From: Rhizobium sp. WYJ-E13
Lineage (GTDB): Bacteria > Pseudomonadota > Alphaproteobacteria > Rhizobiales > Rhizobiaceae
Direction of reading: 5' to 3'
DNA length: 64,000 nt
Assembly (NCBI RefSeq): GCF_018987265.1
Contig: NZ_CP076853.1
Coordinates: 4,286,228 to 4,350,227, forward strand
Below, one piece after another: positions 1 to 64,000 of this stretch. The notes under the pieces were generated by a model. That model searched no databases. It worked only from the letters and a program-made list of their open reading frames with translations, and had not been told where the DNA came from. Position 1 is the stretch's first letter, and the number at the start of each line of letters is the position of its first letter. Made by a program: the position numbers and the translations under genes.

Positions 1-38
1 CGCGGCGCCTTACATGCGCATGTGGAAAAGAACGCCGG

Positions 39-1115
39 TCAGTCTTCCAGCGTACCGGCCTTTCGCGTTGCCTTGCTCGGTTGGTCGGCCGCGATCTTCA
101 TCAGGTCGCCACGCCGGCGTACGAGCCGATCGGACGTGCGGGTGAGCAGCAGCCCGTCCTGTGGCGCGCGGATATCGATATCGCCTTCGGCAAAGCCCGG
201 GCGGGTGACGATCGTGGCCAGAAGCTCTCCTTCCGAAACGCGCTCGCCGATATTGCGGTGAAACAGCACGGTGCCGCCCTGCGGCGCGCGTACAATCTCG
301 ACATTGTCGAGCGGCACGGCCGGCCCGGAAAAGGAAGCATCTCCGGCCGCTTTGCCGCTGACGACACCGCGCCCGATTAGGAACTGCAGAAGACCTTCGG
401 CGTCTTTGTAGGCCATGCCAGGATAGACATCGCGCCGGCCGCGCAGTTCCGCCGTCACGGAAAGCTTGCCCGGAAGCCTCGCCTTGCGCTCGCCCGGCAC
501 CTCATATTTCCAGGCGAAGCTAACCGCTTCTTCGAAGGCTGAGCTCTCACCATCCGAAAGCAGCACCGCTTCCATATCGAGCGCGTTCGCAAGATCCGCC
601 GCCTCTGGCCAGAAAGCTTCGTCGATATAGGCATATTGCAGCGATTCATCGTCGCAATGCAGGTCGATCACAAGATCGGCGTCGAGCGCCATATGGATCA
701 GCTCCCGCTTCAGCCGATCGGCAGCCGGATATTTATCAAGCTCGTCAATGAGTTCTGGCTGGTCACGGACGGAGATCAGCGGAAAGTCGCGGTTGAAATT
801 GGTCCTCGAACCGAGATCGAACCGGCCTTGCAGTTCGCCGAAATGCGATTGTGCCGCTCCGATCGGGTTTGCCTGAGGCACGAGCGTGATATCACCGGTG
901 ATCCGCCCTTCGCTTTCGGCCTCCCGCAACTTGCCGCAGAGGAAATGCGCCAGCGCCGTTCCCGGCAGTTCGTTCGCATGCAGTGCGGCCTGGATATAGA
1001 CCTTGGGCGCGGCAGGATCATTTCCCTTGAAACGCATGACTGGCAACCGCCATTCGATGCCGGGAGTATCTCCGGGGATGATGATCTCTGAAACGTCCAC
1101 TGTCTTGCTCCGCAT
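39..1115 (-). CDS. Succinylglutamate desuccinylase/aspartoacylase-family deacylase
   Basis: A 358-residue protein of the M14-type zinc deacylase family (AstE/AspA-like). The N-terminal half carries the zinc-site signature ALHANELPG (H-x-x-E) near residue 47 and a second zinc ligand in the DLHCDD segment near residue 150. The C-terminal 90 residues (QGGTVLFHRNIGERVSEGELLATIV) look like the beta-rich lipoyl-like tail seen in bacterial members. Such enzymes remove an acyl group from an N-acyl amino acid in the cytoplasm. The exact substrate cannot be read from the sequence, and no arginine or ectoine degradation genes are nearby. It starts at an ATG and appears to be transcribed alone or from a leftward unit. 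Confidence 0.85.
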   Translation of the reverse strand: MRSKTVDVSEIIIPGDTPGIEWRLPVMRFKGNDPAAPKVYIQAALHANELPGTALAHFLCGKLREAESEGRITGDITLVPQANPIGAAQSHFGELQGRFDLGSRTNFNRDFPLISVRDQPELIDELDKYPAADRLKRELIHMALDADLVIDLHCDDESLQYAYIDEAFWPEAADLANALDMEAVLLSDGESSAFEEAVSFAWKYEVPGERKARLPGKLSVTAELRGRRDVYPGMAYKDAEGLLQFLIGRGVVSGKAAGDASFSGPAVPLDNVEIVRAPQGGTVLFHRNIGERVSEGELLATIVTRPGFAEGDIDIRAPQDGLLLTRTSDRLVRRRGDLMKIAADQPSKATRKAGTLED

Positions 1116-1169
1116 TTCGTATTGGGTGGGGAGTCTTATGCGAATCCCCCTCCAAGGCGCAAGCGCGAC

Positions 1170-1796
1170 TCAGCCGAGCAGCGGCCAACGGCCGACGACG
1201 TTGTGCTCGCTCTTTCCATAGATGCTGTGGATCAGCAGGAATTCGCGAATATTCCACTGCACCGGCCGGTTCAGCTTTTCAGGCAGAACGGTCTTGCGAT
1301 CGTAGAGCAGCGTCATGTGCGGCGTCAGATGGCCACCGAGGTTATAGGGCAATCCAGCCTCGTATAAGCCCTCCTGGATTTGGCGACGAAGATCCAGCAG
1401 TGCCTCGTTTTCCTGCCGGCTGCAGATGACGAAGGCCTGCGGCTCGCCTGGATGGCTGAAGCTTATGACCTCATCGAGCACGAGATCGAACGGCCGGGCG
1501 CGCACTGTCGCAGCAACCTGTTCTGCGCCGAACACGATATCCTGCGGCAGCCTGCGGTAGGCGCCGATGCCATTCAGCGTGACATGAAGCAACTCGCGGG
1601 GCCGCGAAGGCTCGGTCAGTGAATGGGCGTTGCGATAGGCCTGAGCGATCTCCAGCGCTTCGGAAGCCGCTTCGGTGGTCGGGCGAAGCATGAAGAACAG
1701 CCTGTGGTGACGTTCCCCGACGGGATTGGATTTCTTCCGGGGATCCGAGCCATTCGGATCGAGTGGAAAATGAGGCATTTGAACTACGGACTGCAT
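1170..1796 (-). CDS. 2'-5' RNA ligase-like 2H phosphoesterase
   Basis: A 208-residue protein with the two H-x-T motifs that define the 2H phosphoesterase fold: HVTLNG near residue 69 and HMTLLYD near residue 160. These histidines act as acid/base in RNA ligase (ThpR/LigT) and cyclic phosphodiesterases. The first 25 residues (rich in Pro, Ser, Lys) are an extension not needed for the fold, and Met7 is an alternative start. Family membership is clear. Whether it ligates 2'-5' RNA, opens cyclic phosphates or does something else cannot be decided here. It is separated by 54 bp from the deacylase downstream. Confidence 0.85.
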   Translation of the reverse strand: MQSVVQMPHFPLDPNGSDPRKKSNPVGERHHRLFFMLRPTTEAASEALEIAQAYRNAHSLTEPSRPRELLHVTLNGIGAYRRLPQDIVFGAEQVAATVRARPFDLVLDEVISFSHPGEPQAFVICSRQENEALLDLRRQIQEGLYEAGLPYNLGGHLTPHMTLLYDRKTVLPEKLNRPVQWNIREFLLIHSIYGKSEHNVVGRWPLLG

Positions 1797-1953
1797 CGCC
1801 CGCCTCCTTGTTGCACAAGGAGAAGCTTACCGAAGTTGTTCTCTTTGTAAAGAACAAAACAAGAACATTTATCGCAGAAAGTTATGCTCGAAACCGAAAC
1901 GGCTACCGAAAGGCAGCCGTTTGCAGGCATCGAATTAACGGGGAATGCACGTC

Positions 1954-2673
1954 TTAGGCAGCGTTCTTGACGACGTCAGTTGCCTTCTTCGAAGACTTGG
2001 CGCGCGCGGCCTTTGGCGGCACGAGACGAAGAATGTCCTCTGCCAAAAGACGAGCATTGCCCTGCGCCTTGTCGAGGTTGCTGACGCGGGCAGGATCCAT
2101 CGTATAGAGGCTGCCGCCGGAGACGAACATGTCGCGGTAGGCGGCGCGTTCGATCAGTGCCGTATCGATGACGTTCACCTGCTGCTGCGCCAGCAGTCCC
2201 TTGACGGCCAGGAGCGCACGCGTGGTGATGATCGAGCTGATGCGGGTCAGGACGACCGAATGCGGGATGCGGATATCGTGCTGGGAAGCAAGCTGCTTCA
2301 TGATTTCCAGCACCTGCGCGCCGCCGACGGCATCCATGGCGCAGCCCTGCACCGGAACCATGACATGATCGGAAAAGCCGATGGCCTTCGCCATCAATGG
2401 GCTCATGCCGGCCGGCAGGTCGACGATGATATAACCGCCGCGCTTCTTGAGGTCCTTGATCTGCTGTTCGATCGTATCTTCCGCGACATTGGAGATCACG
2501 GCGAATTCGGCTGCTTCACCGGACAGACGGCGCCAGCGGCTGGCCCATTGCTGCGGATCGGCATCCAGAACGGAAACGCGATGGCCACGGCGAGCCAGTT
2601 CTGTGGCAAGAACGAGAGCGACCGTCGTCTTGCCAGCGCCCCCTTTCGTATTCGCAAATGTAATGATTGGCAT
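1954..2673 (-). CDS. Orphan ParA/MinD-type ATPase
   Basis: A 239-residue Walker-type ATPase. The N-terminus MPIITFANTKGGAGKTT is the deviant Walker A motif (K-G-G-x-G-K-T-T), followed by VLDADPQQWAS (Walker A') and IIVDLPAGMS (Walker B). This is the ParA/VirC1/Soj family, which moves DNA or protein cargo on the nucleoid. The ATG at 2673 is chosen because GAGGT lies just upstream and the motif begins at residue 2; a longer frame to 2784 adds unrelated sequence. There is no parB or parS-like cluster beside it, so it is an orphan ParA rather than the chromosome partition pair. The C-terminus is Lys/Ala-rich and might contact DNA. Confidence 0.9.
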   Translation of the reverse strand: MPIITFANTKGGAGKTTVALVLATELARRGHRVSVLDADPQQWASRWRRLSGEAAEFAVISNVAEDTIEQQIKDLKKRGGYIIVDLPAGMSPLMAKAIGFSDHVMVPVQGCAMDAVGGAQVLEIMKQLASQHDIRIPHSVVLTRISSIITTRALLAVKGLLAQQQVNVIDTALIERAAYRDMFVSGGSLYTMDPARVSNLDKAQGNARLLAEDILRLVPPKAARAKSSKKATDVVKNAA

Positions 2674-2978
2674 CGATTTACCTCGGGTTGATGAGTTGGC
2701 GGCGGTCATCCCTGGGAGAGGCCCGTCTCGGGCTTTAAGGAACAGCGGCTTTCGCAGTGATGAGATGAAAAGGTCAAACAGCAACCTTGCGTGGCGCTGT
2801 TTTACCTTGCTTTCCGAGGTTGATTTTTTTTGGGGTGCAATTCTTAGCCGACCAGTGGCAGCGAGCCGCGGTGCTTACCGAACTTTAGGGCGTTAAAATC
2901 ACTCAGCAGCCTGGCGTGGCTGTATTTTGTGGCAACGCGTCTACGATAAAAATAGTCAGCGACCTTTGGTGTGTGATG

Positions 2979-3311
2979 ATGTCTGCAAGTGATGAAGAGA
3001 AAATTGAACTTTTGCATTGCTTGTTGAAGCGTTTCGAAACGCCACCAGCAATTTTGATTAGCGATGCCAAATGCTGGAGCATATGCTCGCGCGCGCAGTT
3101 GAACTGGCTTCTATCGACCCGCGTTCGATAACCTTCCGATATTGGACCGAACTGGATGGCTCCATTCGAATTGCTACAGAGTGCCTGGATTTACGGCGTC
3201 TTTACTTCGTGATCGAGGATTTTTCGAATTGGCTCACTGATCTCTCGATAGAAATCAACCTATATCAAAATGGAGAACGCCAAATTCATCGAAATGATAG
3301 CGCGCCCCCCC
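2979..3311 (+). pseudogene. Decayed AT-rich reading frame next to guaA
   Basis: The 640 bp between the ParA gene and guaA are AT-richer than the flanks. A frame starting MSASDEEKIELL (2979) runs to about 3062. The sequence then reads sensibly in another frame as LEHMLARAVELASIDPRSI...LYFVIEDFSNWL (from ATG 3071). The second frame continues only by running into the complementary strand of the guaA 3' end (stop at 3370), where the protein turns into low-quality Pro/Arg/Ser sequence. I read this as one small foreign gene broken by a frameshift and cut off by the guaA end. Function unknown. An intact protein of about 75-99 residues starting at 3071 is the alternative. Confidence 0.4.
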
Positions 3312-4874
3312 TCACTCCCACTCGATCGTGCCCGGCGGTTTGCTCGTCACATCGTAGACCACGCGGTTGATACCGCGGACTTCGTTGATGATGCGGGTGG
3401 CGGCGCGGCCGAGGAATTCCATGTCGTAATGGTAGAAATCCGCCGTCATGCCGTCGACGGAGGTCACGGCGCGGAGCGCGCAGACGAATTCGTAGGTGCG
3501 GCCGTCGCCCATGACGCCGACGGTCTGGACCGGCAGCAGCACGGCGAAAGCCTGCCAGATCGCGTCATAGAGACCGGCCTTGCGGATCTCGTCGAGATAA
3601 ATCGCATCGGCCTCACGCAGGATCTCGAGCTTCTCGCGGGTGATGCCGCCTGGGCAGCGGATGGCAAGGCCTGGACCCGGGAAGGGATGGCGGCCGATAA
3701 AGCTGTCCGGCAGGCCGAGTTCCTTGCCGAGCGTGCGTACTTCATCCTTGAAGAGTTCGCGCAGCGGCTCGACGAGCTGCATCTTCATGCGCTCCGGCAG
3801 GCCGCCGACATTGTGGTGCGACTTGATGGTGACCGACGGGCCGCCGGTGAAGGAAACGGACTCGATCACATCAGGATAGAGCGTGCCCTGGCCGAGGAAA
3901 TCGGCGCCGCCGAGCTTCCTGGCTTCGTCCTCGAACGTCTCGATGAAGAGGCGGCCGATGATCTTGCGCTTGGTTTCCGGGTCGGAAACGCCTTCCAGTT
4001 CGCCGATGAAGCGGTCGGCGGCGTCGACATGGATCAGGTGCAGATTGTAGTGCTCGCGGAACATGGCGACGACGCCTGCGGCCTCGTCCTTGCGCATAAG
4101 GCCGTGGTCGACGAGGATGCAGGTCAGCTGGTCGCCGACGGCTTCGTGAATGAGTAAGGCTGCAACCGAGGAATCCACGCCGCCTGATAGCGCGCAGATG
4201 ACGCGCTTGTCGCCGACTTGCTTGCGGATGTCCTCGACGGCCTTCTGGCGGTAGGCGGACATGGTCCAGTCGCCCTGGATGCCGGCGATGTTATGGATGA
4301 AATTCGCGATCAGCTTGGCGCCATCGGGCGTATGCACGACCTCCGGATGGAACTGCACGCCGTAATATTTGCGTTTCTCGTCGGCGATGAAGGCGTAAGG
4401 CGCGTTGGACGAGGTTGCGACAACCTCGAAGCCCTCGGGCAGTTTCGTCACGCGGTCGCCGTGGCTCATCCACACCTGATGGCGCGAACCCTTGGACCAG
4501 AGGCCTTCGAACAAGGCGCAGTCCTCATCGACCTCGAGGAAGGCACGGCCGAATTCGCGGTGATGACCGCTTTCCACCATGCCGCCGAGCTGCATGCACA
4601 TCGTCTGCTGGCCATAGCAGATGCCGAAGACCGGGAGGCCGCTGTCGAAGATGATCTGCGGTGCCCGGGGCGAGCCTTCATCGACCGTCGAGGCCGGGCT
4701 GCCGGACAGGATCACGGCTTTCGGCTGAAGGCGCCTGAAGCCCTCTTCAGCGGACTGGAAGGGAACGATCTCGCAATAGACACCGGTTTCGCGCACGCGT
4801 CGTGCGATGAGCTGGGTCACCTGGCTGCCGAAATCGACGATGAGAACACTATCGGGATGTGCTGTCTGGGTCAT
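3312..4874 (-). CDS. guaA: GMP synthase (glutamine-hydrolysing)
   Basis: Converts XMP, ATP and glutamine to GMP, the last step of guanine nucleotide synthesis, in the cytoplasm. The 520 residues hold a class I glutamine amidotransferase domain (nucleophile elbow GICYGQQ near residue 93, His-Glu of FHPEV near residue 180), an ATP-pyrophosphatase P-loop ([10 protein letters not shown] near residue 230) and the C-terminal dimerisation domain ending [11 protein letters not shown]. This is full length for the family. It stands alone, with about 90 bp to the next leftward gene, and its 3' end meets the decayed frame at 2979-3311 head-on. Confidence 0.98.
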
Positions 4875-4966
4875 GGCGAGCCTTTAATGAAAAGCGCCTC
4901 TTCTTGCAATGCGGGAAATCGGCCGCAGCAGGCTTTTATTGTCCCGATTGTCCCTGTTTTGCGGAG

Positions 4967-5605
4967 TTAGAACCAGAAAACGCCATCCTCCAGAGCGGTA
5001 AACAGGCTGTCGACGGCGTAGGAAAGCTTGCGGTCGACGATATGCAGATATTCGGTCCAGCCGGAAATGTGCTGCAGCTCCACCGCGCCGTCGGAAATGC
5101 CGCGAAGGCCGATCAGTGGCAGTTTATAGCCCTGGCAGGCGCGCAGCACGGCATAGGTCTCCATGTCGACCATGTCGGCTGCGATATTGGCGTAGGCGGA
5201 ACCCGAGACGACGTTGCCGCCGGTGGAAAGGGTGGCCTCGGGAATACCGGGAATGCGCAGTGGCAGTTCGAGATCGGCCGGCAGGTCGAGAAAAGGCGTC
5301 TTGCCCTTTTCGAAGCCGAGCGGTGAGGCGTCCATGTCACGATAGGAGACGGCGGTGACCTGATAGACTTCGGTCTGCTGCAGGCGCGCCGAACCGGCAG
5401 AGCCGAGCGAGACGACGAGATCGGGCAGATCGTCGGACGCATCGAGACGGGAGAGCGACTTGGAGATCGCGATTGCAGCCTCGACAGGGCCGACGCCGGT
5501 CATCAGCGGCTCGATGCGCGAGCGCAGGAAGGGGCCATATTCGGCCTCCGCGGCCATGACGAACAGGATGGACTTGCCTGCGACCGACTTCAGTTCGAAT
5601 TTCAT
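4967..5605 (-). CDS. mtnN: 5'-methylthioadenosine/S-adenosylhomocysteine nucleosidase-like protein
   Basis: A 212-residue purine nucleosidase of the PNP/UDP family. The start ILFVMAAEAEYGPF and the block MTGVGPVEAAIA are the usual N-terminal ribose-binding region, VVSLGSAGSA the phosphate/ribose loop, and ADMVDMETYAV with RGISDGA carries the catalytic Glu and Asp region. It would cleave MTA or SAH to adenine plus the thioribose product, recycling S-adenosylmethionine by-products. The start at 5605 overlaps the stop of the upstream thioesterase by four bases (ATGA), so the two are probably translationally coupled. It is slightly shorter than the E. coli enzyme, so substrate preference is uncertain. 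Confidence 0.82.
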   Translation of the reverse strand: MKFELKSVAGKSILFVMAAEAEYGPFLRSRIEPLMTGVGPVEAAIAISKSLSRLDASDDLPDLVVSLGSAGSARLQQTEVYQVTAVSYRDMDASPLGFEKGKTPFLDLPADLELPLRIPGIPEATLSTGGNVVSGSAYANIAADMVDMETYAVLRACQGYKLPLIGLRGISDGAVELQHISGWTEYLHIVDRKLSYAVDSLFTALEDGVFWF

Positions 5606-6051
5606 CCCGTAATTCCCTCTCTTCCGCGAATGACCATCATCGTCCCGGTCATCGACGCGATGAGCTTGGCCGGCCCGTCGCTGATCGCATAACCTCGCCC
5701 ATCGGCGACGATGATGTTGGAGCCGGGCTTGGTGATCTCGCCTCTGAAGAGGAAACGCTCGCCGCGCCCCGGCGACATGAGGTTGACCTTGAACTCGATC
5801 GTGAGGATCGAGGCATCGGCATCGATAACGCTGTAGGCAGCAAAACCGCAGGCCGAATCGAGCGCCGCGGAAATGATACCCGCGTGCAAAATGCCGTGCT
5901 GCTGTGTCAGTTTGACGTCGAAGGGAAGTTCGATTTCCACCATGCCGTGCTCGACGCGCGTCAGCTCCGCGCCGATCGTATGCATGGCCGCCTGGCGGGA
6001 AAAATTCTGGCGGATCCGTTCCCGGAAATCGCCCCTGTCGGTGTCGTTCAT
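5602..6051 (-). CDS. PaaI-family hotdog-fold thioesterase
   Basis: A 149-residue acyl-CoA thioesterase-like protein. The segment QQHGILHAGIISAALDSACGFAA is the hotdog helix with the H-G-x-x-H-x-G-x-x motif typical of PaaI, followed by the beta sheet FKVNLMSPGRGERFLFRGEI. These proteins hydrolyse CoA thioesters in the cytoplasm; substrate unknown. I choose ATG 6051 (MNDTDRGDFRERI) because AGAGGG lies 6-12 bases upstream and the domain starts soon after; a frame from 6120 adds 23 unrelated residues. It is the first gene of a two-gene unit with the nucleosidase. Confidence 0.88.
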   Translation of the reverse strand: MNDTDRGDFRERIRQNFSRQAAMHTIGAELTRVEHGMVEIELPFDVKLTQQHGILHAGIISAALDSACGFAAYSVIDADASILTIEFKVNLMSPGRGERFLFRGEITKPGSNIIVADGRGYAISDGPAKLIASMTGTMMVIRGREGITG

Positions 6052-6282
6052 CGCAGTCCCTCTCACCGCCGCGAAAGTGGCATGGCCGGGCGGATTCGAC
6101 AAGATTGCAATCCAGCTCACGATGTTTTTGTCTCAAGCTACGGCTTTTCGATCACGTGGCCTGTCGGATGTTTGTCCGCACAATCTCTTGCGGTTGAGAA
6201 TCGCTTTTGCTTATTTTGCCACGGGATCTCTTCTGAATGACGCTCAATAGGATTATGATCAATTAAACCTGAGGGCGAGTTA

Positions 6283-7362
6283 ATGAAAACGTTTCCTCAA
6301 TCTGTGAGCGATTACGAGGCGTGGCTGGCAAACGAGCTGCAGGGCGAGTTCGTGCGGGACGATATCGACGAAAAACACCGGAAGATGTGCGAGGACGCCT
6401 TCGTCTTCTTGCGCGCCACCTACTGGCGTTGGGCGGAAATCATCTACGACGTCAGGCCGGAGCTCGCCGACATGCCGCAAGTGCTGTCGATCGGCGACAC
6501 GCATCTGGAGAATTTCGGCACCTGGCGGGATATTGAGGGGCGGCTCGTCTGGGGCGCCAATGATTTCGATGACGCGGCGATCATGCCCTACGGGCTGGAT
6601 CTCGTGCGGCTGGTGGCGAGCGCAGTTCTGGCTCAGCCGGACGACGGGATTTCCGGCAGGGCAATCGCTGAGCTCCTCCTCGCCGGCTATGTGCGCGGCC
6701 TCGATCACCCGGCTCCGATCATCCTGGAGCGCGATCATCCTTGGCTCCGCGACAAGCTTTTGCTTTCGGAAGATGAGCGGAAAGATTTCTGGAAAAAATG
6801 CGACAAGCGTAAGCCCGGCAAAAAGCCGGCACCCGGCCGTTTTGTCGAGGCCTTGAAAAATGCTCTGCCGAAAGGTTCGGGAAGTGTCACGCCGGTGCCG
6901 GTGACGAAGGGGACGGGAAGTCTCGGGCGGCCGCGTTTCGTCGCCTATGTGAAGGAGTGGCGCGGCGGACCCGTGCTGCGTGAAGCCAAGGCGCTTGTGC
7001 CCTCCGCCTGGTCGCTGGGAAGGTCTGGGGATCACGTCATCAGAACCGGGGTCATCGCCGCCGGGCGGATGCGCAGCCCCGATCCCCATTTCATGGTGAC
7101 CGGTCGCATTCTCGTTCGCAGGCTTTCGCCGAACAGCCGCAAGATCGAAATCAAGACCGATGCGAAGACCCTGTTGAACGGTTCAATGTTGGAATTGATG
7201 GGCTTCGAGATCGCCAACTGTCATTCAGATGACGCGGCAAGTGCTGCGGCAATTCGCAATGACCTGCGTTGGCGCGGCGAGGACTGGCTCTACGAGGCGG
7301 CACGGGCAGCCGCGGAAGCCACTGAAAGGGAGTGGAAGGCTTACCGCAGCGAAGCTTGTTGA
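6283..7362 (+). CDS. DUF2252 family protein
   Basis: A 359-residue cytoplasmic protein of DUF2252. The kinase-like landmarks are visible: GDTHLENFG near residue 70 and NDFDD near residue 94 resemble the catalytic and metal-binding loops of aminoglycoside phosphotransferase-like folds. No substrate is established for the family to my knowledge. A basic Lys/Pro-rich stretch (KCDKRKPGKKPAPG) lies near residue 175. Its 3' end overlaps the convergent DUF1513 gene by 22 bp, so the two genes end face to face. The 230 bp upstream (6052-6282) are the divergent promoter space with the thioesterase. Confidence 0.85.
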   Translation: MKTFPQSVSDYEAWLANELQGEFVRDDIDEKHRKMCEDAFVFLRATYWRWAEIIYDVRPELADMPQVLSIGDTHLENFGTWRDIEGRLVWGANDFDDAAIMPYGLDLVRLVASAVLAQPDDGISGRAIAELLLAGYVRGLDHPAPIILERDHPWLRDKLLLSEDERKDFWKKCDKRKPGKKPAPGRFVEALKNALPKGSGSVTPVPVTKGTGSLGRPRFVAYVKEWRGGPVLREAKALVPSAWSLGRSGDHVIRTGVIAAGRMRSPDPHFMVTGRILVRRLSPNSRKIEIKTDAKTLLNGSMLELMGFEIANCHSDDAASAAAIRNDLRWRGEDWLYEAARAAAEATEREWKAYRSEAC

Positions 7363-8441
7363 GCGATGCGCACGATATGCTGGTCCCATGCCACGTCGCT
7401 ATGGGTCGAAAGGAAGTCGCCGTCATAGGATGAAACGGCAAAGCCACTGGGAGCAGGTGCAATGCCGGCGGCATCGGGAATGCTCTCCTCGCGCAGCACC
7501 TTGCCCGTTTTCGCATCGATGGTGACGGACGCACCGGCGATCGGCGAGGTGACGCCGACGAGCCCGTCCTTCCGGTTGACCGCGATCGCACCGACATAGT
7601 TGGCAAGCCGCCGTGTCGTCTCCTCGGGCAGATCGATGAAAACAAGATCCTCGCCCTTGGCGAAATGGCCGACGAGCGGCGGCAGATCCTTGCGGTGCCC
7701 CTCGTACTGGCAGGCAAACCAGATGCGGCCGCTGGCATCGATATCGACATGCCGCGTCGAGACCGACGACCATTGCGACGGCAGGGCATGTTTTTCGATC
7801 AGTGCGCCTGTCGCCGCATCGATGAGCGCCAGCGACGGCTGCATATTGCCGAGATTGAGCTTGGTACGGCCGAAGTCCGGATGGGTCTCGATGCCGCCAT
7901 TGGCAACGATCAACATGCGGCCGTCATCGGAAACCGTCATGTCGTGCGGTCCGACGCCATAGGTTTCATATTCGCCGATGCGGACGAAACGGTTCGTCGC
8001 ATCGTAGAGGCCAATCATGCCCCTGTTGTTGTCGAAGTCGTTCTCGCTGGCATAGAGCAGCCGCCCATCCGGCGAAAAGGCACCGTGGCCGTAAAAATGC
8101 CGGCCTTCCGGCGAGGTGATGACGATGGGTTCGCCCTTATTCCAGGGATCGAAGATCATGGCGAAAGTGCCGGGCCGGCGGGCGAAGGCGACTATGCGCC
8201 CAGTTGTACTGCTATGGGCCATGCCGTGGGCACGGGCGGGAAGCACCACCTGATCGACGATCTCGCCGCGCTCAGTAACCGTTGCCACAGCGAAGGAGCC
8301 GTTGGCGGCCCGGATGCCGGAGGCATAGACGGCATCGGCGCGGTCGAGCGCTAACAGCTCCTGCGGTTTCAGCGCGGCCAGGAAGCCGATGCCGGCGGCC
8401 TTGATGAAGCCGCGTCGGTCGATGGCGGCGCTGCGCCACAT
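7341..8441 (-). CDS. DUF1513 periplasmic protein, Tat-exported
   Basis: A 366-residue beta-propeller-like protein. ATG 8441 is favoured: it gives MWRSAAIDRRGFIKAAGIGFLAAL, a twin-arginine signal (RRGFIK) followed by a hydrophobic stretch, and starts 4 bp after the upstream stop. Repeated blocks such as YGHGAFSPDGRLLYASEN and VGPHDMTVSDDGRMLIVANGG look like propeller blades. DUF1513 proteins accompany imelysin and dihaem DUF1111 proteins in bacterial iron-uptake loci. This is the last gene of that four-gene operon. Its own biochemical role is unknown; Tat export suggests it folds, possibly with a metal, before crossing the membrane. Confidence 0.87.
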   Translation of the reverse strand: MWRSAAIDRRGFIKAAGIGFLAALKPQELLALDRADAVYASGIRAANGSFAVATVTERGEIVDQVVLPARAHGMAHSSTTGRIVAFARRPGTFAMIFDPWNKGEPIVITSPEGRHFYGHGAFSPDGRLLYASENDFDNNRGMIGLYDATNRFVRIGEYETYGVGPHDMTVSDDGRMLIVANGGIETHPDFGRTKLNLGNMQPSLALIDAATGALIEKHALPSQWSSVSTRHVDIDASGRIWFACQYEGHRKDLPPLVGHFAKGEDLVFIDLPEETTRRLANYVGAIAVNRKDGLVGVTSPIAGASVTIDAKTGKVLREESIPDAAGIAPAPSGFAVSSYDGDFLSTHSDVAWDQHIVRIAQQASLR

Positions 8442-8445
8442 CGGC

Positions 8446-9549
8446 TCAGTCTCCGTCCGAAAAGGAGAAGCCCGCCGAAAGGCCGATCGCGGCGCCATAC
8501 TGGTCGCTGATCGTGGTGATGAGGTCGCGGCTTTCGGAAAGCAGTGTATCGAGCTTGGCCTTTTCCGCATCGCTGACGGCGACTTCGATATCCGGGTTCA
8601 GCTTGGAGACGCTGTCGATGATCGTCTTGAGCTTGGTGTCGATCGCATCGGCAACCTGTTTCTTCTCTGGCGGAAGCAACTCGGCCATGCCGGCTTTCTG
8701 CCAGAGCGTCCGGATGCCCTCGAGATTGGCGGCCATGGACTTCCAGGTATTCTTCGAACGCCAGTAGATCGCCATGCGCGGGCGGGCAGGCGTATCCTTG
8801 CCCTTGTAGAACTGCTCCAGCCGCTGGTCGCGGACATTTTCAGCACCATGGACGAGGATACCGAGAAGGGCGGTGACGGCCTCCTTGTTATCCATGAAAT
8901 CGTCGCTCTGCGGTCCGGGATGCTTCCAGCTCGCCTGCACACCGTCAGGCTTCTCCCAGGCCGCGACGACTTCGCCAGCCTCGCGCTGGATATTGCCGGC
9001 GACCGCCTGGCCGTAGAGGCAGCGGAAGCCGCCCTTCTGGTTGATCAGGTCGTCGGAACCATTGCCGTAGAGCACATATTCCAGCGCGGTCAGGCCCTGC
9101 AAGGCCACACTCTTGCCGGCGATGGCATCGACGGTCGCGTCCTTCGGATCGGCCTTGGCGATCAGCGCCTGAACCTGCTTGAGGCCGACACCCTTGCGGT
9201 CGGGATAGAAGAGGATGTGCTCGAAGAGATTGTTCTGGATGACAGGGCCGGTCTGCACGATCTCGATCGTCGACCAGTAGCGGATCGTATCGTCGAAGGC
9301 GGACTTGGCGCGATCGAGCGTCTGCTGCGTACCGGAAGCGCAAAGGTCGTTCATGGCGGTCGTCAGGCGTGCGGCCGATTGCTGCATGTTGCGGTAGCCG
9401 GGACGAATGACCTCATCGACGGCACGCTGCATGACCGATGGCACGGCATCCTCATTGAGCCCTGACGCGGACGGCGCGGCGCTCTGGGCGGCAGCCGATG
9501 TGGCAAGGCCGGTCAAGGCGAGGCAAAGGAGGGTGTGCCAGGGACGCAT
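8446..9549 (-). CDS. Imelysin-family periplasmic protein (second copy)
   Basis: A 367-residue imelysin (M75/EfeO-like) protein with an N-terminal signal peptide (MRPWHTLLCLALTGLATSAAAQ). The core GLTALEYVLYGNG near residue 150 corresponds to the imelysin G-x-H-x-x-E region, but the His is replaced by Thr-Ala-Leu context, so the metal site may be altered compared with the first copy at 11135-12412. Its start overlaps the stop of the DUF1111 gene by one base (TGATG), and DUF1513 follows after 4 bp. Probable role: periplasmic iron binding or delivery together with its neighbours. The two imelysins differ in length and are not a recent duplicate. Confidence 0.85.
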   Translation of the reverse strand: MRPWHTLLCLALTGLATSAAAQSAAPSASGLNEDAVPSVMQRAVDEVIRPGYRNMQQSAARLTTAMNDLCASGTQQTLDRAKSAFDDTIRYWSTIEIVQTGPVIQNNLFEHILFYPDRKGVGLKQVQALIAKADPKDATVDAIAGKSVALQGLTALEYVLYGNGSDDLINQKGGFRCLYGQAVAGNIQREAGEVVAAWEKPDGVQASWKHPGPQSDDFMDNKEAVTALLGILVHGAENVRDQRLEQFYKGKDTPARPRMAIYWRSKNTWKSMAANLEGIRTLWQKAGMAELLPPEKKQVADAIDTKLKTIIDSVSKLNPDIEVAVSDAEKAKLDTLLSESRDLITTISDQYGAAIGLSAGFSFSDGD

Positions 9550-11087
9550 CAGAGTGACTCCAGGAATGTAATCAGGGCCTCTCTATCGTCTTTTGACAGC
9601 GAGGAGAATGCGTTGCGGGCTTTTTCAGCTTCGCCGCCATGCCAGAGAATTGCTTCGGTGAGATTTCTGGCGCGGCCGTCGTGCAGGAAGAAGCTGTGTC
9701 CGCTGACAGTCCGGGTCAGTCCTATACCCCATAGCGGTGGCGTGCGCCATTCACGTCCGCTTGCAAGTCCCACTTGCTGTCCGTCGGCCAGATCGTCGCC
9801 CATGTCGTGGAGCAGGAAATCGGAATAGGGCCAGATGAGCTGGAAGGATTGCGCCTTCTCGGCCGTATCGCGTCGGGTGACAAACTTCGGAACATGGCAG
9901 GAAATGCAGCCCGAGTCGTAGAAAAGCTGCTTGCCGCGCAACGTATCGGCGAAGCTTGCCTTGCGGCGCGCCGGTACGGCAAGGTTCTCCGAATAGAAGG
10001 TGACGAGATCGAGCACCGGCCCGGGCGCCTCCTCGTTACCAAGCCGTTTCTGCACGCCATCAGGCATGGCGAGGCACTTTGTCTCAGCGGCGGTGCAGTC
10101 GCCATGTGCATCAGGTGCATCCGGTGTCGAAATGCCGATATCGTTGGAGAAGGCATCGGCGCTCTGGTCGCGCACATTGGCGTTCTGCGCCTTCCAGCCG
10201 AAACGACCGAGCGTGATCTCGCCGGTGCGATGGTCGCGTACGATGGCGGCCTTGCCGGATATGCCGTCGTGATCGAGATCATCGGGATCGGCATGCGCGA
10301 GAATATCCGCTGCGGGAATTGCCTCGATCAGCCCGAGGCCGATCATCGCCGGGGCGACACGCGCTGAGATCGTCGTTGCCGGGTCGAGCGACCCGTAGGC
10401 GAGATTCTTGGCGGAATAAGCGGGTTTACGCAGGCTGACCGTCTCCCCGCCGGCAAGCGTGACGGTCTCCTCGATATAGGTGACAGCGACCTTGCCTTCG
10501 GCGGCAAGCCCTGGAACCGCAAGATCCTGAAGTTGGTGGCCGTAAACAGGATCGGGGAAATTGATGACATCGGCGTCGGCGATTGCTTTTTCTTCCTCCG
10601 CGGTCTTCGCTGCACGGGCAATACGCAGGACCATCGAGGTAGCGCTTGGACCACCCTCCGGCGGTTTGCCGCGACCGTCATTGGCGTGGCAGCTCATGCA
10701 GGAACGGGCGTTGAAGAGCGGGCCGAGCCCATCGGAGGCTTGCGTAGAGGATGGCGCGGAAACCCAGAGCTTGCGGAAGAGCGCATTGCCAAGCCGGAAA
10801 TTCTGTTCTTCCTCGAAAGGGATATTGGCAGAGATATGCGAGAAGCTGTCTTCGTTAACCGGATCGATGGATGTTGCCGCACCTGCCTGCATGGCCTCGT
10901 AGGGCTCTGCCTTGCTGAAATCATGCGCCGGCCTGACAATATCGGCGACGCGCTTCAAATCGGCATCGGAAATATCGGTCCGTCTGGTCGGAAGATCGAA
11001 GGCGCTCGCGATCGCAACGGGAAGCCCGGCAAGCGAGGCGCAGAAAGCTGCGCTGACAAGGAGACGGCGGGCCGGTTTATGCGACAT
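9549..11087 (-). CDS. Dihaem oxidoreductase, DUF1111 (thiol oxidoreductase-like)
   Basis: A 512-residue exported c-type cytochrome. The N-terminus has a signal peptide ending around residue 29. There are two C-x-x-C-H haem sites: SCMSCHAND (Cys130, Cys133, His134) and GCISCHVPKF in the C-terminal half. DUF1111 proteins resemble dihaem peroxidases and have been called thiol oxidoreductases; the reaction is not firmly established. Lying between two imelysin genes, it probably performs a redox step in periplasmic iron handling, such as changing the oxidation state of iron before uptake. The spacing to the upstream imelysin is 47 bp. Confidence 0.88.
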   Translation of the reverse strand: MSHKPARRLLVSAAFCASLAGLPVAIASAFDLPTRRTDISDADLKRVADIVRPAHDFSKAEPYEAMQAGAATSIDPVNEDSFSHISANIPFEEEQNFRLGNALFRKLWVSAPSSTQASDGLGPLFNARSCMSCHANDGRGKPPEGGPSATSMVLRIARAAKTAEEEKAIADADVINFPDPVYGHQLQDLAVPGLAAEGKVAVTYIEETVTLAGGETVSLRKPAYSAKNLAYGSLDPATTISARVAPAMIGLGLIEAIPAADILAHADPDDLDHDGISGKAAIVRDHRTGEITLGRFGWKAQNANVRDQSADAFSNDIGISTPDAPDAHGDCTAAETKCLAMPDGVQKRLGNEEAPGPVLDLVTFYSENLAVPARRKASFADTLRGKQLFYDSGCISCHVPKFVTRRDTAEKAQSFQLIWPYSDFLLHDMGDDLADGQQVGLASGREWRTPPLWGIGLTRTVSGHSFFLHDGRARNLTEAILWHGGEAEKARNAFSSLSKDDREALITFLESL

Positions 11088-11134
11088 TTCAAGGGTCCGG
11101 GCCGCTCCGGTTTCAAAGCGGCCCGCCTTTTTGC

Positions 11135-12412
11135 TTATTTGAAGACAGCGTTAGGATTATCCAGGCTGTCGGAACCTTCAAGCTCGACGGTGCCGAGGTC
11201 AAGTGCGGCAATAACGCGCTGGACCGACTTCGTCTGGTCGATGAGACCGTCGATCGCAGCCTGGACAACAGCGTTGCCTTCCTTGTTGCCCTCACCGATC
11301 ATCTGGTCGTACTTCTCGACCGTCTCGCCGCGCTTGGCCATGGCGTGCATGGCATCCAGCGTTTTGTTGAGCTTGCCGGTCATCTCGGCGTCGAGAGCCT
11401 TATCCTTGGCGGCAACGAGATCGTGCAGCGACGGGCCGGTCATCTTGGTGCCGTCGACACGCGTATATTCGCCCGTATAGGCGGCGGCGATGCCGATCGC
11501 ATCGTTCAGGTGCGAGTTGTAGGTGTTGTCGGAGAAGCAATCGTGCTCTTCTTCCGGATCGTGCAGCAACAGGCCGAGCTTCATGCGTTCGCCGGCGAGC
11601 TCGCCGTAGGAGAGCGAACCCATGCCCGTCAGGATGGCGACGAGGCCAGCCTTCGGATCGGCTTCGACATGCTTTGCGGCTTCGCCATCCGGCGCCCAAT
11701 TGTCGGTCATTTCCTGCAGATCGGAAACGAGCAGCGTGGAGGCGGACTTCAGATATTCGGCGCGGCGGTCGCAATTGCCATGCGTGCAATTCTTCAGGTC
11801 GTAGTCGGTAGCAGGACGTTCACCCGCGCCCGGACCCGTGCCATGCAGATCCTGGCCCCAGAGCAGGAATTCGATGGCATGGTAGCCGGTCGCGACATTG
11901 GCTTCGATACCGCCGGCCTCGGCCAGAGTGCCGGAGAGGAATTCCGGCGTCAGCTTGGAAGCATCGACATCCTTGCCGTCGATCTTGATCGTCTTGTTGG
12001 CGATGACATTGGCGACATAGAGAGAGTTCTCGTCGCTTTCCGTGCCGTAGGAGGGATCCACGTAATCGATCAGGCCTTCATCGAGCGGCCACGCGTTGAC
12101 CTTGCCTTCCCAGTCGTCGACAATAGGGTTGCCGAAACGGTAGACTTCGGTCTGCTGGTAGGGAACACGCGCCTTGATCCATGCGTCCTTGGCAGCCTTC
12201 AGCGTCTCATCATCGGGCGTCTTCAGAAACGCGTCGATGGCCGCGTCGAGCGCCTTGGCTGTCGTCAGCGAGTCTTCGTACTTGGCATGAGCGATTTCGG
12301 CATAGTGTTTCACGACAGCGGCTGCGTCGGTTGCCGCATGCGCGGGAAGGGCGAGCAGGGCGGCGGGGGCAATCGCCAGTGCAACTGCTCGGAATGTGCG
12401 GTTGAGCTTCAT
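11135..12412 (-). CDS. Imelysin-family iron-regulated periplasmic protein
   Basis: A 425-residue protein with a clear Sec signal peptide (MKLNRTFRAVALAIAPAALLALPAHA). The imelysin signature G-x-H-x-x-E is intact in GYHAIEFLLWGQDL near residue 175, and NCTHGNCDRR holds two further cysteines. Proteins of this family (IrpA, EfeO M75 domain) bind iron in the periplasm. First gene of a leftward operon imelysin - DUF1111 - imelysin - DUF1513. ATG 12412 is chosen because the signal peptide begins there; a frame from 12484 only adds 24 charged residues. An Irr-box-like sequence lies 82 bp upstream, suggesting iron control. Confidence 0.9.
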   Translation of the reverse strand: MKLNRTFRAVALAIAPAALLALPAHAATDAAAVVKHYAEIAHAKYEDSLTTAKALDAAIDAFLKTPDDETLKAAKDAWIKARVPYQQTEVYRFGNPIVDDWEGKVNAWPLDEGLIDYVDPSYGTESDENSLYVANVIANKTIKIDGKDVDASKLTPEFLSGTLAEAGGIEANVATGYHAIEFLLWGQDLHGTGPGAGERPATDYDLKNCTHGNCDRRAEYLKSASTLLVSDLQEMTDNWAPDGEAAKHVEADPKAGLVAILTGMGSLSYGELAGERMKLGLLLHDPEEEHDCFSDNTYNSHLNDAIGIAAAYTGEYTRVDGTKMTGPSLHDLVAAKDKALDAEMTGKLNKTLDAMHAMAKRGETVEKYDQMIGEGNKEGNAVVQAAIDGLIDQTKSVQRVIAALDLGTVELEGSDSLDNPNAVFK

Positions 12413-12493
12413 AATCCTCTCCTGTGACGGATTTCCGTCTGAATCCGGCTTTCGTCTCTTCGCCCAAAAGCAAACTGGTGTCAAACACTCTAG

Positions 12494-12510
12494 TTTGGAA
12501 TGGTTTTAAG
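12494..12510 (-). promoter_or_regulatory. Candidate Irr-type iron-control element
   Basis: The 17 bases TTTGGAATGGTTTTAAG match the rhizobial Irr box (TTTAGAA-N3-TTCTAAA) at 11 of 14 fixed positions. The site sits 82-98 bp before the imelysin start, in the place expected for a promoter-proximal operator. Gene content (iron proteins) supports it, but three mismatches leave this a guess. Confidence 0.35.
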
Positions 12511-12645
12511 GATGAATTTCCGCGAACATTCTGTCTGTTTGAAAAGCATTTGCTTGAAAATTCGGCATGACGCGCGCTATTTATCGCGCACTCTGCTCAA
12601 TCCTTCATCTGACCTGCCGAATACTCCCTCATCCGACCGGCCTTC

Positions 12646-13155
12646 ATGCGTCATCACATCAAGCATTTCATTCATCGCCACGAACCGAAGGGCGCATTCC
12701 ATGCGCACCTCAAGTCTGGAATTGGCGCCGTTATAGGCATGGTTTCAGTCGGTACACTTGCCATCACGACGGGCATTCCGCTGCTGATCGCGCCCTTCGG
12801 CGCGACGGCGGTGCTGATCTTCGGACAACCGAAGAGCCCCCTTGCCCAACCGGCCAATGTCATCGGCGGCTATGTCCTTGCTGCCGCAGTCGGTGCCGCA
12901 GCCGCTTTCTTCTTTCCGGGTCTATGGTGGGTCGCGGCAATCGCCGCCGGCATCGCGATCGCCGCCATGCTGGCGCTGAGGGTCACGCATCCGCCGGCAG
13001 GTGCCGTGCCGCTTGTTGCTCTCGGCTCGCATCTCGGCGGCTTGACGCTGTTTGCGGTCGTGCTGCTGGGTGGCGTTCTGCTGGTTGCGATCGCCGTCGT
13101 GCACCATCTCATCCCACCGCGGCATCAATATCCGTTGCGGGCGCCGTCGCCGTAA
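12646..13155 (+). CDS. HPP family integral membrane protein
   Basis: A 169-residue inner-membrane protein with four hydrophobic segments and the family motif HPPAGA near residue 117; the block APFGATAVLIFGQPKSPLAQP is also typical. HPP proteins have been linked to nitrite transport in plastids and cyanobacteria, but the substrate in rhizobia is not known. The start at ATG 12646 gives a short basic N-terminus (MRHHIKHFIHRHE) before the first membrane segment. It ends 3 bp from the convergent rsmB. Confidence 0.88.
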   Translation: MRHHIKHFIHRHEPKGAFHAHLKSGIGAVIGMVSVGTLAITTGIPLLIAPFGATAVLIFGQPKSPLAQPANVIGGYVLAAAVGAAAAFFFPGLWWVAAIAAGIAIAAMLALRVTHPPAGAVPLVALGSHLGGLTLFAVVLLGGVLLVAIAVVHHLIPPRHQYPLRAPSP

Positions 13156-13158
13156 GGC

Positions 13159-14448
13159 TCAGCCTATCCTTTTGAGGCGGCAGAAAAAGAAGCCGTCGGT
13201 ATCCGTCGAGGCCGGCGTCAGCGTGATCGTCTTGCCGTCGGAAGAGCGCGGGCGTGTGCTCTCCTTGCCGAATAGGCTATCCCAGGCAGGCAGAGCACCG
13301 ACGATTTCGAAGTCGCCGTGGTCGGCGGCAAAGCGCCGCACCTGCTCTTCGTTCTCCTGCGGCAGCACCGAGCAGGTAACGTAGATGAGTTCGCCGCCGG
13401 GGCGCACGAAGCCGCTTGCTTGTTTCAGCGCGTCCTGCTGCTGGGCCGTGCGTTCGTCGAGGTTCTTGGCGGTCAGCCGCCATTTCGTATCCGGCCGACG
13501 GCGCCACGTGCCCGTGCCGGTGCAGGGCGCATCGACCAGCACCTTGTCGCAGCGGTCGCGCAGGCCGGACAGGCCTCTGATATCGTCATGGACCTGAACG
13601 TTGCGTGTGCCGGCGCGCTTCAGCCGCTCGATGATCGGCGCAAGCCGCTTGCGGTCGGCATCATAGGCATGGACCTGGCCCTTGTTGTGCATGGCGGCCG
13701 CCATGGCGAGCGTCTTGCCGCCGCCGCCGGCGCAGTAATCCAGCACCTGATCGCCATCCCTAGGCAACACGAGATCGGCAACGATCTGCGATCCCTCGTC
13801 CTGAACCTCGAACCAACCTTTCTGGAACGAAAGTTCGGCCGTCACGTTGGGCAAGCGTGAGGCACCCTCGCCGGCGGGAATCCGGATGCCGTAGCGTGCG
13901 ATCTTCGCTTCATTGGCGCCGGCGCGTTCCAGCGCCTTGGCAGCCTTTTCGCGGGTGGCTTTCAGGATATTGGCGCGCAGATCAAGCGTCGGGCGTCCGG
14001 CGAGCGCCTGCGCCTCGGAGAGCCATTCGCCGCCGAAGGCCTGTTCGAAGGAGGATTGCACCCATTCTGGAATATCGCCCTGCACATGCGGGGCTGCGTC
14101 GGAAAGAGAGCGGCTCGTAAAGGCCGCGAGTGAGTCGGCCGAAAGCGGCGCCGGCGCGAACTTGTCGTCGACAAGTTCCGCGGCCAGCTTTTCTGGCGTG
14201 AAACCCCATTGGCGGAACATGACGGCATGGGCAATGGCAACGGCGCTGTCGTCGTCCATCAGATAGGCATGGGAGAGCCGCATGCGCAGCGCGTCATAGA
14301 CGATGTTGCCGATCGCCGCCCGGTCGCCGGAGCCGGCGAAACGGTGGGCGAGGCCCCAGTCCTTCAACGCATCGGCGACAGGCCTTTTACGGGCATCGAT
14401 ATCAGCCAGAACCGAAATCGCCCCTTCGAGGCGGCCGCCCAAACGCAT
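13159..14448 (-). CDS. rsmB: RsmB/NOP-family rRNA cytosine-C5 methyltransferase
   Basis: A 429-residue SAM-dependent RNA m5C methyltransferase. The SAM-binding region VLDYCAGGGGKTLAMA, the VDAPCTGTGTWRRRPD block with the Pro-Cys motif, and the later VTCSVLPQENEEQV catalytic Cys are all present, as in RsmB, which methylates C967 of 16S rRNA. The N-terminal 200 residues correspond to the NusB-like/RNA-binding part. Full length and intact. It faces the HPP gene tail to tail. A different RNA target within the NOP2/Sun family cannot be excluded. Confidence 0.88.
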   Translation of the reverse strand: MRLGGRLEGAISVLADIDARKRPVADALKDWGLAHRFAGSGDRAAIGNIVYDALRMRLSHAYLMDDDSAVAIAHAVMFRQWGFTPEKLAAELVDDKFAPAPLSADSLAAFTSRSLSDAAPHVQGDIPEWVQSSFEQAFGGEWLSEAQALAGRPTLDLRANILKATREKAAKALERAGANEAKIARYGIRIPAGEGASRLPNVTAELSFQKGWFEVQDEGSQIVADLVLPRDGDQVLDYCAGGGGKTLAMAAAMHNKGQVHAYDADRKRLAPIIERLKRAGTRNVQVHDDIRGLSGLRDRCDKVLVDAPCTGTGTWRRRPDTKWRLTAKNLDERTAQQQDALKQASGFVRPGGELIYVTCSVLPQENEEQVRRFAADHGDFEIVGALPAWDSLFGKESTRPRSSDGKTITLTPASTDTDGFFFCRLKRIG

Positions 14449-14630
14449 TCAAACTTCTCCTGTTGCCTTGGCTGGTGAACGATCCGCGCAAAATGAGCAC
14501 TAGGAAACCTGCCAGGGAAACCTAAGTGACTGGGTGGATTGTTCACAAGTCTCAACCGCGTGGTTACCCGCGATTGACGGCAAGAGCAAGCGCCGCATCC
14601 GGCGCAGGGATTGTGCGGAGGACTTGGGCC

Positions 14631-14993
14631 TCAGCTGATGACTTCGTAGCAGACCTTCGCAGTGCCCGAGGAGACCATGCCGATATTCTGTGCAGCAGCG
14701 CGCGACAGATCGAGCACGCGACCACGGATAAACGGACCACGATCATTGATGCGAACGACGACGCTGCGGCCGTTGTTGCGGTTGGTGACCTTCACCTTGG
14801 TGCCGAACGCCAGAGAGCGATGTGCGGCAGTATAGATGGCCGGGTTCATGCGTTCCCCGGAAGCAGTTTTGGAGCGAAGTGCGTACCACGAAGCACCGCC
14901 ACATCCGTTGGCAGCAAACCCTTCCGCTGGAAGGACGAAAGAACAGGCTGCAATGGCTGCGGTGGTGATTAGAGAACGGCAGATTTTCTTCAA
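14631..14993 (-). CDS. rlpA: RlpA-like septal ring lytic transglycosylase domain protein
   Basis: A 120-residue exported protein. A Sec signal peptide (about 27 residues) precedes a double-psi beta-barrel of the RlpA type: [20 protein letters not shown], then [25 protein letters not shown] and [15 protein letters not shown]. The Asp of NDRGPF is the residue used by RlpA to cleave glycan strands lacking stem peptides. No SPOR domain and no lipobox are visible, so this is a minimal periplasmic version. It is transcribed alone behind a 408-bp AT-rich leader that holds a CtrA-like site. Confidence 0.87.
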
Positions 14994-15401
14994 AACGGAT
15001 TGTCCCTCAACTATTGAACTTGCGCCTTCGCAGGCGGTGGGGCTTCAATCCGGGGAAAAGTGGCGAAAAAGTGCCAATGACGATCACGGAACATTACGGT
15101 CTGTAATATTTGTGATTTTGATAACATTGCGGTAGCAGGACACCGCTTTGTCAAGTTGTGGAAAAAACCTAATAAAATCAGCTAAAATCCGAATAATTTT
15201 TTCGGGAAAACGATAAACGGTTGGTAGTCACTGGAAATCACAAAAATTTTTTTCTCAGGTTGCCATATTTGACGCCACATTTGCGCAAATTTAGGGGCTG
15301 TTAACCATAGTGCAGAGCGAAATAAAGTTCACCAAAACTAGAAAGTAGGAAATTCCTACTCTTTATGGGCTATAACCCGCTCACCCGAATGAGAGGGCTC
15401 A
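14994..15401. other. AT-rich intergenic region upstream of rlpA with CtrA-like site and hairpin
   Basis: No coding sequence is supported in these 408 bp. What I can see: a CtrA-like motif TTTA-N7-TTAAC at 15290-15305 (consensus TTAA-N7-TTAA); a 12-bp palindrome ATTTGCGCAAAT at 15279-15290; and a perfect 8-bp inverted repeat AGTAGGAA-A-TTCCTACT at 15344-15360 followed by CTTTAT, which could end a transcript. The AT content is much higher than in the flanking genes. Likely holds the rlpA promoter and possibly an undescribed small RNA; neither is proven. Confidence 0.35.
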
Positions 15402-16271
15402 TCAACCTCTCCAATACCCATTTTGCCAGAGTTGGGCGAGCGACATCGGGTAGTTCGGGAAGGCAAAACGGAAGCCCGCAGCCTTCAGTTTGGCATTCGA
15501 AACCCGCTTGTTCTCACCATAGAAAGAGCGGGCCATAGCCGTCATCTCTGCCGTCTCGAAAGCCTGTTCCGGCGGCGGCTCGACGCCCATCAGGCGAGCC
15601 GCTTCGACGATGACGTCCTGTGGTGGGCCGGGCTGATCGTCGGTGACATTGTAGATGCCGCCGAGCGCGTGTTCCGACAGAAAGCGGGTGGAAGCGCCGA
15701 TGTCCTCAACGCGGATGCGGTTGAAGACTTGCTCCTTCTTTATGATACGACGCGCCGTACCGCGATCGAGGTTGACGAAAGCGTTGCGTCCTGGCCCGTA
15801 AATGCCCGAGAGACGCAATATCGCAGCCGGCACGCCGCGGGCGCGACCGAGCGCAAGCCAGGCCTCCTCCGCTTCCAACCGCTCCTTCGAGCGGCCGGAG
15901 ATCGGAACGCAAACGGTTTCTTCCGTCACCCAGCCGCCCTTATGGTCGCCATAGACGCCGACGGTGGAGAGATAGCCGATCCATTGCAGGTCAGGCAGAC
16001 GTGCCGCGCCATCCTGACCAAGCAATGCAAGCAGCGGATCGGTGTCGCGCGGCGCAATCGACTGCACGAGATGAGTAACGTCTGCCATGGCAGCCTGCAT
16101 CTCGGCGCTCAAGGTCTCGCCGTCAAAAAGGAAGGCTTCGATCCCGGCTTTCCGCAGTTCTTCGGCTTTTTCCGGAGAACGGGTCGTGCCCGAGGCGCGC
16201 ACGCCGCTCTCGCCAAAGGCCTTGGCGATCGCTGTACCGGAATAACCGCAGCCAAAGATCATCACATGCAT
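15402..16271 (-). CDS. NAD(P)-dependent epimerase/dehydratase-like SDR (YeeZ-like)
   Basis: A 289-residue extended SDR. MIFGCGYSGTAIAKAF is the N-terminal nucleotide-binding glycine motif; YLSTVGVYGD contains the catalytic-type Ser/Tyr region and LRLSGIYGPGRNAF the substrate-domain signature. The substrate is unknown. I choose ATG 16271, which overlaps the queG stop by one base (TGATG); an upstream start at 16295 inside queG would add eight residues. The coupling implies co-expression with queG, although no link to queuosine is apparent from the sequence itself. Confidence 0.82.
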   Translation of the reverse strand: MHVMIFGCGYSGTAIAKAFGESGVRASGTTRSPEKAEELRKAGIEAFLFDGETLSAEMQAAMADVTHLVQSIAPRDTDPLLALLGQDGAARLPDLQWIGYLSTVGVYGDHKGGWVTEETVCVPISGRSKERLEAEEAWLALGRARGVPAAILRLSGIYGPGRNAFVNLDRGTARRIIKKEQVFNRIRVEDIGASTRFLSEHALGGIYNVTDDQPGPPQDVIVEAARLMGVEPPPEQAFETAEMTAMARSFYGENKRVSNAKLKAAGFRFAFPNYPMSLAQLWQNGYWRG

Positions 16272-17431
16272 CAGCTCACTCCCGCCATTCGCCACTCGCC
16301 GAGGACATCCTCGTCCGACTCACTTTCCCTTTGTGCGGCAAAGGCGTCGAATTCGCCAGCCTTCATGAGCCGCGATAACGCCCAGACTGCCATGCCGCGC
16401 ACGGCAGGCGAGGCATCGGTGGTCAGAATGCGACATTGCTCGATGAGGCCGCGCTCGCCGGAATTGCCGGCGGCGATCAGCACATTGCGGATGAAGCGGT
16501 CGCGGCCGATGCGCTTGACCGGCGAGCCGCTGAAGAAGCTGCGAAAGGTCGGATCGTCAAGCGTGAGAAGGAAGGCGATGGACGGCTCCTTCAGATCTTC
16601 GCGTGCCTTCAGCTTCATTTCCGAGGCTTCGCTTGCGAACTTGTTCCACGGGCAGGCAGCAAGACAATCGTCGCAGCCGTAGATGCGATTGCCGATCAGC
16701 GGCCGGAATTCAGGACCGATCGGTCCCTTGTGCTCGATGGTCAGATACGAGATGCAGCGGCGCGCATCGATCTGGTAGGGCGCCGGAAAGGCGGCGGTCG
16801 GGCAGGCATCGAGGCAGGCGCGGCAGGAGCCGCAATGATCCGTCTCGGGCAAATCTATATTGAGATCGGCGGTCGTGAACATCGAGCCGAGGAAAAGCCA
16901 GGAGCCATGCTCGCGGCTGAGAAGATTGGTGTGTTTACCCTGCCAGCCAAGCCCGGCAGCGGCCGCCAGCGGCTTTTCCATGACCGGCGCGGTATCGACG
17001 AAGACCTTCACGTCTGCACCCGCCCTGGCGGCAAAACGTGTGGCGATCTCCTTCAGCCGGCCCTTGATGACATCATGGTAATCGCGATTGCGGGCATAGA
17101 CGGAGATCGCCGCCTTGTCCTTCTTGTCGAGAATGCCGCGCGGATCGTCCTCAGGCCCGTAGTTGAGGCCGAAGATCGCGACCGAGCGCACATCGCTCCA
17201 GAGCGTGCGTGGGTCGCCACGGCGCTCTCGCGTCTCGGCCATCCACTCCATCGTCCCATGCCGGCCGGCATCGATGAATTGGCCGAGCCGCTCCTTTGCG
17301 TCAGGAATCGAATCCGGACGGGTGATGCGACAGAGATCAAAGCCGAGAGCGAGTGATTCCGCCTTCAGGAAGGTGGTCAAATTGTCGCGGCGCTTGCGGT
17401 CTTTTATATCATCGGTTTTCGCTTCGGGCAT
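16271..17431 (-). CDS. queG: Epoxyqueuosine reductase
   Basis: Catalyses the final step of queuosine synthesis, reducing the epoxide on tRNA wobble epoxyqueuosine, using cobalamin and two 4Fe-4S clusters. The 386 residues include the N-terminal domain with [14 protein letters not shown] and a ferredoxin-like part with the cluster cysteines [12 protein letters not shown] and [10 protein letters not shown], followed by a C-terminal HEAT-like tail ([13 protein letters not shown]). All cluster cysteines are present. It lies 12 bp after the GST gene and overlaps the SDR gene downstream, forming a three-gene leftward unit. Confidence 0.95.
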
Positions 17432-17443
17432 GAAAAGCCCTCG

Positions 17444-18136
17444 TCAGAAATCCAGGTCGGCATAATGGGAAACCGGCGTCAGGCCTCGCACGCGTTCAGT
17501 CAGAAGCGGGCGGAAGGAGGGGCGCGATTTCAGCCGCTGGTACCAGTCCTTGGCAAGCGGTGATTCCGACCAGTCGATCTCACCGAGATAATCAAGGATC
17601 GAGATAGAGGCGGCGGCGGCAAGATCGGCATAGCTCATCCGGTCGCCGGCCAGCCATTGGCGCGAGCCTGCAAGCCATGTGAGATAACGCATATGCTGGC
17701 GGATATTGGCGCGCGCCGTACGCAACATCTTGGAATCCGGGGCGCCGCCGCCCTGGTCGGCCGTCATTTGCAGCTTGTAGACGCGCTCGCGCGCCAGCGG
17801 CTTGGTGACGTCGTTTTCCATCTTCTGCATGAACCATTCCGTCAGGCGGCGGATTTCCGCGCGCTGGAATGGGTCCTCGGCGAGCAGTCGGCGGTCGCGC
17901 TTCAGCACGCCATGCGTCTCGTCGAGATATTCGGAAATGACGGTCGCGCCACAGAGCGCCCGCATGCTGTCATCGACATAGACAGGCAGCGTGCCCGCCG
18001 GATTGAGCGCCAGGAAGTCGCGGCGCTTCTCCCAGGTCTGTTCCTCGATCAGCTCCGCCTGGTAGCCGTATTCCGCCAGAATGAGCCTGACGAAGCGAGA
18101 TGCGGACGACATGGGATGATGATAAAGCGTGGGCAT
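17444..18136 (-). CDS. Glutathione S-transferase family protein
   Basis: A 230-residue cytosolic GST. The thioredoxin-like N-terminal domain (MPTLYHHPMSSASRFVRLIL... NPAGTLPVYVDD) has the cis-Pro in GTLPV and the Ser-rich start where the catalytic Ser/Tyr sits; the all-helical C-terminal half contains WLAGDRMSYADLAAAA, the usual N-capping motif. Specific substrate unknown. It is the first gene of a unit with queG and the SDR. The 279 bp between it and uppP hold divergent promoters and no gene I can support. Confidence 0.88.
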   Translation of the reverse strand: MPTLYHHPMSSASRFVRLILAEYGYQAELIEEQTWEKRRDFLALNPAGTLPVYVDDSMRALCGATVISEYLDETHGVLKRDRRLLAEDPFQRAEIRRLTEWFMQKMENDVTKPLARERVYKLQMTADQGGGAPDSKMLRTARANIRQHMRYLTWLAGSRQWLAGDRMSYADLAAAASISILDYLGEIDWSESPLAKDWYQRLKSRPSFRPLLTERVRGLTPVSHYADLDF

Positions 18137-18415
18137 TGATACTCGGACTTTTGATTGTGGTGCATGGGTTCAAGGGCGCGCCACTTATACCGCCCTAGTC
18201 ATGACTCATTAGTTGAAGCTATAGGAGCTTGGCCTCGCCAATACAAGCGAGTCGGGCCTCCCCTGCCTGACGAGGGACAAAACATGGCTGCCTGAATCAT
18301 CGCAACTCCCCGCTCGCCTTTTCTTGCCTCCCGCTCTGGCGAATGATGATTGTGCAGTGCAATATAAACCTGACCGCCATTCCAGTCCGACCGAACCCCA
18401 AACCGGAGACACTTT

Positions 18416-19213
18416 ATGGACTATATAAGCTCTATAATCCTGGGTATTATAGAAGGGATCACCGAGTTCCTGCCGATTTCGAGCACCGGCCATCTGATCA
18501 TTGCGGAACAGTGGCTCGGCGCACGCTCAGATACATTCAACATCGTCATTCAGGCCGGCGCCATCCTCGCCGTCACGATTATCTACTGGCGTCGCCTGCT
18601 GGATCTGCTGCTCGGCTGGCGCGATCCTGCGAACCGCGATTACGCCTTCAAGCTGATTGCCGCATTCTTGATCACCGCGGTTCTCGGCCTTATCGTTAAG
18701 AAAATGGGTTTCGAGCTGCCTGAGACAGCAACGCCGGTTGCATGGGCGCTGATCATTGGCGGTATCTGGATGATCTTTGCCGAATGGGCTGCCGCCCGCC
18801 GCCCGCCGAGCTCTCACATCACCTGGCTCGTTGCCATTCTGGTCGGTATCGCCCAGGTCGTTGCCGGTGTCTTCCCCGGAACGTCCCGCTCTGGCGCTAC
18901 GATCTTCGTCGCCATGCTGGCCGGCACGGGCAACCGCGCTGCGGCAACCGAATTCGCCTTCCTCGTCGGCATTCCGACGATGTATGCAGCAAGCGCCTTC
19001 TCGCTTCTGGAAACCTTCAGGGATGGCGGTGCGGCAAACGAAGATTGGACCGCGCTCGGCATTGCCTTCGTCGTTTCGACGATCGTTGCCTTCATCGCCG
19101 TCAAGTGGTTGCTGGCCTACATCAGGAGCAACCGTTTTACGGTCTTCGCGATCTATCGCATCATTTTGGGTGTTGTGCTGCTCGGCATGGCGATGGCCGG
19201 CATGATCGCCTGA
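18416..19213 (+). CDS. uppP: Undecaprenyl-diphosphatase
   Basis: Integral membrane enzyme that dephosphorylates undecaprenyl pyrophosphate so the lipid carrier can be reused for peptidoglycan and polysaccharide synthesis; overproduction gives bacitracin resistance. The 265 residues start with the family motif GIIEGITEFLPISSTGH and contain the second motif VFPGTSRSGATI near residue 160, which together form the active site. Seven to eight membrane segments are evident. GGAG lies 8 bases before ATG 18416. This is the BacA/UppP family, not the unrelated peptide transporter BacA of rhizobial symbiosis. Confidence 0.97.
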   Translation: MDYISSIILGIIEGITEFLPISSTGHLIIAEQWLGARSDTFNIVIQAGAILAVTIIYWRRLLDLLLGWRDPANRDYAFKLIAAFLITAVLGLIVKKMGFELPETATPVAWALIIGGIWMIFAEWAAARRPPSSHITWLVAILVGIAQVVAGVFPGTSRSGATIFVAMLAGTGNRAAATEFAFLVGIPTMYAASAFSLLETFRDGGAANEDWTALGIAFVVSTIVAFIAVKWLLAYIRSNRFTVFAIYRIILGVVLLGMAMAGMIA

Positions 19214-19267
19214 ATCGCGAAACTTGCGAGCGATCGAATATGTTTCGCTCGCACCGGGACAAAAACT

Positions 19268-19293
19268 AAAGCCGGTTCGAAAGGACCGGCTTT
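19268..19293. terminator. Shared bidirectional terminator after uppP
   Basis: Perfect 9-bp stem AAAGCCGGT / ACCGGCTTT with an 8-base loop. The T-run on the + strand and the A-run giving T on the - strand allow it to end both uppP and the convergent small gene at 19297-19449. Confidence 0.75.
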
Positions 19294-19296
19294 CTG

Positions 19297-19449
19297 TTAG
19301 TGGGTAATGGAGGCCGTCGAGCAGGGATCGACGCCGTAGGCCGGCGAGCAACCGCCCTTCACCGCTGCAACGGAGCCCGGCGCAATGAAGGAGCCTGCGA
19401 GGATGACCAGTGCCGCACACGCAAAAAGAAGCGCGATTGACTTACCCAT
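19297..19449 (-). CDS. Small secreted Cys-containing protein, 50 residues
   Basis: An open frame of 50 codons from ATG 19449. The protein begins MGKSIALLFACAALVILAGS, a basic start and hydrophobic core typical of a Sec signal or single membrane anchor, followed by a short mature part VKGGCSPAYGVDPCSTASITH with two cysteines nine residues apart that could form a disulphide. AAAGG lies about nine bases upstream. The frame stops exactly beside the hairpin shared with uppP. I do not recognise a family. The signal-like start, codon use like the neighbours, and the terminator make it likely real. Confidence 0.6.
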   Translation of the reverse strand: MGKSIALLFACAALVILAGSFIAPGSVAAVKGGCSPAYGVDPCSTASITH

Positions 19450-19680
19450 TAGAAATAGCCTTTCACAGTGATTGCCGCACGCCTGCGAGGCGCTTGAGTC
19501 TGTCTGAAGACGCGCGGGGGTGTTTAGTCAGTGGAATAGCAAATAGCAATAAATGTTCCTGCTAAATTTGGTGTTAACTCCACTAAATTTCCTATGCGTC
19601 TTTTATGCAACGTAACCCACTATGAAACGCGCCATAACACGCTGGGCTTGCGCCAGATTTGCATCTCACGAAAAGAAAAA

Positions 19681-19709
19681 CGCCGCCCGTGAAACTTCAC
19701 GAGCGGCGC
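19681..19709 (-). terminator. Rho-independent terminator of the pmtA-pyrF operon
   Basis: On the - strand the RNA can form a 12-bp stem GCCGCTCGTGAA / TTCACGGGCGGC around a single-base loop region, followed by GTTTTTC. It lies just after the stop of the NDUFA9-like gene at 19732. Confidence 0.75.
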
Positions 19710-19731
19710 TTGAACTGTCGACTATCTATTA

Positions 19732-20712
19732 TCAGGCAGCCTTGCCGGAGCCGGTATACTGGCCGTGCGGGCGGTACTGCACAAGGTAGGATTCGAGCAC
19801 CGAAGTCGCCATCGTCGGCGTTATGCCGAGGCCCTTGAGCGTGCGGCCTTCAGCTTCGGCTTCCTTCGAAACGACATTGTCATGCTTCAGCAGCTTAACC
19901 TGATCCGGTGTGATCGGCGGTGTGATGAACGGCACCAGCGAAGCTATGCTGCCGATCAGCGATGCGATGCCGAAGGGAAGGGAAATGAGCGGGTTCTTGC
20001 GAGCCGTGACCTTCAGCATGGTCTCAAGACATTCACGGAAGCTCAGGACTTCAGGGCCGCCGAGCTCATAGATCTTTCCACCTTCGATCTTGCCGTCGAC
20101 GGCGCGGGCAACGGCCTCGGCGACATCTTCGACGTAAACCGGCTGGAACTTCGTCTTGCCGCCGCCGACGAGCGGCAGCACCGGGAACATGCGCGCCATG
20201 TTGGCGAACTTGTTGAAGAAGCTGTCTTCCGGGCCGAAGACGATAGATGGACGGAAGATCACTGCGTCCGTCTTAATAGACAGAATGGCTGCTTCCGCGC
20301 GGCCCTTGGTGCGGCCGTAACTGGACTGCGAGCCGGAGTTTGCGCCAATAGCCGAGAGGTGAGTGAGCGTCGCACCGGCATTGCGGGCGGCTTCAGCCAC
20401 CGCACGGCCGCCAAATTCCTGCACGGCATCGAACGTGTTGCGGCCGCTCTCGAAGAGGATGCCGACGCAATTGATCACGTGGTCGGCACCTTCGACGGCG
20501 CGGTCGATCGAATTGCGGTAGCGCAGGTTGGCCTGAACGAAGGAGATCTGGCCGACATTGCCGAGCGGCTGCAGGAAGCCCGCGAGATCGGGGCGGCGAA
20601 CGGCGACGCGGATACGGTAGCCGCGCTTGGCCAGCACACGCACGACGTGTCTGCCGATGAAGCCGGACCCTCCGAACACGGTGACGAGCGGCGGCAGGTT
20701 GGCAAGGGTCAT
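19732..20712 (-). CDS. Complex I NDUFA9-subunit-family atypical SDR
   Basis: A 326-residue NAD(P)-binding protein. PLVTVFGGSGFIGRHVVRVLAKRGY is the Rossmann glycine motif; VEGADHVINCVGILFESGRNTF and GRTKGRAEAAILSI match the atypical SDR group of the mitochondrial complex I accessory subunit NDUFA9. Bacterial members are thought to bind NADPH, perhaps in respiratory complex assembly or quinone metabolism; this one is 110 bp after the DUF1330 gene and ends at a strong terminator, so it is likely the last gene of the pmtA-pyrF unit. The true function is not known. Confidence 0.85.
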   Translation of the reverse strand: MTLANLPPLVTVFGGSGFIGRHVVRVLAKRGYRIRVAVRRPDLAGFLQPLGNVGQISFVQANLRYRNSIDRAVEGADHVINCVGILFESGRNTFDAVQEFGGRAVAEAARNAGATLTHLSAIGANSGSQSSYGRTKGRAEAAILSIKTDAVIFRPSIVFGPEDSFFNKFANMARMFPVLPLVGGGKTKFQPVYVEDVAEAVARAVDGKIEGGKIYELGGPEVLSFRECLETMLKVTARKNPLISLPFGIASLIGSIASLVPFITPPITPDQVKLLKHDNVVSKEAEAEGRTLKGLGITPTMATSVLESYLVQYRPHGQYTGSGKAA

Positions 20713-20822
20713 GGCAGGCTCCTCGAAAGGCTTTGGAATGCTGTGGTGGATTTCGTCTTAGCCGAATCCCGGCGCGACGAAAAGGGCCATCGCGCCGCAG
20801 TTCTTACCCGTTCGAAACTGGT

Positions 20823-21110
20823 TCAGATGCCTTCGACGACGACCATTTCGGCATCGGCCACCTCATGGCGGATTTTTGCGGCGATCTGGTATTCCGGCGA
20901 ATTATAACAGTCGACGGCATGCTGCATCGAGGGAAATTCGATGACGACGTTACGGGCGCGCGCCTTGCCTTCAAGCTCGGTGATTGCGCCGCCGCGGGCG
21001 AGAAAGTTCGCACCGTATTTTTCAAAGGCTGGCTTTGCAGCCGCGACATAATCCTTGTAGCGCTCGAGGTCGCGCACATCGACGCGGGCGATCCAGTATC
21101 CCTTGGCCAT
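20823..21110 (-). CDS. DUF1330 small dimeric ferredoxin-like-fold protein
   Basis: A 95-residue protein. MAKGYWIARVDVRDLERYKDYVAAA, the middle block FLARGG and the C-terminal AVDCYNSPEYQIAAKIR are the standard DUF1330 pattern (alpha-beta barrel dimer). No activity is established for the family. It lies 24 bp after pyrF on the same strand, so it is probably co-transcribed. Confidence 0.9.
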   Translation of the reverse strand: MAKGYWIARVDVRDLERYKDYVAAAKPAFEKYGANFLARGGAITELEGKARARNVVIEFPSMQHAVDCYNSPEYQIAAKIRHEVADAEMVVVEGI

Positions 21111-21134
21111 TGTTGTCCCCTTTCAGCACATGTG

Positions 21135-21842
21135 TCACCGGTTTGCCGGCCAGAGCGCGGCGACCATTTCATTGAGGATTGCACGCGCTGCTTCCCGCGG
21201 TTCCGGTGCCTTGACGATCGGGCGGGCGACGACGAGATGGGTGGACCCGGCCTTCAGTGCATCCTTAGGCGTCATGACCCGCTTCTGGTCGCCCTTTTCG
21301 GCGCCCGTCGGGCGGATGCCGGGTGTAACGATCGCCATATCAGGGCCGACGATCTCGCTAACAGCAGCGGATTCCTCGGCGGAGCAGACGATGCCGCCCA
21401 TACCGGCAGCACGCGCCTGTTCGGCGCGGCGCGCGACCAGTGCCTGCGGATCATATTGATAACCAGCCTCGACGAGGTCCTCGGCATCCATCGAGGTCAG
21501 CACGGTCACGCCGAGCAGGCAGAGGCCGGAGCCTTTCGCCGCCTCGACCGCGGCCTTCATCGCTTTCGGATAGGCATGCAGCGTCAGCATCGACATGCCC
21601 ATCTTGGCGATGTTTTCGACGCCGGATGCGACCGTGTTGTCGATGTCGAGCAGTTTCATGTCCAGGAAGATCTTCTTGCCGCTGGCGGCAAGGTCGCGGG
21701 CAAATTCCAGCCCGCCGGCAAAGACGAGCTGGTAGCCGATCTTGTAGAAGAGAATGTCGTCGCCGAGCGTGGAAACCAATCTTTCCGCTTCGCCAATCGT
21801 TGGAACATCCAGCCCCACGATCAACCGCTCGCGTGCGTCCAT
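21135..21842 (-). CDS. pyrF: Orotidine 5'-phosphate decarboxylase
   Basis: Makes UMP from OMP, the last step of de novo pyrimidine synthesis. The 235-residue protein carries the type I signature [15 protein letters not shown] near residue 58 (Asp-x-Lys-x-x-Asp catalytic array) and the phosphate-binding [14 protein letters not shown]. It starts with RLIVGLDVP, the first strand with the conserved Asp. It follows the phosphatase-like gene by 6 bp and precedes DUF1330 by 24 bp. Full length. Confidence 0.97.
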
Positions 21843-21848
21843 CTCAAT

Positions 21849-22430
21849 TCATCCCCGCCAGTCTTCGATGGGTGTCCAGTCGCATGATAAGCGGCGATCT
21901 GCAAGGCCGAAAGCATAGAGATTGCCACCGCCGCCCGGCTGATCTCCGTCGCGCACTATCGGCGTGCCCATCAGATGGCACTTGAGCAGCGTTCCGACGC
22001 CGCCATGGCCAACGAAGGCAATCGGTGCATTTTGATCATGCGAAGAGAGGATCGCTTCGACCGCCGAGACGATGCGGGCTTGCGCATCGACAGCTCGTTC
22101 CCAGCCTCTGAAGCTCTCCTGCGGATGGGCGAAGAACCAGTTGGCAGCCTCTTCGAACTTGTCCGGCGGCAGGAAGCCGGTAGCAGTACGATCATTCTCG
22201 TGCATGCCATGCACGATCTCGATTTTCGCACCCGAAGCTTCGGCAAGGATTTCCGCAGTCTCGATCGCTTTCGTCTCGTCGCTGGAGACGATGCGGGTCA
22301 GCCGATTCGCCCAGTCGCTCGACGCAGCCTTGCGGGCACGTTCGGCACCGATGTCGGAAAGACCCCATTTGGGAACGGGAACCTGGGGGTCGATCTTGAC
22401 CTGCGGGTGAGTGATATAAAGTCCAAACAT
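21849..22430 (-). CDS. Histidine phosphatase superfamily-like protein with altered RHG motif
   Basis: A 193-residue protein of the phosphoglycerate mutase-like fold. The N-terminal strand reads LYITHPQV where the family has R-H-G: the phospho-accepting His is kept, but Arg is Thr and Gly is Pro. The later core SSDETKAIETAEIL has Lys in place of the usual Arg, while FVGHGGVGTLL keeps the second catalytic His. It may be a phosphatase with changed specificity or a non-catalytic relative. It begins on the base next to the pmtA stop and precedes pyrF by 6 bp, so the three are one unit. Confidence 0.82.
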   Translation of the reverse strand: MFGLYITHPQVKIDPQVPVPKWGLSDIGAERARKAASSDWANRLTRIVSSDETKAIETAEILAEASGAKIEIVHGMHENDRTATGFLPPDKFEEAANWFFAHPQESFRGWERAVDAQARIVSAVEAILSSHDQNAPIAFVGHGGVGTLLKCHLMGTPIVRDGDQPGGGGNLYAFGLADRRLSCDWTPIEDWRG

Positions 22431-23024
22431 TTATCCGCGCCGATAGATCCAGAGTTGGGCTGGAGGAATATTGCGCACGATGAAATCAAAATGATGAATG
22501 CTGTAGCGATCGGGATTGGCGACGATTGGCGACACCGCACCATAGGAGATCTGCACGAATGGCCGGCCCGCCGGCATGCGGTCGAGCAGGTTTTCGAGAA
22601 GCGAGATGCGCGCCTGCATCGGGAAGTTCAGGAGCGGTATGCATGAGATGGCGCAATCGAACCTCTGATCCCGAAGTGAGCCGAGCGTCCTGTCGAGATC
22701 GAAAGCATCGCCGTTGACGAAGGTCACGCCTGGATAGAGGCGAAGGAGATGCTGGTAAAAGTCTGTCGAATATTCGATGGCGACGAGCTTTTCCGGTTTC
22801 ACGCCATGGGCAAGGATCGCCTTGGTGATGGCTCCGGTGCCAGGGCCGAGCTCGAGGACAGGCAGGTCCGAATGCGGATCTGCGACACTTGCCATCTTGC
22901 GGGCGGTGATCGAGGAGGTTGGAATGATGGAGCCGACAGTCTTCGGCCCCTGCATCATGCCCTTGAAGAAGCGGATCTCCTCGTCAAACTTCCTGCCGAG
23001 CCGTTCCTTGAGCCGCAATGCCAT
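22431..23024 (-). CDS. pmtA: Phospholipid N-methyltransferase (rhizobial type)
   Basis: Methylates phosphatidylethanolamine three times with S-adenosylmethionine to give phosphatidylcholine, a major membrane lipid in rhizobia needed for symbiosis. The 197 residues match the Sinorhizobium-type enzyme: DEEIRFFKGMMQGPKTVGSIIPTSS at the start, SAM-binding VLELGPGTGAITKAIL near residue 57, and NGDAFDLDRTL. This type is distinct from the Rhodobacter type. It heads a leftward operon with a phosphatase-like gene and pyrF. Confidence 0.95.
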   Translation of the reverse strand: MALRLKERLGRKFDEEIRFFKGMMQGPKTVGSIIPTSSITARKMASVADPHSDLPVLELGPGTGAITKAILAHGVKPEKLVAIEYSTDFYQHLLRLYPGVTFVNGDAFDLDRTLGSLRDQRFDCAISCIPLLNFPMQARISLLENLLDRMPAGRPFVQISYGAVSPIVANPDRYSIHHFDFIVRNIPPAQLWIYRRG

Positions 23025-23135
23025 ACAATCCTCCCGTACCTGCCGTTCAACTTTCCCTTAATTGCAGGAGGGTGATGCAAAAACAAGAGGCCATGTCGCG
23101 ATCAGAAAAGTTTCGACAATAAATGCGACGCGCGC

Positions 23136-24254
23136 TTAGACGCGCATCGGCATCAACACGTAGAGGGCGTCGTCACCGGCGGTGTCGCGCACGAGTGTCG
23201 GTGAACCGGCGTCCGCCAGCAGGAAGATCGCTTCGTCGCCGGAAAGCTGCGCGGTGATATCGAGCAGATACTTGGCGTTGAAGCCGATTTCCATCGGATC
23301 CGTATCGTAGCCGACGGCGACTTCTTCCGTAGCGCTGCCGGAATCCGGGTTGTTGACGGTGAGCAGCAGCTGACCATCGGAGAGCGCGAGCTTCACGGCG
23401 CGGCCGCGCTCGGAGGAAATCGTCGAGACGCGGTCGACGGCCTGGGCGAAGCTCGTGCAGTCGACGCGCATTTCCTTGTCGTTGTTGGTCGGGATGACGC
23501 GCTGATAGTCCGGGAAGGTGCCGTCGATCAGCTTCGAGGTCATGACGATGGAGCCGATGGTGATGCGGATCTTGGCGTCGGAGACTTCGACGGTGACGAT
23601 CGCATCCGGCACATCGACGAGCTTCTGCAATTCTCCGACCGTCTTGCGCGGAATGATGATACCCGGCATGCCTTCCGAGCCGGAAGGCGCATCCACATCG
23701 GCGCGGGCCAGACGGTGGCCGTCGGTCGCGACGGCGCGGAGCTTCAGGTCGCCATTGCTTTCGATCGTGTGGAAGAAGATGCCGTTCAGATAATAGCGGG
23801 TTTCTTCGGTGGAGATCGCAAACTGTGTCCGGTCGATCAGCATCTTCAGGTCGCTTGCCTTCAGCTTGAAGGAGTGCGTGAAGGTACCGGCCGTCAGATC
23901 AGGGAAGTCGGATTCCGGCAGGCACTGCAGCGAGAACTTCGAACGGCCCGACTGGACATTCATCGAGCCCCCGTCCTGCGTGGTCGCGAGCAGGACTTCC
24001 GCGCCATCGGGAAGCTTGCGCACGATATCGTAAAGGAGATGGGCGGGAACGGTGGTGGCACCCGCCTGCTCGACATTGGCAGGCGTCGCTTCGGTAATTT
24101 CGAGATCGAGGTCGGTCGCCTTCATGTCGAGGCTCTGGCCGTCCGCCTTCAAAAGCACGTTGGACAGGATCGGGATCGTGTTGCGGCGTTCGACCACGCG
24201 ATGCACGTGGTTCAGCGACTTCAAAAGGTTTGACCGCTCAATAGTAATACGCAT
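23136..24254 (-). CDS. dnaN: DNA polymerase III beta sliding clamp
   Basis: Ring-shaped processivity factor that tethers polymerase III to DNA. The 372 residues start MRITIERSNLLKSLNHVHRVVERRNTIPILSNVLL and end with YVLMPMRV, both strongly conserved; three similar clamp domains follow each other. In this lineage dnaN is not adjacent to dnaA. It stands alone, with 110 bp to pmtA and 238 bp to the divergent rsmI; the intervening segment has no gene I can support. Confidence 0.97.
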   Translation of the reverse strand: MRITIERSNLLKSLNHVHRVVERRNTIPILSNVLLKADGQSLDMKATDLDLEITEATPANVEQAGATTVPAHLLYDIVRKLPDGAEVLLATTQDGGSMNVQSGRSKFSLQCLPESDFPDLTAGTFTHSFKLKASDLKMLIDRTQFAISTEETRYYLNGIFFHTIESNGDLKLRAVATDGHRLARADVDAPSGSEGMPGIIIPRKTVGELQKLVDVPDAIVTVEVSDAKIRITIGSIVMTSKLIDGTFPDYQRVIPTNNDKEMRVDCTSFAQAVDRVSTISSERGRAVKLALSDGQLLLTVNNPDSGSATEEVAVGYDTDPMEIGFNAKYLLDITAQLSGDEAIFLLADAGSPTLVRDTAGDDALYVLMPMRV

Positions 24255-24492
24255 GGGATGCTACCGCTTTCGACCTTTATTGTCCGGGCGCCTGCAAGCG
24301 CCGCGTCACTGCTTTCCCCTTTGGGAGAGGGGAGTGGACGGGCAAAATGGCAGAACTTTGCTGGCGATTGCAAGAGGTATGGCTGTCCACAGGCCTGCAA
24401 ATGCCGTTTTGCAGTGCAATGCTCACAGAAATTGCGCCCCTTGTCGAAGTGACACCACTCGCCCATAAAGGGCAGAGCCCGGCGGGACGAAA

Positions 24493-25416
24493 GTGAGTGA
24501 CATGACGGAAGAGACGACAGCGGAAACCGGCGCCCGGCGCGGCTTTCGCCTGCACAATATTGCGGTGCCGGCGCGCCCGCTCGAATCGGCTCTCTATCTC
24601 GTCGCCACACCGATCGGCAATCTCGGTGACATCACGCTGCGGGCGCTGGAAACACTCGCCGGTGCCGATGTCCTGGCCTGCGAAGATACCCGTGTTACCC
24701 GCGTTTTGCTTGATCGTTCCGGCATCCAGAATCGCCCCTTCGCCTATCATGAGCACAATGCCGATGAGGCCGGGCCGCGATTGCTGCAGGCGCTCGAAGC
24801 CGGCAAGTCGGTGGCGCTTGTCTCCGATGCCGGCACGCCGCTCGTTTCCGACCCCGGCTATCGGCTGGCGCAGCAGGCGATCGAGATGGGCTACCGCGTT
24901 ATCCCCATTCCCGGTGCTTCGGCGCCACTTGCCGCCCTCGTCGGTTCAGGCCTGCCGAACGATGCCTTTCTCTTTGCCGGCTTCCTGCCGACCAAGGACA
25001 AGGCGCGCCGCGATCGGCTCGCGGAATTTGTAGCCGCACCTGCCACGTTGATTTTCTTTGAATCACCCCATCGCATTGGCGCGACGCTGCTGGCCGCTGC
25101 CGATGTGCTCGGCGCCGAACGCGAGGCGTCGGTCTGCCGCGAACTGACGAAGACCTATGAGGAATTCCGCCGTGGCACGCTTGCCGAGCTCGCAGCCCAC
25201 TATGAAGAACATGACAATGTGAAGGGCGAGATCGTGCTGGTGATCGGCCCGCCGAAAAAGCGGGCCGCTACCGAAGCCGACGTCGACACGGTTCTCGCCG
25301 ATCTCTCAAAAGACCTGCCGACTGCGAAGGCCGCAACCGAGGCTGCTCGCTTGACTGGTCTGCCGCGCAAGGTGCTCTACCAGAAGCTCCTCGACATGAA
25401 GGCGGAAAATGGCTGA
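24493..25416 (+). CDS. rsmI: 16S rRNA ribose 2'-O-methyltransferase RsmI
   Basis: SAM-dependent tetrapyrrole-methylase-like enzyme that 2'-O-methylates C1402 of 16S rRNA. The 307 residues contain the family landmarks LYLVATPIGNLGDITLRAL near residue 32, ACEDTRVTRVLL, LVSDAGTPLVSDPG and IPGASA. The GTG at 24493 has GGGACG at good spacing; the ATG at 24502 is an alternative that removes three residues. An extra N-terminal 25 residues precede the domain. It overlaps the YraN gene by 8 bp. Confidence 0.95.
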   Translation: MSDMTEETTAETGARRGFRLHNIAVPARPLESALYLVATPIGNLGDITLRALETLAGADVLACEDTRVTRVLLDRSGIQNRPFAYHEHNADEAGPRLLQALEAGKSVALVSDAGTPLVSDPGYRLAQQAIEMGYRVIPIPGASAPLAALVGSGLPNDAFLFAGFLPTKDKARRDRLAEFVAAPATLIFFESPHRIGATLLAAADVLGAEREASVCRELTKTYEEFRRGTLAELAAHYEEHDNVKGEIVLVIGPPKKRAATEADVDTVLADLSKDLPTAKAATEAARLTGLPRKVLYQKLLDMKAENG

Positions 25417-25777
25417 CGGCGAGGCGACGCTCCGCAGAAGAAAGGCGCTGCGCCGCGGCTGGACGGCGGAATATATTGCCGCCATTTTCCTGATGCTGAA
25501 AGGCTACCGTATTCTCGCCCTGCGGCACCGGACAAAGCTCGGCGAGATCGATATTATCGCCCGCAAGGGGGATCTGGCCGTCTTTGTCGAGGTCAAGGCG
25601 CGCGCCGACGAAATGGGCGCGGTGGATGCCGTCTCCTATGGCTCACAAAAGCGTATCCGGGCCGCAAGTGATCTCTGGCTTGCCCGTCAGCGGGACTATG
25701 CCCAGCTCTCACAGCGCTATGATATCGTTGCGATATTGCCGGGGAAGCTGCCCCGTCATTTCCCGGACGCTTTCTAG
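25409..25777 (+). CDS. YraN/UPF0102 endonuclease-like protein
   Basis: A 122-residue protein of UPF0102. GEIDIIARKGDLAVFVEVKAR near residue 45 is the E-x-D...E-x-K nuclease-like core shared with Holliday-junction resolvase-type folds. Function is not established. The pairing rsmI-yraN is conserved in many proteobacteria, and here the genes overlap by 8 bp, indicating one transcript and possible translational coupling. Confidence 0.92.
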   Translation: MADGEATLRRRKALRRGWTAEYIAAIFLMLKGYRILALRHRTKLGEIDIIARKGDLAVFVEVKARADEMGAVDAVSYGSQKRIRAASDLWLARQRDYAQLSQRYDIVAILPGKLPRHFPDAF

Positions 25778-25911
25778 GGAGGCGCTAAATTCCGCAGGCG
25801 CCTAAAACTGGCGAACAAGCTTTCGTTAAAGTTTTAGCGTCTGCTTGAACGGGCTTTTATGACTCTTTTGCTATCCACAGCGCAGCTAGGGGTAGCAACT
25901 GGGGGTAATTC

Positions 25912-26415
25912 ATGGCCTGGAAGATGATGCTTGCAACAGCCGCAGCGACGGCTGCGCGGTCGGTGCCTTATGCCGCGTTGAAGCCATCAGGCAAATCTTT
26001 CGTCGCGCAGGCAAGCGACCGGATGGTGCTGAAGCCGACGCCGATCAATCCGGATTGGATCATCAGCGGCAATCCGCAGGCGCGCACGGCGGAACACTCC
26101 CGCGGCCATGACGAAGCCTCGCTAACGGCGATCTGGGATTGCACATCAGGTGAATTCCGCTGGCGTTTCGGATGGGACGAGACGGTGATGATCCTCGAAG
26201 GCGAGGTGCACGTCACCACCGAAGACGGCCTAGAGCGTACACTGCAGGCGGGCGATGTCGCTTTCTTCGCCGGCGGCACCTGGGCGAACTGGCGGGTCGA
26301 CAATTACGTCCGTAAGGTCGCCTTCCTGCGTAAGCCTTTCCCAAAGCCGCTCGCCATCGCCTACCGCCTGCGCAACCTCTTGCGCAACAGCGGCGGTACC
26401 GGCATCGCCGCCTGA
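25912..26415 (+). CDS. Cupin-domain protein (EutQ/DUF861-like)
   Basis: A 167-residue protein with a single cupin barrel: FRWRFGWDETVMILEGEVHVTTEDG and LQAGDVAFFAGGTWANWRVDNYVRKVAF match the cupin_3 (DUF861) pattern with ILEGE and the Gly-Asp turn. The first about 40 residues are Ala-rich. These proteins are often of unknown function, some linked to ureidoglycolate or ethanolamine metabolism. It precedes gshB by 96 bp on the same strand. No substrate is apparent. Confidence 0.82.
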   Translation: MAWKMMLATAAATAARSVPYAALKPSGKSFVAQASDRMVLKPTPINPDWIISGNPQARTAEHSRGHDEASLTAIWDCTSGEFRWRFGWDETVMILEGEVHVTTEDGLERTLQAGDVAFFAGGTWANWRVDNYVRKVAFLRKPFPKPLAIAYRLRNLLRNSGGTGIAA

Positions 26416-26511
26416 CAATAGCGCCCGCGGAAACATCCGAAGCCATTGATTGCCGTTGCGTTTGATGCCTGACCGACCTACATCTGGGCGTCATCAGCTC
26501 AAGGGACGGAA

Positions 26512-27459
26512 ATGGCCAAGGTTAAGAACGTAGCGGTCCAGATGGACCATGTCTCCGGCATCAATATCGCAGGTGATTCCACTTTCGCCATGAGCCTCGA
26601 AGCGCAGGCGCGTGGCTACAATCTCTTCCACTACACACCCGAACGCCTGAGCTTCCGCGACGGCAAGCTCTATGCTTCCGTCGAGCCGATGGTGCTGCGC
26701 GACGTCAAGGGTGACTACTATGAGCTCGGTGCGCCCGAACGCGTCGACCTCTCGACCATGGATGTCGTTCTGCTGCGCCAGGACCCGCCCTTCGACATGG
26801 CCTACATCACCGCGACGCATCTGCTCGAACGAATCCATCCGAAGACGCTCGTCGTCAACGATCCGGCCTGGGTGCGCAACTCGCCGGAAAAGATCTTCGT
26901 CACCGAATTTTCCGACCTGATGCCGAAGACACTGATCACCAAGGATCCGGGCGAGATCCGCCGCTTCCGCGACGAGATGGGCGACATCATCCTGAAGCCG
27001 CTCTACGGCAATGGTGGCGCCGGCGTCTTCCATTCCACCAGGGATGACCGCAACCTGTCCTCACTGCTTGAAATGTTCGGCCAGCTCTTCCGCGAGCCCT
27101 TCATCGCCCAGCAATACCTGCCTGACGTGCGCAAGGGCGACAAGCGCATCATCCTCGTCAACGGCGAATTTGCCGGCGCCATCAATCGCGTCCCCGCCGA
27201 GCATGACAGCCGCTCCAATATGCATGTCGGCGGTCGCGCCGAGCCGACCGAACTGACGGCGCGCGAAAAGGAAATCTGCGAGCGCATCGGCCCCGCTTTG
27301 CGCGAACGTGGCTTCCTGCTCGTCGGCATCGATGTGATCGGTGACTACATGACCGAAATCAACGTGACCTCGCCGACCGGCATCCGCGAGGTGAAGAAGT
27401 TCGGCGGCGCCGATATCGCAAGCCTGTTATGGGATGCCATCGAGCGCAAGCGCAGCTAG
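26512..27459 (+). CDS. gshB: Glutathione synthetase
   Basis: Joins gamma-glutamylcysteine and glycine with ATP to make glutathione in the cytoplasm. The 315-residue ATP-grasp protein shows the family order: [29 protein letters not shown] at the start, [44 protein letters not shown] and [23 protein letters not shown] near the end. Full length. Glutathione supply matters for rhizobial redox balance and symbiosis; the GST at 17444 and GFA protein at 50617 are users elsewhere in the window. Confidence 0.97.
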
Positions 27460-27721
27460 GTAATTTTAGCAAAACCGTGCAGGGGTTATGCGCCCGGAGT
27501 TGTGTAGAAACAATGAGATAGAGAATTTCCGCGATTCGATGAAAATGGAAATGCGCTAAGTGTTCCGCCTTTGATCGCCTTCGTTCCGGCTTTACAACCG
27601 ATCGCAATCTGATTGCAGCGGGTAGCTGAATTCGTTCGCTTATCGTTCTTGTTTTATTCCAAATTCCATGCCAGATTGTGACCGCCTTCATAGGTGGGGT
27701 GTAGAGGTTTCGGGGCAGGGC

Positions 27722-29254
27722 ATGGTCGCACGCGTCAGCACGGTTGCGTTTCAGGGCATTGAAGGTGTGCCGGTCGAGGTCCAGGTCATGGTCGCTCCCG
27801 GCAAGATGGGAATCCAGATCGTCGGTCTGCCGGACAAGGCGGTTGCGGAAAGCCGCGAGCGGGTGCAGGCGGCCTTGCATGCCTCCGGCCTGGCGCTGCC
27901 GGCAAAACGCGTGACGGTCAATCTTGCGCCAGCCGATCTTCCCAAAGAGGGCAGCCATTTCGATTTGCCCATCGCTCTCGGCCTGATGGCCGCACTCGGT
28001 GCCATTCCGGCGGACGCTTTGTCCGACTATGTCGTTGTCGGTGAACTCAACCTCGACGGCACCATTGCCGCGATCGCCGGTGCGCTGCCGGCTGCAATCG
28101 GCGCCAATGCGACCGGAAAGGGCCTGATCTGCCCGGCTGAAAGCGGCTCGGAGGCCGCGTGGGCGGGTTCCGGGGTCGACATTCTGGCGCCGCGCAGCCT
28201 GATCGCGCTCGCCAATCATTTCCGTGGCACGCAGATACTCTCGCGTCCGGAGCCATCCATTCGCCCCAATGCAGCCAACCTTCCCGATCTCGCCGAGATC
28301 AAGGGGCAGGAAAGCGCCAAGCGGGCGCTGGAAGTGGCGGCCGCCGGCGGCCACAATCTGCTGATGGTCGGACCACCCGGCTCCGGCAAGTCGATGCTGG
28401 CGTCGAGGCTGCCCTCCATCCTGCCGCCGCTTTCGGCTGCGGAATTGCTGGAGGTCTCGATGATCCATTCCATCGCCGGCCAGCTTTCCGGCGGCAAGCT
28501 CTCGGACCGCAGGCCGTTTCGCACGCCGCACCATTCGGCGACCATGGCAGCCCTCATCGGCGGCGGCTTGCGCGCCCGGCCGGGCGAGGCTTCGCTTGCC
28601 CATCACGGCGTGCTTTTCCTCGATGAGTTTCCGGAATTTACGCCGCAGGCGCTCGATGCCCTGCGTCAGCCTCTGGAAAGCGGTGAATGCGTCATCGCAC
28701 GCGCCAATCACCGGGTCTCCTATCCGGCGCGGATCCAGCTCATCGCAGCCATGAATCCCTGCCGTTGCGGCATGGCGGGCGAGCCCGGCCACACCTGTGC
28801 CCGAGGGCCGCGCTGCATGACGGATTATCAGGCCCGCATTTCCGGCCCGCTGATGGACCGCATCGATATCCGCATCGACGTACCGGCCGTTTCCGCCGCC
28901 GACCTCATCCGGCCGGCGGTGGCTGAAGCGAGTGCCGATGTCGCTCGGCGCGTTGCCCGCGCCCGTGACATCCAACGCGAACGCTATGCCGCTGCAGGTG
29001 CTACCGGTATTTCCACCAATGCCGGATGCTCCACCTCGATGATCGAGAAGTTCGCCGAGCCGGATGCGGCGGGATTGCAGTTGCTGCGCGATGCCGCCGA
29101 CAAGATGAAGTTTTCGGCACGCGGCTATCACCGGGTGTTGAAGGTCGCCCGCACGCTTGCCGATCTCGACGGTGAGGAAACCGTGGGTCGGATCCATCTT
29201 GCGGAAGCGATCTCTTACCGCGTCGCCGGCGCGCGGCTGACAGCGGCGGCGTGA
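27722..29254 (+). CDS. YifB-family magnesium-chelatase-like AAA ATPase
   Basis: A 510-residue protein with an N-terminal Lon protease-like ChlI domain (VSTVAFQGIEGVPVEVQVMVAPG...), a central AAA domain (Walker A MVGPPGSGKSML, Walker B VLFLDEFPEF) and a C-terminal Mg-chelatase part that contains CRCGMAGEPGHTCARGPRC. ComM of Haemophilus/Vibrio, a branch-migration helicase in natural transformation, belongs to this family, so a DNA-processing role is possible. ATG 27722 is chosen for GGGGCAGG just upstream and because it begins the conserved domain; a frame from 27668 adds 18 residues. The 262 bp upstream have no supported gene. Confidence 0.92.
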   Translation: MVARVSTVAFQGIEGVPVEVQVMVAPGKMGIQIVGLPDKAVAESRERVQAALHASGLALPAKRVTVNLAPADLPKEGSHFDLPIALGLMAALGAIPADALSDYVVVGELNLDGTIAAIAGALPAAIGANATGKGLICPAESGSEAAWAGSGVDILAPRSLIALANHFRGTQILSRPEPSIRPNAANLPDLAEIKGQESAKRALEVAAAGGHNLLMVGPPGSGKSMLASRLPSILPPLSAAELLEVSMIHSIAGQLSGGKLSDRRPFRTPHHSATMAALIGGGLRARPGEASLAHHGVLFLDEFPEFTPQALDALRQPLESGECVIARANHRVSYPARIQLIAAMNPCRCGMAGEPGHTCARGPRCMTDYQARISGPLMDRIDIRIDVPAVSAADLIRPAVAEASADVARRVARARDIQRERYAAAGATGISTNAGCSTSMIEKFAEPDAAGLQLLRDAADKMKFSARGYHRVLKVARTLADLDGEETVGRIHLAEAISYRVAGARLTAAA

Positions 29255-29259
29255 GGTTG

Positions 29260-29365
29260 GGTGATTAGTGAACGGTGATTAGTGAGTAGCGGCTCACAAT
29301 CGGTGATTGGCCGGCCAAAGTGATTTGCGGCAGGCACTGAAGGCAGCCTCATTCATACTCACTAC
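29260..29365. repeat. Short degenerate repeat GTGATTAGTGA
   Basis: Two copies of GGTGATTAGTGA lie 15 bp apart after the YifB gene, with a third partial copy CGGTGATTGG and an inverted relative CACTACTCAC near 29359. Too short and imperfect to call a mobile element. Confidence 0.35.
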
Positions 29366-29380
29366 TCACGAATTCCCATC

Positions 29381-30343
29381 TCAGCTTCCCAACCCTTCAA
29401 ACAACGCCGTCGAAAGATACCGCTCGGCAAAGGATGGGATGATGACGACGATGTTCTTGCCGGCATTTTCTGGACGGCGACCGACCTCGATTGCGGCCGT
29501 GAGCGCCGCACCTGAGGAAATACCGACGGGCACGCCTTCGAGCCTGGCGACGAGCCGCGCCAGCTGGAAGGCCTCGTCATTGCTGACCGTCACGACCTCG
29601 TCGTAGATGCTGGTATCGAGGATCTTCGGCGCGAAGCCGGCGCCGATACCCTGGATCTTGTGCGGGCCGGGCGTACCGCCTGACAGTACCGGTGAATCGC
29701 TGGGCTCGACCGCGACGACCCGGATATCCGGCTTGTGGCTCTTCAGCACTTGGCCGACGCCGGTGATCGTGCCGCCGGTGCCGATGCCGGCAACGAAGAT
29801 ATCGACCGTGCCATCGGTGTCGTTCCAGATTTCCTCGGCTGTCGTCTTACGGTGGATTTCCGGGTTGGCCGGGTTCTCGAACTGCTGCGGGATGACGGCA
29901 TCGGGCAGCGAAGCGGCGAGTTCTTCGGCCTTGGCGATCGCCCCCTTCATGCCCTTCGGCCCCTCTGTCAGCACCAGCTCGGCACCGAGCAGCGCCAGCA
30001 TCTTGCGGCGCTCGACAGACATCGTCTCCGGCATGGTGAGGATCAGCCGGTAGCCCTTGGCAGCCGCAGCGAAGGCAAGCGCGATGCCGGTATTGCCCGA
30101 CGTCGGCTCGATCAGCACGGTCTTGCCGGGCGAGATCTTGCCCTGCGTTTCCAGGCTCTCGATCATGGCGACACCGATGCGGTCCTTCACCGATGCGATC
30201 GGATTGAAGAATTCCAGCTTGGCGAGGATATTGGCAACCACGCCCTTTTCCTTGGCGAGCTTGTCGAGGCGAACGAGCGGTGTGTCGCCGATTGTATCGG
30301 TGATGGAGGAATAGATGCGGCCGCGGCCCGGTTTGTGCGACAT
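29381..30343 (-). CDS. cysK: Cysteine synthase A (O-acetylserine sulfhydrylase)
   Basis: PLP enzyme that makes cysteine from O-acetylserine and sulfide. The 320 residues contain [16 protein letters not shown] with the PLP Lys, the PTSGNTG substrate loop, [13 protein letters not shown] and [11 protein letters not shown] near the C-terminus. ATG 30343 has GGGAGAGCACC upstream; a longer frame from 30424 begins with unrelated residues. Single gene. Glutathione synthesis (gshB) is 2 kb away but on the other strand. Confidence 0.95.
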
Positions 30344-30486
30344 GGGTGCTCTCCCTTTGAAATCCATTCTGAAATCTGCGGAGAGAATAGGGTCAAAGTG
30401 GCGATGAGACCAGAGTGGCTTCATCCGCTGCTCGCTTGAGCCGGAGAAAAAATCCTTTGAAAACCATCCGTTGCCGAATGTTTATT

Positions 30487-31116
30487 TCAGGCTGCACGAG
30501 TGGCGATGAAGGCTGCCGTACCTGCCAGGATGCTGGCGGCGACGCGGTTCAGCGCCTGCAGTGCGCGTGGCCGCTTCAGCATCGTGCGGGCTCGTGATGC
30601 CAGCATCATGTAGGGAATGAGCACGATCATCAGAACCACGAAAGTGACGGCAAGCAGAATCAGATAGTCGCGCATGCCTATGCTGCCGAGATCGATCAGC
30701 GTCGGCACCAGCGCCACGTAGAACAGCATGGTCTTCGGATTGCCGAGCGTCACCAGCAGGCCGGACAGGAACGACATGCCGGCACTGCTGGATTTCTTCG
30801 CGGCGATATCCTGCGGCAGCAAGCCGGCGGTCCAAAGCTTCCAGGCGATGTACCCGAGATAGAGCGCGCCGGCGATCTTGATGACGAGGAAGATTTCGGT
30901 GAAGGCCTGCGCCACGAAGGCAAGGCCGAGGATGACAGCGGTGAGATAGGTCATGTCACCGAGCACGAGGCCGAGTCCCATGAAGAAGGTCTCGCGGAAG
31001 GTCGAGCCGAGTGCACGCGCCACGATCGCCGTGATCCCCGGGCCGGGAATGGCGGCGGCGATGAACAGGGCTCCGGCATAGGCGATCAGGACGGTAAGGC
31101 TCATCTTCGTATCCAC
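30487..31116 (-). CDS. LysE/RhtB-family amino acid exporter
   Basis: A 209-residue inner-membrane protein with six hydrophobic segments. The family signatures ALFIAAAIPGPGITAIVARALG (PGP motif, residues 17-38) and GLLVTLGNPKTMLFYVALVPTLI are present. Proteins of this type export lysine, homoserine, threonine or related amino acids. The substrate cannot be told. Divergently placed from dps with 220 bp between. Confidence 0.9.
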   Translation of the reverse strand: MDTKMSLTVLIAYAGALFIAAAIPGPGITAIVARALGSTFRETFFMGLGLVLGDMTYLTAVILGLAFVAQAFTEIFLVIKIAGALYLGYIAWKLWTAGLLPQDIAAKKSSSAGMSFLSGLLVTLGNPKTMLFYVALVPTLIDLGSIGMRDYLILLAVTFVVLMIVLIPYMMLASRARTMLKRPRALQALNRVAASILAGTAAFIATRAA

Positions 31117-31336
31117 TGGCTTGCGCTGCCTCTCTATAGGCGCGTGGGACAGGCTCCATCAATCGCCTGGCGCTGATCTGTCCATAACCATAAAGAATAG
31201 GTCGGCTGAACCATGATCTACTTGGAAACCGATCCGGCCTTGCTATTTTCCCCTTGCAAGCGGCCGCAGACACGGCCCGCCGCGGCTTCCTTCAGGCCGT
31301 CGGAGCAGAAGGTTTTCATCACCAAGGAGAGAATAC

Positions 31337-31855
31337 ATGTCGCCTACCTCAGCCGAAGCCCGCAGACGTTTGCCGCTCAAGACCCCTTCCGACCTGCCGA
31401 CCAACGCGATTACCGATATCTCGGCTGCGCTGACCGCGCTGCTCGCCGATGTATTTACGCTTTATGTGAAGACCAAGAACTTCCACTGGCACATGTCCGG
31501 TCCGCATTTCCGCGATTATCATCTGCTGCTCGACGAGCAGGCAGAACAGATTTTCGACATGACGGATGAGGTTGCCGAACGCGCCCGCAAGATCGGCGGC
31601 ACGACGCTGCGTTCGATCGGCCAAATCGCCCGCCAGCAGCGTATCCCGGACAATGATGCGGACTATGTCACTCCTGAGGACATGCTCTCGGAGCTGCGTG
31701 AAGACAACCTTCACCTCGTCTCCATCCTGCGTCAAGTGCATGAAGTCTGCGACGAACATAATGACGTTGCGACCGCCAGTCTGATCGAGAACTGGATCGA
31801 CCAAAGCGAACGCCGCACCTGGTTCCTGTTCGAAACGACGCGCCAATCAAAGTAA
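31337..31855 (+). CDS. dps: Dps-type DNA-protection ferritin-like protein
   Basis: A 172-residue dodecameric ferritin relative that binds iron, removes peroxide and protects DNA in starved or oxidised cells. The ferroxidase-site motif KNFHWHMSGPHFRDYHLLLDEQAEQIFDMTDEVAERAR is typical, and the N-terminal 20 residues are basic (EARRRLPLK), as in Dps proteins that touch DNA. It faces the DMT transporter gene tail to tail. Upstream 31217-31336 holds a plausible sigma70-like pair but no clear OxyR site. Confidence 0.92.
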   Translation: MSPTSAEARRRLPLKTPSDLPTNAITDISAALTALLADVFTLYVKTKNFHWHMSGPHFRDYHLLLDEQAEQIFDMTDEVAERARKIGGTTLRSIGQIARQQRIPDNDADYVTPEDMLSELREDNLHLVSILRQVHEVCDEHNDVATASLIENWIDQSERRTWFLFETTRQSK

Positions 31856-31876
31856 CGAGTAGGGCGAAGTAACAGC

Positions 31877-32785
31877 CTAGCTTCTTGTCGCCGGCAGGCG
31901 AACGAGCCTGCCCGGCGACCAGCCGAGATTCATACCGGCGGCGGCAAACAGAATGACCGCCGCCCCGGCGATCTGCATCGGCTGCAATGCATGGCCGAAG
32001 GCGAAGCGGTCGACCAGGATGGCGGCGACCGGATAGATGAAGGACAGAGCGCCTGTCAGATGCGTCGGCAGCTTCTGGATTGCGCCATAGAGCAGCACAT
32101 ACATGAGACCGGTGTGGATGACGCCGACGGTGATCAGGATCAGCCATGCTCCCATATCGACGGGCAGGTTCGTAAAATCGGTCATCGGCGCCAGCATGAC
32201 GATGCCGGTCGAAACCTGGATCAGTGCGATCAGATGCGGCGGTGTACCTCGCAGCCATTTGGCGGCAAGTGCGGCCAGCGCATAGAAGAAAGCAGCACCC
32301 AGCGCCATTAGGATACCGAAACCATAGCTGCCGGAGACGGCATCGGCTTGCGGCTTCGCCTCGACGATAACAGCCATGCCGGCGAAGGAAAGACCGAGCC
32401 AGAAGAGCTTGGTGCCCGTGATTTTCTCGCCAAGAAAGAGCGCGCCGAGTGCAAGCAGCATGAAGGGCTGGGTGTTGTAGACCGTCGTCGCGATCGAGAT
32501 CGAGGCGTGCGAATAGGAGGCGAACAGCAGCAGCCAGTTGGAAACGATGGCGATGCCGCCGAAGAGGGCGATGCCGAGCGAACGCAGGCTGATGACGCCG
32601 GGCCTCAGCAAGCCAAGGGCGGTGCAGATGACAAGGAGGGTCAGGGCGCCGAAAAAGCAGCGCCAGAAGACGACGCCGCTGACGGGTTGGCCGGACATGA
32701 CGACGAACCATCCGATCGTTCCCGAGATCAGCATCGCTGCCGTCATCTCCGCTGTGCCTCTTCTGATATCGCCTTGCATCGCCAT
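31877..32785 (-). CDS. EamA/DMT-family transporter
   Basis: A 302-residue inner-membrane protein with about ten hydrophobic segments in two EamA halves (TAAMLISGTIGWFVVMSG... and ALGAAFFYALAALAAKWLRG). This superfamily exports small metabolites such as amino acids. It is divergently transcribed from an Lrp-family regulator (32887), a common pairing for amino acid exporters; regulation by that protein is a fair inference. Confidence 0.88.
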   Translation of the reverse strand: MAMQGDIRRGTAEMTAAMLISGTIGWFVVMSGQPVSGVVFWRCFFGALTLLVICTALGLLRPGVISLRSLGIALFGGIAIVSNWLLLFASYSHASISIATTVYNTQPFMLLALGALFLGEKITGTKLFWLGLSFAGMAVIVEAKPQADAVSGSYGFGILMALGAAFFYALAALAAKWLRGTPPHLIALIQVSTGIVMLAPMTDFTNLPVDMGAWLILITVGVIHTGLMYVLLYGAIQKLPTHLTGALSFIYPVAAILVDRFAFGHALQPMQIAGAAVILFAAAGMNLGWSPGRLVRLPATRS

Positions 32786-32886
32786 CTCCGTTCGTTAGCG
32801 GAAATTGTATTGCGGCATCGCAGCATTTTCTATAAGATAAGAAAGGGAAAGGCTGGATAAACCTAATCTTGTTAGGAGTTTTTGCC

Positions 32887-33354
32887 ATGTTGGCTAACGA
32901 GATGCAGGCAGTCGACGATATTGACCGCGCAATGATAGAGGCGCTGGCAGGAAATTCGCGTATTTCTCTAAAAGAGCTCGCTCAGGCTGTAGGCCTTTCT
33001 TCGCCGAGCGCAGCGGAGCGCCTGCGGCGGCTCGAGGAACGTGGGGTCGTGACGCTTTTCACCATCCATCTCGATCCGGCGGCGATTGGCTATCCCCTTC
33101 AAGCCATTGTGCGAGTGCGCCCCCTGCCCGGCCAGCTCCACATCGTCGAGCGCATCATCCAGGACACGCCCGAATTCATTGAATGCGACAAGGTCACGGG
33201 AGACGATTGTTTCATTGCCCGCCTCGTCGTCCGCTCTATGGGGGAGCTCGACAGCATTCTCGACAAGGTGGCCGAGCGGGCGGAAACCAATACGTCGATG
33301 ATCAAGTCCTCGCCGGTCAAGCGCCGGCTTCCCCCGCTGATACGGAAAAAATAG
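32887..33354 (+). CDS. Lrp/AsnC-family transcriptional regulator
   Basis: A 155-residue regulator. DIDRAMIEALAGNSRISLKELAQAVGLSSPSAAERLRRLEERGVV is the N-terminal winged helix-turn-helix; the rest is the RAM ligand domain (QAIVRVRPLPGQLHIVERIIQ). ATG 32887 is preferred because TAGGAG lies nine bases upstream; a start six codons earlier is possible. Divergent from the EamA transporter with 101 bp between, so it probably controls that gene and itself in response to an amino acid. Confidence 0.9.
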   Translation: MLANEMQAVDDIDRAMIEALAGNSRISLKELAQAVGLSSPSAAERLRRLEERGVVTLFTIHLDPAAIGYPLQAIVRVRPLPGQLHIVERIIQDTPEFIECDKVTGDDCFIARLVVRSMGELDSILDKVAERAETNTSMIKSSPVKRRLPPLIRKK

Positions 33355-33356
33355 CC

Positions 33357-34250
33357 TCAGAAATCCGCCATTGGCGAGAGCATTGCGGGGTGATCGAGGC
33401 TCACCTCTTCCATCCCGCGCAGCATCAGCCGCGTTCCACCTTCGTAAGGCAATGCCTTGCCGGACCAGCCGAGCCTGTCCGGACGAAAGAGCGTTTCGAC
33501 TGTCGTTGCCTCTACGCCGAGACCGGCAAGGATTGCGGCAAGCGGAGGAATTTCAGTCGCAATCACATCGAGAAGAACGAAGTGACCGGCTGCGGGCATC
33601 TTCCAGGCGATGACGGCCTTGCTCTCTTCCAGATAGCTGAGGCGGACATCGGGATCGAACTGCGTGTTGATGAGGAACATCGCCGGGCTGCTGGCGACGG
33701 CGAGCGTCTCCGAAATCGGCTTGCGGTTCGCCAGCAAGTCCTGAAGCAGAGCAAGATCACCGGCATCGCGCGGCTGCAGCGATCGCGATGCTGCGGAGCC
33801 TGCAGGGGCGGGTGCAGGGCCGGCATATTTATGAAGAGGCAGCGAACGGAAACCGTAGGGCTCGTAGAGATCAGGCTTGTCCGTATAGAGGATGACCGCT
33901 TCGAAGCCCTGCGCCTCGCACCAGCCCAGAGCCTTGTGCGTCACATCGCGGTACAGGCCGCGGCCACGCCACGGCGGACGGACCGCGCCAGATTGAAGTC
34001 CGGCCGCGTTGACCAACCTGCCATTGAGGACGAAAGGCATGGCGAAAGCCGAGAGATTGGCGGCAAGCACGCCTCCCTCGGTAAACCAGCCGAAGGGCAT
34101 GCTGGTCGGATCCGCGCCGCCGAGTTCGCGCAGCGGATCGATATCGATGCCGAATGTATCGTCGAGGAGGGAGACGAGAGCGGCCCAGCCCGCCGGATCG
34201 CTGAAATAGTCCTGTCGGAATCTGAGGCCGGTCGTCTCAGTGGCGCTCAT
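33357..34250 (-). CDS. GNAT-family N-acetyltransferase
   Basis: A 297-residue protein whose N-terminal half is a GNAT fold: [49 protein letters not shown] contains the acetyl-CoA loop (P-P-W-R-G-R-G) and the typical end strand. The C-terminal half is a SCP-like extension common in YdeN/Eis-like members. Substrate unknown. ATG 34250 overlaps the dut stop by four bases (ATGA), which fixes the start and implies coupling to dut. Confidence 0.87.
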
Positions 34251-34717
34251 ACGCCTGTCGAGCCGAAGCCGCCGGCGCCGCGCGCGGTTTCGGTCGCCTC
34301 GGAGACTTCGGCGATGCGAGCCTGGATGAACGGCGCAATTACCATCTGCGCGATGCGCATGCCGCGCGTGATGGTGAAATCCTCCTCGCCATGATTGACG
34401 AGAATGACCTTCACTTCGCCGCGATAATCGCTGTCGACCGTGCCGGGTGCATTGAGGCAGGTGACGCCGTTCTTGGCCGCGAGGCCGGAACGCGGGCAAA
34501 CCTGGCCCTCGAAACCTTCAGGGATTTCGAAGACGAAGCCGGTCGGAACGAGCGCGCGTTTGCCGGGCGCCAGCACCAGCGGCTTGTCCTCGTCGATGGC
34601 CGCGCGCAGGTCCATGCCGGCTGCACCGCGCGTTTCATAGGCGGGCAGATCGAGGCCCTGGCCGTTCGGCAAACGGATCAGATTGAGGGTTGGGCGAGTA
34701 TCGGTGTGAAGGATCAT
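34247..34717 (-). CDS. dut: dUTP diphosphatase
   Basis: Hydrolyses dUTP to dUMP, limiting uracil in DNA and feeding thymidylate synthesis. The 156-residue trimeric enzyme has the five motifs: [38 protein letters not shown] and the C-terminal [11 protein letters not shown] that closes over the active site. First gene of a pair with the acetyltransferase. Confidence 0.97.
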
Positions 34718-34807
34718 GCGGCATTACTTCGCGCCTCGTGTCGCAAGGTCAATTGCAATGGCGCGCTTTAATCGCTAGATACGCGGCAATTCCACAGGAT
34801 TCACACT

Positions 34808-36391
34808 ATGGCCGAAAGTCTCGCCGAGGCGGTCTCCCGCCGCCGCACATTCGCTATTATCGCTCACCCGGACGCGGGCAAGACGACGCTCACCGAAAAG
34901 TTGCTGCTGTTCGGCGGCGCCATCCAGCTTGCTGGTGAAGTGAAGGCGAAGAAGGACCGCATGCAGACCCGCTCGGACTGGATGAAGATCGAGCGCGAGC
35001 GCGGAATCTCGGTCGTCACCTCGGTCATGACCTTCGAATATGAAGGTAATGTCTTCAATATTCTCGATACGCCCGGTCACGAAGACTTCGCCGACGATAC
35101 CTACCGCACGCTGACGGCGGTCGACGCCGCCGTCATGGTCATCGACGCCGCCAAGGGTATCGAGCCGCGCACGTTGAAGCTCTTCGAAGTCTGCCGCATG
35201 CGCGACATTCCGATCATCACCTTCATCAACAAGATGGACCGCGAAAGCCGGGATCCCTTCGAGATCCTGGATGAGGTCGAGGAAAAGCTGGCGCTGGACA
35301 CGGCCCCGGTCACCTGGCCGATCGGCCGCTCCAAGACCTTCTGCGGCTCCTATCATCTCAAGGAAAACACGGTGCGCGGCTCCGATACGGAAGTCGAGGT
35401 CACCGCCGTCAACGGTCCGCAGAGTGTCGCCGGCCGGCTGCCGGAAAACGAGCGCGATGCCTTCATCGAAGAGGTCGAGCTGGCGATCGAAGCCTGCCGT
35501 CCCTTCGACCGGAAAGCCTTCCTCGAAGGCCATATGACGCCGGTCTTCTTCGGTTCGGCGCTGCGCAATTTCGGTGTGCGCGACCTTATTAACGCGCTCG
35601 GCGAGTTCGCGCCGCCACCGCGCGACCAGACGGCCGATATCCGCACCGTGCATGCCGCCGAAGACAAGATGACGGCCTTCGTCTTCAAGATCCAGGCGAA
35701 CATGGACCCCAATCATCGCGACCGTATCGCCTTTGCCCGCATCTGCTCCGGCAAGCTGGAGCGCGGCATGAAGGCGCGCCTTGCGCGCACCGGCAAGCAG
35801 CTTGGTCTCACCGCGCCGCAATTCTTCTTCGCCTCGCAGCGCCAGCTCGCCGATACGGCTTTTGCCGGTGACGTGGTCGGCATTCCGAACCACGGCACGC
35901 TGCGTATCGGCGATACGCTGACGGAAGGCGAAAGCCTGGTTTTCCAGGGCGTGCCGAACTTCTCGCCGGAAATCCTGCGCCGCGTGCGTCTGGAAGATGC
36001 CATGAAGGCCAAGAAGCTGAAGGAAGCCCTGCAGCAGATGGCTGAAGAAGGCGTGGTCCAGCTCTTCCAGCCAGAGGATGGGTCGCCCGCCATCGTCGGC
36101 GTCGTCGGCGCGCTGCAACTCGACGTGCTGAAGGAACGCCTGATGGCCGAATACGGCCTGCCGGTCTCCTTCGAAATGTCGCGCTTCTCCGTCTGCCGAT
36201 GGATTTCGTCCGACCAGGCTGCCGAACTCGACAAATTCCTGACCGTCAAGCGCGGTGATATCGCCCGCGATCTGGATGGCGACCCGGTCTTTCTGGCGCA
36301 GGATGGTTTCTCGCTGCGCTACGAGGCGGAGCGCTATCCGGCGATCAAGATGGTGGCGATCAAGGAATATCACGCGGCCAAGGCCGCCTGA
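34808..36391 (+). CDS. prfC: Peptide chain release factor 3
   Basis: GTPase that recycles RF1/RF2 from the ribosome after termination. The 527 residues contain the translational GTPase motifs: G1 IAHPDAGKTTLTE near residue 17, RGISVVTSVMTF, G3 DTPGHEDF, G4 TFINKMD, and the C-terminal RF3 domain. It starts at ATG 34808, 90 bp from the divergent dut. At its 3' end it overlaps a LysR remnant on the other strand by about 22 bp. Confidence 0.96.
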   Translation: MAESLAEAVSRRRTFAIIAHPDAGKTTLTEKLLLFGGAIQLAGEVKAKKDRMQTRSDWMKIERERGISVVTSVMTFEYEGNVFNILDTPGHEDFADDTYRTLTAVDAAVMVIDAAKGIEPRTLKLFEVCRMRDIPIITFINKMDRESRDPFEILDEVEEKLALDTAPVTWPIGRSKTFCGSYHLKENTVRGSDTEVEVTAVNGPQSVAGRLPENERDAFIEEVELAIEACRPFDRKAFLEGHMTPVFFGSALRNFGVRDLINALGEFAPPPRDQTADIRTVHAAEDKMTAFVFKIQANMDPNHRDRIAFARICSGKLERGMKARLARTGKQLGLTAPQFFFASQRQLADTAFAGDVVGIPNHGTLRIGDTLTEGESLVFQGVPNFSPEILRRVRLEDAMKAKKLKEALQQMAEEGVVQLFQPEDGSPAIVGVVGALQLDVLKERLMAEYGLPVSFEMSRFSVCRWISSDQAAELDKFLTVKRGDIARDLDGDPVFLAQDGFSLRYEAERYPAIKMVAIKEYHAAKAA

Positions 36392-36600
36392 TCACCCGCC
36401 AGCCGTTCGGCGAGGAACTCGACGAACGCCCGCACGGACGGTAATTGTCCGCGCCGATGCGGCATGAGGATCGTCGTGCTGATGCTGCCCGCCGTCCAGC
36501 CGGGCAGAAGGCGCACCAGCCGGCCATCACCCAGCGCGTCGTGGCAGACGGAGGTAGGCGGAATGGTAATGCCCTGCTGGCGCCGTCAAACTGGTGAGGC
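36370..36600 (-). pseudogene. C-terminal remnant of a LysR-type regulator
   Basis: Read on the - strand, the DNA between prfC and otsA encodes a fragment ending ...HDALGDGRLVRLLPGW, then SVRAFVEFLAERLAGDQAALAA and a stop at 36370. This is the end of a LysR effector domain (the A-L-x-D-G-R-L-V-R-L-L-P block is diagnostic). The frame runs upstream into the 3' end of otsA without the helix-turn-helix or the rest of the effector domain, so about 230 residues are missing. The upstream limit near 36600 is approximate. Probably a gene cut by a rearrangement that brought otsA here. Confidence 0.7.
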
Positions 36601-37968
36601 AGCCAGATCACCGAGGAAATCGTCGCACCAGCGCGAGACATCGTGCCTCAGAAGGTGGTCCATCATCCGCCGCCAGCGGTCGCGGCGCTCATCGAGCGGC
36701 ATATTGAGCCCGCGCGCTAGAGCATTGGACGTGCCGACAATGTCGTAGGGATTGACGAGCAGGGCGCCGTTCAGTTCGCGCGCCGCGCCGGCAAAGCGGG
36801 AAAGAACCAGCACGCCCGGATCGTCGGGGTTTTGTGCGGCAACATATTCCTTGGCGACGAGGTTCATGCCGTCGCGCAGCGGCGTAACGAGGCCGACCTT
36901 GGCGAGCCGGTAGAGGCCGGCGAGCACCGGTCGGCTGACGGAGCGGTTGATATAGCGGATCGGCACCCAGTCGACCGTGCCGAGCGCGCCGTTGACGCGG
37001 CCGGCCTGTTCGGCGACCATCCGCTGCATCGCTTCATATTCCGGCACTTCCGAGCGGGATTTCGGGGTTATCTGCAGATAGGTCACCTTGCGCTGGTGCG
37101 CCGGATTGTTGGTGACGAAATGCTCGAACGCATCGATGCGCTGGGTGATGCCTTTTGAATAATCCAGCCGGTCCACGCCGATGATCAGGCTGCGATCCTC
37201 GATGCTATGGCGGGCCTTCAAGACCATGCTATGGCTGTCGGCTCTCTTTGCAAATTCAGCGAAGGCGGCAGTCTCGATGCCGATCGGATAGGCCCCGCCG
37301 CGGAACAGGCGCTCGCCGGCGGTAAAACGCCCTTCGCCGATCATGTCGCCCATCCCCTCGCGGCGCAGGCAGCCTGCGAAGTTTTCCAGATCGTGATCGG
37401 TCTGGAAGCCAACGACGTCATAGGCAGCAAGCCCTCTCATGATTTCCTCGTGAACGGGCATGGCAAAGAGCACGTCTGCCGGCGGCCAGGGAATGTGCAG
37501 AAAAAAACCGATCCTGTTCCTCAGCCCCATCTGCCGAAGCTCGGCGGCGAGTGGAATGAGATGATAATCGTGGACCCAGATGACGTCGTCCGGCTCGATC
37601 AACGGCGCTAGCCGATGAGCGAAGAAGCGGTTGACGCGGAAATAGCCGGCCATCTCCGTGCGCCCGTATTCCGCAAGGTCCAGCCGGTAATGACAGATCG
37701 GCCAGAGCATGCGGTTGGCGAAGCCGAAGTAATATTCGTCGACATCCTTGGATGTCAGGTCGGTGAGCGCATAAGTGATGTTGCCGCGTTCCTCGATTGA
37801 AAGCGGACCGGGTTCACTCTCGTCGCTGATCTTTCCCGACCAGCCCATCCAGATGCCGCCGCGTTTCTCAAGTGCGGCTTCCAGCGCAACGGCAAGCCCA
37901 CCAGCGGACGCGGCCCCTTTTTTCTCCGGAACAGGGACGCGGTTGGAGACGACGACAAGGCGGCTCAT
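36586..37968 (-). CDS. otsA: Trehalose-6-phosphate synthase
   Basis: Transfers glucose from UDP-glucose to glucose-6-phosphate, giving trehalose-6-phosphate. The 460-residue GT20 enzyme shows [28 protein letters not shown] (N-terminal sugar-phosphate loop), [16 protein letters not shown], the [16 protein letters not shown] motif and [20 protein letters not shown]. Trehalose protects rhizobia against drought and salt. Downstream of otsB by 36 bp on the same strand. Its 3' end abuts the LysR remnant. Confidence 0.96.
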
Positions 37969-38004
37969 GACAAATTCCTTTCATTAGAAATAACTGCAAT
38001 TCAG

Positions 38005-38805
38005 TCAGCTGGCAAAATGCGCGATGATTTTACGGACCGCTTCCGCGGAAGGCAGGGTGCCGCGCGCGGCAGTCCCTGCAGATGGTGGCCCGACGCGGAC
38101 GGAATATCCGCCGAGCTGGTTCGCCACGCCGAACATCGCCTCGTCTGTCAGGTCATCGCCGATGGCGATCGGATGACGGCCATTGAATGGCGGAGTTGCG
38201 AGAAAGCTCTCCAATGCATCGCCCTTGTTGGCTCTGGCCGGACGGATTTCGAGAACCATCTTGCCGCGCTGCAGCGTCCAGTCCGGTCCCGCGCGGTTCA
38301 TGAAACGCTGCATCACCTCCGCAAGTTCCGCCTGCCGCGCCGGCGCAAGGCGGAAATGGGCGGCGACGGCCGCGCCCTTGTCCTCGATGAGAATGCCGGT
38401 CCAGCCTGCCGTCTCCGCCCTCAGTTCGATCTTCAGCCTCTCGAATTCGGCTGTCGGCTCCACCTTGAAGATGCTGCCGTCAGGGCCGCGGCGCTCGGCG
38501 CCATGCAGGCCGGCGATGGGAAACTGGAAGGGGGCGAAGAGGCGGTCGGCATAGGAGAGGCCTCTGCCCGTCACCAGCGCCAGTGCGCCGCCGAGCTTCT
38601 GCGACAGCGCGTCGAGCTGCGCCGGAAGCAATGGCGGCACGAATATCTCATCGGGCGTCGGCGCGAGATCGAGGAGCGTGCCGTCGATATCGAGAAAGAG
38701 GGCACCGTCTTGGAGATATGAAGAGAGCGTGGAGAGGGTTTCATCCTGCTGGGAAGCGCCGCCGCCGGATGGCGGAGCTTCTGATAGCTGATTGCGGTTT
38801 GCCAT
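38005..38805 (-). CDS. otsB: Trehalose-6-phosphate phosphatase
   Basis: Removes phosphate from trehalose-6-phosphate to finish trehalose synthesis. The 266-residue HAD enzyme has motif I LFLDIDGTLLDLAPTPDE near residue 37, LVTGRGLSYADRLF, GLHGAERRGPDG, and the late motif AIGDDLTDEAMF. It is the first gene of the otsBA pair. ATG 38805 is used; the first about 30 residues are low-complexity Gly/Ser/Gln. Confidence 0.95.
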   Translation of the reverse strand: MANRNQLSEAPPSGGGASQQDETLSTLSSYLQDGALFLDIDGTLLDLAPTPDEIFVPPLLPAQLDALSQKLGGALALVTGRGLSYADRLFAPFQFPIAGLHGAERRGPDGSIFKVEPTAEFERLKIELRAETAGWTGILIEDKGAAVAAHFRLAPARQAELAEVMQRFMNRAGPDWTLQRGKMVLEIRPARANKGDALESFLATPPFNGRHPIAIGDDLTDEAMFGVANQLGGYSVRVGPPSAGTAARGTLPSAEAVRKIIAHFAS

Positions 38806-38853
38806 GTCCGGGAAACTAGGTCAGCCCGGCCCTCCGGCAACCCTCAACCACCT

Positions 38854-40392
38854 TCAATCCGCCGGAGGACTGGCGGGACGCTCGGCATAAAAGGCCTTTG
38901 CATCCGCCGTGAAAGCGGCGCGCTGGCCGGCGGTCGTATAGAACATGTGGCCGCCGCGATAGAGCTTCAGTGACACGCGATTGTCCGCAAGCGACGGCGG
39001 AAGATGATCGACCACGTAGCGGCTGACGCCGTAGGGTGTCACGAGATCGCTGTAGCCATGGGCGATCAGTAGCTGGAAGGACGGGTTGGTAGCGAGCATC
39101 TGCCTGATGTCGTCGGTGGCGCTTGCCTGGAAACGTGAACCGCCGCCGCGGCCGCTGCCCCACTCCCAGCGCTGGCTGATATCGTTCTCGAGAAGGGTGT
39201 AGGTCATCTCTGTCTTGAAGCCGAGTTCGTTGCGGGCATAGTCGGCAAAGGCGCCGCCATAGGCGCGGGCGAACCCGTCGAGGATTGGGTCGTTGCCGCG
39301 GTCCTGATCGGATTCCGGGTAGGGATCAGGTGTTGCGAAGGAGGCGTCATAGGGGCTCATCACTTCGCCGCCCTGCTGGCCGGAATGCTTGACGAAAACA
39401 TCGCCGAGGAAGCCGCGATTGCGGATAACGACATCCTGCGGAATGCCGGTGAGGCTGGAGATCTTGCTGTAGAAGGCTGCTGCCCCATCGCCCGTCGGTG
39501 CGGGGCCGGCAAGCGTTGTGAGATACTCGCCAAGCGCAAAACTCTCAGCGTCGCGCTGGCCGGATTCGCTGAAGCTCTTGCGCCGGTCGGCTTCGGCGGC
39601 TGCCAATGAGGGGAATTCCAGTGCGGCACCCAGCGCGAACTGGTCGGCATTGAACATCAACTGCCCTTCGAGCAGCGGCGACAACATGACGGTGCCGGCG
39701 ATGATGATGCCCTGGCTTTCCTGCAGCGAGGACGCCACTTTGGCGGCGCGGAACCCGCCATAACTTTCGCCGAGCAGGTATTTCGGCGAATTGGCGCGGT
39801 TGTTATGGGCGATGTAAAGCGCGATCGTCTTCGCCATCGTCTGCGCGTCAGTGCCGACCTTGTAATAGTTCGAGGCGTCGTCGGCCTTCACCGTGCGGCT
39901 CCAGCCGGTGCCGATGGGATCGATCAGCACGAGATCGGTGAAATCGAGCCAGCTATGCGTGTTATCGACGAGCTTGGCATTTGCGCCGTCACGACCATCG
40001 GGACCGAAATCCAGCACCTTCGGGCCGACGAGGCCGAGATGCAGGAATGCGGAAGCCGCACCCGGCCCGCCATTGAAGGCGAAGGTGATCGGCCGGTTTG
40101 GCCCGGTATCCTTGGCGACATAAGCAGTGTAGAAAATTGCAGCGTTCTGCCCACCATCCTGGCCAAAGAGATCGAGCGTGCCGGCGGTCGCAGTGTAGGC
40201 GATCTTGCGCCCATCGGCTGCCGTAAGCACGTGTTCGGTGACGGAATCGGCTGGCAATAATTTGAGCATGCCCGCGCGTGCCGAATCCTGTTGGGCTGGC
40301 GCGGGGCGCTCACTGGGCTCCTGCGCGAAGGCAAGGGACGGCCCGAGCGTGGCAGTCAGCGCGGCGAAGAAAAGCAGGGATCGGAAGCGCAA
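38854..40392 (-). CDS. S10-family serine carboxypeptidase-like exported peptidase
   Basis: A 512-residue exported protein. GESYGGFRAAKVASSL carries the serine nucleophile, IAHGYSDLVTPYGVSRYV the Asp and LYRGGHMFYT the His, in S10 carboxypeptidase order; FNGGPGAASAFLHLGLVGP is the oxyanion-region motif. The start is unusual: no ATG fits, but TTG at 40392 has a perfect GGAGGAG seven bases upstream and gives an immediate Sec signal (RFRSLLFFAALTATLGPSLAFA). ATG codons further upstream (to 40464) add residues before the signal and lack a ribosome site. Likely a periplasmic peptidase; substrate unknown. Confidence 0.85.
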   Translation of the reverse strand: MRFRSLLFFAALTATLGPSLAFAQEPSERPAPAQQDSARAGMLKLLPADSVTEHVLTAADGRKIAYTATAGTLDLFGQDGGQNAAIFYTAYVAKDTGPNRPITFAFNGGPGAASAFLHLGLVGPKVLDFGPDGRDGANAKLVDNTHSWLDFTDLVLIDPIGTGWSRTVKADDASNYYKVGTDAQTMAKTIALYIAHNNRANSPKYLLGESYGGFRAAKVASSLQESQGIIIAGTVMLSPLLEGQLMFNADQFALGAALEFPSLAAAEADRRKSFSESGQRDAESFALGEYLTTLAGPAPTGDGAAAFYSKISSLTGIPQDVVIRNRGFLGDVFVKHSGQQGGEVMSPYDASFATPDPYPESDQDRGNDPILDGFARAYGGAFADYARNELGFKTEMTYTLLENDISQRWEWGSGRGGGSRFQASATDDIRQMLATNPSFQLLIAHGYSDLVTPYGVSRYVVDHLPPSLADNRVSLKLYRGGHMFYTTAGQRAAFTADAKAFYAERPASPPAD

Positions 40393-40492
40393 GTATATCT
40401 CCTCCGGCGGGTGCGGGATGCGGTTGAGATAGGGTAGCAGCCGCATCTCTTCGATGTGCATCAAGAGATGGTGATGTGCAAGTGAGCCTGGC

Positions 40493-41779
40493 TCATTCGC
40501 CCTTCTCGATGGTACGCGTATTCACATGCAGCGCCCGTCCTGCCTGCCACCCGTTGAAGGCCGCACCAAGGCCGAGCGCAACGAAAAGCACTGCGCACCA
40601 GGCAAAGCTTCCCGTCCAGCCGCGGATCAGTCCGACGATGAACGGGCCGATTGCGGCGAGCAGATAGCCGACGCATTGCGCCATGCCGGAAAGGTGAGCG
40701 GCGACATGCGGATCGCGCGAACGCAGCACGATGGTTGTCATCGCCGCAGCAATGAGCCCGCCCTGGCCGATCCCCTGCAGGACAGCCCAGACCCAGACGG
40801 AAGAAAGTGGTGCGAAGAGCAGACCGAGAAGTGCTGCGACGGAGAAAGCGCAGAGCGTCACATTGATAAGGCGCTGGTCTTTACCGCGCACGGCAATGTG
40901 CGGCACGACGAGGCAGGCGGCCGCCTGCACCATGACGGATGCGGAGACGATGCCGCCAGCCGTAACGCCATCAAGCCCGCGCTCACGCAAGATCGGCACC
41001 AGCCAGCCGAAGACGCAATAGGCGAGTGCCGACTGCAGGCCCATGAAAAGCGTGACCTGCCAGGCGAGCTTGTCCCGCCATAGCCCTTCGACGCGAAAAC
41101 CGCTGCGCCGCGGCTGTCGACCGCTCGCAATGACCTGCGGCAGCCAGATCAGCCCAGTGACGAGAACGGGCAAGGCCCAGACGGCGAGCGCGCCTTCCAG
41201 CGAGCCGCCAAGTGCATGTTCGATCGGCAGCGTCAGGCCGGCAGCACTTGCAGCACCTGCGCAGAGCGCCATCGTATAGAGGCCGGTCATCAGAGCCGCA
41301 TTCGCAGCGAAGTCGCGCTTTACCAGTCCGGGCAGCAACACGTTGCCGACGGCGATCGCAGCACCCGCAAGTGCGGTGCCGAGAAAAAGCAGCGGAATGG
41401 AAGAAAGGCCGCGCAGTGCCGTGCCGAGGGTCAGCAGCAGGAGTACGCCAAGCAGTGTCCGTTCCGAGCCGATGCGCTGGGCAAGTCGCGGAGCCAGCGG
41501 TGAAAAGGCGCCGAGGCAGACGACAGGAAGCGTCGTTAGAAGACTGGCGCCGAGTGGCGACAGGCCGAGCTCGATACGGATTTCCGGCAGAAGGGCGGAA
41601 GCGCTGGAAAACAGCGGCCGCAGATTAAACGCGATCAGCACGAGGCTGGCACCGAGTAGGAAGCGGGCAGTCATGCTCTGCTTCTGCGGCGGCAGCGGTG
41701 CCGGCACACTGTCGATTTCGGCATCGATCATCGTCTCGTCGACGGCGTCGAGCGCGGCATTCTGTATGGACATGGTCAT
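40493..41779 (-). CDS. CynX/NimT-family MFS transporter
   Basis: A 428-residue inner-membrane protein with twelve hydrophobic segments. The stretch LIAFNLRPLFSSASALLPEIRIELGLSP after the first helix and LGLQSALAYCVFGWLVPILRERG in the second half are typical of the CynX/NimT branch (cyanate, nitroimidazole and other export or uptake). Start ATG 41779 overlaps the stop of the upstream GntR gene by four bases (ATGA), so regulator and transporter form a two-gene operon. The real substrate is unknown. Confidence 0.87.
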   Translation of the reverse strand: MTMSIQNAALDAVDETMIDAEIDSVPAPLPPQKQSMTARFLLGASLVLIAFNLRPLFSSASALLPEIRIELGLSPLGASLLTTLPVVCLGAFSPLAPRLAQRIGSERTLLGVLLLLTLGTALRGLSSIPLLFLGTALAGAAIAVGNVLLPGLVKRDFAANAALMTGLYTMALCAGAASAAGLTLPIEHALGGSLEGALAVWALPVLVTGLIWLPQVIASGRQPRRSGFRVEGLWRDKLAWQVTLFMGLQSALAYCVFGWLVPILRERGLDGVTAGGIVSASVMVQAAACLVVPHIAVRGKDQRLINVTLCAFSVAALLGLLFAPLSSVWVWAVLQGIGQGGLIAAAMTTIVLRSRDPHVAAHLSGMAQCVGYLLAAIGPFIVGLIRGWTGSFAWCAVLFVALGLGAAFNGWQAGRALHVNTRTIEKGE

Positions 41780-42459
41780 GAAAGAAGCATCCGGTCGAGG
41801 GCGGAAAGGACAGGCGCCATGAAGTCGCGCACGGCTGCATCGGCCTTGCCGGGATCGCCGGTCTCGATGGCGTCGACGATCGCCTGATGTGCCTGCATGT
41901 CGGGCTCGGGGATCGCCTTATCGAGTGTGGCGGCAATGGTCTCTGCGATCGAAGTGGAGAAGAAATCATAGATCTCGATCATCGCCCGGTTGCCGGAGGC
42001 GGCGATGACGGCCTTGTGGAAGGCAAGGTCGCGTTCGATGAAGCCTGCCGGATCGCCGCCTTCATAATTGCCACGCTCGGCAAGCAGCACGCGAAGCCCG
42101 GCGATGGCGTCGGGCGTCTTGCGGATGGCGGCCAGACGTGCGCCTTCGACATCGAGCGCGCAGCGCGCCTCGAACTGGTCGCGCAGGCTGGCGCGCCGCG
42201 CCATGGTGAGCGGCAGGCTGTTATCGGTGATCGAGAGCACATAAGTGCCGGAGCCCTGTCGCGTTTCCAGGAGGCCTTGCGAGACGAGAACGCGCACGGC
42301 TTCGCGCACCGTACCGCGACTGACCGACAGCATAGCCGAGAGCGAGGCTTCGTTCGGCAGTTTCTCGCCGACAGCCCAGCGCTTGGCGAGGATCTCGCTG
42401 CGGATCGCTTCGCTGGCCGTGTCGGCAAGATTGGTCTTGCTGAGAGGTTGCATGTGCAT
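41776..42459 (-). CDS. GntR-family regulator, FadR/FCD subgroup
   Basis: A 227-residue regulator. The N-terminal wHTH is LADTASEAIRSEILAKRWAVGEKLPNEASLSAMLSVSRGTVREAVRVLVSQGLLETRQGSGTYV; the C-terminal all-helical FCD domain binds a small organic acid or sugar acid with a metal. Two in-frame ATGs, at 42459 and 42453, lie inside or just beyond a perfect 41-bp palindrome, and no Shine-Dalgarno is evident, so the mRNA could be leaderless or nearly so. It very probably represses itself and the MFS gene by binding that palindrome. Confidence 0.9.
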   Translation of the reverse strand: MHMQPLSKTNLADTASEAIRSEILAKRWAVGEKLPNEASLSAMLSVSRGTVREAVRVLVSQGLLETRQGSGTYVLSITDNSLPLTMARRASLRDQFEARCALDVEGARLAAIRKTPDAIAGLRVLLAERGNYEGGDPAGFIERDLAFHKAVIAASGNRAMIEIYDFFSTSIAETIAATLDKAIPEPDMQAHQAIVDAIETGDPGKADAAVRDFMAPVLSALDRMLLS

Positions 42460-42496
42460 TATTCATAAAGTCATCCGATGACTTTATGAATAATGC
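42456..42496. promoter_or_regulatory. Perfect 41-bp palindrome at the gntR start (probable autoregulatory operator)
   Basis: Arms of 20 bp (42456-42475 and 42477-42496) around one central base (42476) are exact reverse complements. The core GTCATC-C-GATGAC fits the GT...AC type operator expected for FCD-GntR proteins. The palindrome covers the first start codon of the regulator, so binding would block its transcription or translation. It may also form a hairpin in the mRNA. Confidence 0.75.
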
Positions 42497-42533
42497 TGTT
42501 CCTCTTGAGCGTCAATGGCTCAATGAAGGCAAT

Positions 42534-42561
42534 AAAAAAAGGGCCGCTTTCGCGACCCTTT
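42534..42561 (-). terminator. GAAA-tetraloop rho-independent terminator
   Basis: In - strand RNA a 10-bp stem AAAGGGUCGC / GCGGCCCUUU (one G-U pair) closes a GAAA tetraloop and is followed by seven U. It lies about 60 bp after the stop of the 23-codon ORF and before gntR, so it would end a short transcript from near 42725. Confidence 0.85.
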
Positions 42562-42620
42562 CCATGAGGTTTGGCCTGTAATTGGCCGGACCGTCTTATG
42601 CGGTCCCAGGAAGGCTGGGT

Positions 42621-42692
42621 TTAGAACGAGGGCTGCCTCGCTTTCATCACCACTTCCATGCCCATTACGAGGTCCGAAAACTCATTAGACAT
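42621..42692 (-). CDS. Candidate 23-residue small protein or leader peptide
   Basis: ATG 42692 is preceded by AAGGAAGGTG at ideal spacing, and the frame reads MSNEFSDLVMGMEVVMKARQ plus PSF before TAA. A promoter-like pair TTGCAT-N16-TACTTT lies at 42730-42757. Between the stop and the strong terminator at 42534-42561 are three small hairpins (CCCAG/CTGGG, GGACCG/CGGTCC, GGCC/GGCC). Together this looks like an independent transcript of about 170-200 nt encoding a small protein, or a structured RNA with a short frame. I do not recognise the peptide. The rest of 42700-43002 is AT-rich spacer with no further gene seen. Confidence 0.55.
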   Translation of the reverse strand: MSNEFSDLVMGMEVVMKARQPSF

Positions 42693-43002
42693 TGGATCAC
42701 CTTCCTTTCGTTACGTTGACGATGATCTAAAAGTAGGCTGATTCCCCTGAGATGCAAGAGGAAAACGCGTGGCTGCCTTTTAGCCGGAATCTGGATATGT
42801 CGTTCAGTTATCTGATTTTCTGTCGTTGCGATCACGCAAATCCATATCGTTTTTGCGGAAAGTGATCTTGGCCGGCGTCAAGAATTCGTCATCTTCGTCT
42901 TGCAAATCGGGTGGCTGTTAAGCCGTTGTTAGCCGTAGGATTCGACAATCCAAGACGTTTTCAGCATTTCAGCCGCGGCAGGCGGCGGGCCGGAGCAAGA
43001 GC

Positions 43003-43815
43003 ATGTGTCGCTGGGCAGCCTATCGCGGAGACCCCCTCTATCTGGAGGAGCTGGTATCTTCGCCCGCCCATTCCCTGATCGAGCAATCCCATTGCGCCAC
43101 CCGCGCCAAGACGGCGACGAACGGCGATGGCTTCGGCATTGCCTGGTATGGTGACCGACCGGAGCCGGGCCGCTACCGCGATATCCTGCCGGCCTGGTCC
43201 GACTGCAATCTGAAGAGCCTTGCGCGGCAGATCCGCTCGCCGCTTTTCCTTGCCCATGTGCGGGCCGCGACCGGCGGCGGCACGCGGCGCGACAACTGCC
43301 ATCCCTTCACGCATGAAACCTGGTCCTTCATGCATAACGGCCAGATTTCCGGTTTCGAGCGTCTGCGCCGGCCGATGGAAACCATGCTGGATGACGAGCT
43401 CTTCAACGCCCGCACCGGCACGACGGATTCCGAGCTCCTGTTTCTTCTCGCTCTGCAGTTCGGTCTTCGGGATGCACCGATCGCTGCCATGGCGCAGACC
43501 ATCGCTTTCGTCGAAGGCCTGGCGGAAGGTATTCTGGGATCCGTGCTGCTGCGCTTCACCGCTGCCTTCTCGGATGGAAAGTCTCTTTACGCGGTCCGCT
43601 ATGCTACTGACCGCAAAGCGCCGACCCTCTATGGATCGCCGCTTGCCAAGGGCTACTGCCTCGTGTCGGAGCCGCTGAACGATGATGGCGATGCGTGGCA
43701 GGAAATTCCCGATGGCAGTGCCGTGACCGTCGGCGTCGACGGTTTGGAGATCACGGCTTTCCAGCCCGAAAAGCGTGCATCCGCAAGATTGGAGCCCGTC
43801 TCTATTCCCGCATGA
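43003..43815 (+). CDS. Class II glutamine amidotransferase (YafJ/EgtC-like)
   Basis: A 270-residue Ntn-hydrolase. MCRWAAYRG exposes the catalytic Cys2 after Met removal; NGDGFGIAWYG, LAHVRAATGGGTRRDNCHPF and WSFMHNGQISGF are the class II amidotransferase motifs that bind glutamine or a gamma-glutamyl group. GGAG is seven bases before the start. The M-C-R start resembles EgtC, which removes the glutamyl group in ergothioneine synthesis, but no egtB or egtD is beside it, so YafJ-type with unknown acceptor is the safe call. It overlaps the convergent coaBC by 14 bp. Confidence 0.85.
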   Translation: MCRWAAYRGDPLYLEELVSSPAHSLIEQSHCATRAKTATNGDGFGIAWYGDRPEPGRYRDILPAWSDCNLKSLARQIRSPLFLAHVRAATGGGTRRDNCHPFTHETWSFMHNGQISGFERLRRPMETMLDDELFNARTGTTDSELLFLLALQFGLRDAPIAAMAQTIAFVEGLAEGILGSVLLRFTAAFSDGKSLYAVRYATDRKAPTLYGSPLAKGYCLVSEPLNDDGDAWQEIPDGSAVTVGVDGLEITAFQPEKRASARLEPVSIPA

Positions 43816-45013
43816 GCCGCTCGGCGATCAGCGCGGCCAGCCGCTCTGCCACTTCATCCTTGGAAAGATCGGGCCATTGTTCGATACCGTCGCGGCGGAT
43901 GAGTTTTACGCTGTTGCGCGTCCCGCCCATGATGCCGGTCGATGGTGAAACGTCATTGGCGACGATCAGGTCCGCACCTTTGCGCTCAAGCTTCAGCTTG
44001 GCATTGGCCTCGACATCCTGTGTCTCTGCGGCAAAGCCGATCACCAGTTTCGGCCGCGTCGTATGATGACCGACGGTCTTGAGAATGTCGGGGTTCTCCG
44101 TCAGCGCCAGCGTCGGAATGGATTCGCCCGGATGTTTCTTGATCTTCTGATCGGCAGCCGAGGCAACGCGCCAGTCGGCAACAGCAGCCACCATCACGGC
44201 GACATCGGCGGGGAGGGCGGCAAGCACCGCATCGCGCATCTCCTCGGCTCGTTCGACAGGCACCACCCTGACACCGACGGGATCGGGAATGGTCACGGGA
44301 CCGGACACCAGCGTTACATCGGCGCCGAGCCGCGCAAGTGCCGCGGCAATGGCATGCCCCTGCCGGCCCGAGGAGCGGTTGGCGATGTAGCGTACCGGAT
44401 CGATCGGCTCATGCGTCGGGCCTGATGTGACGATCGCCCGCTTGCCGGCAAGCGGCTTCGGACCGTCATGGAGAAGAGCTTCGGCAGCAGCGACGATCTC
44501 CAGAGGCTCGGCCATCCGGCCCGTGCCCGCTTCACGGCTTTCCGCCATCTCACCGGCCATAGGGCCGATGAAGCGGATGCCGTCCCGCCGCAAGGTCTCG
44601 ACATTGCGTTTTGTCGCCGGATGCGTCCACATTTTCGGGTTCATCGCCGGTGCCGCAAGCACCGGCCGGTCGGTGGCGAGCAGCACGGTGGAGGCGAGAT
44701 CGTCGGCAAGGCCATGCGCCATCTTCGCCATCAGGTCGGCGGTGGCGGGCGCAATCAGCACCAGGTCACAATCGCGCGCCAGCCGGATATGGCCAACATC
44801 CTGTTCGTCCTGGCGGGAAAAGAGGTCGGTGAAGACATGGTCGGCTGCCAATGCTCCAACCGCCAGCGGAGTCACGAACTCCTGCGCACCCCTTGTCATG
44901 ATCGGGCGCACGGAAGCGCCGCGTTCCCCCAGGCGTCGGATGAGATCGAGGCTCTTATAGGCCGCGATGCCGCCCGAGATGATGAGGAGGATGCGTTTGC
45001 CGCTGAGAGTCAT
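43802..45013 (-). CDS. coaBC: Bifunctional phosphopantothenoylcysteine decarboxylase/synthetase
   Basis: Two steps of coenzyme A synthesis: CoaB joins 4'-phosphopantothenate and cysteine (CTP), CoaC decarboxylates the product with FMN. The 403 residues begin KRILLIISGGIAAYKSLDLIRRL (CoaC flavodoxin-like), with APAMNPKMW as the active-site block, and continue with CoaB: VTSGPTHEPIDPVRYIANRSSGRQGHAIA and the KKHPGESIPTLALTENPDIL region. ATG 45013 is chosen: it starts the conserved domain. The same frame stays open far upstream to 46063 through antisense of the EamA gene, which is not part of the protein. Confidence 0.95.
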   Translation of the reverse strand: MTLSGKRILLIISGGIAAYKSLDLIRRLGERGASVRPIMTRGAQEFVTPLAVGALAADHVFTDLFSRQDEQDVGHIRLARDCDLVLIAPATADLMAKMAHGLADDLASTVLLATDRPVLAAPAMNPKMWTHPATKRNVETLRRDGIRFIGPMAGEMAESREAGTGRMAEPLEIVAAAEALLHDGPKPLAGKRAIVTSGPTHEPIDPVRYIANRSSGRQGHAIAAALARLGADVTLVSGPVTIPDPVGVRVVPVERAEEMRDAVLAALPADVAVMVAAVADWRVASAADQKIKKHPGESIPTLALTENPDILKTVGHHTTRPKLVIGFAAETQDVEANAKLKLERKGADLIVANDVSPSTGIMGGTRNSVKLIRRDGIEQWPDLSKDEVAERLAALIAERLMRE

Positions 45014-45084
45014 GTTTTTCCCTGCCGCTTCTCTGAACGGGTAAGACCCTAAGCCTTTGGCGGAAAACATGCAATCACCGGCGC

Positions 45085-46005
45085 TCAGGCGTGTTTGACC
45101 CGCTTTGCCGTGAAGATCGCGATCGCCATGCCGACGCCGATCAGCTGCAGGATCGCGCCGCCGGCCTCGGCTACGGTCGGCATGCGCTGCTCGAACAGGA
45201 AGCCATAAAACAGGCCGAAGACGGTTTCCGCAACGATCAGCTGCGCAGCAAGCGCCAGCGGCAGAAGGCGCGAGGCAATCATCCAGCACAGCGTGGCAAG
45301 CCACGAGCCGGCAATGCCCATGATTGTCGCCCACAGCACGAAGTGAAAGGTCTGCGAACTGGTGAAGCTGACAGTCTCCCCGAGCGAGGTGAAGGGCAGG
45401 AGGACGAGTGCGCCGATGCCGGCGCCGATCCCCTGCAAGGCGGTCCAGTGCATGGCGCTTGGCGCATCCTGCGACTGCATGACCGCAGCGCTCATCATGC
45501 CATAGGCGACCCAGAGCGCCAGTCCGATCAGCGCGGCGACGATGCCGAGGAGGATTTCCGGCTGATCGCTGGCGGATGTCGTGGCGAAGATCGAGACATT
45601 CACCCAGCCGATGCCGACGCCTATCAGGATCAGCGGTATTGCCAGTGTTCTCCAGTCGATGGACCGGTCCTTGAGATTGGCGATGATGGCAAGCAATCCA
45701 GGCATCGTGCCGATGACGAGCGGTGGAATGGCGGTGCCTGCGTAACGCACGGCATAGGAAATACTCATGAAGTAGCCGACATAACCGATGCTGCCGAGCG
45801 CAATGCCGGTCAGAACAAGCGACCGCCGCAAACCCACCGGACGAAAGCGCGGATTGATCATCAGGATAAGGCTGACGACGGCAAAAAGCCCGTAGCGTGC
45901 CACCGTCAGGTCGATCGCCGTATAGGGCGCGACGACGCGCGGGGCGACGAAGCTCAGCCCCCATAGCGCGCAGGTGGCAAGACCGCACAGGATGCCGATC
46001 AGCAT
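45085..46005 (-). CDS. EamA/DMT-family transporter
   Basis: A 306-residue inner-membrane protein with ten hydrophobic segments (GILCGLATCALWGLSFVAPRVV at the start; TIMGIAGSWLATLCWMIAS late). Family members export metabolites such as amino acids or drugs; substrate unknown. It lies 71 bp before coaBC on the same strand and may share its transcript. It is not closely similar in sequence to the other EamA protein at 31877-32785. Confidence 0.88.
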   Translation of the reverse strand: MLIGILCGLATCALWGLSFVAPRVVAPYTAIDLTVARYGLFAVVSLILMINPRFRPVGLRRSLVLTGIALGSIGYVGYFMSISYAVRYAGTAIPPLVIGTMPGLLAIIANLKDRSIDWRTLAIPLILIGVGIGWVNVSIFATTSASDQPEILLGIVAALIGLALWVAYGMMSAAVMQSQDAPSAMHWTALQGIGAGIGALVLLPFTSLGETVSFTSSQTFHFVLWATIMGIAGSWLATLCWMIASRLLPLALAAQLIVAETVFGLFYGFLFEQRMPTVAEAGGAILQLIGVGMAIAIFTAKRVKHA

Positions 46006-46169
46006 GTGAAACTCCGAAGAGGTGGGGACCGGGCTCCGGGAGAAAGGGATCGGGAGCTGTCACGGAAAGATGTTGTCTAGCCCGATATGCCCTATCACGC
46101 GGTTAAAAAGGGCCTACCTGCGACATGGCCAGGGCGGGTTTGGCAAACAGGATTTTATTACTGCTTTAA

Positions 46170-46206
46170 AGTCACTAATCATGTGACTGAAGCGCACTTC
46201 AGTCAC
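46170..46206. promoter_or_regulatory. Operator-like inverted repeats before the NmrA gene
   Basis: Two linked dyads: AGTCAC-TAATCAT-GTGACT at 46170-46188 and a perfect 10-bp repeat GTGACTGAAG-CGCA-CTTCAGTCAC at 46183-46206, sharing the GTGACT half. They lie 51-87 bp before ATG 46257, where a promoter is expected. HxlR-family repressors of quinone-oxidoreductase genes use AGTNAC-type dyads, so a trans-acting HxlR protein is the best guess; no such gene is adjacent. Confidence 0.55.
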
Positions 46207-46256
46207 AGACCGTGTAGCAGCATAGTGGTGCCAACCCAATATAGGAGTTGCTCCCC

Positions 46257-47120
46257 ATGTTTGCTGTAACCGGAATGACAGGCCAGGTGGGCGCCGCTGT
46301 TGCCGACCATTTGCTGAAGGATAATGCGAAGGTCCGCGCCGTCGTCAGAAATCCCGAAAAGGCGGCCGGCTGGAAAGAGCGCGGCTGCGAGCTGGCTGTC
46401 GCCGACATGAATGACGCCACATCGCTGGCATCAGCCTTCAAGGGCGCAGAAGCGGTTTTCCTCGTCATCCCGCCGCTCTTCGACCCGACGCCGGGCTTTC
46501 CGGAAGTGAGGGACATGCTTGCAACGCTGAAGACTGCGCTCGGGGCGGCAAAGCCCGGAAAGCTCGTTTGCCTGTCGACGGTCGGCGCGCAGGCGACGCA
46601 GCCGAACCTGTTGAGCCAGCTTGGCATCGTCGAGAAGGAGCTTTCGACGCTCTCCCTCCCGGTCGCCTTCCTGCGCGCTGCCTGGTTCATGGAAAACGCC
46701 GCCTGGGATGTGATGCCGGCCCGCGAAAACGGCGTCATCCCGAGCTTCCTGCAGCCGCTCGATCGCGCCGTGCCGATGATCGCCGTGGACGATATTGGTG
46801 TGCTCGGTGCGAAGATGCTGCGCGAGGATTGGCAGGGCGTGCGTGTCGCCGAGCTGGAAGCGCAGGAGCGTGTCAGCCCGGCCATGATCGCCGCTGCCTT
46901 CACCAAGGCGCTCGGCAAGCCGGTGACGGCGGAGATCGTACCGAAGGGAAGCTGGGAAGAGCTGTTCCGTGCCCAGGGCATGAAGAACCCGGAACCGCGT
47001 ATGCGCATGCTCGATGGTTTCAATGAAGGCTGGATCGACTTTGAGGGCGGTCGTGAGAAATCGCAGAAGGGCACAACGTCAATCGAAACGGCGATCCGCC
47101 GTCTCGTCGACGGCGCATGA
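46257..47120 (+). CDS. NmrA-like NAD(P)-binding oxidoreductase
   Basis: A 287-residue atypical SDR: FAVTGMTGQVGAAVADHLLKDNAKVRAVVRNPEKAA is the Rossmann start with the NADPH-type Arg, and the rest resembles QorB/NmrA quinone reductase-like proteins. ATG 46257 is chosen because AGGAG sits nine bases upstream and the motif starts at residue 2; a TTG at 46248 is less likely. It follows a strong inverted repeat and ends at a 14-bp terminator hairpin, so it is monocistronic and probably inducible, perhaps by electrophiles or quinones. Confidence 0.88.
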   Translation: MFAVTGMTGQVGAAVADHLLKDNAKVRAVVRNPEKAAGWKERGCELAVADMNDATSLASAFKGAEAVFLVIPPLFDPTPGFPEVRDMLATLKTALGAAKPGKLVCLSTVGAQATQPNLLSQLGIVEKELSTLSLPVAFLRAAWFMENAAWDVMPARENGVIPSFLQPLDRAVPMIAVDDIGVLGAKMLREDWQGVRVAELEAQERVSPAMIAAAFTKALGKPVTAEIVPKGSWEELFRAQGMKNPEPRMRMLDGFNEGWIDFEGGREKSQKGTTSIETAIRRLVDGA

Positions 47121-47122
47121 AC

Positions 47123-47157
47123 GAGAAGGCCGCGGTGGGAGGAACCGCGGCCTTCTC
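47123..47157. terminator. Long hairpin terminator after the NmrA gene
   Basis: Perfect 14-bp stem GAGAAGGCCGCGGT / ACCGCGGCCTTCTC with a 7-base loop, starting two bases after the NmrA stop. The T-run is weak, so it may also protect mRNA ends. Confidence 0.75.
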
Positions 47158-47181
47158 ATATCTACGAGATAGGCTTCACCC

Positions 47182-47301
47182 TCAGGTGCGAGCGCCGACG
47201 ACGACCGTGGCGCCTTCAGCCGCAAAGAGTTTGGCGGTAACACGGCCGATACCCGAGCTTGCGCCAGTGACGATTGCTACTTTGTTGATCAGACGATTCA
47301 T
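47182..47301 (-). pseudogene. Truncated short-chain dehydrogenase (N-terminal 39 residues)
   Basis: From ATG 47301 the frame reads MNRLINKVAIVTGASSGIGR, continues AKLFAAEGATVVVGART and stops at once. This is the complete first beta-alpha-beta of a classical SDR with the T-G-x-x-x-G-x-G cofactor motif, but the catalytic Ser-Tyr-Lys and the other 200 residues are missing; the DNA beyond is the NmrA terminator. It is divergent from the intact LysR gene at 47427, the usual pairing for a regulator and its SDR target, so this looks like a deletion remnant. Confidence 0.75.
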
Positions 47302-47426
47302 TGTTCCATCTCCTGAATTTCGGTTGGATCGGGGTGGCCGCCGGTTTCGATGGGTGGAAGATGGCATTCTTTCTTCGTTCGGATTAGTCTCCTAAATACG
47401 GAGCTCGAATTCGGAAAAGCCGAACG

Positions 47427-48332
47427 ATGATTAAGATTGAGGGTATTGCGGCTTTTGTCGCGGTGGTGGAGGCCGGCTCGGTGAGCGAGGCCGCCCGACG
47501 GCTGCGCCTGTCTAAATCCGTCGTCAGCGAGAGACTGGCGGAACTGGAGAAGACACTGGGCGCCATGCTTGTCCACCGCACCACGCGCAAGCTGACCTTG
47601 ACGGAGGATGGAGCCGCCTTTCTGGAGCGCGCCGCACGCATCGTCCGCGAAATGGAAGATGCCGAGGCCGACATGGCGGAGCGCCGCGGCACTCTGTCAG
47701 GCCCGCTACGCATCGCCGCCCCCGTCACGTTCGGCCGCCTGCATCTCGGCCCAGCGCTCTATCCATTTCTGAAGGCGCACCCGCAGATCGCGCTGACGCT
47801 CGATATGGACGATAGGCGAGTCGATCCGGCATCGGACGGATATGACGCGATCATCCGCCACGGTGCCATCGCAGACTCACGACTGATCGCCTGGAAGCTC
47901 GCCCGCAGCCGACGGCTGTTGGTAGCATCGCCCGATTATCTCGAGCGTTACGGAACGCCGGTTTCACTCGCCGATCTCAACAGCCACCACGGACTTTTCT
48001 ACACCAATCGCGGTGTCGCCGACTGGCGGTTCCAGACGGATGAAGGCGCCGTCGTCATCCGTGCGGTGCTGGGCCTCGGCATCAACAATGGCGATATGCT
48101 GCACGATGCGGCGATATCAGGCCTCGGCATCGCGCTTTTGCCGGCCTTCATTATCGGCCCCGCAATCCGCGAGGGGCGTCTGCTCGAGATCGATGTCGGT
48201 GCCCGGCCGGAGCCGGAATTCATTTACATGGCCCATCCCGAAGGCAGAAATCCCTCGGCCAAGCTGCGCGCCATCGCCGATCATCTGAAAAAGACCTTCG
48301 GCGACCCACCCTATTGGGATCCGGCCGTGTGA
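47427..48332 (+). CDS. LysR-family transcriptional regulator
   Basis: A 301-residue regulator. KIEGIAAFVAVVEAGSVSEAARRLRLSKSVVSERLAELEKTLGAMLVHRTTRKLTLTEDG is the N-terminal HTH, followed by a LysR effector domain with GLGIALLPAFIIGPAIREGRLLEIDV near the end. It is intact, unlike its divergent partner, the truncated SDR. The pattern suggests a regulator whose target has been lost or lies elsewhere. It meets the next LysR gene tail to tail with 3 bp between. Confidence 0.92.
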   Translation: MIKIEGIAAFVAVVEAGSVSEAARRLRLSKSVVSERLAELEKTLGAMLVHRTTRKLTLTEDGAAFLERAARIVREMEDAEADMAERRGTLSGPLRIAAPVTFGRLHLGPALYPFLKAHPQIALTLDMDDRRVDPASDGYDAIIRHGAIADSRLIAWKLARSRRLLVASPDYLERYGTPVSLADLNSHHGLFYTNRGVADWRFQTDEGAVVIRAVLGLGINNGDMLHDAAISGLGIALLPAFIIGPAIREGRLLEIDVGARPEPEFIYMAHPEGRNPSAKLRAIADHLKKTFGDPPYWDPAV

Positions 48333-48335
48333 CGG

Positions 48336-49211
48336 TCAGGAAAGCAGGCTCATCAGGTTTTCGGTGACGGGAGAGCGCTGGCTGCGGAGCACGGCGAGCG
48401 CCAGCCGCGCCACGGCAGGCGGGCCTTCGATCGGCCGGTAGGCGACACCTGCAAGTTTGATCTGAGAAATCGAGGCCGGGACGATCGAAACGCCGAGATC
48501 GGCGGCGACGAGATTGACGACTGAAGAAATCTGCGGCGCTTCCTGCGCCACGGTCAGTTCGAAGCCTGCCTCGCGGCATGCGCGCACGACATCGTCATAG
48601 AGGCTGAGACCGACAAGACGCGGAAAGAGGATAAAGGGTTCGTCGGCCAGCAAGGCGAGCGACAGCGTCTTGTGTTTTGCAAGCGGATGACCGGCGGGCA
48701 GTGCGACGACCATCGGCTCGTCCGGCAGGCGCTTCAGCCTGATGCCATCGGGATCGCTGAGCCCGGGACGCATGAAGGTCGCATCCAGCTCGCCGCGCTC
48801 CAGCTTCTGCATCAGCCCCAGCGTATTCATCTCCGTCAGTGACAGGCGCACCTCGGGCCAGCGGGCGCGAAAGCGGCGGATCGTGGTGCTGACCAGGGAG
48901 TTGAAGGCGGAGGAGGCGGTAAAACCGAGCGACAGCCGGCCGGTCTCGCCGCGATTGGCGCTTTGAGCCGCAAGCCGCGCCTTCTCGGCCGCCGCAAGGG
49001 ATGCCTTTGCCTCCGGAAGGAAAGCCGTACCGGCGAACGTCAGCTCCGCTCCGTGCGGCACGCGATGGAAGAGCATCGCCCCGATTTCGGTCTCGAGATC
49101 GCGGATCTGCTGGCTGAGTGGCGGCTGGCCGATGCCGAGGCGCGCAGCGGCCCGCGTGAAATTGGCCTCTTCGGCGACCGCCAGAAAATATCGGATATGC
49201 CGCAGCTCCAT
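48336..49211 (-). CDS. LysR-family transcriptional regulator (BenM/CatM-like)
   Basis: A 291-residue regulator. MELRHIRYFLAVAEEANFTRAAARLGIGQPPLSQQIRDLETEIGAMLFHRVPHGAELTFAG is the HTH of the BenM/CatM-like LysR group; the effector domain starts near residue 90. ATG 49211 has GGAG six bases upstream, so a TTG four codons earlier is not needed. Divergent from the MFS gene at 49303, which it probably controls; the 91 bp between them should contain the shared operator. Confidence 0.9.
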   Translation of the reverse strand: MELRHIRYFLAVAEEANFTRAAARLGIGQPPLSQQIRDLETEIGAMLFHRVPHGAELTFAGTAFLPEAKASLAAAEKARLAAQSANRGETGRLSLGFTASSAFNSLVSTTIRRFRARWPEVRLSLTEMNTLGLMQKLERGELDATFMRPGLSDPDGIRLKRLPDEPMVVALPAGHPLAKHKTLSLALLADEPFILFPRLVGLSLYDDVVRACREAGFELTVAQEAPQISSVVNLVAADLGVSIVPASISQIKLAGVAYRPIEGPPAVARLALAVLRSQRSPVTENLMSLLS

Positions 49212-49302
49212 CACTATCTCCAAAACCTATCAAGATCGCCAGTTTCATATATTGGACAAATGGAGGCGCCTTGACTAGATCGGAGGCAGGAAGGAATGAC
49301 AC

Positions 49303-50556
49303 ATGTCAGACTCTGCAATCCAAGACGTTGCCGGCCTGCGAACAGCCGAGGAGACCCACGCAAGACACTATCTGAGACGCGGCACCGGCGCCTATCGCCG
49401 CGCCAGCCTGGCGCTCTTCCTTTCCGGCTTCGCTACCTTCTCGCTGCTCTATTGCGTGCAGCCGCTGCTGCCGATCTTCGCGCAGGAATTTGCCATCAGC
49501 CCGGCCGAAAGCTCGCTGTCGCTGTCGCTCTCCACAGGCTTCCTGGCAATCGCCATCGTCTGCGCCGCAGCCGTCTCGGAGGGGCTCGGCAGGCGCAGTC
49601 TGATGTCGATTTCGCTGGTCGGGGCTGCCGTGCTAACGATCGCCACCGCCTTTGCGCCAAGCTGGCATCTGTTGTTGGTTATCCGCGCGCTGCAGGGCTT
49701 CGTGCTTGGCGGTGTGCCAGCCGTCGCCATGGCCTATCTTGCAGAAGAAATCGATCCGCGCGGCCTTGGCGCCACGATGGGGCTCTATGTCGGTGGCACG
49801 GCTTTCGGTGGCATGTCGGGCCGCGTGCTGACGGGGATCTTCGCGGAATATCTCTCCTGGCGGCCGGCCATATTCCTGATCGGCGCCATCGGTCTTGTCG
49901 CGGCGATCGGCTTCATCGCGCTCCTGCCACCCTCGCGCAATTTCGTGCGTCGCGCCGGCTTCGATCCGCAGTTCCATCTGAAGGCCTGGCTCGGGCATCT
50001 CGGCAATCCGGTGCTGCCCTTCATCTTCGCCATCGCTTTCTTTGCGATGGGCTCCTTCGTGACGATCTACAATTACGCCGGCTTCCGCCTCGTCGCACCG
50101 CCTTATGAGCTCAATCAGACCGAGTTGGGCTTGATCTTCACCGTCTATCTCTTCGGTATCGGCGCGTCCTCGATCGGCGGCATCCTCGGCGATCGCCTCG
50201 GCCACTTCACCGTGCTCCTGGCGGGCATCGTCATCACCGCAGCAGGCTGCGCGCTGACGCTCTCGGCGTCCCTGCCGCTCATTATCCTCGGCATCATCGT
50301 GCTGACGAGCGGTTTCTTCATGACGCATTCTGTTGCCAGCGGTCTCGTCGGCAAGCTCGCCGTCGGCACCAAAGGACACGCCTCCTCGCTCTACATGCTC
50401 GCCTATTACATCGGCTCCAGCGTCATGGGCTCGGCAGGCGGCTGGTTCTGGGCGATGGAAGGATGGGCTGCGGTCGTGTTCTTCACACTCATCCTGATGG
50501 CGTTGGCTTTTCTCTCTGCAATGGCCGCACGCCGGCTTGCCCGGCGCCCGTCTTGA
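49303..50556 (+). CDS. MFS transporter (YnfM/AraJ-like)
   Basis: A 417-residue inner-membrane protein with twelve hydrophobic segments after a 30-residue cytoplasmic start. LFLSGFATFSLLYCVQPLLPIFAQEFAISPAESSLSLS and SEGLGRRSLMSISLVGAAVL are typical of the YnfM/inner-membrane transport branch. Under likely control of the divergent LysR protein. Substrate unknown; arabinose, drugs and aromatic acids are handled by relatives. Confidence 0.88.
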   Translation: MSDSAIQDVAGLRTAEETHARHYLRRGTGAYRRASLALFLSGFATFSLLYCVQPLLPIFAQEFAISPAESSLSLSLSTGFLAIAIVCAAAVSEGLGRRSLMSISLVGAAVLTIATAFAPSWHLLLVIRALQGFVLGGVPAVAMAYLAEEIDPRGLGATMGLYVGGTAFGGMSGRVLTGIFAEYLSWRPAIFLIGAIGLVAAIGFIALLPPSRNFVRRAGFDPQFHLKAWLGHLGNPVLPFIFAIAFFAMGSFVTIYNYAGFRLVAPPYELNQTELGLIFTVYLFGIGASSIGGILGDRLGHFTVLLAGIVITAAGCALTLSASLPLIILGIIVLTSGFFMTHSVASGLVGKLAVGTKGHASSLYMLAYYIGSSVMGSAGGWFWAMEGWAAVVFFTLILMALAFLSAMAARRLARRPS

Positions 50557-50616
50557 CTTCCGGTCCGCAGCGATTAATTTAACCACTAGGTTAAATATAT
50601 GATCGGAGGAGCCATC

Positions 50617-51018
50617 GTGAAGAAGACCTACCATGGAAGCTGCCATTGCGGCGCCGTCGCCTATGAGGCTGGGCTCGATCTTTCGGCCGGCACCTTCAAA
50701 TGCAATTGCTCCGTCTGCCGTAAGAAACGCAGCTGGCTGGCGATCGTGCAGCCGGCCGATTTCCGGCTGGTCTCAGGCAGGGACCATTTGCGCGAATATC
50801 TCTTCGGCTCCGGCTCGATCCATCACCTCTTCTGCGAGACCTGCGGCGTGAGCTCCTTTGCTCGCAACGACAACGAGACGATCGGTCCCTTCATCGCCGT
50901 CGCCGTCAACTGCCTCGACGATGCGGATGCCGAAGAACTTGCCGCGGCACCCATCGCCTATTTCGACGGTCTGCATGACCGTTACGATGCAGCACCCGCC
51001 GAAACACGCTATCTCTGA
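50617..51018 (+). CDS. GFA/CENP-V-domain zinc protein
   Basis: A 133-residue Mss4-like protein. GSCHCGAVAYEAG, CNCSVCRKKRSW and FCETCGVSSFAR hold the Cys pairs that bind zinc in the glutathione-dependent formaldehyde-activating (Gfa) family; relatives have other roles. GTG 50617 is preferred, because CGGAGGA lies at 50603-50611 at good spacing; ATG 50599 would add six residues and sit before that site. It ends 11 bp from the convergent urocanase-like gene, so they are tail to tail. Confidence 0.87.
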   Translation: MKKTYHGSCHCGAVAYEAGLDLSAGTFKCNCSVCRKKRSWLAIVQPADFRLVSGRDHLREYLFGSGSIHHLFCETCGVSSFARNDNETIGPFIAVAVNCLDDADAEELAAAPIAYFDGLHDRYDAAPAETRYL

Positions 51019-51029
51019 GCGGCTGGCAT

Positions 51030-52742
51030 TCAGCCAAGCCGGATATAGGGCACGTCCTTCTTCGCCACTTCGTCCAGCGCCTCGTCATAGCCGGCGTCGG
51101 CATAACGCATGACGCCGAGCGCCGTATCGTTGGTCAGTGCATGGTCGAGACGTTCGTCAGCGGCTTCGGATCCATCGGCAACGACGGTCACACCGCAGCT
51201 CGTCATGTAACCGGCATAACCGCCGCCGCCCGAATGGACGACGACGAGGTCGGCCATCGAGGAGCAGAGCATCATCGCATCGATGAGCGGCCAGTCGGCA
51301 ATGGCGTCCGAGCCATCCTTCATGCGCTCCGTCATGATATTCGGATGCGCCATCGCGCCGGCATCGAGATGGTCGCGCGAGAAGGCGACAGGACCCTTGA
51401 GTTCGCCATTCGCAACCAGCTCGTTGACGCGCCGCGCCAGCGCCGTGCGCTCGCCGTGACCCAGCCAGGCAATGCGCGCCGGCAAACCTTCGAAGGGAAT
51501 ATGTTCGCGCGCCAGCCGGATCCAGTTGGTGATGATCTTGTTGTAGGGGAACATCTCTAGCAACAGGTCGTCGATCCGCGCGATATCGCTTTCTTCTCCC
51601 GACAGCGCCATCCAGCGGAAGGGGCCGATGGCGCGGGCAAAGAGCGGGCGGAGATACGCTTCCGTGAAGATCGGAATGTCGAAGGCATTGGTAACGCCGC
51701 CCTCGCGGGCCTGGGTTCGGATGAGGTTGCCGTTGTCGAAGACTTCCGATCCGCGCCTCTGGAACTCCAGCATGGCAGTCACATGCTCGACGATCGACGC
51801 GCGGCTCGCGGCCATGAGCTGGCCCTGGCCATGGTCACGCAGTCCTTTCACCTGATCGAGGCTCATGCCCTTCGGCACATAGCCATAAACGAGATCATGT
51901 GCCGAGGTCTGGTCGGTAACGACATCGGGCACGAGGCCGCGCCGGGCGATCTCCGGATAGATCTCCGCAGCATTGCCGACGAGACCGACAGAGAGTGCGC
52001 GCTTCTCCTTGACGGCGGCATCGATCATCGCGAGCGCACTGTCGAGGTCAGCAGCGATTTCCTGCAGATAGCCGATCTGCTGGCGCTTGCGGGCACGTTC
52101 GGGATCGATGTCGATGCAGAGGATCGCCGCACCCGCCATACGACCGGCGAGCGGCTGCGCGCCACCCATGCCGCCGAGCCCCGCCGTCAGCACGAAGCGG
52201 CCATGGAGATCGCTGCCGAAGCGCCGTTCGGCAATGCGCATGAAGATTTCATAGGTGCCCTGAATGACACCCTGGCTGCCGATATATTGCCAGGCGCCGG
52301 CCGTCAGCCCGCCCCAGCAGATCAGCCCCTTGCGCTGCAGCTCGTAGAAGACCTCAGCCTTCGCCCATTGGCCGACGATATTGCAATTCGCCATGATAAC
52401 GAGCGGCGCCTTGGCGTGGGTCTTCACGAGGCCGATCGGCTTGCCGGACTGGATCAGCAGCGTCTGGTCCTCGTCCATCTCGGTGAGAGCCTTGACGATG
52501 CCCCGATGCGCCGGCCAGTTGCGCGCCGCCTTGCCGAGAGCTGCATAGACGACGAGATTGTCAGGATCCTCGCCGACCGAGAGCACATTTTCCAGAAGCC
52601 GCAGCAGCGCTTCCTGCCGCCAGCCCTTGGCGCGCAACTCCGGTCCGCCGGGGATCGGAAATTTCGGATGGCGTGGGTTGGCCTTCGGCATCTTGGGTTC
52701 CTCGTCTTTCGTCGTCGGCGCATCCAGCACCGGTAATTTCAC
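51030..52742 (-). CDS. Urocanase-family hydratase, probable thiourocanate hydratase
   Basis: A 570-residue NAD-dependent hydratase. The family cores are kept: YAALGKAARNW, LTAGAWQYIGSQGVIQGTYE, GLGGMGGAQPLAG (residues 188-200, NAD loop), DQTSAHD and HADAGY-like MRYADAGYDEA. Urocanase has R-P-L-F-C with an essential Cys (Cys410 in Pseudomonas); here it is R-P-L-F-A (Ala369). So it is unlikely to be a standard HutU. With the altered lyase and DUF917 genes of the same operon, hydration of thiourocanate or another modified urocanate is inferred. Last gene; its start overlaps the TfoX-N stop by four bases. Confidence 0.82.
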   Translation of the reverse strand: MKLPVLDAPTTKDEEPKMPKANPRHPKFPIPGGPELRAKGWRQEALLRLLENVLSVGEDPDNLVVYAALGKAARNWPAHRGIVKALTEMDEDQTLLIQSGKPIGLVKTHAKAPLVIMANCNIVGQWAKAEVFYELQRKGLICWGGLTAGAWQYIGSQGVIQGTYEIFMRIAERRFGSDLHGRFVLTAGLGGMGGAQPLAGRMAGAAILCIDIDPERARKRQQIGYLQEIAADLDSALAMIDAAVKEKRALSVGLVGNAAEIYPEIARRGLVPDVVTDQTSAHDLVYGYVPKGMSLDQVKGLRDHGQGQLMAASRASIVEHVTAMLEFQRRGSEVFDNGNLIRTQAREGGVTNAFDIPIFTEAYLRPLFARAIGPFRWMALSGEESDIARIDDLLLEMFPYNKIITNWIRLAREHIPFEGLPARIAWLGHGERTALARRVNELVANGELKGPVAFSRDHLDAGAMAHPNIMTERMKDGSDAIADWPLIDAMMLCSSMADLVVVHSGGGGYAGYMTSCGVTVVADGSEAADERLDHALTNDTALGVMRYADAGYDEALDEVAKKDVPYIRLG

Positions 52743-53068
52743 TTGGCTGGCATCGGGTCCACGTAAGCGAGTGCCGCATCGATGAGACGCCGTCTCATGG
52801 CATCGTCGCCATAGACATCGGCATTGGCGCGCACCCAGCCATGCATGATCCGCTCGCCTGACAGCATCTGGATGACCCCGGGCAGAGCGAGCGCCCAGCC
52901 GTCATTGCCCTTGCCGAGACGCAGCAACATGCCGTCCTGGCGCGCGCAGCAGAGCAGGTTGCCGTTCAGCATGAAGGCCCAGCCGCCGAACATGGATTTC
53001 TCGCTCAAGCCCGGCCGATTGCCGAGCTCCTCGCGCATCAATTCTTCCAGGCCGGGATCGCGTGCCAT
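52739..53068 (-). CDS. TfoX N-terminal-domain protein
   Basis: A 109-residue protein made of the TfoX/Sxy N-terminal domain alone: LMREELGNRPGLSEKSMFGGWAFMLNGNLLCCARQDGMLLRLG. The domain is found in the competence regulator TfoX/Sxy and as a stand-alone protein of unknown role. It lies between DUF917 (3 bp upstream) and the urocanase homologue (4-base overlap), so it is translated from the same operon. No catabolic role is known; it may be a passenger or a folding/regulatory helper. Confidence 0.85.
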   Translation of the reverse strand: MARDPGLEELMREELGNRPGLSEKSMFGGWAFMLNGNLLCCARQDGMLLRLGKGNDGWALALPGVIQMLSGERIMHGWVRANADVYGDDAMRRRLIDAALAYVDPMPAK

Positions 53069-53071
53069 GCC

Positions 53072-54169
53072 TCAGGCCCTCGTCTCCAGTGCATAGCGCG
53101 CGATCTCGATGCCCATCGCCTTTTCGACGGACGGATAGACGGTCGGGTCGAGCACGCTGGCCGAGAGCGGAATGATGTCCTTCGGCACATGCAGAATGAA
53201 GACATGCATGCCGCTCTTGAGCTGGCCGACGGAGAGCGGTTCGCCTTCCTCGGAGAGCGTGGTGATGACGGCAGGGAAGGTTGCGACACGCATGCCGCTG
53301 GCATCATCGACAGCCATATATTCGTTCATCACATGCAAGGTCACGGCCTTGTCGCCGGCACCGACCGTGATCGTGCCGATGTCGAAAGCTTCCTTGGTAT
53401 AGACGACATCCTTCTTGGTGATCGTACCCTCGGCCAGGATATGCCCACCCGTCGTCTTGCAGATCGCGTCGATAACAGCCGATCCGCCTCTCTTTTCCGC
53501 TTCGATGATCGCTTCGCCGAGCCTCAGCGCCATCGAGATGCCGCCGAGCGCGGCATTCTTGCGAACATAGGAGGCGCGCAGCGGATTGCGGCAGCTGGCA
53601 ATGAAGCCACCGGACTGGTCGGCGGCCGCCCGCAACACCGGCGAAATCTTCGCCGTCGCACCCTTCACGACGAGCTCAATGTAACGGTTTTCCGACCGAT
53701 TGCCGCCGACGGCCGTTTGGATCATCTGCTCCGGCGAACCTGCCATACCGATCGATCCCATGTCGCCGGTGGGATGGGCGCGGATATCGCCAACCGCATC
53801 GACGACCTTGGTGCCAAGGATGGCCGAAGGCAGCCAGCCGTTCAGTGTCGAGGATTTACCGTTCTGGCCGATGATGAGGCCGGAGAGCTTTTCGCCGAGC
53901 GCCTCTTGCAGAAGCTGGACGGCTTTCACATAGTCGATGCCCTGCATCTCCCAGGGCGTGGTGGAGGCCGGCGCACCGATTGCCGCCGCCGTCGCGATCC
54001 AGTCGCTATCGCCAAGTTCGTCGATGGAGACGAGCTCAGGCTTGCCGACATTGACGGCGGCATAGCCGAGCATCCGGCCGTGATCGGCCCAGCCGCCACC
54101 GCCGGCCGCATAGACGGAACCGCCTTTGACGGCAGCTTCCACGTCCTTTTCAACCAATATGCGTCCCAT
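53072..54169 (-). CDS. DUF917 protein, possible thiohydantoin-propionate desulfhydrase
   Basis: A 365-residue DUF917 protein. VYAAGGGGWADHGRMLGYAAVNVG near the N-terminus and GDMGSIGMAGSPEQMIQTAVGGNRSENRYIELVVKG in the middle are the family hallmarks. To my recollection a DUF917-type enzyme removes sulfur from 3-(5-oxo-2-thioxoimidazolidin-4-yl)propionate in ergothioneine-degrading Burkholderia; that is from memory, not checked. The first 20 bp overlap the end of the M20 gene. In this operon it is the natural step between thiourocanate hydratase and hydantoinase. A role in another hydantoin pathway is possible. Confidence 0.7.
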   Translation of the reverse strand: MGRILVEKDVEAAVKGGSVYAAGGGGWADHGRMLGYAAVNVGKPELVSIDELGDSDWIATAAAIGAPASTTPWEMQGIDYVKAVQLLQEALGEKLSGLIIGQNGKSSTLNGWLPSAILGTKVVDAVGDIRAHPTGDMGSIGMAGSPEQMIQTAVGGNRSENRYIELVVKGATAKISPVLRAAADQSGGFIASCRNPLRASYVRKNAALGGISMALRLGEAIIEAEKRGGSAVIDAICKTTGGHILAEGTITKKDVVYTKEAFDIGTITVGAGDKAVTLHVMNEYMAVDDASGMRVATFPAVITTLSEEGEPLSVGQLKSGMHVFILHVPKDIIPLSASVLDPTVYPSVEKAMGIEIARYALETRA

Positions 54170-55430
54170 CGCCCCTCTCCTTGATCAAGTTCCGGTCCAT
54201 CTCGCGCACCGTTTCGAAAAGCACCGCGGCGCCGAGTGCTATGTCGTCATTTTCAGCCCACTCATCCGGCGAATGGCTGCGGCCTTCCCTGCAGGGCACG
54301 AAGATCATCGCAGCCGGCGCCACGCGGGCGATCCAGGCCGTATCGTGGCCGGCGCCTGATGCCATGAAGCGGTATTTGGCGCCGACCATCTCACAGGCGC
54401 GCTCCAGCGTGGAAAGCAGGCTCTTATCAGCAGGTGTCGGGAAATTGTCGGAGATGCGGTTCGGCGGCGCGATCGTCACGCCAAAGGCCAAAGCAAGCTT
54501 TTGCGTATGGCCGTCCAACCAGTGGCAGAAGGCCTCCATGTCGGCGCGGATTTCGGCCCGTCCATCGATCAGCAATATGACGCGGGAAGGAACGACGTTG
54601 GCGGCATTCGGTTCGATACGGAATTCGCCGACGGTTGCCGCAAAATGACCGGGTGTCTTGGCAAGTTCGCTGGCGGCATTGCGGATATCGAGGACGAGCT
54701 GCGAAGCGGCAACCAGCGCATCGGCGCGCGAATCCATCGGCGTCGTGCCGGCATGATCGGCGCGACCTTCGACGGTGATCTCGATGCGGGTAATGCCAGA
54801 TATCGCCGTGACGATGCCGATATCCTTGTGCTCAGTCTCAAGGACGGGGCCCTGCTCGATGTGCAGCTCCAGAAAACCGGCAATATCGGGCTTTTTCTCG
54901 GGGGTCAGTATGCCCGGCGACCCACCGACCTCGGCAATCGCTTCAGCAAGATCACGCCCCTCGACCATGCGGGAAAGCCATGCCTGAGGCAATTGCCCCG
55001 TCATGCCGCGGCTGCCGATGCAGGAGACCCCGAAGATACTGACCTCCTCGGCCAGGAAGTCGACGATCTCCAGATCATGGTCGAGGCGTATTTCCTTTTC
55101 CCGCAGCGCTCGCGCGACCTCCAACGCTGCAGCAACGCCGGCAATGCCGTCAAAACGTCCGCCATCCGGCACGGTGTCGGAATGCGAGCCGAGCATGATG
55201 ACGCCAGAGCCGGGTTTTAAGCCTTCCCGCCGGCCGATCAGGTTGCCGGAGGCATCGATGCGGGTATCCAGGCCGATCGCCCGCATGCGTGCCTCGAGAT
55301 AGGCGCGGCCTTCGAGAAAGAGCGGAGAAAAAGCCCGCCGCGTCCAGGGATGCCCCGGCTCGGTGATGGTGGAAAGGGCTTCGATATCCTCGGCGATCCG
55401 GCCGGGATTGACGGGCAGGTTGCGGCTCAT
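54150..55430 (-). CDS. M20-family N-carbamoyl-L-amino acid hydrolase
   Basis: A 426-residue zinc amidohydrolase of the allantoate/N-carbamoyl amino acid branch. GSHSDTVPDGGRFDG (His83, Asp85, Asp94), the double Glu of LAEEVSIFG (128-129) and LELHIEQGPVLE (His190) are the metal and catalytic residues; RADHAGTTPMDSRADAL is the lid-domain motif. It would split an N-carbamoyl amino acid into amino acid, CO2 and ammonia, here most likely N-carbamoyl-glutamate. ATG 55430 overlaps the stop of the hydantoinase gene by four bases, which fixes the start; a frame from 55544 has no motif before it. Confidence 0.9.
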   Translation of the reverse strand: MSRNLPVNPGRIAEDIEALSTITEPGHPWTRRAFSPLFLEGRAYLEARMRAIGLDTRIDASGNLIGRREGLKPGSGVIMLGSHSDTVPDGGRFDGIAGVAAALEVARALREKEIRLDHDLEIVDFLAEEVSIFGVSCIGSRGMTGQLPQAWLSRMVEGRDLAEAIAEVGGSPGILTPEKKPDIAGFLELHIEQGPVLETEHKDIGIVTAISGITRIEITVEGRADHAGTTPMDSRADALVAASQLVLDIRNAASELAKTPGHFAATVGEFRIEPNAANVVPSRVILLIDGRAEIRADMEAFCHWLDGHTQKLALAFGVTIAPPNRISDNFPTPADKSLLSTLERACEMVGAKYRFMASGAGHDTAWIARVAPAAMIFVPCREGRSHSPDEWAENDDIALGAAVLFETVREMDRNLIKERGDGTHIG

Positions 55431-56794
55431 GCCAGCACCTGTCGCGGCAGCGGGCGCACGAAGCGGCCGGCGCCGGGCTCCGCCAGAACCTTCGAACCTT
55501 CGGTGATCATTTGTCCGCGCAGCCAGGCCGCCGAGACCGTCCACGGCAGGCGCATGCCGTTATAGGGGCTCCAGCCGACGACATTGTTGCCGCTGGCCGA
55601 TGCATCATAGATCGTTTCCTTGGGTTCCAGCACGACGATGTCAGCATCCTTGCCCGATGTCAGCGCGCCCTTGATATGGTCGAGACGGAAATGCTTCGCC
55701 GGGTTCTCGGCCATCAGCTTCGCCGCCCAGGTCAAGGGAATGCCGCGCTCCAGGGCGCCCTTGACGAAGAGCGGCACCATGACTTCCAGACCCGGAACGC
55801 CCGATGCATTCGCCAGCATGTCCGGATTGGTCTTGCGGTTTTCCGACCAGCTCACATGGTCGGTCGACACCAGCCAGACGTTGCCTTCGGCAACCTTGCG
55901 CCACAGGGTTTCGACCTCGGCGCGGGGACGCACCGGCGGATTGATCTTCGCCTTGCCGCCGAGGCGCTTCACATCGTTTTCCTCGTCAAGTGTAAGGTAG
56001 TGAATGCAGCATTCGACCGTCGCCTCATAACCGTCGCGGCGATAGGCTCGGGCGATGTCATAACCCCGCCCGAGCGAGCAATGCACGACATGGGATGGGC
56101 AGCCGGTATTGGCGCCGGTCTCGAAGATCGTGTGCATGGCAAGCAGTTCGGTGATCGGCGGGCGCGACAGGCCATGCGCGCGCCAGTCGGTAATGCCGCT
56201 TGTTTTCACCTGCTCCATATAGGTGCGCACCGCCTCGTCATCCTCGTTATGCACGCCGGCCGCCAGCCCGGTTGGGGCAATTGCCGCAAAACAGGCGTCG
56301 AGCAGGGCAGGCGGAATGCGCGGGAAGCGTTTGGGATCGGTGCCGAAGGTGGAGAACTTGAAGGCGGCAACGCCTGCCTGCACCATTTCGGCGATGCGGG
56401 CGGGACCTTCCTCAGGATCGACTGTGCCGTAGAGCGCAAAGTCCACACGCGCCTGCGGGCCGGCGTGCTCGACCTTCTTCTTTACCGCCTCAGCCGAGCA
56501 GACGAGATTTCCCTCGTCATAGGGCATGTCGACGATGGTGGTCACACCGCCGGCAGCCGCCGAGCGAGTCGACCAGATGAAATCCTCCTGATCTTTCTGC
56601 GAGAGCGAATGGACCTGCGCGTCGATGGCGCCCGGCAGGATCAGCGCCTTGCCAAGCAGATGCCGTTCTTTGGCCGCAGGCGGTACGCCGAGGCCGACTT
56701 CCGCGATCTTTCCGTCGCGAACGGCGACATAGCCGCCTTCGAGAATACGCTCCGGCAGCACCACCGTGCCCTGCAGAACGAGATCGAAATCCAT
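55427..56794 (-). CDS. Hydantoinase/allantoinase-like amidohydrolase with Gln at first metal ligand
   Basis: A 455-residue cyclic-amide hydrolase. The first site, normally H-x-H, reads D-A-Q-V-H (Gln60, His62); the codon is CAG, so this is not a reading error. Later ligands are present: carboxylated Lys in GVAAFKFSTF (Lys146), His182 in VHNEDD, His238 in VVHCSLGRG, Asp312 in STDHVSW. Opening of hydantoin-5-propionate to N-carbamoyl-glutamate is inferred from the adjacent M20 gene. It follows the lyase gene by 27 bp and overlaps the M20 gene by 4. An altered or mononuclear metal centre is possible. Confidence 0.85.
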   Translation of the reverse strand: MDFDLVLQGTVVLPERILEGGYVAVRDGKIAEVGLGVPPAAKERHLLGKALILPGAIDAQVHSLSQKDQEDFIWSTRSAAAGGVTTIVDMPYDEGNLVCSAEAVKKKVEHAGPQARVDFALYGTVDPEEGPARIAEMVQAGVAAFKFSTFGTDPKRFPRIPPALLDACFAAIAPTGLAAGVHNEDDEAVRTYMEQVKTSGITDWRAHGLSRPPITELLAMHTIFETGANTGCPSHVVHCSLGRGYDIARAYRRDGYEATVECCIHYLTLDEENDVKRLGGKAKINPPVRPRAEVETLWRKVAEGNVWLVSTDHVSWSENRKTNPDMLANASGVPGLEVMVPLFVKGALERGIPLTWAAKLMAENPAKHFRLDHIKGALTSGKDADIVVLEPKETIYDASASGNNVVGWSPYNGMRLPWTVSAAWLRGQMITEGSKVLAEPGAGRFVRPLPRQVLA

Positions 56795-56821
56795 GCCGCG
56801 TCTCCCTCGATAGATCGAAAT

Positions 56822-58405
56822 TTAGATGATAGCCGGTTCCGGCGTCAGCCGCCCTTCGATGCGCTCGAGCGAACCGAGCGCGAAGAAATCGTCGAAGGAG
56901 GCGATTGGCACCTGCTCGATCAGCTTCGAGATGAATTCATCCGAGCCCAGTTCTTCCTCGATCGCCTCGACCTCGGCCGAAAGCGGCCGGTCGACCGTAT
57001 AGAAGGCCGCATGTTTGCGCACGACCTGATAGAGCATACCCGCGACACCCTTCGGCGTATCGCCGATAATATCGATCGCTTGTGCCGAAAGCAGGGCTTC
57101 CAGTGCGGCTAGACGCTTCAGCGCCCGCATCTGCCGGTCGAAGCGCTCGATGACGAGCGGCAGGAAAGCCGCCTCGTCCTCAAGGCCGGCCGCAACGACG
57201 AGCGATTGCGCCGAGACCGGGTTCGACATGGAGAGTACGCGCGAGAAGATTTCCCCCGCAAGCTTGATGATCGGCCCGAAGCCGGTGGCGATGCGACCGG
57301 GAGGCACGAGATTGACCGGCAGGCCGCGCCGCTGGCCGTTGCCGAGCAGGACGCAGCGGTTGAAGGCGTTGCGTGCCGCATGCGCCATGCAAAGCGCTGC
57401 CGATTCCAGGAGGATCGTCACATCAAGCGGTAGTGAGCCGCCTGAGGTCATCACCCGTCCTTCCACGACGACGGGATTGTCGTCGGAGCGGCCGGTGGCG
57501 GCAAGGATCTTGTGGCCGGTCGAAAGCAGGTTTTCGATAACAGCACCAAAAACCTGGGCGATCATGCGCAGGCTCAGCGCGTCCTGCACGTGGGTGGCGA
57601 CCGGCCATTCCCATTCGTCTGAGGCATTGCAAAGCCAGGCGCCGATCAGCGCCTCCCGCGCCGTGCCGACATGGCGCACGGCCCGCCAGGGATCGCGCGA
57701 TGCCCCGAGCGCACCGGAAGCCATCATGCCGGTTGCCAACAGCACACGGATCGAGGCGGCGGCATTGCGTGTCGTCTCGGCAGCGGCGGCGAAGCTGACG
57801 GCATTAACGCTGAGCGAGGCGAGGCTGTCGCGCGGCGCCATTTTCACCGGCTCCATGCCGGCTGCCTGGAAGGCTTCGCCCGCCTGCATGCGATTGCCGC
57901 GATAGATCGCTTCTCCGACGCCGGTTAGTACCGCGCCGATCTGGCCCATGAGACCGATATCGGCGCAGCCGATCGAGCCGGTGCGGCGTACGACCGGAAT
58001 GATGTCGGCCGAGAGCATTCGCATATAGGCGTCGATGAGATCAGGCGTACAGCCGACCTGGCCCGTCAGCGCCGTATTGACGCGCATCGCCATGGCATTG
58101 CGCACGACATTGCAGGAAAAGGGAGTGCCGGTGCCGAAGTGATGCGCGCGTACGAGCCCGAGATTGAAGGCGTCGAGATCCTCCGGCGACCATTCGACAT
58201 CCTTCATAGCGCCGACACCGGTGGTGGCGCCATAGACCGGCATGCCGGCCTCGATCGCATCTTCGACGATCATGCGCGCAATCTTCACGCGCTGCATGCC
58301 GATGCCAGAGGCTGAAAGCGCAACCTTGCCGGAGCCGATCCTCACCATCTCGGCAAAGCTCAGTGGCTGGCCGCTCAGTTCGATTCCGGGGCGTTCGTGC
58401 TTCAT
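56822..58405 (-). CDS. Histidine ammonia-lyase homologue without MIO triad, probable ergothionase-type lyase
   Basis: A 527-residue protein of the HAL/PAL superfamily. VYGATTGVG (Tyr58) and VQDALSLR (273-280) align with the HutH active site. In HutH the loop G-S-V-G-A-S-G-D forms the MIO cofactor from Ala-Ser-Gly; here it is G-S-I-G-C-A-D (143-149), so MIO cannot form, and HutH Tyr280 corresponds to Leu277. Elimination without MIO suits a good leaving group such as trimethylamine from ergothioneine or hercynine; this is inference. First gene of the six-gene operon; 91 bp separate it from ubiB upstream. HutH is the naive name but is not supported. Confidence 0.82.
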   Translation of the reverse strand: MKHERPGIELSGQPLSFAEMVRIGSGKVALSASGIGMQRVKIARMIVEDAIEAGMPVYGATTGVGAMKDVEWSPEDLDAFNLGLVRAHHFGTGTPFSCNVVRNAMAMRVNTALTGQVGCTPDLIDAYMRMLSADIIPVVRRTGSIGCADIGLMGQIGAVLTGVGEAIYRGNRMQAGEAFQAAGMEPVKMAPRDSLASLSVNAVSFAAAAETTRNAAASIRVLLATGMMASGALGASRDPWRAVRHVGTAREALIGAWLCNASDEWEWPVATHVQDALSLRMIAQVFGAVIENLLSTGHKILAATGRSDDNPVVVEGRVMTSGGSLPLDVTILLESAALCMAHAARNAFNRCVLLGNGQRRGLPVNLVPPGRIATGFGPIIKLAGEIFSRVLSMSNPVSAQSLVVAAGLEDEAAFLPLVIERFDRQMRALKRLAALEALLSAQAIDIIGDTPKGVAGMLYQVVRKHAAFYTVDRPLSAEVEAIEEELGSDEFISKLIEQVPIASFDDFFALGSLERIEGRLTPEPAII

Positions 58406-58451
58406 GTTCTCATCTCCATGGAGGCGAGACTAAGCGAGCCTCACATCTGGC

Positions 58452-58461
58452 GGGATATCCC
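58452..58461. promoter_or_regulatory. Candidate operator before the lyase operon
   Basis: GGGATATCCC is a perfect 10-bp palindrome 47-56 bp before the lyase start, flanked by imperfect CATCTGG / CAAATG arms. The position fits a repressor site controlling the six-gene operon, but no regulator gene is in the cluster. Confidence 0.3.
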
Positions 58462-58496
58462 AAATGCCGAACACATCATGCTTTTGTTGCTTCCTG

Positions 58497-60080
58497 TCAG
58501 CTCATGACCCAGGCAATATAGAGAAGCGTGAGCGCAATTATCCAGAGAGCTATCTTGGCGGAGCGGTTATGGCGCGCTTCCGCTTTGCCGATGGCCTCAG
58601 CCGTCTGCTCGTCGAAGCGCAACCCGTGCTCGCTCATATGCAGAAGCTGATGGTGGAATTTCTCCGTCTGGGCGGCAATTTCAGGTGCGGCTTCGGCAAG
58701 CTTTACGGCCGCCTTCAGCCCATCCTTGAGGTCGGTGACGATGCGCTTCGGGCCGAGATTGTTCTTGATCCAGTCGCCGACGACCGGCTCGGATGCCTTC
58801 CACATGTTGAAACGCGGATTGAGCATGCGCGAAACGCCTTCGACGACAACCATCGTCTTCTGCAGCATCACGAGCTCGGGTCGCGTCTGCATGTCGAAGA
58901 GCTCGGTCACCTCGAAGAGCAGCGTCAACAGCTTGCCCATGGAGATCGTCTCGGCCGGCTGGCCATGGATCGGCTCGCCGATCGCCCGGATCGCCTGGGC
59001 AAAGCTCTCGATATTGTGGTGGCCGGGCACATAGCCTGCCTCGAAATGCACTTCGGCCACCCGGATGTAATCGCGGGTGATGAAGCCATAGAGGATCTCG
59101 GCAAGGAAGCGGCGCTCCTTCTTTCCGAGGCGCCCGACGATACCCATGTCGACGGCGACGATCATGCCGCCGGCATCGACGAAGAGATTGCCCGGATGCA
59201 TGTCGGCATGGAAAAAGCCGTCACGTAGCGTATGACGCAGGAAAGACTGGATCAGCGTATCGGCAAGCTCGTTGAGATCGTGGCCGGCGGCGCGCAGCCC
59301 CTCGACATCGGACATCTTGACGCCGTCGATCCACTCCATGGTGATGACGTCGCGGCCCGTGCGCTCCCAGTCCACCTTCGGCACGCGGAAGCCGGGATCC
59401 TTCTCGGTATTTTCGGCAATTTCCGAAAGCGCGGCTGCTTCCAGGCGCAGGTCCATCTCCACCTTGGTGGTCTGCTCCAGCGTCTTCGTCACCTCAACGG
59501 GCCGCAGGCGGCGGCTCGCCGGCATGAAACGTTCCTGCATATGGGCAACGAGGTACATCGCTTCGATGTCATGGGCAAACCGCGCCCTGACACCCGGCCG
59601 CACGACTTTGACGGCAACCTTTTTAGGTCCTGCCGGCGTGTCGACCTCTGCAGCATGCACCTGGGCGATAGAGGCTGCGGCAATCGGATCGCCGAAGCTC
59701 GCATAGAGATCTGTGATCGGACGTCCGAGCGAGCCCTCGATATTCGCCTTGGCGGCAGCCGCGGGGAAAAAAGCCATCCGGTCCTGCAATTGCGACAAGT
59801 CGTCGGCAAATTCGACGCCGACGACATCGGGACGCGTCGCGAGAAACTGGCCGATCTTCACATAGGACGGCCCCAGCCGTTCAACGGCTTTAGCCAGCCG
59901 GTCGCTGCGCTTCTGGGATTTGCTTCGATTGCGGGCGAACATGCCCACGAAGGATTTCGCCAGGCTGATCGATGGCGGCAGACCCTCCGAAGGCAGGGCC
60001 GAGATGACGCCTTCGCGCACCAAAATCCAGCCGACCCTTGCGAGCCTGAAATATGCTCCGAAAGCACTCATGCGGATCAA
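58497..60080 (-). CDS. ubiB: UbiB-family ubiquinone biosynthesis kinase-like protein
   Basis: Atypical kinase/ATPase needed for ubiquinone synthesis. The 527-residue protein has the K-x-G-Q motif [17 protein letters not shown] near residue 77, [13 protein letters not shown] (the Ala-rich loop), [14 protein letters not shown] and [10 protein letters not shown] as catalytic loop and DFG-like element, and a C-terminal membrane helix ([21 protein letters not shown]). Start overlaps the ubiE stop by four bases. Forms the ubiE-ubiB operon. Membrane associated. Confidence 0.95.
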
Positions 60081-60856
60081 AGCTTCCAGCCGGAATGCAG
60101 CGCAGCGATGCCGCCGGTATAATTGGTGTAGGTCACGCGCGAAAAGCCGGCCGTGCGGATCATCGCCGCGAAATTCTCCTGGTTCGGGAACTTGCGGATC
60201 GATTCCACAAGATACTGGTAAGGCTCGGCATCGCCGGTGATCGCCTTGCCGAATTTCGGAATGGCGTTGAAGGACCAGGCTTCGTAAACCTTGTCGAGAA
60301 CCGGCAGGTCCACTTCCGAAAATTCCAGCACGAGCAGCCGTCCGCCGCGTTTCAGCACGCGATAGGCTTCCGAGAGCGCCACCTCGATCCGCGGCACGTT
60401 GCGGATGCCGAAGGCGATCGTATAGGCATCGAAGCTGTTTGCCTCGAAAGGAAGGTCCTCGGCATTGGCTTCCACGAAGGTGAGATTGTCCGAAAGCTTC
60501 TTCTTTGCCGCCCGCTCCGCACCGACGCCGAGCATCGAGCCGTTGATGTCGAGCACGGTCGCATGCGCCTGGCGGTTCGAGGCTTCGACGATGCGGAAGG
60601 CGATATCACCGGTGCCGCCGGCAACGTCGAGCACCTTGTAGCCCGGCTCCTTGCGCGGGTTCAGCGCCGCAATCATCGCGTCCTTCCAGGCCCTGTGCAT
60701 GCCCATGGACATGACGTCGTTCATGATGTCGTAGCGTTTGGCGACCTTGTGGAAGACCTCGTTGACGAGGCCTTGCTTTTCACCGGTCGGCACCTCGCGG
60801 AAGCCGTAGGACGTTTCCATACCGCCATCGGCGGAGGTCCGGCTGTCTGACATCAA
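60077..60856 (-). CDS. ubiE: Ubiquinone/menaquinone C-methyltransferase
   Basis: SAM-dependent C-methylation of the benzoquinol ring in ubiquinone synthesis. The 259 residues show [39 protein letters not shown], the SAM motif [15 protein letters not shown], and [18 protein letters not shown] [18 protein letters not shown], all diagnostic of UbiE. First gene of the pair with ubiB. Its 150-bp upstream region faces mutM. Confidence 0.96.
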
Positions 60857-61006
60857 GCTACTCCGTTCACATCAAGAATTCGGCGCGGCGACCATAGCGA
60901 AAGCGAGGGCGCGGCGCTATCTGTGGGCCACGGTCCGCCCGCGGCACGTTGGCGCTATAGCGCACATCGCGGGCGGTTGAAACACGTTAGATATAGATGG
61001 GTTAAG

Positions 61007-61897
61007 ATGCCGGAATTGCCAGAAGTCGAGACGGTGAAGCGCGGCCTGACGCCGGCAATGGAAGGCGCACGCATCGAAAGGCTGGAATTGCGCCGCGGCG
61101 ACCTGCGGTTTCCCTTCCCGCAGGATTTCGAAAATCAGGTCTCCGGTCGCACGATCATCGGTCTCGGACGGCGGGCCAAGTACCTACTGATCGACCTCGA
61201 CAGCGGCAAGACGATCATTTCTCATCTCGGCATGTCCGGCTCCTTCCGGATCGAGCAGGGGCCGCTGACTGCCACGCCGGGTGATTTTCACCACGAACGC
61301 TCCAAGGACGAGAAGCACGATCACGCCGTCTTCCATCTGGACGGCGAGGGCGGCCCGCGCCGCGTCATCTATAATGACCCGCGCCGCTTCGGCTTCATGG
61401 ATCTTGCAGACCGCTCGGGACTCGATGCCAACCCCTTCCTGTTCGGCCTGGGGCCGGAGCCGACCGGCAACGAGCTTTCCGCGGCCTATCTGGCCGAGCG
61501 TTTCGCCGACAAGGCCCAGCCGCTGAAGGGTGCGCTGCTGGATCAGAAGACCATTGCCGGGCTCGGCAATATCTATGTATGCGAGGCGCTGTGGCGGGCG
61601 CATCTCTCGCCCATGCGCGTGGCCTGCACGCTGGTGACGAAGACGGGCAAGCCGAAAGAAGCATTGAACCTGCTCGTCACCTCCATCCGCGATGTCATCG
61701 CCGATGCGATCGCCGCCGGCGGATCGTCTTTGCGCGACCATATCCAGACGGATGGTTCGCTCGGTTACTTCCAGCATTCTTTTTCCGTCTATGACCGCGA
61801 AGGTCTAACTTGCCGCACGCCGGGCTGCGGCGGTACGGTCTCGCGCATCGTGCAGGCTGGCCGTTCCACCTTCTATTGCGCCACTTGCCAGAAATAG
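61007..61897 (+). CDS. mutM: Formamidopyrimidine-DNA glycosylase
   Basis: Base-excision repair enzyme that removes 8-oxoguanine and formamidopyrimidines and nicks the strand. The 296-residue protein starts [14 protein letters not shown] (Pro2 and Glu3 are catalytic), has the helix-two-turn-helix [20 protein letters not shown] and a C-terminal zinc finger with CRTPGCGG and CATCQK. ATG 61007 is fixed because Pro must follow Met; longer frames add 28 residues. Followed after 9 bp by the enoyl-CoA hydratase. Confidence 0.96.
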
Positions 61898-61906
61898 GAG
61901 AGCGCC

Positions 61907-62680
61907 ATGGCCTATGAAACACTTCTTGTTGAAACCCGAGGGAATGTCGGCCTCATCACCCTGAACCGGCCGCAGGCGCTGAATGCACTGAATTCGACCG
62001 TGCTCAAGGAATTGAAGCTTGCCTATGCGGCCTTTCATGAAGAGGAGGCGATCGGTGCGATCGTGCTGACCGGTTCCGAGCGCGCCTTTGCCGCCGGCGC
62101 CGACATCAAGGAAATGCAGCCGCTCGATTTTGCGGAGGTCTACAAGAGCGATTTCATCAGCGGTTGGGACGAGATCGCCAAGGCTCGAAAGCCGATCATC
62201 GCTGCCGTCAGCGGCTTTGCGCTCGGCGGCGGATGTGAACTCGCCATGCTCTGCGACTTCATCATTGCCTCGGAGACGGCGAAGTTCGGTCAGCCGGAGA
62301 TCACCCTCGGCGTCATTCCTGGTATCGGCGGCTCGCAGCGCCTGACGAGAGCGGTCGGCAAGGCCAAGGCGATGGACCTTATTCTGACCGGCCGGATGAT
62401 GGATGCGGCGGAAGCCGAACGCTCGGGACTCGTTTCGCGTGTGGTGGCGCCCGAACGGCTGCTGGATGAGGCGTTGGAGGCAGCCGCCAGGATCGCATCG
62501 CTATCGCGTCCCTCGGTACTGATGGCGAAGGAGGCGGTCAGCCGCGCCTTCGAAACGACGCTGGAAGAGGGCCTGCGTTTCGAGCGCCGCCTCTTCCAGA
62601 GCCTCTTTGCGACCGAGGATCAGAAAGAGGGCATGGCCGCCTTCATCGAGAAGCGCAAACCCGCCTTCAAGAACAGGTGA
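61907..62680 (+). CDS. Enoyl-CoA hydratase
   Basis: A 257-residue crotonase. [20 protein letters not shown] and [23 protein letters not shown] form the oxyanion hole, and [21 protein letters not shown] holds the catalytic Glu144/Glu164-type residues (Glu-Ile-Thr and Gly-Ile-Pro-Gly). It hydrates trans-2-enoyl-CoA in fatty acid or amino acid breakdown. Short-chain preference is likely from the family. It lies 9 bp after mutM on the same strand. Confidence 0.93.
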
Positions 62681-62722
62681 GCGGGCTGCGCGGGGAAAGG
62701 GGCTTTTCCTTGAAAATGCGCG

Positions 62723-62751
62723 TTGACGTGGGTCGGCTTTAGCGTTATATG
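62723..62751 (+). promoter_or_regulatory. Sigma70-type promoter of rpsT
   Basis: TTGACG (62723-62728) and TATATG (62746-62751) are separated by 17 bp, a near-consensus alphaproteobacterial housekeeping promoter, 125 bp before the rpsT start. Confidence 0.75.
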
Positions 62752-62875
62752 CCCGCCCACGGTTCGGAAAGCCGCTCAGGTTTTCCACTAATGCTCCCGT
62801 ATTGCTGAATTTGAGTGGCCGCAGGGCCAGCGCGGCAATGGCGGAGTTTTGTTCGAATTCTTGAGAGAGGCATCC

Positions 62876-63154
62876 ATGGCCAATACAACTTCGGCGAAAA
62901 AGGCGACCCGCAAGATCGCTCGCCGTACCGCAGTCAATAAGGCTCGCCGTTCGCGCGTTCGCACCTACGTTCGCCAGGTCGAAGAGGCACTCGCCGCTGG
63001 TGATGCCGCCAAGGCAAAGGAAGCCTTCCTCGCCGCTGAGCCCGAGCTGGCACGCGCCGCAAGCAAGGGCGTCCTGCACGCCAACACGGCTTCCCGCAAG
63101 GTCTCGCGCCTCGCTGCTCGCGTGAAGGCTCTTTCGGCTTCTGCGAACGCCTAA
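62876..63154 (+). CDS. rpsT: 30S ribosomal protein S20
   Basis: A 92-residue primary 16S rRNA-binding protein. [43 protein letters not shown] is the standard basic start and [19 protein letters not shown] the end. ATG 62876 is used; a frame from 62849 adds nine residues with no support. A sigma70 promoter lies upstream and an intrinsic terminator 31 bp downstream. In rhizobia the next gene on this strand is typically dnaA. Confidence 0.97.
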
Positions 63155-63185
63155 ATATCTCATTAACGAATTGCTCGTTATGATT

Positions 63186-63211
63186 AGCCCGGTAATTTTA
63201 CCGGGCTTTTT
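63186..63211 (+). terminator. Intrinsic terminator of rpsT
   Basis: Perfect 10-bp stem AGCCCGGTAA / TTACCGGGCT with a two-base loop followed by TTTTT, directly after rpsT. Confidence 0.9.
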
Positions 63212-63212
63212 C

Positions 63213-64000
63213 GATTCCGCCGCCTACCACGCATATGGTTAATCCGGCGACGATTTCGTGTCAGGGGCATGACAGGAAAAATCTTTTAAAAACAATAGCT
63301 TACACAAGGATCTTTTTAAAGGTTGCGACTCCGGTCACGCAACCCGCGGCATCAAATGAGTCAAGGAGATTTTTTCTTTTTTCTTTTTATGCGTGTCCAA
63401 AATAGCCCAGTTGGGGAATCTCCTTGATTCAAAAGCGATTCTTTTTTGACGTTGGTGTGACGCCCTAAAGCGGCCACCGGAGTCAATGGCCGCGTCTTAA
63501 TTTTGCGTAAAATTCATCGTTGATCTTGCCTTTTGATCCTGCCTAAATGGCGTCCAGCAAAGGGCGCGGACATCACCTGCAGAAGTCAGTCCAAACTGCC
63601 ACGTCGGCAGGATGATGGCTCTGTGTCACTTGCAACGGAGCGGAGAGCTTCCGTTTTCTCACGCATTCGACGGCATTGTACCGTGACGTGGCTGTCACGG
63701 GACGGGGACGTTTTGTGCGCTCCGCGGCCACACGTTTTGCGTGAGGCCAGGAGAAGGGCAGGGGAAAGTGTAACATTGCGTTCGGGCTTGCGGGCGAAAA
63801 ACGAGGATCGGCCGCCAGCCTGACATAAAGGCCTTGAGACGGTTGTCGCATGACCGCGACCACCGCAGGGTTTCTTTGTCAGTCCCAAAAGGGACAGTGT
63901 TTGAGTGAACCGGCATGCGAGAGCGGCTCATGAAGATGCCGCCGGCTTTGTCAAAGCGGGGAATGATCGGGCGGCTGTCAATGAATGACCGCCCGAGGAA
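63213..64000 (+). promoter_or_regulatory. Probable dnaA upstream region rich in GANTC sites
   Basis: No coding sequence is supported in these 788 bp; the open frames in them lack start signals and conserved motifs. Visible elements: six GANTC sites at 63213, 63327, 63358, 63426, 63437 and 63480; a long-range 14-bp stem (63358-63371 with 63417-63430, one G-U pair) around a pyrimidine-rich loop; a 7-bp hairpin GGTTGCG/CGCAACC at 63321-63344; a terminator-like hairpin GCGGCCA/TGGCCGC at 63470-63493 followed by a T-rich run; and a CtrA-like TTAA-N7-TAAA at 63497-63511. Gene order suggests it precedes dnaA, just beyond the window. A small RNA between 63300 and 63500 is possible. Confidence 0.45.

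Follow-up and report, generated by a model that had tools for sequence, protein, structure and literature searches.

A predicted ergothioneine-utilisation operon with a divergent lyase in Rhizobium sp. WYJ-E13

Six leftward genes at the locus

The window, a stretch of 64,000 nucleotides from contig NZ_CP076853.1 of Rhizobium sp. WYJ-E13, carries six leftward open reading frames (ORFs) at 51030–58405. A preliminary description had read them as a single operon, and the ORF list and a family search bore this out: all six are present, each belongs to the family it had named, and the junction sizes agree. From the lyase towards the hydratase end, the genes are separated by a gap of 27 bases, overlaps of 4 and 20 bases, a gap of 3 bases and an overlap of 4 bases. 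The first gene (56822–58405, minus strand, as are the others) encodes a 527-amino-acid non-MIO lyase of the HAL/ergothionase fold (PF00221, Lyase_aromatic, 277 bits), which we propose to be an ergothionase. It is followed by genes for ErtD, a predicted hydantoin-5-propionate amidohydrolase of 455 amino acids (55427–56794); ErtE, a predicted M20-type N-carbamyl-L-glutamate amidohydrolase (54150–55430); a predicted thiohydantoin desulfurase of 365 amino acids (53072–54169) from the DUF917 family, now S-Me-THD_N/C; a small TfoX_N-domain protein of 109 amino acids (52739–53068; PF04993, 40.1 bits, cut-off 30.1); and a predicted thiourocanate hydratase of the urocanase family, 570 amino acids long (51030–52742).

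The 4-base overlap between the hydratase and TfoX_N genes hinges on a GTG start at 52742, with an ATG 51 bases downstream. The mechanical ORF of the M20 gene starts at a GTG at 55544; because its best family matches begin at residue 39, we chose the ATG start, which gives a protein of about 426 amino acids. A promoter and terminator scan of 50500–58700 found three promoter-like sites where 2.0 were expected and two terminator-like sites where 4.5 were expected. The six-gene operon contains no transporter gene. We considered the adjacent MFS/LysR pair as its transporter and regulator and did not adopt it, because the pair also sits by a lone lyase gene where ertBCDE are absent, directly adjoining it at one related locus (L079) and about 2.3 kb away at two others (L080 and L082).

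A lyase without the MIO-forming triad

Alignment showed that the window lyase lacks the MIO-forming triad, with GSIGCA-DIG where HutH of the same host has GSVGASGDL. Ergothionase lacks MIO, and the window lyase would therefore be expected to use acid/base residues instead. Among PDB sequences it matches the ergothionase of T. denticola best (6s7j, 161 bits), ahead of a probable HAL (133 bits). It is 29% identical to 6s7j and 32% identical to the Burkholderia arboris lyase, which served as a stand-in for the Burkholderia sp. HME13 ergothionase. Like the T. denticola and HME13 enzymes, it combines a HAL fold without MIO with five shared residues: K68, N110, N201, D308 and K381 of the window lyase recur in the lyases of T. 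denticola, B. arboris and P. denitrificans, whereas the HALs in the comparison, two HutH proteins and a YLTH-type lyase, have none of them. Y58 and E409 also match the ergothionases, but occur in HAL too. By contrast with classical ergothionases, the window lyase has a Cys in place of the Glu of the GE(A/G)D motif (Cys147, corresponding to position 142 of the 6s7j chain).

In a phylogenetic tree, HALs and a Deinococcus lyase split from the ergothionases and the window clade with 100/98 support, under long-branch warnings, and the window lyase fell outside the classical T. denticola/Burkholderia clade, in a clade of its own on a long branch. Because of these warnings and the weak placement of T. 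denticola (97/39), we rely on the tree for one point alone, that the window clade stands apart. Structure-based comparison, which had been suggested as a check on the lyase, gave a mixed answer: 6s7j was the top fold match in a first look, but tied with HALs in a second, and we do not count this non-discriminating comparison as proof of an ergothionase. We propose that the window lyase represents a second ergothionase lineage, which would replace the classical one in some members of the family.

Pathway assignment and competing readings

Four of the encoded enzymes exceed the curated NCBIfam cut-offs for the ergothioneine pathway: the hydratase (NF058530, 1053.3 bits, cut-off 930), the desulfurase (NF058529, 605 bits, cut-off 440), ErtD (NF058538, 787.6 bits, cut-off 600) and ErtE (NF058540, 621.4 bits, cut-off 520). 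On the M20 protein, the generic Zn-dependent hydrolase model NF009531 outscores the ErtE model (791.7 bits, cut-off 486). The window operon thus shares the four post-lyase enzymes of the known five-step Ert pathway, and differs from it in having a first enzyme of separate lineage, an extra TfoX_N gene and no operon transporter. Thiourocanate is well supported, at the level of sequence, as the predicted lyase product, because the hydratase and desulfurase pass the thio models and fall below the S-methyl cut-offs. Given this product, the natural substrate of the operon would be ergothioneine, a sulfur-containing antioxidant that fungi and many bacteria produce.

In the proposed pathway, the non-MIO lyase would eliminate trimethylamine from ergothioneine to give thiourocanate. 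As their families suggest, the hydratase would then convert thiourocanate to thiohydantoin propionate, the DUF917 protein would swap sulfur for oxygen to release sulfide and hydantoin-5-propionate, ErtD would open the ring to form N-carbamyl-glutamate, and ErtE would split this into ammonia, CO2 and L-glutamate. The most likely overall yield from imported ergothioneine would be trimethylamine, sulfide, ammonia, CO2 and glutamate.

We weighed three other substrates against ergothioneine. The operon might instead serve S-methyl-ergothioneine, with methanethiol released from S-methyl intermediates, and both S-methyl models do match (735 bits for the hydratase and 285.2 for the desulfurase, on NF058532), but these scores lie under the cut-offs of 880 and 450 whereas the non-methyl models pass. 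The Agrobacterium tumefaciens Ach5 operon, scanned in the same way as a positive control, gave the opposite pattern, passing the S-methyl models with its hydratase (975.8) and desulfurase (555.1), and we rejected the S-methyl reading as highly improbable on these scores. The Ach5 pAt operon resembles that of the window in its hydratase-, DUF917-, ErtD- and ErtE-type genes; it differs in its S-methyl-specific hydratase and desulfurase, an extra GST and molybdopterin reductase, a betaine ABC transporter and a YLTH-type lyase. Breakdown of hercynine, N-methylhistidine or ordinary histidine by a second route of the hut kind has in its favour the HutH- and HutU-related folds and a hydratase that passes the generic hutU cut-off (694.6 bits, cut-off 375). 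Against it, HutI, HutF and HutG were absent from the operon in searches with family and curated models, as the preliminary description had noted for imidazolonepropionase and formiminoglutamate enzymes; such genes lie in the host's own, separate hut cluster (hutH, hutU, hutI and hutF) on contig C2. By score, both the hydratase and the desulfurase are thio-specific, the host's own hutU fails the thiourocanate model NF058530 (672 bits, cut-off 930), and loss of the MIO triad would make ammonia elimination unlikely. We therefore rejected an ordinary second hut pathway, and regard any reading of this kind as the least probable of the three. Hercynine, which had been listed alongside ergothioneine as a possible substrate, is not supported, since a lyase acting on it would yield urocanate, and on chemical grounds that compound should require no thiourocanate hydratase or desulfurase.

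It is also unlikely, if less so than either of these, that the operon in fact serves an oxidised or otherwise modified form of ergothioneine such as the sulfonate, for which the Cys147 lyase would be specific while the other enzymes process its product. The distinct lineage of the lyase and its Glu-to-Cys change are compatible with such a specificity, and PMC13405746 cites a catabolic pathway for ergothioneine sulfonate, and a lyase, from Agrobacterium radiobacter. However, the neighbouring desulfurase, which scores above its cut-off, would be unneeded were sulfur lost as sulfite, and an operon with a classical-type lyase, read in one genome (G491), has the same downstream gene types. The original proposal of ergothioneine catabolism thus gains support from the four post-lyase enzymes and the missing hut features, and we conclude that the six genes very probably form an ergothioneine-utilisation (ert) operon whose lyase belongs to a second ergothionase lineage.

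Distribution, operon variants and transport

From 162 relatives, we kept 80 loci. All five ert genes occur in 76 of the 80, in identical order and strand throughout, so the arrangement is not due to chance; the remaining four comprise one locus on a truncated contig (L008) and three with the lyase alone (L079, L080 and L082). All but one of the 80 loci have the lyase within 2 kb of ubiB and the operon just downstream of ubiB, which suggests that Rhizobium-type soil bacteria use ergothioneine as a source of nitrogen and sulfur. The laboratory strain Rhizobium johnstonii 3841 carries an orthologue of the window lyase with 90% identity (L017:10001-11584). A window-type lyase is present in 25 of 247 genomes of the family, host included, and all 25 fall among the 33 with a hydratase above the cut-off (Fisher P = 1e-27 by genome, kinship ignored). 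By genus, the 12 lyase genera lie inside the 16 hydratase genera of 109 (Fisher P = 6e-13, kinship again ignored). A classical GSVGEAD lyase takes the place of the window type near the hydratase in three genomes of one genus (G491, G563 and G621). Because operons that are otherwise equivalent contain one or the other of two dissimilar lyases, they offer a direct test of the residues that make an ergothionase.

The five-step breakdown of ergothioneine is already known; what is new here is the predicted second ergothionase lineage, the TfoX_N gene and the lyase-less versions of the operon. In the open-licence literature, no paper combined thiourocan-, hydratase and ergothioneine, and none of the listed papers on ergothioneine and Rhizobium concerned breakdown by rhizobia, judging by titles and the opening of abstracts. 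Searches with classical ergothionases may miss the window lineage, and tallies of ergothioneine degraders that start from a single Burkholderia sequence, as in PMC13405746, which itself warns of divergent homologues, may therefore be too low. A search of phage records, for which the G484 lyase served as query in place of the window lyase, gave weak partial matches in five records.

The TfoX_N gene lies between the desulfurase and hydratase genes in 68 of the 76 complete related loci, and is thus common but dispensable; it has no place in known ergothioneine chemistry. PF04993 is the sole Pfam match of its product, which might be an accessory, perhaps regulatory or chaperone, protein.

EgtD was searched for in the host genome without a match, so ergothioneine would be imported, conceivably through a betaine ABC transporter resembling OsmF whose genes lie elsewhere. 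In G484, a betaine-type importer (PF04069, PF00528 and PF00005) lies between the lyase and ertD. Among solved structures, the OpuAC-type importer comes closest to glycine-betaine proteins (493 bits) and OsmF-type proteins (361 bits), whereas EgtUC scores far lower (about 102 bits), and we did not take this importer as proof of ergothioneine transport.

We tentatively propose, as a picture somewhat short of probable, that a Cys-for-Glu second ergothionase lineage exists in part of the Rhizobiaceae-type family alongside lyase-less relatives that live on thiourocanate from others. Parts of a TRAP-type carboxylate importer lie alongside in two of the four genomes with post-lyase genes only (ertDECB). 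TRAP genes do not always accompany lyase-less clusters: G546 and G465 have no transporter family in six flanking ORFs (three each), L123 and L132 carry annotated amino-acid ABC systems, and L165 has an SBP_bac_3 protein. Paracoccus aminophilus JCM 7686, read over a plasmid stretch, is a candidate lyase-less strain. DUF917 matches occurred in 35 plasmid records, from which 13 stretches were read. Some loci fit the pattern poorly. A Microvirga locus (L128) has DUF917, ErtD-like and ErtE-like genes with no hydratase or lyase match; a Niallia locus (L131) has DUF917 alone; and one genome (G289, L117) has ErtD, desulfurase and hydratase genes with no M20 or window-type lyase match.

Operon layout and enzyme identities

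The six leftward genes of the operon (51030–58405) most likely constitute an ergothioneine-degradation operon, as the preliminary description had proposed. Reading the open reading frames (ORFs) of the window recovered all six genes at the positions claimed, and a family search of these ORFs confirmed the families assigned to them. The junctions also agreed (27-base gap, 4-base overlap, 20-base overlap, 3-base gap and 4-base overlap), with the 4-base overlap of the hydratase gene presuming a GTG start. The M20 gene most likely begins at an ATG at 55430, because its best family matches leave out the mechanical ORF's first residues and start at residue 39. The lyase gene lies 91 bases downstream of a UbiB-type gene (58497–60080), which we take from its sequence to be ubiB. 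A divergent pair, an MFS transporter gene (49303–50556) and a LysR regulator gene (48336–49223), is found near the locus even without ertBCDE.

Four of the six operon products passed NCBIfam equivalog cut-offs, scoring as thiourocanate hydratase (1053.3 bits, cut-off 930), thiohydantoin desulfurase (605, cut-off 440), hydantoin-5-propionate amidohydrolase ErtD (787.6, cut-off 600) and N-carbamyl-L-glutamate amidohydrolase ErtE (621.4, cut-off 520). Two results point the other way: the hydratase also scored high enough to pass the generic hutU model (694.6, cut-off 375), and the M20 product scored higher on a generic Zn-hydrolase model (791.7, cut-off 486) than on the ErtE model. As a control, the host's own hutU reached 672 on the thiourocanate model, below the cut-off, and 968 on the hutU model. 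In the plasmid operon of A. tumefaciens Ach5, the hydratase reached 975.8 on the S-methyl-thiourocanate hydratase model (cut-off 880) and the desulfurase 555.1 on the S-methyl-thiohydantoin desulfurase model (cut-off 450); the NCBIfam models therefore tell the two pathways apart. The best PDB match of the window hydratase, 7ned (817 bits), is labelled urocanate hydratase, and the C-terminal part of the window protein agrees with 7ned at positions that set it apart from the urocanases 1x87 and 2fkn (for example, HPNIMTE versus SPNRETE).

The chemistry of the pathway is already known, and the Seebeck group reportedly obtained the five-step ergothioneine pathway in vitro. The substrate of the window lyase, a HAL-fold protein without the MIO triad (GSIGCA-DIG), is presumably ergothioneine. 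PMC13405746, which cites work on T. denticola, Burkholderia and A. radiobacter, describes MIO as absent from ergothionase and the enzyme as present in Burkholderia extracts only after growth on ergothioneine as the sole nitrogen source.

Linkage and co-occurrence

Among 80 loci kept from 162 relatives, the lyase, ErtD, ErtE, desulfurase and hydratase genes were collinear and co-stranded in 76. Of the other four, L008 is a truncated contig, and L079, L080 and L082 each have the lyase alone, next to a UbiB-type gene. The L079 genome carries hydratase pieces only, all below the cut-off, and the L080 and L082 genomes (G399 and G400) have a hydratase above the cut-off at another site, where ErtE, desulfurase and hydratase form a separate cluster; ErtD at its cut-off was not found in these two genomes (best 208 and 202 bits). 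The closest named loci by lyase are from Rhizobium sp. (96–97% identity).

In a family sample of 247 genomes, the host's included, the lyase (E <= 1e-100) was present in 25 and a hydratase above the cut-off in 33, and all 25 lyase genomes fell within those 33. By match coordinates, 23 of the 25 have lyase and hydratase within 10 kb of each other. G568 has the lyase next to ErtD and the hydratase at the edge of another contig, and in G628 the two share a contig, 180 kb apart. One lyase match (G413) is partial and 10 of the 25 contain one stop codon, which in G307, the one checked, is the natural end. Across a phylum-wide sample, 6 of 398 genomes had a hydratase above the cut-off, so the pathway is uncommon.

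Of the 76 complete loci, 68 have the TfoX_N gene, placed between the desulfurase and hydratase genes, and eight lack it; a plasmid cluster of Shinella sp. PSBB067 has it at the equivalent position (53% identity). It is thus associated with the operon yet dispensable; a regulatory or chaperone role would be a guess.

Exchanged lyases, lyase-less clusters and transporters

Both the lineage of the lyase and the operons that are split or lack a lyase merit further attention. Eight of the 33 hydratase genomes have no window-type lyase. Three from one genus (G491, G563 and G621) carry, close to the hydratase, a lyase that reads GSVGEADI; in G491, the one whose region was read, it lies inside the ert operon and shares 59% identity with the P. 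denitrificans lyase and 36% with that of T. denticola. In G627 a contig edge falls within ErtD. The remaining four (G549, G448, G546 and G465) have ertDECB and one Lyase_aromatic match each, of the MIO type. Another divergent lyase motif, TSLGES-DL, occurs in an Ert-like cluster on a Deinococcus sp. KNUC1210 plasmid (L129:10039-11574), whose hydratase, at 767, stays below the cut-off of the thiourocanate model. On a Rhizobium sp. CC-CFT758 plasmid (L132, about 9048-10081), the DUF917 gene may be broken, as its match falls into two neighbouring parts (88% and 79% identity).

TRAP components DctP, DctQ and DctM adjoin the G549 cluster and DctP stands at the beginning of the G448 contig; no transporter family was found in the six flanking ORFs of G546 and G465. 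In Paracoccus aminophilus and Thalassospira marina, plasmid clusters have annotated TRAP genes and no lyase in the stretch read. TRAP-flanked ertDECB clusters without a lyase match (L157, L160, L121 and L124) are candidate thiourocanate scavengers. A window-type lyase (60% identity) and ErtD flank an ABC importer of the glycine-betaine type (OpuAC, permease and ATPase) in G484; a homologue of its binding protein (69% identity) is encoded away from the operon in the host genome (C1:117303-118229). Lyase-containing operons would thus import a betaine, and some lyase-less operons the carboxylate thiourocanate. The S-methyl-type operon on Ach5 pAt (L130 and L169) also includes a GST, a molybdopterin S/N-oxide reductase and a glycine-betaine ABC transporter.

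Host histidine and betaine metabolism

The host has a separate hut cluster (hutH, hutU, hutI and hutF) on its contig C2. A search of the host genome for EgtD gave no match, and two HODM_asu-like matches lie outside the operon; such proteins can belong to dimethylamine monooxygenase. Near the hut cluster, a second HutH-like gene (L119:6644-8137) encodes a product without the MIO triad (GSAG---YLTH) that scores 471 on the hutH model (cut-off 539) and shares 54% identity with the lyase that neighbours the S-methyl-ergothioneine-type operon of A. tumefaciens. This putative betaine lyase may, at a guess, act on hercynine and supply urocanate to the hut pathway.
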